Assembly: GCA_003660555.1 (NCBI GenBank)
Contig: QMUK01000012.1
Location: 1 to 19,604, forward strand
From: Thermococci archaeon
GTDB lineage: Archaea; Hadarchaeota; B88-G9
DNA: 19,604 nucleotides
Reading direction: 5' to 3'
The notes beneath the pieces are model-generated. The model did not search any database. It was not told the DNA's origin and saw only the letters and a list, made by a program, of their open reading frames with translations. Each line of letters opens with the position of its first letter. Within the stretch, counting starts at the first letter, position 1. Shown one piece after another: positions 1-19,604 of the stretch. A program made the position numbers and the translations under genes.

Positions 1-46
1 ACGTAGTATCTCCGTTTTGTTTGCAATAGCATGCTCAATTCTCATC

Positions 47-817
47 TCAACTGCTAGTAGAACTTCTTTCCAAGTACTTCTTCAGAGCTTTCAATAGATG
101 ATCCGTTATCCTCTTGATCATTTCCTCTCCGGCCTCTACACTCCCTCTACTAGGCACTCCTATGGAGCCGTCTTCGGAAAGCTCCTTCCAATCATGTATT
201 GGCTTCAAAGACACTTTTTCCCCATCTATATCTATTCTTGGATCCCTCACTTCGTGATCTTTTGGAATCTTGTCCTTTCTGACTTTTTCTGGCATTAGAC
301 ATAGGGCAAAACTCGTTTCGATTTCGCATGCGTGTCCCCTTATCACAGTCTCCGCACCTAACACGTCTTCTACTCCTCCTGTGAACTCCCACCAGTTAAC
401 GACCAATACCTCTTTCCCCTCACTCAACAAATCTCTAGCAAGTATTTGGAGTACTTCTCTGTTTCCACCGTGACCGTTTACTATTAGGACTCTTTTTACG
501 CCGTGTTCGAAGAGACTATCGCATATGTCTCTCACTAAATTGTAAAGGGAATCCTCTTTGAGAGAGATCGTACCAGGGAATCTCATGTGGTGCTCGCTAC
601 AGCCGTAAGCGACAGTAGGCGCTATTATGGCATTTAGCCCATCCTCCACGAGCTTCTTACATATCATCTCAGTTAGTGCATAGTCTGTGCAAAGAGGCAA
701 GTGGGGTCCGTGTTGCTCTGTACTCCCAATGGGAACTAGAACGAAGTCCACTTCCTTCAGCATTTTCTCTGCTTCTTCCCAAGTCAAATCTCCCAAATAA
801 TAGCGAGTCAAGGCCAA
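47..817 (-). CDS. Creatininase-family amidohydrolase
   Basis: This is a cytoplasmic metal-dependent amidohydrolase of the creatininase superfamily. Family members include creatinine amidohydrolase and the archaeal formamide hydrolase ArfB of riboflavin/F420 synthesis. The sequence shows the metal-site motif GSTEQHGPHLPL with a following TDY (Glu34, His36, Asp45), the NGHGGN loop (His116) and GHACEIETS (Glu165/Glu167). A glycine usually precedes that Glu; here it is Cys. The length of about 256 residues is normal. I start at a TTG at 817, because a TATA-like TCTTAATAT on this strand (841-849) puts the transcript start near 819 and homology begins at once. TTG at 811 is also possible; the ATG at 880 lies upstream of the promoter. 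The substrate cannot be told from sequence; an ArfB-like role is a guess. Confidence 0.85.
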   Translation of the reverse strand: MALTRYYLGDLTWEEAEKMLKEVDFVLVPIGSTEQHGPHLPLCTDYALTEMICKKLVEDGLNAIIAPTVAYGCSEHHMRFPGTISLKEDSLYNLVRDICDSLFEHGVKRVLIVNGHGGNREVLQILARDLLSEGKEVLVVNWWEFTGGVEDVLGAETVIRGHACEIETSFALCLMPEKVRKDKIPKDHEVRDPRIDIDGEKVSLKPIHDWKELSEDGSIGVPSRGSVEAGEEMIKRITDHLLKALKKYLERSSTSS

Positions 818-880
818 CCCTTCCCTGTTTTGGAGAACATATATTAAGACCTTTCTGTCGCGCGTCGAGTCGGAACCCAA

Positions 881-1213
881 TCAAATTGGGAAATATATCA
901 TCTCACTTGAGAATTTCGTGTTAAAGGAAGTAGTTAGCTCCTTCTCGCGATAGGCCAATACAGAAAGGAATTGATCGTTACTAGAGGATGTCGGCGAAAT
1001 CTAGATAATAGAACTGCTATAGCAAGAATCCAATGACTAAGACATTAAACAGAGTAAGTCGAAAATTTGGCCGAGTAAGAGAGAAGATTCGGTTGCTCAG
1101 CGAGAAGAAGGGTAAACACGTGACGGTAAACTTTAACTGAAACTCTAACTGAGTGTGACGAAGATTTCGTACTTCCTGCACTAGCCAAGAGGATAACCTT
1201 TTAACCCATAATA
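881..1213. other. Intergenic region between creatininase gene and lctP-like gene
   Basis: No convincing gene is visible here. The part near the permease holds two imperfect direct copies of a ten-base element, CTTTAACTGA (1131-1140) and CTCTAACTGA (1143-1152), spaced 12 bases apart. Just before them GGTAAAC occurs twice (1111-1117 and 1125-1131) and a CACGTG palindrome lies at 1117-1122. These may be regulator sites for the permease. A TATA-like CTTTTAA lies near 1199-1205. Confidence 0.4.
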
Positions 1214-1229
1214 GAACCCAGGTGGGTTC
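1214..1229. promoter_or_regulatory. Perfect inverted repeat over the permease start
   Basis: GAACCCA and TGGGTTC form a perfect 7-base inverted repeat with a 2-base spacer, ending 3 bases before the TTG start at 1233. It lies between the TATA-like box (about 1199-1205) and the start codon, and contains the GGTGGG ribosome-binding sequence. A repressor bound here would block transcription start. As RNA it could form a small hairpin that hides the ribosome site. Confidence 0.5.
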
Positions 1230-1232
1230 AAC

Positions 1233-2789
1233 TTGATTGCCCCTATATTAGCAGTGTTACCTCTGATAGTGGCCTTCTTCGGGATAGTCTTCCTGAGAAG
1301 AAGCGGAGCAGAAATGGCTGTAGTTGGTCTAGTTCTGGTCTTGATTATAGCCAAGTTTTATTTCGACACACCTCTGGAAGTAGGGATAGCGGCCAGCATA
1401 TACGGTCTATTGAAGTCCTTGGGGATAACCCTAGCTGTCGTCTGGACTATGTTCATGATCTTTCTAATGAGAGAAGTAGGCGCTCTGGATACTATTTCAT
1501 CTTCCATAAAGAAAGTAGCAGAGACTAAAGAAGAACAGGCCCTTTGGATAGGAATAGCATTTGGATCACTGGTTACCAGTTTAGGGGTAGTGACACCATC
1601 CATGCTACCCCCCCTTTTAGTCGCTATGGGCTTTTCTCCATTTTCCGCCGTCACTATTTCAGTACTAGGCTATAATGCCACCACCTCGTTTGCCTTGCTA
1701 TCAATACCCATAACACTCCCTGCAGAGGCCGCTGAGAAAATAGTGGGCTATGAAATGGATCCAGGCCTATTCGCGTACAAGGTATGCATATATCTCCCTG
1801 TGGTTTCCCTCCTCATCTCAGTAGCGATGATACTTCTAGTGAAGGGAAGTCTCAGGAAATCTCTAATACCGACTATTTTGACAGGACTTTCCCTAGGAAT
1901 TTCCGCATTAATTTTCTCCCTAGTAGAAGTCCCAGTAATGCTAATTGGAGTTCTCTCCGGACTAGTTTCCATGCTCCTCCTACACTTCTACATGACTAGG
2001 AGGAAACCTTGGATAAGTGGGAAGATACTAAGAGCGGCATCTCCGTGGATAATATTGATCACACTAGCCCTAATAGTGAGCTATCCTGAAATAACCTCTC
2101 GTCTGAAAGAAATAGATCCACCAGTAACTTTTGGACTAATAGCAAATCAAAGCATAGATTTCAATGTTTTCGCCCAGATATACACTTGGATACTAGTGGC
2201 CACTATTTCGTCTATTCCCATACTGAAACCATCCAAAGAACAGTTGATTAGGGTAACGAACACCTGGCTCAGGAGAATTTGGGGACCCGTAATAGCTTAC
2301 TCTCTCTTCTTCTCAATAGCCTATGTCATGGCTTGGTCCTCCATGCACATCTCCGGAGGAAAATTGGTTCCGTCACCTAGATTCGATGAACTAAACATGA
2401 ACAAGGTAATAGGGCTGTATCTGGCGGAAGTTTTAGGAAACAAATACTTGTATTTCTCAGCATTTCTAGGTCTATTCGGGGCAGTAGTGAGTGGTTCAGA
2501 GACAGGTTCTAATGTAATGTTTCTTGGAATACAATATAAAGCATGTGAAAATCTCGGGATAACTCAAGGAGGATTTAGCAATGAATTCATGACAGTCTTC
2601 GGAGCGCATGCCAATGCTGGAGGAGTGGCGAGTGCTATAACTCCCTCGAAGATAAACAACGCCGTTGCGACTATAGGGGAGAGAAGAGAGCTGGAAGGAG
2701 AAGTCATGAGAAAGCTAACTCCAGTCGTAATAGGAATAACTCTCGTGGTAGGGGTATTAACATCCATTTTCGTGAAATTGGGAATCTAG
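1233..2789 (+). CDS. lctP: L-lactate permease family transporter
   Basis: This is a polytopic membrane protein of the lactate permease (LctP/LldP) family, which takes up lactate or glycolate with protons. Its 518 residues carry about 12-14 hydrophobic helices. Family-like stretches are SLGVVTPSMLPPLLVAMGF after helix 4, LGYNATTSFALLSIP, a GLFGAVVSGSETGSN loop near residues 420-435, and GGVASAITPSKI near the C-terminus. The start is TTG with GGTGGG six bases upstream. The gene is alone and diverges from a creatininase-family gene. An inverted repeat sits over the start region, so regulation by a local repressor is likely. The family is clear; the substrate (lactate, glycolate or another 2-hydroxy acid) is not. 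The end lies 12 bases from the CCA end of initiator tRNA, tail to tail. Confidence 0.9.
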   Translation: MIAPILAVLPLIVAFFGIVFLRRSGAEMAVVGLVLVLIIAKFYFDTPLEVGIAASIYGLLKSLGITLAVVWTMFMIFLMREVGALDTISSSIKKVAETKEEQALWIGIAFGSLVTSLGVVTPSMLPPLLVAMGFSPFSAVTISVLGYNATTSFALLSIPITLPAEAAEKIVGYEMDPGLFAYKVCIYLPVVSLLISVAMILLVKGSLRKSLIPTILTGLSLGISALIFSLVEVPVMLIGVLSGLVSMLLLHFYMTRRKPWISGKILRAASPWIILITLALIVSYPEITSRLKEIDPPVTFGLIANQSIDFNVFAQIYTWILVATISSIPILKPSKEQLIRVTNTWLRRIWGPVIAYSLFFSIAYVMAWSSMHISGGKLVPSPRFDELNMNKVIGLYLAEVLGNKYLYFSAFLGLFGAVVSGSETGSNVMFLGIQYKACENLGITQGGFSNEFMTVFGAHANAGGVASAITPSKINNAVATIGERRELEGEVMRKLTPVVIGITLVVGVLTSIFVKLGI

Positions 2790-2801
2790 GTAGGAAAAGA
2801 A

Positions 2802-2880
2802 TGGTAGCGGGGCGCCGATTTGAACGGCGGATCTCCGGGTTATGAGCCCGGCGGGATGGACCTGGCTACCCCACCCCGCT
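2802..2880 (-). tRNA. Initiator tRNA-Met (CAT)
   Basis: On the minus strand a full cloverleaf can be drawn: acceptor AGCGGGG with CCCCGCT, anticodon stem CCGGG/CCCGG around CTCATAA, T-loop TTCAAAT, discriminator A and an encoded CCA. The A1-U72 pair and the three G-C pairs next to the anticodon loop are the marks of an archaeal initiator rather than an elongator Met tRNA. No intron is present. A TATA-like GATTAAATAC lies about 29 bases upstream and a short T-rich tract follows. Confidence 0.96.
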
Positions 2881-2903
2881 TCAGTTCGGTAAGTCTCTCT
2901 GGA

Positions 2904-2913
2904 GTATTTAATC
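2904..2913 (-). promoter_or_regulatory. TATA box of initiator tRNA-Met
   Basis: GATTAAATAC read on the minus strand is centred about 28 bases from the mature 5' end of the tRNA. This matches the archaeal TBP-site distance seen for the other tRNA genes in the window. Confidence 0.6.
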
Positions 2914-3293
2914 CTTTCTTTTCTTCTACCACCTGATAGCACGAAGTCTGATTCAATGTGGGAGAGGGTAAAGGGAGAGACAAGACCGAAATATGGACCA
3001 CATGGATTGGACTTGCTGTCCCACGATGGATGCTATTAGTAGACCCCTTCGTGAACATTCCCATATGAAAGATCAAAGAGAAAGAAATTATATTTTCTGA
3101 TAAAAGAAAAAAGAGAGAGATGGGATTAATTTCGTGGATTAGGTCATAGCCGCTACCGAAAATTCTTTTTATAGGATTGAAAACTATATCTCTAGGGGCA
3201 TTTGACAGCGGTATGTTTAAAAGCCTGTTACAGGTAGGAGACACACCACGTAAGTCCCAAAGAGAGAAGGCATTCGAGGTGCAATGGGTTAAA
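2914..3293. other. Intergenic region between initiator tRNA and tRNA-Leu
   Basis: About 380 bases with no credible protein gene. It holds TATA-like runs (CTTTTTATAG near 3165-3174; ATGTTTAAAA near 3213-3222) and a short inverted repeat CCTGT-T-ACAGG at 3224-3234. A small RNA starting near 3195 or 3243 is possible, but I see no family motif. The tRNA-Leu that follows lacks a TATA-like box at the usual 26-30 bases. Confidence 0.35.
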
Positions 3294-3378
3294 GCGGGGG
3301 TAGCCAAGCCAGGTCAAAGGCGCGGGATTCAGGGTCCCGTCCCGTAGGGGTTCCCGGGTTCGAATCCCGGCCCCCGCA
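3294..3378 (+). tRNA. tRNA-Leu (CAG)
   Basis: Type II tRNA with acceptor GCGGGGG/CCCCCGC, anticodon stem CGGGA/TCCCG around TTCAGGG (anticodon CAG), a long variable arm (CCC-GTA-GGG), T-arm CCGGG-TTCGAAT-CCCGG and discriminator A. CCA is not encoded. No intron. The nearest good TATA-like sequence lies about 75 bases upstream, so the leader may be long or the promoter weak. Confidence 0.96.
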
Positions 3379-3442
3379 CTACTCTAATTAATCTCAACCC
3401 ATCTGACATTTGCATGGGCCAAACACATCGAATTTCACAAAG

Positions 3443-3450
3443 GTTATATA
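3443..3450 (+). promoter_or_regulatory. TATA box of the tRNA-Glu/tRNA-Ala unit
   Basis: GTTATATA is centred about 29 bases before the mature 5' end of tRNA-Glu. It is the only promoter-like site before the tRNA-Glu/tRNA-Ala pair, which are 4 bases apart and so very likely one transcript. Confidence 0.65.
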
Positions 3451-3475
3451 TCCCGAGGCAATTGAAGGGCACGAA

Positions 3476-3553
3476 GCCCCGGTGGTGTAGCTCGGTTAAG
3501 CATAAGGGACTCTCGATCCCTTGACCCGGGTTCAAATCCCGGCCGGGGCACCA
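3476..3553 (+). tRNA. tRNA-Glu (CTC)
   Basis: Acceptor GCCCCGG/CCGGGGC, anticodon stem AGGGA/TCCCT around CTCTCGA (anticodon CTC), T-arm GGG-TTCAAAT-CCC, discriminator A and an encoded CCA. No intron. It is followed after 4 bases by tRNA-Ala on the same strand. Confidence 0.96.
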
Positions 3554-3557
3554 CCTA

Positions 3558-3631
3558 GGGCCCGTAGCTCAGACCGGGAGAGCGCCGCCTTCGCAAGGCG
3601 GAGGTCGCGGGTTCAAATCCCGCCGGGTCCA
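3558..3631 (+). tRNA. tRNA-Ala (CGC)
   Basis: Acceptor GGGCCCG/CGGGTCC contains the G3-U70 wobble pair that identifies alanine tRNA. The anticodon stem CCGCC/GGCGG surrounds TTCGCAA (anticodon CGC), and the T-loop is TTCAAAT. The discriminator A is at 3631 and CCA is not encoded. The next base, 3632, is already part of the trpS stop codon on the other strand, so the two genes touch tail to tail. Confidence 0.96.
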
Positions 3632-4750
3632 TCAATCCCTGAATTCTTCCGGAACGAACTCTTGCATTAGATCTCTAGCTTTCTCTCTCTTTTCCCTGTG
3701 ATCTCTCAGGAAAGATAGAACTCTTTCTATTAGTTCTGATTTACACTCTCCGCACAATAGTTCTCCGGACTTACAGGATTTCATTCTCTCCATTAGTTTC
3801 GAATCCTTCTCTTCGAACAAATAAAAGTAATATTGGAACACAGAGCATATCTCAGGATTTCCACCTTTTTCTCTTTGTTCCTTTATTGTAGCTTGACCAC
3901 CCGTGAAGGCATTCCTTATCTTTCTAGCAACTTCCTCTTCAGAGTCTGTAACATATATACTTCCCTCAGGGGAACTAGAGGACATTTTATTTGCTCCCGA
4001 GAGACTAGGGAAGAATTTACTCAGTATTAGGGAAGGTTTGGGGTACCCTAGCTTGGGAGCGACGTCTCTAGCTATTCTGAAGTGTGGATCTTGGTCTATT
4101 GCACATGGAATGAGGCAGGGTATCTTTTCACCTCTCCTCTCGCTTTCTAGGAAAGCTGGGGCTGCCTGAAGACTTGTGAAGAATATCAGTCCTACATTCG
4201 TAGAGGAGTCGAATCCGAAGACAGCTTTAACTAAGGAAAAATTTATCTTCTTGGCTACCTTAATTGCGATCTCGTAAAGGAGAGATATGTGCTCTGTGTC
4301 CATTATTATTTCGGTTCTCTTTGGATCGAAGCCTAGGGCTATAACGTCTAGGGAGTTTTCGTAGGCCCACTTCTTCGCTTCCTCTAGATTCATTCCTTCA
4401 GAGTAAAGGAACTTCTCGTCATCTGTCATCTGGAATATTAGCTTCACTTCGAAGCATTCCTGCAGGTACTTGGTGAAAATCCAGGGCATTAGGTGCCCGA
4501 GGTGAACTGGACCGGAAGGTCCCCTTCCTGTGTAAAGATAGAACTCCTTCCCTTCCTCCCAAGCGCTCAAAACTTTATCTAGATCCCTATGGGAGTAAAA
4601 TATCCTCCTAGAGAGAAAATGAGTCTTCCCACATTTCTTTTCTAGTTTAGATGCCAATTCCACAGTAAGCTCTGAGGTGCCGAACTCCTCCATGAGTCTG
4701 TCGTAGTCCACCTTACCCCTTACTTCATATGGGGTCACTAGGAAGTCCAA
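3632..4750 (-). CDS. trpS: Tryptophan--tRNA ligase
   Basis: Cytoplasmic class I synthetase that charges tRNA-Trp with tryptophan using ATP. The 372 residues fit the archaeal/eukaryotic type. The HIGH-type signature is GPSGPVHLGH (residues 77-86) and the KMSKS-type loop is NKMSSSSPEG (KMSSS at 255-259). The IPCAIDQDPHFRIARD stretch near 214-229 belongs to the tryptophan/ATP site. A C-terminal CKSGELLCGECK cluster with a preceding Cys may bind zinc, as in archaeal members. The start is TTG at 4750, preceded by GGTGAT as ribosome site; an ATG four bases upstream is out of frame. It is divergent from the 93-residue gene across 55 bases. The TGA stop abuts tRNA-Ala, so any 3' tail of this mRNA is antisense to the tRNA pair. 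Confidence 0.97.
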   Translation of the reverse strand: MDFLVTPYEVRGKVDYDRLMEEFGTSELTVELASKLEKKCGKTHFLSRRIFYSHRDLDKVLSAWEEGKEFYLYTGRGPSGPVHLGHLMPWIFTKYLQECFEVKLIFQMTDDEKFLYSEGMNLEEAKKWAYENSLDVIALGFDPKRTEIIMDTEHISLLYEIAIKVAKKINFSLVKAVFGFDSSTNVGLIFFTSLQAAPAFLESERRGEKIPCLIPCAIDQDPHFRIARDVAPKLGYPKPSLILSKFFPSLSGANKMSSSSPEGSIYVTDSEEEVARKIRNAFTGGQATIKEQREKGGNPEICSVFQYYFYLFEEKDSKLMERMKSCKSGELLCGECKSELIERVLSFLRDHREKREKARDLMQEFVPEEFRD

Positions 4751-4805
4751 GACATCACCGAAACACGGAAAAATCTAGAGGATAGAAAAGTCTTTCGGGT
4801 CTCGA

Positions 4806-5087
4806 ATGCACGTGATAAGCATAAGGAGCACATTAGATGAATTCGACTCCTACGAGCTAGGAAGGAAAATAGTTATGGGTTGCATGGAAGTCTTCTCTGA
4901 AGTCTTGGGATGGGAGTTCGAGTTCGTCGGAGAGTGGCACAGGCCCACTGGGTACCATACCCCATACTTGGGGAGAGACACCCCAGAAGAGGAAAGAAAA
5001 GAGTGGGTGAAACTAATAGAAAAAGAAGCCAACTTAGAAGTAAGAATAGATGAGACTACTTTCTATTTTAAAGTAAAAGGGATTTAA
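4806..5087 (+). CDS. Hypothetical 93-residue protein
   Basis: I do not recognise this family. The protein is small, soluble and acidic, without Cys clusters, signal peptide or membrane segment. It begins MHVISIRSTLDEFDSYELG, has a middle HRPTGYHTPYLGRDTP segment with two His and two Tyr, then a charged helix (EEERKEWVKLIEKEAN) and a C-terminal strand pair (LEVRIDETTFYFKVKGI). This looks like a compact alpha/beta fold. The ATG lies a few bases after a predicted transcript start, so the message is probably almost leaderless. It diverges from trpS across 55 bases, so the two promoters must overlap. It appears to be a real gene because codon use matches the neighbours and a regular strand/helix pattern is visible. 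Confidence 0.7.
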   Translation: MHVISIRSTLDEFDSYELGRKIVMGCMEVFSEVLGWEFEFVGEWHRPTGYHTPYLGRDTPEEERKEWVKLIEKEANLEVRIDETTFYFKVKGI

Positions 5088-5149
5088 GACCGAGCTTGGA
5101 AAGTTGAAGTAAGTTCTATAGTGGATTCAGGCGATTGATTCCTCTTACG

Positions 5150-5165
5150 CTGATGAAAACATCAG
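5150..5165. repeat. Perfect 6-base hairpin CTGATG-AAAA-CATCAG
   Basis: CTGATG and CATCAG flank AAAA. A run of seven T follows at 5180-5186. For the upstream 93-residue gene this could act in transcript ending. For the downstream exported protein it lies just before the T-rich promoter core, where an operator is equally possible. Confidence 0.45.
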
Positions 5166-5218
5166 TATTTCATGAGTAATTTTTTTAGTTCTGGAGTTCA
5201 ACTGAATGAGGGATTACA

Positions 5219-6604
5219 TTGTTCCGACTAGCAGGAATTGTTCTCTTAATGACACTCATCTCCCTCACTTTGGTATCTGTAGCCCAGATACAACCATTCA
5301 TTTACGTCGAGCTCTTAGAAGAGGAGAGATATTTCGAACCAAATGACAGAATCTCAATTAGAGTTATAGGCTTCACACCAACTAGGTGTGATTCTCCGGT
5401 TTACCTGATATTCGAGTGGTTTGACCCGAACACCATGACGTTGGGAGGCTCCATGTCTCCCTCTAAGTCCATCTTCTCCGAAGGACAGGTAGTGGAGGAG
5501 ACAGTCGAGATAGTGCTCCCGAGTAGGAGAGGAGAGATACTCCTAAGGGGTAGGTTCTACTGCGAGGAATACAGAAGAGATAGGAAAACAACTGCGATAA
5601 ACTCAGTCTCCAGCAATTTGCTGAGGCTAGTCCTGAAGACTGTTGGGGAGGAGAGAAATGAACTAGTCGAAAGAGAGGAAAGAATCGATGAGGAGAAGAT
5701 GAAAGAGAAGCCCAAAATTACTGTGGAATACGAACTCCCTAGATGGATAGAGGTAGGAGAATATGCCCCCCTGAAACTCAAGCTGAAGAACACGGGAGAA
5801 GTTGGAACAGAAGTGAGAATAAAATCCGGGGAGAAAATATATCCGAGAGAGATGAGAGTCTACGTAAAAAAAGGAGGAAGCAGAGAGATAAACCTGAAAA
5901 TATATCCGGAAAGGGAAGAGGAATTCGAGATATTCGTTTTGATATTATATGACGGCGAAGAAAAGGAAATTAGAGAGAGGCTAATATCATATTATCCAAC
6001 TGAGCTGAAAGTCAGGGTGGGAGTACCGGATAAAGTCACAGCTGGAGAAATATTTCAGATCTCGGTAACTTTAGAGAACAACTCTAATGGGAAAGCAACC
6101 AATGTGAGAATATTCCCTCCGAAGGAAGGTCTCTTTGATCCACTATCTTGGAACGCATACATAGAGGAAATACGTCCAATGGAAAGAAAAGAGGTGAGTT
6201 ACGCTTTTAAGGCCCCGGAGATAATGGAGACCTCCGTCTTATCCTTGGGAAATCTCACTGTGAAATACGACAAAGTCGTGGAAGGGGTTAAAATAGCTGA
6301 GTATAGCACTGAAATACCCCTCGGAGAAATAAGTGTTGAGGTAAAGAGAGAAGACACAATAGATGGAAATTCAATGGCAATGATCAAGCTCCTTCTTGTG
6401 GTCCTAGCTCTAATCCTCCTGTCTTCTACTTTAGCTTTTTACTCGCTAAGAACAAGCAAAAGCGTGAATTCACAAAGGAAGGAACTGAGAGAAGAGCTTA
6501 AAAGGCTTAGGAGGGAGTACCTAGATGGAAAAATAAGCGAGGATGAGTATGAGGAGGCAGTAAAGAAAATAGAAGAGAAGCTGGAGGGAGATAAAAGTGA
6601 ATAA
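5219..6604 (+). CDS. Exported, membrane-anchored beta-sandwich protein with SHOCT-like tail
   Basis: The role is unknown. A signal peptide or first helix (residues 1-22, ending near SVAQ) is followed by a large extracellular part built of beta-rich repeats that resemble CARDB/NEW3-type Ig-like domains: PKITVEYELPRWIEVGEYAPLKLKLKNTG near 163-192 and LKVRVGVPDKVTAGEIFQIS near 264-283 start two such units. One membrane helix lies at about 386-409. The cytoplasmic tail (411-461) has KELREELKRLRREYLDGKIS followed by EDEYEEAVKKIEEKL, which has the look of a SHOCT oligomerisation/binding motif. The start is TTG with GAGGGAT upstream. The stop overlaps the zinc-ribbon gene by 8 bases, so they are translated together. 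It is probably a surface or envelope protein that signals or assembles through its tail. Confidence 0.75.
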   Translation: MFRLAGIVLLMTLISLTLVSVAQIQPFIYVELLEEERYFEPNDRISIRVIGFTPTRCDSPVYLIFEWFDPNTMTLGGSMSPSKSIFSEGQVVEETVEIVLPSRRGEILLRGRFYCEEYRRDRKTTAINSVSSNLLRLVLKTVGEERNELVEREERIDEEKMKEKPKITVEYELPRWIEVGEYAPLKLKLKNTGEVGTEVRIKSGEKIYPREMRVYVKKGGSREINLKIYPEREEEFEIFVLILYDGEEKEIRERLISYYPTELKVRVGVPDKVTAGEIFQISVTLENNSNGKATNVRIFPPKEGLFDPLSWNAYIEEIRPMERKEVSYAFKAPEIMETSVLSLGNLTVKYDKVVEGVKIAEYSTEIPLGEISVEVKREDTIDGNSMAMIKLLLVVLALILLSSTLAFYSLRTSKSVNSQRKELREELKRLRREYLDGKISEDEYEEAVKKIEEKLEGDKSE

Positions 6605-6806
6605 ATTAGAGAGATTGATCAAGGAAAAGAAGTGCCCGCTTTGCAACGGAAAAGTCACTTTGTCTGATGTGTGTCTAAGTGGAGGAGAGCTCTGGCTCTT
6701 CATGAATTGCTCCTCTTGTGAGGCTTGCATTTCTGTTGTATCCAAGGATCCCAAGCTCTCAATATACAAGGAAGAGAAATCAAGATCTCTCGACTTTCAA
6801 GATTAG
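6597..6806 (+). CDS. Small zinc-ribbon protein
   Basis: 69-residue cytoplasmic protein with CPLC (Cys13, Cys16), Cys26, and a second group Cys38, Cys41, Cys44 (C-SSC-EAC). The first CxxC and the later CxxCxxC suit one zinc ribbon. The GTG start overlaps the end of the preceding gene by 8 bases and is preceded by GGAGGGAG inside that gene, a strong sign of translational coupling. The last 27 bases overlap the end of the nfeD-like gene on the other strand. No family name can be given. It may bind nucleic acid, or act as a partner for the SHOCT-like tail encoded just upstream; the latter is inference from coupling only. Confidence 0.7.
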   Translation: MNKLERLIKEKKCPLCNGKVTLSDVCLSGGELWLFMNCSSCEACISVVSKDPKLSIYKEEKSRSLDFQD

Positions 6807-8102
6807 CCCTTCAACTCCTTTTACTACTATTTCCTCTCCTTTTCTTATCTCCTGGTCTGATTTTGCCTTCCATAGTTCTCCCTTTATTTTAACGACCCCA
6901 GTCTCTCCCTTTAGTATGTCCTTTACCACTACTCCCTTTTGACCAATTAGTCCCTCGTAACCCGTGACAGGTTTTAGTTTTCTGCTTTGGACAATTTTAT
7001 AGAAGGCAAAGACGACGAAGCCCCCCATTCCGAGGACTATGGCTATGGCCATCGAGAGGAACTGGAAGTACAATTCTTTGGCCTGTTCCCCAGGGAGTCT
7101 GAAACCTCCCCATGGTATTAGAAGTATCGATCCCAGCAACAGACTTATAACAGCAGCTGTACTGAAAAACCCAAAAGTAGGAGTTTTTAGCTCCGCCAGA
7201 AAGAAGATGAATCCCAGGAGTATCAGAAGTAACCCCAACACATTCGCTCCAAGTCCAACCAGTATTGAAAGTGATAACAAGAGGCACACAGCTCCTATCG
7301 TCTCAGGAAGGTAAAACCCAGGAGTGTAAAACCCTATTATTAACCCCCATATTCCGAGCATTAATAGGACATAGGCTATTACCGGATTGGACAATACGTT
7401 AAAAATCTTTGAGCTCAAAGATGGCTCTATGTATTCTATTCTAGCTCCCTTAGTCTTAAGAATCACGTTTCCGCCTAGGACACTTACTTCCTTTCCATCT
7501 ATTTTTTCTATTAGGTCATAGACGTCATTTGCTATCAGATCTATTACCCCACTCTCTAAAGCCTCTTCCGGCCCCATGGTCAAGTTCTCTGTGACGAATT
7601 TCTCTACTACATCTCCAGGTCTACCATGTTCTTCTGCTATATTTCTTATTAAGGCAGAAGTGGCTTTAACTACTTTTTCGGGAGCTTCTTTTACTTCTCC
7701 AGTTGCTTCCATAGTTATAGGCTGAGCAGCTCCAATAGTAGTTCCAGGAGCCATTGCAGCTATGTGGGATCCGACGACTAGAAAAGTTCCGGCAGAAAAG
7801 GCTACTGCACCTTTAGGAGAGACGTAGATCACTACTGGAACCCTAGAATTATTTATGTCCTGTATTATCCTCTCGAGGGAGTGTAGCTCTCCGCCATTTG
7901 TGTTGAGCTCTACTATTAAGCATATCGCTCCTGAGTTCTCGGAATACTCTATGGCCTCTTGGAACATCTGTTGAGCTCCTAGGAATATCTCTCCCTCGAA
8001 TTGGAGTACGTATATTACTCCACCCTCTCCGCTGGAGATTTGCATAAATGCTGGAAACAAGAGTATGGAGAGCACTAGAAGTCTGGATCTCAAGTCTTTC
8101 AC
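6780..8102 (-). CDS. nfeD: NfeD-type membrane serine peptidase (long form)
   Basis: ClpP-class membrane-bound serine protease of the NfeD long form, known from Pyrococcus PH1510 to cut the C-terminal part of a partner stomatin. Domains: signal peptide/helix 1-25; ClpP-like protease about 28-220 with ELNTNGGELHS (oxyanion region) and AFSAGTF carrying nucleophile Ser103. The general base is probably Lys143 (EKVVK; Lys146 less likely), followed by IRNIAEEHGRP. Four to five membrane helices lie at about 233-365, then an OB-fold NfeD domain at about 385-438 (GQKGVVVKDIL...GELWKAKS). Start is GTG; a weak T-rich box lies about 30 bases upstream. No stomatin/SPFH gene, the usual neighbour, is present on either side. 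The divergent neighbour encodes a coiled-coil membrane protein. The 3' end overlaps the zinc-ribbon gene. Confidence 0.92.
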   Translation of the reverse strand: MKDLRSRLLVLSILLFPAFMQISSGEGGVIYVLQFEGEIFLGAQQMFQEAIEYSENSGAICLIVELNTNGGELHSLERIIQDINNSRVPVVIYVSPKGAVAFSAGTFLVVGSHIAAMAPGTTIGAAQPITMEATGEVKEAPEKVVKATSALIRNIAEEHGRPGDVVEKFVTENLTMGPEEALESGVIDLIANDVYDLIEKIDGKEVSVLGGNVILKTKGARIEYIEPSLSSKIFNVLSNPVIAYVLLMLGIWGLIIGFYTPGFYLPETIGAVCLLLSLSILVGLGANVLGLLLILLGFIFFLAELKTPTFGFFSTAAVISLLLGSILLIPWGGFRLPGEQAKELYFQFLSMAIAIVLGMGGFVVFAFYKIVQSRKLKPVTGYEGLIGQKGVVVKDILKGETGVVKIKGELWKAKSDQEIRKGEEIVVKGVEGLILKVERS

Positions 8103-8174
8103 CTACTTCGGTTCTCTTGTAAAGAGGGAAAAAACTTTCCCAGTCGATCACTCCCGAGGGACACACCACCTCAC

Positions 8175-8232
8175 CTTAAACCAATGGGTTGAATGAGCAA
8201 CCAATCCTTCGGTTTATCTTAAACCAGATTGG
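8175..8232. promoter_or_regulatory. Cluster of inverted and direct repeats between nfeD and the Cys-rich gene
   Basis: The core is a nested inverted repeat at 8201-8232: outer arms CCAATC/GATTGG and inner arms GGTTTA/TAAACC around TCT. CTTAAACCA occurs twice in direct orientation (8175-8183, 8218-8226). A further small hairpin GGTTG/CAACC spans 8187-8202. The cluster lies upstream of both predicted promoters of the divergent genes, so a protein-binding regulatory site serving both is the simplest reading. Confidence 0.5.
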
Positions 8233-8310
8233 AGTCAAATCAACCTTCTTTTCCAAAGAGGAAATCCTTATAGCAAATTATTTTCTATTAATTCGTTGGA
8301 GGTGGTTGAT

Positions 8311-9231
8311 GTGGATGCATGGAAAGTAATTTCAATGGTTTCCTTGGTCACTCTCGTGGCACTCTCTGTAATAGCCGGAGCACTAGTCCTCTCTTACTCT
8401 TCCCAAGCAAGCCAGTGGCGCTCCAACTACTTAGAATCTGAGAGAGAGCTTTCGACATTGAGCAACAGACTGAGGGAAGTCGAAGCATCATGGGAGGTAA
8501 AATGGGAGGAAAATGAGAGAGAAATCTCTTCTATAAGGAAAGAACAGGAAGAAATAAGCAGTAGGGTGGATGAACTAGATTCGGAGCTATCGAATATATC
8601 TCAAAGGATCTCGGAAATCGATGAGAGACTTTCAGATGTGGAATCTAAACTGAGGAGATACGATGACCTTGATTATTACTCCTCCAAGAAACACTACACT
8701 GAAAAGAGAACTGTAGTGGAAGAAAAAGAGCCCTGTTTTCCATCTCCATCGGAGTGCTGGACTTCCTGTGACCCAATTACTAGGTGTAGCTATAGACTAA
8801 TTGACGCTTGCCCCGAGTATTGCCTCGAGGAGTGCTACTGTATTTTATCAGCAGGGAGTGACTGCCCAGATTATTGTTGGGAAGATTGCCCCGAGTATTG
8901 CGTCTCAGTGAGAACAGATCAATACTACCCGAAGTATTGCATATCTAGGAGTGAAGCTAGGCAAAAAGCAGTGAGGTGGCTCAGAGAACACTATGGTTTA
9001 AGGGACGTTCTCTATTACAGGACTTACGTTGAGAAATGCAACGGAAATTGTTGTGGCTTCTTAGTCAGAATAACGGGAGTCTGTGATGCTAGATACCCAT
9101 CTACTAGGTGTGTGTTCAGGGTTTACTTAGACCCATGGGGGAACGTGGAGGACGTGATATGGAGTATAGACTACTACACGGACTGGAAGTATTGGGACAT
9201 GGAAGATCACGGAGGAGGATGGGATCCCTAG
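8311..9231 (+). CDS. Membrane-anchored coiled-coil protein with Cys-rich and PepSY-like domains
   Basis: I do not recognise the whole protein. One membrane helix (residues 7-29) anchors it, N-terminus inside. A heptad-rich coiled coil covers about 38-118. A Cys-rich region (142-210) has thirteen Cys and repeats of CP(E/D)YC at 167-171, 185-189 and 193-197, then PKYC to 210. A C-terminal domain (211-285) with ISRSEARQKAVRWLREHYG and later VYLDPWGNVEDV has a PepSY-like layout and five more Cys. Total 18 Cys, an even number, so disulfides outside the membrane are likely. The tail is acidic and rich in Trp and Gly. I choose GTG at 8311 because GGAGGTG (8298-8304) stands before it and the TATA-like CCTTATAG predicts a transcript start near 8297; a TTG at 8296 would add five residues. 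It is divergent from nfeD across a repeat cluster. Confidence 0.75.
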   Translation: MDAWKVISMVSLVTLVALSVIAGALVLSYSSQASQWRSNYLESERELSTLSNRLREVEASWEVKWEENEREISSIRKEQEEISSRVDELDSELSNISQRISEIDERLSDVESKLRRYDDLDYYSSKKHYTEKRTVVEEKEPCFPSPSECWTSCDPITRCSYRLIDACPEYCLEECYCILSAGSDCPDYCWEDCPEYCVSVRTDQYYPKYCISRSEARQKAVRWLREHYGLRDVLYYRTYVEKCNGNCCGFLVRITGVCDARYPSTRCVFRVYLDPWGNVEDVIWSIDYYTDWKYWDMEDHGGGWDP

Positions 9232-9874
9232 CCAAGCTTTTATGAAAGGATAGGAGAGGCAAGGGCAGAGACTGGAACCAAAATAATAAAAAAGAAGAGA
9301 AGAGAGAAGGAGAACATGCTTTAATGTCACTTCCAATTTCAGCTCCCCCAGGCGCTTGATCTAACGAACTACTACTCAATTGAGAAGTATTGAACAAGCC
9401 TAGAACTCTCACAACCACATTTCATTTTGACGAGATGAAGTGGTGGATCTGAGAGACGGGAAGTGCATACACATAGGAGCAATTTGAACAATCCATAGCA
9501 GTCATAGTCAGATTACAAGCAATTTCATTAGATGAGAAGCCGAGATATATAATGGGAGGTTAGGGATCAATTAAAGAGACAAAAGGGAAAAATTAACATA
9601 TTGTGGTAAATATATTCTGATAAAGAATAAATTGATGGAGACAAAAAGGATTTCGGATGAAATGGTTGGCTCATGGCTTCTAGACTCAGGAAACGAGAAG
9701 AGACATTCGCTCGAGAGATAGAGTGAATTATTCTGGGCTGATTTTAGGACATAGGAGCACGCAAATAATCTGGAGCACACACAGACAGTAATTATTGGAG
9801 TGTCTCCTCCTAGCCAAGTGGAGGGCATTCATTCGAACATGGGCAAACTTTTTATTGTAATACATGCACCCACG
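9232..9874. other. Long AT-rich stretch without a recognisable gene
   Basis: More than 600 bases hold no open frame with protein-like composition and ribosome site, and no tRNA or known RNA motif. A perfect CTCAATTGAG palindrome lies near 9375. Several TATA-like runs occur (near 9275-9290, 9550, 9590-9620), but nothing recognisable follows them. It may be decayed gene sequence or regulatory space. Confidence 0.35.
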
Positions 9875-9966
9875 TAGGCCATACCGAGCTGTTGATGATG
9901 CCATTAAGGGACAACTTCACCTAGTAATGATCATGTAGGGGCACCACCTCCAGCCCCCTCCTATTT
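9875..9966 (+). ncRNA. Candidate small RNA of unknown family
   Basis: A TATA-like ACTTTTTATTG (9848-9858) predicts a transcript start near 9877-9882. About 85 bases on, a GGGGC/GCCCC hairpin (about 9936-9955) is followed by CTATTTTT (9961-9968), which resembles a transcript end. The GC content is higher than in the DNA before it. There is a TGATGATG that resembles a C box, but no CTGA D box. It also holds a nine-codon frame ending in three consecutive different stops. No known archaeal RNA (SRP, RNase P) is recognisable. Confidence 0.3.
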
Positions 9967-10004
9967 TTGCCCTCCATCCTTACCCAGAAGTTAGCACAGG
10001 AGGT

Positions 10005-10015
10005 AAATTTATTTA
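10005..10015 (+). promoter_or_regulatory. TATA box of tRNA-Val
   Basis: AAATTTATTTA is centred about 31 bases before the mature 5' end of tRNA-Val, the same spacing as for the other tRNA genes with clear boxes in the window. Confidence 0.6.
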
Positions 10016-10040
10016 ATTAATGGCACAGGCTATTCCGGAA

Positions 10041-10115
10041 GGGCCCGTGGTCTAGTGGTATGACGTCGCCTTGACGAGGCGAAGGTCCCGGGTTCGAATC
10101 CCGGCGGGCCCACCA
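10041..10115 (+). tRNA. tRNA-Val (GAC)
   Basis: Acceptor GGGCCCG/CGGGCCC, anticodon stem TCGCC/GGCGA around TTGACGA (anticodon GAC), T-arm CCGGG-TTCGAAT-CCCGG, discriminator A and an encoded CCA. No intron. The DUF72 gene ends on the other strand 15 bases further on. Confidence 0.96.
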
Positions 10116-10130
10116 TAGTGCTTCACAACG

Positions 10131-10892
10131 TTATTCAAGGAATTTCTCTCTTAGAAGAGATTTGAATCTCTCAGCGTCTCTAGCCATGCTCATATTGTTG
10201 AAGAAAACGTAAATTCTACTTTTCCCAGATTCTCTAAGTGAACGTATGAAATCCAGCAATTTCTCCAAGTCTTCATCCTTGTATTCATAGGAGTAGTTCA
10301 CTTCCCTTCCTCCTATACCGTGAAGTCTGAGATACCCTATTTCTGACTCATCTAACGGCTCAATTCTGAATGGATCCGAAGCATGTATTATACCAGTCGA
10401 ATCACATATTTCTCTAATTTCCCTAGGATGATTTCTCCAAGAACCTCTAGGTTCCCAAGCAATATGAAAATCTCTATTGTCTCCTATACTAGAAAAGAAT
10501 TCTAGAACTCTCGAGTAGTTTTCCCTAGAAAAGCCGAAGGAGGGGGGAGTCTGGAATAAACAGACTCTAGCCCCAAGTTCTAAGCATATGTCTTTCATCT
10601 CCTTCCATGCACCCAAATTCTCTTTAGTTACCTTTAGCAACCCGTATCTATCTTGGTTTCTAATTTTAGATGAATCGAGTCTTCTCCAATGCCTTGGATC
10701 ATGGGTTATGATCTGCCAAGCCTTCACACAAAACTCGAAGTTTTCTGGCGCATCTTCTCTCCACTTCCTTGCTGTAGACAATCTAGGCAACCTGTAGAAC
10801 GTGCTTTGTATTTCTATTGAATCGAATTTCTGGAAATAGGCTCTTTTACCACCTTTGACAGCCCACCCACAACATCCTACCCTTACTGCCAA
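10131..10892 (-). CDS. DUF72 family protein (YecE-like)
   Basis: Cytoplasmic TIM-barrel protein of the DUF72 family, whose biochemical role is not settled. Seen: N-terminal VRVGCCGWAVKGGKRAYF, then the FDSIEIQSTFYRLP motif (the usual form is EVNSTFY), NFEFCVKAWQIITH (usually F.VK....iTH), and a late YLRLHGIGG with a following Tyr-rich YSYEYKDEDL, and YVFFNNMSMARDAERF, the usual closing motif. The length of 253 residues is normal. The TTG start follows directly after the TAG stop of the aminopeptidase gene, with GGAGGAG about nine bases before it inside that gene, so the two are one operon with coupled translation. The 3' end faces tRNA-Val. Confidence 0.88.
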   Translation of the reverse strand: MAVRVGCCGWAVKGGKRAYFQKFDSIEIQSTFYRLPRLSTARKWREDAPENFEFCVKAWQIITHDPRHWRRLDSSKIRNQDRYGLLKVTKENLGAWKEMKDICLELGARVCLFQTPPSFGFSRENYSRVLEFFSSIGDNRDFHIAWEPRGSWRNHPREIREICDSTGIIHASDPFRIEPLDESEIGYLRLHGIGGREVNYSYEYKDEDLEKLLDFIRSLRESGKSRIYVFFNNMSMARDAERFKSLLREKFLE

Positions 10893-12398
10893 CTATTTCT
10901 TCTCCTCCGTTTTTCTCCTTAGGTATTCCACTATCAGCCTAACTCCAAATCCAGTAGCTCCTTTTTTAGGGAGATAGCTTCTCCCCTGGCTCTTATCTTG
11001 TATCCAAGCTGTCCCTGCTATGTCCAGGTGAACCCAAGGCTTAGAGGCGAACTTGGAAAGGAAAGCTGCTGCAGTTATTGCTCCACCTGCTCTTCCTCCA
11101 ACGTTCTTCACATCTGCTACTTCACTCTTTATTTGTCGGAAGTAATCTTCCCAAAGCGGAAGTCTCCAGACTCTTTCCCCTGTTATCTCTGAACATTCCT
11201 CTATCTCCTTTGCCAGATCATCGTTCTTCGTAAATAGGCCTGCTGCGTGGTTTCCGAGAGCTATCACGCACGCTCCAGTGAGGGTAGCCAAGTCTATTAT
11301 CGCTTTGGGATTCATTTCCGAGGCATAGGCTATGGCGTCTGCTAGTATTAGCCTGCCTTCGGCATCTGTGTTTACCACTTCGGTAGTAGTGCCATTGTAA
11401 TGTCTTATCACGTCCCCTGGTTTGTAAGAGGACCCACTGGGCAAGTTCTCAACGGCTGGTATTAGACCAATCAATTTCACAGGGAGTTTCAGTTTGGCCA
11501 CAGCTTTCACTATTCCTAGGACAGCAGCTCCCCCGGATTTATCGAATTTCATTTCTTCCATTCCATGGGAGGGCTTTATGGATAATCCACCAGAGTCAAA
11601 GGTGACGGCTTTCCCTATTACTACATACAATCCGTTCTCTTCCCAGTTGGGCCCCTCATACTCCAGAGTTATCAGTCTGGGGCTCACTTCACTTCCTTTT
11701 CCAACACTCCATATTCCATTCATTCCCATCTTCACTAGTTCCTCTCCCTTTATGCTTCTCACCTTTAGCCCAAGTTCTTTTCCAAGTTCTCTGGCTACTT
11801 CCTCTAACTTCTGGGGATTGCAATCGCTACTCGGAGTGTCTGCAACTTCTCTGGCTGTGAATACACCTTCACATACTTTTTCGGAAAATTCCACCTCTTT
11901 TTCAAAATTCTTTGGATTAGAAACGAATATCTTTAATTCCTTTAGCTCTTTTTCTTCCTCCTCTTCTTTTTCCTCCTCCTTTTTCGTTTTGTATTTATCG
12001 AATTTATAGGTCGAGAGGATGGCACCTTCAGAAGCTGCTCTAATGACTTTTCCATCATTCCTCGGGACCTTAGTGGATACCTCTTCAACCCCTATTTTAG
12101 ATGCTCTCTTCACCAGGGATCCAAAACCCCTTCTCACAGCTTCTAGGAACTGATATTCGTCTTCTACCTTCTTTCCTAGCCCAAATAATATCACTCTTCT
12201 CTTTTCGTCCTTCTTGTCGTTTAGGGGAATTGAATAGGTTTCTTCGACCTTCCCCTTGAACTCCTTTCCCATAACCATCTCTATTTCTTTGTATATATCG
12301 CTAGGTATTTCTATTGCCTTCTCTGGCCCTTGATAGAAGGGTATTCCTATAACAGTTTGACTCCAGAGGTCTCCATCTGAAAGAGAGACCTTCAACAT
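10893..12398 (-). CDS. pepA: Leucyl aminopeptidase (M17 family)
   Basis: Cytoplasmic two-metal exopeptidase that removes N-terminal residues in the last steps of protein turnover. The C-terminal catalytic domain shows the family ligands and catalytic residues: Lys263 and Asp268 (GKAVTFDSGG), Lys275, Asp286 (KFDKSGGAA), and the signature NTDAEGRL with Asp345, Glu347 and Arg349. Late motifs are LATLTGACVIALG and GGAITAAAFLSKF. An unusually charged Glu/Lys run at about 136-155 links the N-terminal and catalytic domains. I place the start at ATG 12398, since GGAGGGGG lies just upstream and the AT-rich box at 12431-12447 would start the transcript after the upstream GTG at 12422. It is first gene of an operon with the DUF72 gene and diverges from thiI. 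Confidence 0.95.
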   Translation of the reverse strand: MLKVSLSDGDLWSQTVIGIPFYQGPEKAIEIPSDIYKEIEMVMGKEFKGKVEETYSIPLNDKKDEKRRVILFGLGKKVEDEYQFLEAVRRGFGSLVKRASKIGVEEVSTKVPRNDGKVIRAASEGAILSTYKFDKYKTKKEEEKEEEEEKELKELKIFVSNPKNFEKEVEFSEKVCEGVFTAREVADTPSSDCNPQKLEEVARELGKELGLKVRSIKGEELVKMGMNGIWSVGKGSEVSPRLITLEYEGPNWEENGLYVVIGKAVTFDSGGLSIKPSHGMEEMKFDKSGGAAVLGIVKAVAKLKLPVKLIGLIPAVENLPSGSSYKPGDVIRHYNGTTTEVVNTDAEGRLILADAIAYASEMNPKAIIDLATLTGACVIALGNHAAGLFTKNDDLAKEIEECSEITGERVWRLPLWEDYFRQIKSEVADVKNVGGRAGGAITAAAFLSKFASKPWVHLDIAGTAWIQDKSQGRSYLPKKGATGFGVRLIVEYLRRKTEEKK

Positions 12399-12660
12399 GG
12401 CTACTTCCCCCTCCATTCCCACATTTTTACTTCTTTTTTATTTTTTTAGCTAACTAGCTCATTCATCTCAAACACACCCATCATTACGTCGTCATACAAA
12501 TTCCATGTCGAATATTATTAACATTCCGTCGTGAACCGGTTTTCCTTAATAACAGCAACAAACTCTTCTCTCGGTAGATCTCTCCTTTGTCTCCTGCAGT
12601 CAATTACATGAACGAACGTTGTACTTCGAGAATATTGCCACACTTACTTTAAGCTCACCA

Positions 12661-12669
12661 TTTTTATAT
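12661..12669 (+). promoter_or_regulatory. TATA box of thiI
   Basis: TTTTTATAT is the strongest TATA-like site before thiI and predicts a transcript start near 12690. That lies only about 10 bases before the CTG proposed as start codon, and it rules out the in-frame TTG at 12619. Confidence 0.6.
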
Positions 12670-12699
12670 CAATCGGAGCCCAATTCAACGGGGAATGCC

Positions 12700-13776
12700 C
12701 TGAGGAAGTGTCTCATAGTCAGGTACGGCGAGATAGCTCTCAAGGGTAAGAACAGAGAGAGGTTCGAGAAAACCCTAGAGAGAAACATGAGAAAGTCCTT
12801 GGAGATTAGAGGAATTGAATCGAAGTTCAAGAGGATAAGGGGCAGAATATTAGCTTATACAAGTTCTGAGGAGGCCGAGAAAGTAATATCCAAGATTCCA
12901 GGTGTAGTCTCAGTCTCTTTAGCAGAAGAAATGTCTTACGATGAGCTATTCCAATTCCTAGCTAATAAGCTCTCTGGCATGGGAAAAAAGAGATTTAAAG
13001 TAGATACTAAAAGAGTAGACAAGAGTTTTCCAAAGACTTCCATAGAAATAAACAGAGAAGTAGGTTCATATCTCAAGGAGAAACTAAACTGGGAAGTGGA
13101 CTTAGAGAACCCTCAGGTTACGGTGAACTTGGAGGTGATAAACGGGAGGGTTTACTACTTCACCGAGAAAGTGAGGGGCCCAGGAGGCCTTCCAGTAGGG
13201 ACTCAAGGGAGAGTAGTTTCCTTGGTCTCCACCGGGATCGACTCTCCGGTGGCAACTTACCTCATGATGAAGAGGGGATGTGAGCCAATTCTTCTGCACT
13301 TCGATAGGGGAACTGAAAGAGAATTCAGGAGAATAGTCGATTTGCTCAGTGAATACCACTACGATATCGAGTATTTGGTGGAAGAGCAGAAGGAATTTCC
13401 GAAATACGTAAAGAAACTAGATGAGATTGGAAAGAGAGAATGGACTTGCGTGCTTTGCAAGTATATGATGCTGAAAAGAGCTGAGGAGATAGCCAAGAAG
13501 AAAAAGGCCTTAGGAATTGTCACTGGAGATAACCTAGGACAAGTAGCCTCTCAAACCCTAGAGAACATTTATCTAGTGAGCAAAGCCACTTCCCATCCAG
13601 TTTACAGACCACTCATAGGCATGGACAAAGTGGAAATAGAGAACTTGGCAAAGAGAATAGGGACCTACGAACACTTTACCAAAGATAAGTGTGAATTCAG
13701 ACCTAGAAGAGTAGTCACAAGAGGAAGAGAAGAGGATTTCTCTTCTATTCTAGCGGAGTTGGGAATGCTAGAGTGA
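12700..13776 (+). CDS. thiI: tRNA sulfurtransferase ThiI (no rhodanese domain)
   Basis: Cytoplasmic enzyme that adenylates U8 of tRNA and helps make 4-thiouridine; in many species it also takes part in thiamine thiazole synthesis. Domains: an N-terminal ferredoxin-like region starting CLIVRYGEIALKGKNR (residues 4-19), THUMP to about 155, and a PP-loop ATPase with STGIDSPVA (177-185) and GIVTGDNLGQVASQTLEN. A CVLC pair (Cys250, Cys253) and a later DKCEFRP Cys take the place of the missing C-terminal rhodanese domain, as in archaeal forms. The second residue of the PP-loop is Thr, where Gly is common. The frame has no ATG, GTG or TTG between the TATA box and the first conserved residues. CTG at 12700 gives MRKCLIVRYGE and is my proposed start; an in-frame TTG at 12619 lies upstream of the promoter. 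Confidence 0.93.
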   Translation: MRKCLIVRYGEIALKGKNRERFEKTLERNMRKSLEIRGIESKFKRIRGRILAYTSSEEAEKVISKIPGVVSVSLAEEMSYDELFQFLANKLSGMGKKRFKVDTKRVDKSFPKTSIEINREVGSYLKEKLNWEVDLENPQVTVNLEVINGRVYYFTEKVRGPGGLPVGTQGRVVSLVSTGIDSPVATYLMMKRGCEPILLHFDRGTEREFRRIVDLLSEYHYDIEYLVEEQKEFPKYVKKLDEIGKREWTCVLCKYMMLKRAEEIAKKKKALGIVTGDNLGQVASQTLENIYLVSKATSHPVYRPLIGMDKVEIENLAKRIGTYEHFTKDKCEFRPRRVVTRGREEDFSSILAELGMLE

Positions 13777-13821
13777 ACTTTTTATTCTTCAGAGGCAATA
13801 ATGGCTAGATGAGGGAGTGAC

Positions 13822-14379
13822 ATGCCCAAGACCAAGGTTTTGATCATAGCAGGAGATGCCGTAGAGGCCCAGGAGATATTTTTCCCATACTACAGCCTTC
13901 TTGAAGATGGATACGAGGTAGAAGTAGCTGCTCCATCTAAGAAGAAGTTATACACCGTAGTTCATGACTTCAAGGAGGGAGTCGAGACCTACATAGAGCT
14001 CCCAGGTTATCAGTTCCCATGGGTCACCAAGTCCTTCGATGAGGTGAAACCCGAGGAGTACTCTGGCCTAGTCATACCAGGGGGAAGAGCTCCTGAGTAC
14101 ATGAGAAATCATCCAGCTTTAGAGAAAATAGTGAGACATTTCTTTCAGGAGAACAAACCAGTGGCAGCTATATGCCATGGTCCTTTGGTCTTAGCAGCAT
14201 ATGGTTTGCTCAAGGGCAGGAAAGCCACTTCTTACGTGGCAGTCAAGTCGGAAGTCATCAACGGCGGAGCTGAGTACGTGGACTCCGAGGTAGTAGTAGA
14301 CGGAAACTTAGTCACTTCCAGAGCATGGCCCGATTTACCATCCATGATGAGGGAATTCAAGAAACTACTGCCAGACTAG
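13822..14379 (+). CDS. PfpI/DJ-1 family protein
   Basis: Class I glutamine-amidotransferase-like protein of the PfpI/DJ-1 family. Archaeal members have been described as intracellular peptidases and as deglycases acting on glyoxal-modified proteins; sequence alone does not decide. Seen: N-terminal KVLIIAGDAVEAQEIFFPYY with the conserved acidic residue (Glu15 or Glu18), and the nucleophile elbow AAICHGP with Cys118 followed by His119. The closing TSRAWPDLPSMMREF is typical of the archaeal type. The length of 185 residues is slightly above PfpI. The start is ATG with GAGGGAGTG just before it, and a TATA-like CTTTTTATT lies about 40 bases upstream, right at the end of thiI, so it has its own promoter. 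The last 23 bases overlap the membrane-protein gene on the other strand. Confidence 0.9.
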   Translation: MPKTKVLIIAGDAVEAQEIFFPYYSLLEDGYEVEVAAPSKKKLYTVVHDFKEGVETYIELPGYQFPWVTKSFDEVKPEEYSGLVIPGGRAPEYMRNHPALEKIVRHFFQENKPVAAICHGPLVLAAYGLLKGRKATSYVAVKSEVINGGAEYVDSEVVVDGNLVTSRAWPDLPSMMREFKKLLPD

Positions 14380-14842
14380 GCTCCTTTTCTTCTTTTTTCT
14401 TTCTCTTTCTGTTCATGGGAATAGAATTCATGGGCCAGTAGGCTAAATTGAAAGATAGAAACGAGATGAGAGAATCTAATCCTATTTTCGGTAGGAGAGC
14501 TGAGGCGAAGATAGAGAAAAATCCAAATCTCAATTTGTGATCTAGAGCAGAGAAGACGGAGAATAGGATCAATAAAAGTATATCAATTTTGATTTCAGAC
14601 AGAAAAGAGAAGATGCCAACTAATAGAATCATAAGAGTCCTCATCCAGTTCAACTCCTCAGAAGCCACCATGCCAACTAAGAAACCAATGAACAACTCCG
14701 GTTTTAATCTCACCAGCAAGGAGTATGCCAATCCAGAAATCAAGGGAACTGGAATCCATTTCCACCCCTTCTCCTTTCCCAGGGAGCCTACCAGAAGGCC
14801 AGAGAGTATGCCCAATACCACTAGGGTGATCAACCCACTCAA
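14357..14842 (-). CDS. Hypothetical small membrane protein
   Basis: I do not recognise a family. The roughly 160-residue protein has about five hydrophobic segments (start LITLVVLGILSGLLVGSL, then around 32-58, 68-83, 87-97 and 105-130). It ends in a charged tail NRKRKKKEEKEPSLAVVS that is probably cytoplasmic. The early GxLxGxLVGS pattern resembles small glycine-rich membrane proteins. Two TTG codons can start it: 14842, with GGAGGA only one or two bases ahead, and 14833, with the same GGAGG at a normal eight bases. I prefer 14833 but list the longer form. It shares a 34-base divergent promoter with sppA and overlaps the PfpI/DJ-1 gene by 23 bases at the 3' end. Confidence 0.6.
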   Translation of the reverse strand: MSGLITLVVLGILSGLLVGSLGKEKGWKWIPVPLISGLAYSLLVRLKPELFIGFLVGMVASEELNWMRTLMILLVGIFSFLSEIKIDILLLILFSVFSALDHKLRFGFFSIFASALLPKIGLDSLISFLSFNLAYWPMNSIPMNRKRKKKEEKEPSLAVVS

Positions 14843-14850
14843 TCCTCCAA

Positions 14851-14860
14851 GTTTTTATTA
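14851..14860. promoter_or_regulatory. Shared TATA core between membrane-protein gene and sppA
   Basis: GTTTTTATTA reads as a TATA-like box on both strands (TAATAAAAAC on the other). Counting about 26 bases each way gives starts near 14881 (+) and 14830 (-), matching sppA and the membrane protein. Only one such core exists in the 34 bases between the genes. Confidence 0.55.
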
Positions 14861-14876
14861 CCTCTCAACGCAACCC

Positions 14877-15794
14877 ATGAGGGGTGATCCCTTGCCTAAA
14901 GAGAGGAGCGGGAAAGCCATACTTATAATAATCTTGGTACTCCTCCTAGTGATCCCAGGTCTCTTCCTAGTAGTTGAGGAAAGAGAGGAGGCCACTTCGG
15001 ATAAGGTGGCAATCCTCTACATAGAGGGAACCCTTGTTGCTTCTGATACGATCTCTCAGGCATCTTCAGTGAGAATAGCCAAGCAATTGGACGATATAGG
15101 AGAGAAGAAAAACGTGAAAGCTGTAGTAATAAGGATAAACTCACCTGGGGGATCTCCAGTTGCATCTCAGGAGATATATCAAGCTATAGAGAGGCTGAAG
15201 AAAAAGGGAAAGAAAGTAGTCGTTTCAATGGGAGACATAGCCACTTCCGGGGCATATTACTTGAGTTCAGCAGCAGACAAGATAGTAGCGGAGCCTAGCA
15301 CCATAACCGGAGGAATAGGAGTTATATCAATAAAGACCGATCTGTCTGGCCTATTGGAGAAAATAGGAGTTAGATTCGAGGTAGTGAAGGCGGGGGAATA
15401 CAAGGACATGTGGTTCTACAACAGGCCAATGACAGAGGAGGAGAGGAAATACCTTCAGGAAATGGTGAACGAGATGTACGAGCAATTCATAGAGGACGTC
15501 TCTAAGGGGAGAAATATGACTAAGGAGGAACTCTACGAAATAGCAGATGGCAGAGTATTCACTGGCTCAAGAGCAAAGGAACTAGGTTTGGTAGATGAAT
15601 TGGGAGGTCTTCACGAGGCCGTGGAACTAGCTAAGGAGATATCTGGAGCTGAAGATGCTAAGGTCTATGAGGTCAAGAGGAAGAAGAGCCTAGCGGAACT
15701 CTTCTTTGAACTAGGGATGGAGAAATTGGGAGAAGGTATTGGCAAGGGAATAGCCAAGGTATTGGGGGAGGAAGTAAAGTACAGGTTCTCTTAA
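14877..15794 (+). CDS. sppA: Signal peptide peptidase SppA
   Basis: Membrane-anchored ClpP-class serine peptidase that degrades leftover signal peptides. One helix (about 13-33) anchors it, with the protease domain outside. The Ser-Lys dyad is visible: Ser124 in DIATSGAYYLS and Lys176 in VKAGEYKDMWF. The 52-residue distance equals that in the Thermococcus enzyme (Ser162/Lys214, from memory). The oxyanion region is INSPGGSPVASQEIY, and TITGGIGVIS follows the serine. The length of 305 residues is the short archaeal form. ATG 14877 is listed. TTG at 14892 with GGGGTGATC just before it is a serious alternative, since the promoter predicts a transcript start near 14881. The frame is open further upstream, but that part is antisense to the divergent gene. 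Its stop shares TTAA with the next gene. Confidence 0.94.
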   Translation: MRGDPLPKERSGKAILIIILVLLLVIPGLFLVVEEREEATSDKVAILYIEGTLVASDTISQASSVRIAKQLDDIGEKKNVKAVVIRINSPGGSPVASQEIYQAIERLKKKGKKVVVSMGDIATSGAYYLSSAADKIVAEPSTITGGIGVISIKTDLSGLLEKIGVRFEVVKAGEYKDMWFYNRPMTEEERKYLQEMVNEMYEQFIEDVSKGRNMTKEELYEIADGRVFTGSRAKELGLVDELGGLHEAVELAKEISGAEDAKVYEVKRKKSLAELFFELGMEKLGEGIGKGIAKVLGEEVKYRFS

Positions 15795-16060
15795 CCAGGA
15801 ACTATTACTATTTCTCTTCCCTCGACTATAGCTTGGGCCACTTTCCTCCTAGCAGAACTCAGGGCTCTCCACACGCTCCCTCTGGAGACGCCCATCCTCT
15901 CCCCAGCTTCCTCTTGTGTAAGCCCTAGGAAGTCCACTAGCCTGAGAGCCTCGACCTCCTCAACGGTGAGGAATATCGCTCCCCTGCCGGAGGGAGGTAC
16001 TGGTGAGAGGGACCTATAGAAGGGCACCCAGCCTATTCTCCTCCTACATCTCCTAGGCAA
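15791..16060 (-). CDS. UPF0251 (DUF134) helix-turn-helix protein
   Basis: Small predicted DNA-binding protein of the UPF0251 family, for which no regulated gene is generally known. It begins MPRRCRRRIGW, as the family does, then has IFLTVEEVEALRLVDFLGLTQ at about 30-50. A sigma-70-region-4-like helix-turn-helix follows (QEEAGERMGVSRGSVWRALSSARRKVA, about 50-76) and an ending EGREIVI. I take TTG at 16060, not GTG at 16081: the TATA-like CTTTTTATT on this strand (16091-16099) starts the transcript near 16069, and AGGGGGG stands just before the TTG. The start gives 89 residues, a normal size. The stop overlaps the stop of sppA by 4 bases. Confidence 0.87.
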   Translation of the reverse strand: MPRRCRRRIGWVPFYRSLSPVPPSGRGAIFLTVEEVEALRLVDFLGLTQEEAGERMGVSRGSVWRALSSARRKVAQAIVEGREIVIVPG

Positions 16061-16090
16061 TTTCCCCCCTAGGTTACTCACACGAGGAAA

Positions 16091-16099
16091 AATAAAAAG
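16091..16099 (-). promoter_or_regulatory. TATA box of the UPF0251 gene
   Basis: CTTTTTATT on the minus strand is centred at 16095 and predicts a transcript start near 16069. This leaves a leader of about ten bases with a GGGGGG ribosome site before TTG 16060. Confidence 0.55.
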
Positions 16100-16206
16100 G
16101 TGTTCTAATCTTCCCGGTGATTCAGGAAATATTTCTGTTGATTACTCGAGATTTACGTGAGGGCGAAGAATAAGAAAATTCATGCTTACTTCTTATCAAA
16201 TATACA

Positions 16207-16836
16207 TCAGCATCTCTTGGATGAGACTAGAGAGATTAATGTCCAAGTCAATAGGTAAAGAACAGAGGAAATCAAAACTGAGGTTATAACAGACTCGTTC
16301 AATTCTTTTGTCAAATAAGAAGAGAGGTGGGCCAAATAAGAGAAGTAGAAGAAGGAGAGGGGAGCTATTAGCAAAGCTTTCATTCCCTTTGGAAAGAAGT
16401 AGTAGAAAATCGAGATCGACAGTAAAAAGGAAACCGATAGAGAGAGTTCCTCCACCAAATAGAATGGGAGAGGGGCCAACATCACGGCTATTGGAATTAT
16501 GACTTCCTTCCCTGTTCCTTCTTTTCTTATCAGGGAGATTGATACGAAGAAGAGGAAGTAGATTAACCAGATTATGGAGATCTCTAGGTCCAGAAAAATG
16601 GCAGGGAGAACTATGGTTGAGAGTGCTGAGAAAGCCAAGAGAGAAGTCACCCTCTGCTCATCGAATGTACCGTATATCAGAGAGAAGTTCAATGAGTAAA
16701 ACACGAGTAAAGCCCAGAATCCAGCTATTGGATCCTCTATCTTCTGGGCTAAGGAAATGGAGTATAAGAGCAGGATTAGGGAGAGGAGACCTTTGGCTAA
16801 GCTTTCTTTCACTTGAGGGTTCAGGGGCAAGTTCAA
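16207..16836 (-). CDS. Hypothetical six-helix membrane protein
   Basis: I do not recognise a family. The 209 residues carry about six hydrophobic helices (for example LLSLILLLYSISLA near 17-30, IIWLIYFLFFVSISLI near 87-102, and a C-terminal SVLYLLTWTLISLVSS). Short charged loops include FDEQR and RKEGTGKEV. It ends SSKRC. The start is TTG 16836 (another TTG at 16830); an AT-rich TATA-like core at 16862-16873 places the transcript start close to 16841, so the message would be nearly leaderless. It shares this core with the exported PHP protein on the other strand, so the two may be expressed together. Confidence 0.65.
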   Translation of the reverse strand: MNLPLNPQVKESLAKGLLSLILLLYSISLAQKIEDPIAGFWALLVFYSLNFSLIYGTFDEQRVTSLLAFSALSTIVLPAIFLDLEISIIWLIYFLFFVSISLIRKEGTGKEVIIPIAVMLAPLPFYLVEELSLSVSFLLSISIFYYFFPKGMKALLIAPLSFFYFSYLAHLSSYLTKELNESVITSVLISSVLYLLTWTLISLVSSKRC

Positions 16837-16861
16837 CGTACCTAAGTATCACAACCACCGA

Positions 16862-16873
16862 AAAATATTTATT
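16862..16873. promoter_or_regulatory. Shared TATA core between membrane protein and exported PHP protein
   Basis: AAAATATTTATT contains the 8-base palindrome AAATATTT and works as a TBP-site in either direction. Starts 26 bases away fall at about 16893 (+) and 16841 (-), within 10 bases of both start codons. It is followed on the plus strand by a run of eight G (16878-16885). Confidence 0.55.
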
Positions 16874-16901
16874 CGTTGGGGGGGGCAAATGGTGCTCGGA
16901 G

Positions 16902-19604
16902 ATGAGGAGGGGCATAACGTCTCTGCTGTTGTTGTTATCCTTACTATTAAGCGCCACAGATTTTGCCGAAGGAAAAGGATGTAACATTGAGTGCATGCCA
17001 GAGAATACCTGCCCAACTCTGAACTTCAATCCAGATGAGATAGAGCTCGAATTCGACCAATTCAAGTGTTCCGAGATTCAAGGGATTGTATTATGCACTT
17101 CTACACTCACTTGGGTCAAAGAGGGAAGGAATCCCATACTGCACGCTTGGGTCGTGAACACCAGGGAGGACAAGGAGGCGAATCTCCAGAGAATAGTCAT
17201 AGAGGATGGACTCAGCAACTATGGGGTCATAGAACTTCAAGTCTTGAGATATTTAAAGCCAGTTGGAAAAGAGCTCAAGGAACTGGAGTACATCACGAGG
17301 ATGATCTTGGAAGAACAAGAGAAGCTCCAAAAGGGTGAGATAAGCCTGGAGGAATACCAGGAGAACGTCCAGAGAATAAGGGAGTGCTACTCAGAGAGGA
17401 TTGGAGAGCTTAAAACTAAAGTAGAGGAAGGTAGATATAACACTGAGATTCTAGAGTTCTCTCCGAGGGAATGGCCCAATCCAGGAGAGGACCTCTTAGT
17501 CAGGGTAGTAACTGAATTCGAATTGGATGGGAAAGAATTGAAATTGGTCAAGGAGAGGAGAATCAGGGTAGCTTCAGACTTCCATGAGATTTGGTTCGAG
17601 GAGAATCATGGGAGAGGGAAGGAAGAAGTAAAGCTACAACAGGCCCAAGGCTTCTGGGCAAGTGGAGATACCCACTTGCATTCAGTCATAACTTGCGATT
17701 GGTACGAGGTCGGATTCACCTTCGACCACATAGAACAAGCTTACAGGGGGAACTTGGACTTCACTTTCATCACGGATCATTCCTATGACGTGGAAGACCA
17801 TAGTTGCGTAGGGGACGGTGAAGGTGACAAATGCACTGGAGACATAGGTTGCTTAGTTCCTCCTTTTATTTGCTGTAGCTCAGATTGTTTCATAGATAGC
17901 AGTATTCTATGTACACATCAAAGTACTTTCTATAGAATGGCTTCAGAAGACCCAATAGACGGAATAGACAACGATTTAGACGGTTTAGTAGACGAAGACC
18001 CGGAGGACATATTAGTCAACGGAAAAGACATAGTGGACAGAGACGGAGACGTCTACGAATTCCAGATGCTCAAGCAGGAGTGTGCCCTCAGGTCTGATTC
18101 AGAGTTCCTGATGATAAGGGGAGAGGAGATATCTGCATACGACGAGGGGTGTGGTAAAGGAGCTCAGCACTACTTGGCTTTGGGAATAAACGGAGTTGTG
18201 GACAGTAAATCTGGTCTCCTCTGTCCAGACATCTATGCAGAGAGGCCCACAGCAGAGGAGGTCATACAATTAGTTCAAGAGCTAGGAGGATTGGGATTCG
18301 TAGCTCACCCATATGAAACTACTGAGTGGTGGTTACCCTTCTTCGACTGGGATTGGGGATACAAAGGCCCAAGTCTGGCCATTTCAAACGGAGTAGAAGC
18401 TCTCAATAGTAAATTCGAGTGGAACATAGAGTATAAAGGAGTCAAAGAATTCTGGGAGAAGTTTACAAGGGAAAGAGGATACAGATGGACTTTACTGGGA
18501 GGATCAGATGCTCACGCTTGTAATTATTTAAAGATGGTCTTAGGGTCATGCCCAGATTGGGAATCCTTAGGTACCTCCTTCACGGTCTGCTACTTAGAAG
18601 AGCTCACGGAAGAGCAAGTGCTCTCTGCCCTGAGGGAGGGAAGGTGCTTCGCAACCAATGGCCCATTTCTAGCGATTTGGGGCTATGACGAAGGTTCTCG
18701 CTCTCCTGATTGGAAGCTAATGAGCCATGAAACCCTGTACGATTACGACAACTCCTTGGAAATAAGGGTTAGATATGAATCTGATTTCGCTTTGGGAGAA
18801 GTCAAATACCTCAAAATCCACTGGGGAATAATAGGAACTAACGTTCACGGCACGAGTACCTACTACCCAGACCAAGAGGGCTGGGATCCATATTCCGACT
18901 CAGTGGAAATAGAAATCCCTTGGAATTGGAGTTCAATAGTCCCTCCAGGAAGTCCTCCTGAAACTACAGTTTACCTATACGCAGAAATAGTAACTGAAGA
19001 AGATCCACCGAGCCAAATAGGGGAAGCATACATTGCAGTAACTAACATGCTCTTCTTCCAAAAGGGAATTTGCTGCCTGGAGTATCCCAAGAGACTCAGT
19101 TCCTCCTCCAAACCTGAGACCTCTTGCCAAGACGGAGAAGACGCGGAATTCCAATTCCCAATAACGAACTGCGGAAACACTCAAGTCAAAGTAGATTTCT
19201 CCATAAGCAAACCGCCTAACTGGGACATATGGATGAATATCCAGGACACAGACGGAGATGGAAAGCCAGACGTTTATTTGGATCCTGGAGAGACCACAAC
19301 CCTCTTTGTAAGGGTTTCTCCACCGTTCAGTGCACTCCCAAGCAGGACTTTGATTGGAATGGGATTAGAGGTACAGGACGGCATTTGTCTGTATGACTCT
19401 ACCCTAGAAGTTTCCGTAGAGGAAGTGAAGGGAATTCTGCTCTCCCATACTTATCCAGGGAGATTATACGAAGTCCCCCTCTCCGAGGAGATGACCCAGC
19501 CCCATCACCTCAAGCTAGTGAATTGCGGTAACGTGGAGGAGGAAATAGCCCTCAGATTCCCTCCTGAGCCAGGGTTAATTGCCTGGATAACTGACCCCTT
19601 CGGC
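16902..19604 (+). CDS. Exported PHP-domain metallohydrolase, CehA/McbA-like (runs off window)
   Basis: Open for 901 codons to the window end; the C-terminus is missing. A signal peptide (residues 1-22, MRRGITSLLLLLSLLLSA...) exports it. An N-terminal domain contains a helical pair with EKLQKGEISLEEYQENVQRI near 148-167. The PHP metal site is complete: GDTHLHS (His258, His260), FITDHSYD (Asp292, His293), FVAHPYE (His469) and GGSDAHA (Asp536, His538). Between the second and third motifs lie a Cys-rich loop (about 302-342) and an acidic DGIDNDLDGLVDE (353-365) like the MopE-type metal-binding motif. After the enzyme come Ig-like NEW3/CARDB-type units marked by TNCGN and VNCGN, with a Ca-loop DTDGDGKPD (782-790). 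Family members hydrolyse phosphoesters or carbamates; the substrate here is unknown. The start is ATG, with GGTG seven bases before it. Confidence 0.88.
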   Translation, partial: MRRGITSLLLLLSLLLSATDFAEGKGCNIECMPENTCPTLNFNPDEIELEFDQFKCSEIQGIVLCTSTLTWVKEGRNPILHAWVVNTREDKEANLQRIVIEDGLSNYGVIELQVLRYLKPVGKELKELEYITRMILEEQEKLQKGEISLEEYQENVQRIRECYSERIGELKTKVEEGRYNTEILEFSPREWPNPGEDLLVRVVTEFELDGKELKLVKERRIRVASDFHEIWFEENHGRGKEEVKLQQAQGFWASGDTHLHSVITCDWYEVGFTFDHIEQAYRGNLDFTFITDHSYDVEDHSCVGDGEGDKCTGDIGCLVPPFICCSSDCFIDSSILCTHQSTFYRMASEDPIDGIDNDLDGLVDEDPEDILVNGKDIVDRDGDVYEFQMLKQECALRSDSEFLMIRGEEISAYDEGCGKGAQHYLALGINGVVDSKSGLLCPDIYAERPTAEEVIQLVQELGGLGFVAHPYETTEWWLPFFDWDWGYKGPSLAISNGVEALNSKFEWNIEYKGVKEFWEKFTRERGYRWTLLGGSDAHACNYLKMVLGSCPDWESLGTSFTVCYLEELTEEQVLSALREGRCFATNGPFLAIWGYDEGSRSPDWKLMSHETLYDYDNSLEIRVRYESDFALGEVKYLKIHWGIIGTNVHGTSTYYPDQEGWDPYSDSVEIEIPWNWSSIVPPGSPPETTVYLYAEIVTEEDPPSQIGEAYIAVTNMLFFQKGICCLEYPKRLSSSSKPETSCQDGEDAEFQFPITNCGNTQVKVDFSISKPPNWDIWMNIQDTDGDGKPDVYLDPGETTTLFVRVSPPFSALPSRTLIGMGLEVQDGICLYDSTLEVSVEEVKGILLSHTYPGRLYEVPLSEEMTQPHHLKLVNCGNVEEEIALRFPPEPGLIAWITDPFG

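Follow-up and report, generated by a model that had tools for sequence, protein, structure and literature searches.

A probable exported CehA/McbA-like PHP hydrolase of an archaeon with a cysteine-rich and calcium-type insertion in its catalytic domain

CehA (Rhizobium sp. AC100) and McbA (Pseudomonas sp. C5pp) define the closest described family of PHP enzymes, and McbA is reported to be periplasmic (PMC8292978). Sb-PDE of Sphingobium sp. TCM1 is a secreted PHP phosphodiesterase inhibited by thiol reagents (PMC5460133). Among solved structures, the PHP-like phosphoesterase BVU_3505 (3e38_A) lies closest to the protein considered here. From an unrelated enzyme class, Thermococcus subtilisin illustrates how a calcium-binding insertion stabilises a secreted archaeal enzyme (PMC3123361).

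We analysed a window of 19,604 nucleotides, the whole of contig QMUK01000012.1 (C12), at whose 3′ end a gene encodes a PHP protein. This protein probably represents a surface-retained, exported CehA/McbA-like enzyme of phosphoesterase type, whose insertion would fold on disulfides and calcium. It shares with CehA and McbA the PHP motifs and a sequence match (E 1e-20), and with McbA its predicted export; in contrast to that family, it scores below the family cut-off, carries a Cys/Ca-type insertion of approximately 80 residues and ends in an Ig cassette. Judged by description, Sb-PDE likewise combines a PHP domain with a signal peptide, and has two cysteines and thiol-reagent inhibition, but its mature enzyme of 413 residues lacks both the insertion and the cassette. 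For residues 248–595, 3e38_A gives the best structural match, although the identity is only 16% and neither insertion nor cassette is present. Thermococcus subtilisin is comparable as an exported archaeal enzyme whose catalytic domain carries an insertion with a Dx[DN]xDG motif; its fold is unrelated and it has no Cys-rich loop, so the likeness is one of analogy only. The enzyme type is known and widespread; what is out of the ordinary is the insertion and the shared tail.

The gene, its host and the PHP catalytic domain

The open reading frame extends from an ATG at 16902 to the last base, 19604, with 901 codons and no stop. Since the contig stops exactly there, the gene is truncated at its 3′ end. 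The features upstream of and within the catalytic region, all on the + strand, are as follows.

16860..16874, +: A/T-rich TATA-like element gaaaaatatttattc, about 30–40 bases 5′ of the start codon, read from the sequence; putative archaeal promoter element
16902..16970, +: signal peptide, residues 1–23, MRRGITSLLLLLSLLLSATDFAE (sequence and hydropathy, no SignalP run)
16971..17636, +: N-terminal region, residues 24–245, Cys-containing, with a helical hairpin (122–175) and a beta part (sequence, AlphaFold model)
17643..18686, +: CehA/McbA-like PHP catalytic domain, residues 248–595 (NCBIfam NF038032; VIA-align to 3e38_A)
17664..17684, +: PHP motif I, GDTHLHS, residues 255–261 (H258, H260; alignment of relatives, as for the following five features)
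17772..17783, +: PHP motif II, TDHS, residues 291–294 (H293)
18117..18134, +: PHP motif III, RGEEIS (GEE 407–409, E409)
18303..18311, +: AHP, residues 468–470 (H469)
18504..18515, +: PHP motif IV, SDAH, residues 535–538 (D536, H538)
18588..18647, +: Cys563 … Cys582 pair

The source genome, which is archaeal, comprises 1.3 Mb on 150 contigs. Its 16S rRNA matches the archaeal SSU model with 1562 bits, the best model of its clan, which bears out the assignment of the host to the archaea in the initial annotation. The G+C content of rRNA correlates with growth temperature, and the value of 64.7% for the 16S, against 44.4% for the window, suggests a thermophile; the host is thus probably heat-loving. 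Neighbouring genes in the window (creatininase-like, lactate permease-like, TrpRS, NfeD, M17 aminopeptidase, ThiI, DJ-1, SppA and DUF134) were checked for functional context; they are housekeeping genes, none of them tied to a substrate. No matches were found among viral contigs and plasmids, and the genomes searched contained no relatives closer than phylum level.

The N-terminus, MRRGITSLLLLLSLLLSATDFAEG, reads by sequence and hydropathy as a Sec signal peptide, in agreement with the initial annotation, and the protein is predicted to be exported. The region that follows (residues 24–245) matches no Pfam family over the cut-off. All four PHP metal-site motifs had been described as intact, and they are: the HxH, H, E/H and DxH elements are present, and the seven expected metal ligands (H258, H260, H293, E409, H469, D536 and H538) are invariant across the aligned relatives. 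NF038032 (CehA/McbA) matches residues 397–596 with E 1.3e-20 and 74.1 bits, covering model positions 54–227 only, since the insertion interrupts the match; the domain alone scores 77.4 bits (E ~1e-21). The CehA/McbA affinity proposed at the outset is therefore clear in the E-value of 1e-20, but the score stays short of the curated cut-off of 80 bits, and we class the protein as CehA/McbA-like without assigning it to the family. Ten of ten aligned relatives also match this model. In the Pfam search of the whole protein, PF02811 (PHP) is not among the matches, and PHP_C (PF13263) appears with E 0.013 only.

An AlphaFold model built from 15 aligned sequences has a mean pLDDT of 54. VIA-align of this model ranks 3e38_A first over residues 248–595 (Z 15.4, 3.7 Å, 215 residues), with Ig-like entries next at 10.8; a top rank despite the weak model supports the PHP core fold. 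The 3e38 sequence profile also matches (E 7e-4). Foldseek on the full model returned Ig-like domains only, the PHP match coming from VIA-align, and when the whole protein was searched against PDB sequences, the only matches were chance ones to C-type lectins.

Strong matches to a profile of the catalytic region (at least 185 bits) occur in 7 of 394 archaeal genomes, source genome included, while the weaker matches are short PHP proteins, mostly of 210–330 aa. Scanning 84,980 species genomes yielded 17 loci. The top one, from Ca. Syntrophoarchaeum, aligns to query residues 13–352 with E 9e-15; the others belong to Methanophagales, Methanomicrobia, Nanoarchaeota and bacteria. The archaeal relatives that were read have hydrophobic, signal-peptide-like N-termini. 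Exported proteins of the CehA-like PHP kind thus recur across several archaeal lineages, in a patchy distribution. We compared the query with a set comprising Ca. Syntrophoarchaeum L075, Methanophagales L087 and L088, Methanomicrobia L084, Nanoarchaeota L076, and G093, G174, G209, G360 and G081. They share the signal peptide (in those whose start was read), the motif series GDTHxHS…TDHS…GEE…AHP…SDAH at 24–32% identity and, in part, a conserved Cys pair; they differ in lacking the insertion between motifs II and III (29–38 residues in those measured) and in carrying other C-terminal modules. Export had been regarded as unusual in the initial annotation, given that most PHP enzymes are cytoplasmic. 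The export itself is supported, but it is not unusual within the CehA/McbA branch, which includes periplasmic McbA, secreted Sb-PDE and these archaeal relatives. A subtilase-like domain is present on two exported PHP proteins, G093 and, from the same phylum, G019. In exported archaeal proteins at L070 2829–6872 (− strand) and L072 1802–5842 (− strand), a single chain combines a subtilase-like domain, as read from sequence, with a CehA-like PHP domain.

Of the ten relatives, six have Cys563 and Cys582 together and four have neither, in a count not adjusted for kinship. Their joint gain or loss suggests a disulfide, and thus an oxidising place of work.

The conservation of the ligands bears on whether the domain is still an enzyme. 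It might instead have lost catalysis and persist as a metal-stabilised binding or adhesion module, with the insertion, the Ig cassette and the Cys-rich parts as the working surface. About 60% of the protein is non-catalytic, an insertion inside the catalytic domain could cover the site, and an FG-GAP protein of the same genome also bears the cassette. The FG-GAP fold is often used for binding. A dead enzyme would be expected to show some loss of ligands, but all seven are retained, both here and in nine relatives with an identity of only ~25%, and we consider loss of catalysis improbable.

The insertion between motifs II and III

The catalytic hydrolase that we favour is set apart from its relatives by the segment between motifs II and III (+ strand).

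17790..18056, +: insertion not in relatives, residues ~297–385 (motif gap comparison, alignment)
17805..17912, +: Cys-rich loop, residues 302–337, spacing C8C5C6CC3C7C (sequence)
17958..17996, +: acidic DGIDNDLDGLVDE, residues 353–365, including the Dx[DN]xDG calcium motif (DNDLDG; sequence and pattern scan)

The gap between motifs II and III spans 116 residues, compared with 29–38 in eight exported archaeal relatives, which establishes an insertion of ~80 residues as real; none of the eight measured has it. The order given in the initial annotation, a Cys-rich loop followed by an acidic repeat, holds. The loop contains seven cysteines (302, 311, 317, 324, 325, 329 and 337). The spacing of the last six (311–337), C-5-C-6-CC-3-C-7-C, fits the knottin (inhibitor cystine knot) consensus. 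The literature search found nothing directly relevant on knottins in archaea, and the loop has no PDB sequence match at E 10.

The acidic segment contains the calcium motif Dx[DN]xDG as defined previously (PMC3123361). A DNA pattern for DGxDNDxDG was found in 38 of 297 archaeal genomes, once in the source genome, and its reversed control in none, indicating a genuine, recurrent motif instead of a chance one. One of the 30 proteins checked has PHP motifs alongside it, namely the protein described here. The domain combination had been called unusual, a view strengthened by this count and by the absence of the insertion from every relative examined, among which it is unique. A separate archaeal protein (L147) carries tandem DEDPIDGADNDGDGYVDEDPAGIDNDWDGLIDEDP, close in look to the acidic motif of the insertion.

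No known Ca- or Cu-binding Pfam domain was found in the insertion. In particular, the PF11617-like motif suggested at first was not recovered: this MopE-type family has no match at E 1 with the whole protein or at E 10 with the insertion. That suggestion, together with the acidic motif, is what speaks for a reading in which a transition metal is captured by the Cys-rich loop and acidic motif, much as MopE binds copper, and passed on to the PHP site. In MopE, a secreted copper protein, the copper site consists of two histidines and a kynurenine and not of an acidic repeat (PMC3423442), whereas the Cys cluster of the insertion has one histidine only nearby (H339). With PF11617 also missing, metal delivery is very improbable.

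The position of the insertion between motifs II and III and its Dx[DN]xDG motif (PMC3123361) would also accommodate a regulatory switch, in which calcium on DGIDNDLDGLVDE gates the active site and thereby confines activity to the outside of the cell. The initial annotation had proposed modelling the protein to see whether the insertions cover the active site. The core fold was obtained, but residues 297–374 have pLDDT <50, so the model does not give their placement and lends the switch no confidence. Moreover, a structural role for the calcium sites is the more economical interpretation in a thermophile, where extra calcium and disulfides make sense. We therefore rate the switch, too, as rather unlikely, and retain a stabilising role as the preferred account.

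Within the gene, GC3 is lowest at the insertion (0.38; gene mean 0.50). A recent foreign origin was considered on this basis and not pressed, since GC3 is equally low elsewhere: residues 620–720 also have 0.38, and the genes of the window range over 0.39–0.53.

The C-terminal Ig cassette and the contig end

The C-terminal part of the protein (+ strand) recurs elsewhere in the genome.

19062..19604, +: C-terminal cassette, residues 721 on, with one complete Ig-like domain and the start of a second; cut at the contig end (genome search, models)
19245..19271, +: DTDGDGKPD loop, residues 782–790, in the first cassette Ig domain; DTDGDG (782–787) fits Dx[DN]xDG (sequence)
L011 2..1270, +: cassette gene copy
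L012 5943..8981, −: cassette gene copy
L013 1190..3832, +: cassette gene copy
L014 1558..4815, −: cassette gene copy
L010 1..516, +: cassette end on contig C131, possible continuation of the PHP gene or a second copy of it

Residues 721–901 recur in four other genes, C9 (Peptidase_C25), C16 (FG-GAP), C34 and C109. The DTDGDGKPD loop and Ig units noted initially are thus present, but they are not specific to the enzyme, being part of a cassette on four other proteins. The further suggestion of a NEW3 domain fell away, the Pfam match being insignificant (E 0.23). When modelled, the C109 copy (pLDDT 78.7) forms a pair of beta-sandwich domains with a disordered tail, and Foldseek on this model returns Ig-like proteins. 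A cassette profile run against 394 archaeal genomes, source included, matches one other genome, weakly (E 3e-5).

In the complete copies, the terminal sequence is D-[NHE]-x-(Y)PP[PT], followed by K-x-I-x-[KN]-K and a basic end with a net charge of +4 to +8. No membrane helix was found in these tails (19-residue hydropathy at most 0.78). Compared with an archaeosortase/PGF-CTERM-type tripartite tag, they have the motif and the basic tail but no hydrophobic helix, and thus do not make up such a tag. A D-x-x-PPP DNA pattern hits exactly the four complete-tail copies; its reversed control gave seven chance matches in the same genome, making this test a weak one. The cassette may serve in surface retention. 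A broader proposal is that the two Ig domains with D-[NHE]-x-PPP, spacer and K-x-I-x-KK form an undescribed, helix-less archaeal surface-sorting or anchoring signal on at least five exported proteins, including the only C25 (gingipain/PorU-type) peptidase, and that the PHP enzyme in addition carries a cystine-knot and Ca-loop module as an insertable cap. In this full form the proposal is doubtful. The cassette, spread across the genome, may be the lead of greater interest.

Several observations concern the proteins around the cassette. The genome's only C25 (gingipain-type) peptidase carries it (L013 1190–3832, + strand), and this peptidase matches the type IX secretion sortase PorU weakly, with 66.8 bits against a cut-off of 420. 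In C34 (L014 1558–4815, − strand), the first cassette Ig domain is interrupted by a TIM-barrel-like domain (residues ~456–850). On C109, a separate gene downstream of the cassette gene (L011 2916–3992, + strand) encodes a protein 44% identical to this domain, with a weak Glyco_hydro_31 match.

Contig C131 overlaps the truncated end. Its bases 1–228 (L010 1–228) match the last 228 bases of the window (19377–19604) except at 12 positions; all 12 differences are transitions, one of which creates a TAG. Beyond the overlap, C131 runs on through the cassette tail to a stop codon. It may derive from another strain and continue the PHP gene, or represent a second copy that is broken. Beside the cassette gene on C131, a gene (L010 513–1469, + strand) encodes a protein that has a hydrophobic segment and is rich in cysteines at regular intervals, in repeats like CxEYxxVC.

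Proposed mechanism and meaning

As judged from the signal peptide, the PHP protein would be exported across the membrane via Sec. Once outside, its PHP barrel would bind two or three divalent metals via its seven conserved ligands and hydrolyse a phosphoester or related ester bond of an external molecule. The bond cleaved would, with moderate confidence, be a phosphodiester or phosphomonoester; a carboxyl or carbamate ester appears unlikely, and some other bond equally so. Exported, thiol-reagent-sensitive Sb-PDE offers a precedent, by analogy, for an exported PHP phosphodiesterase. The insertion is envisaged as a loop held by disulfides, with a Dx[DN]xDG calcium site after it, most likely forming a stabilising, substrate-shaping cap that would fold only outside the cell, with calcium and an oxidising environment. 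The two-Ig cassette and basic tail would hold the protein at the cell surface, as they may do for at least four other proteins.

If so, a PHP catalytic domain can accept a disulfide- and calcium-type module. The comparison places the little-studied exported archaeal PHP hydrolases beside secreted phosphodiesterases of known activity, which makes it testable whether these hydrolases scavenge phosphate or nucleotides from outside the cell. The shared Ig cassette with its conserved basic tail is likewise a testable candidate for surface retention in archaea without a known tag.
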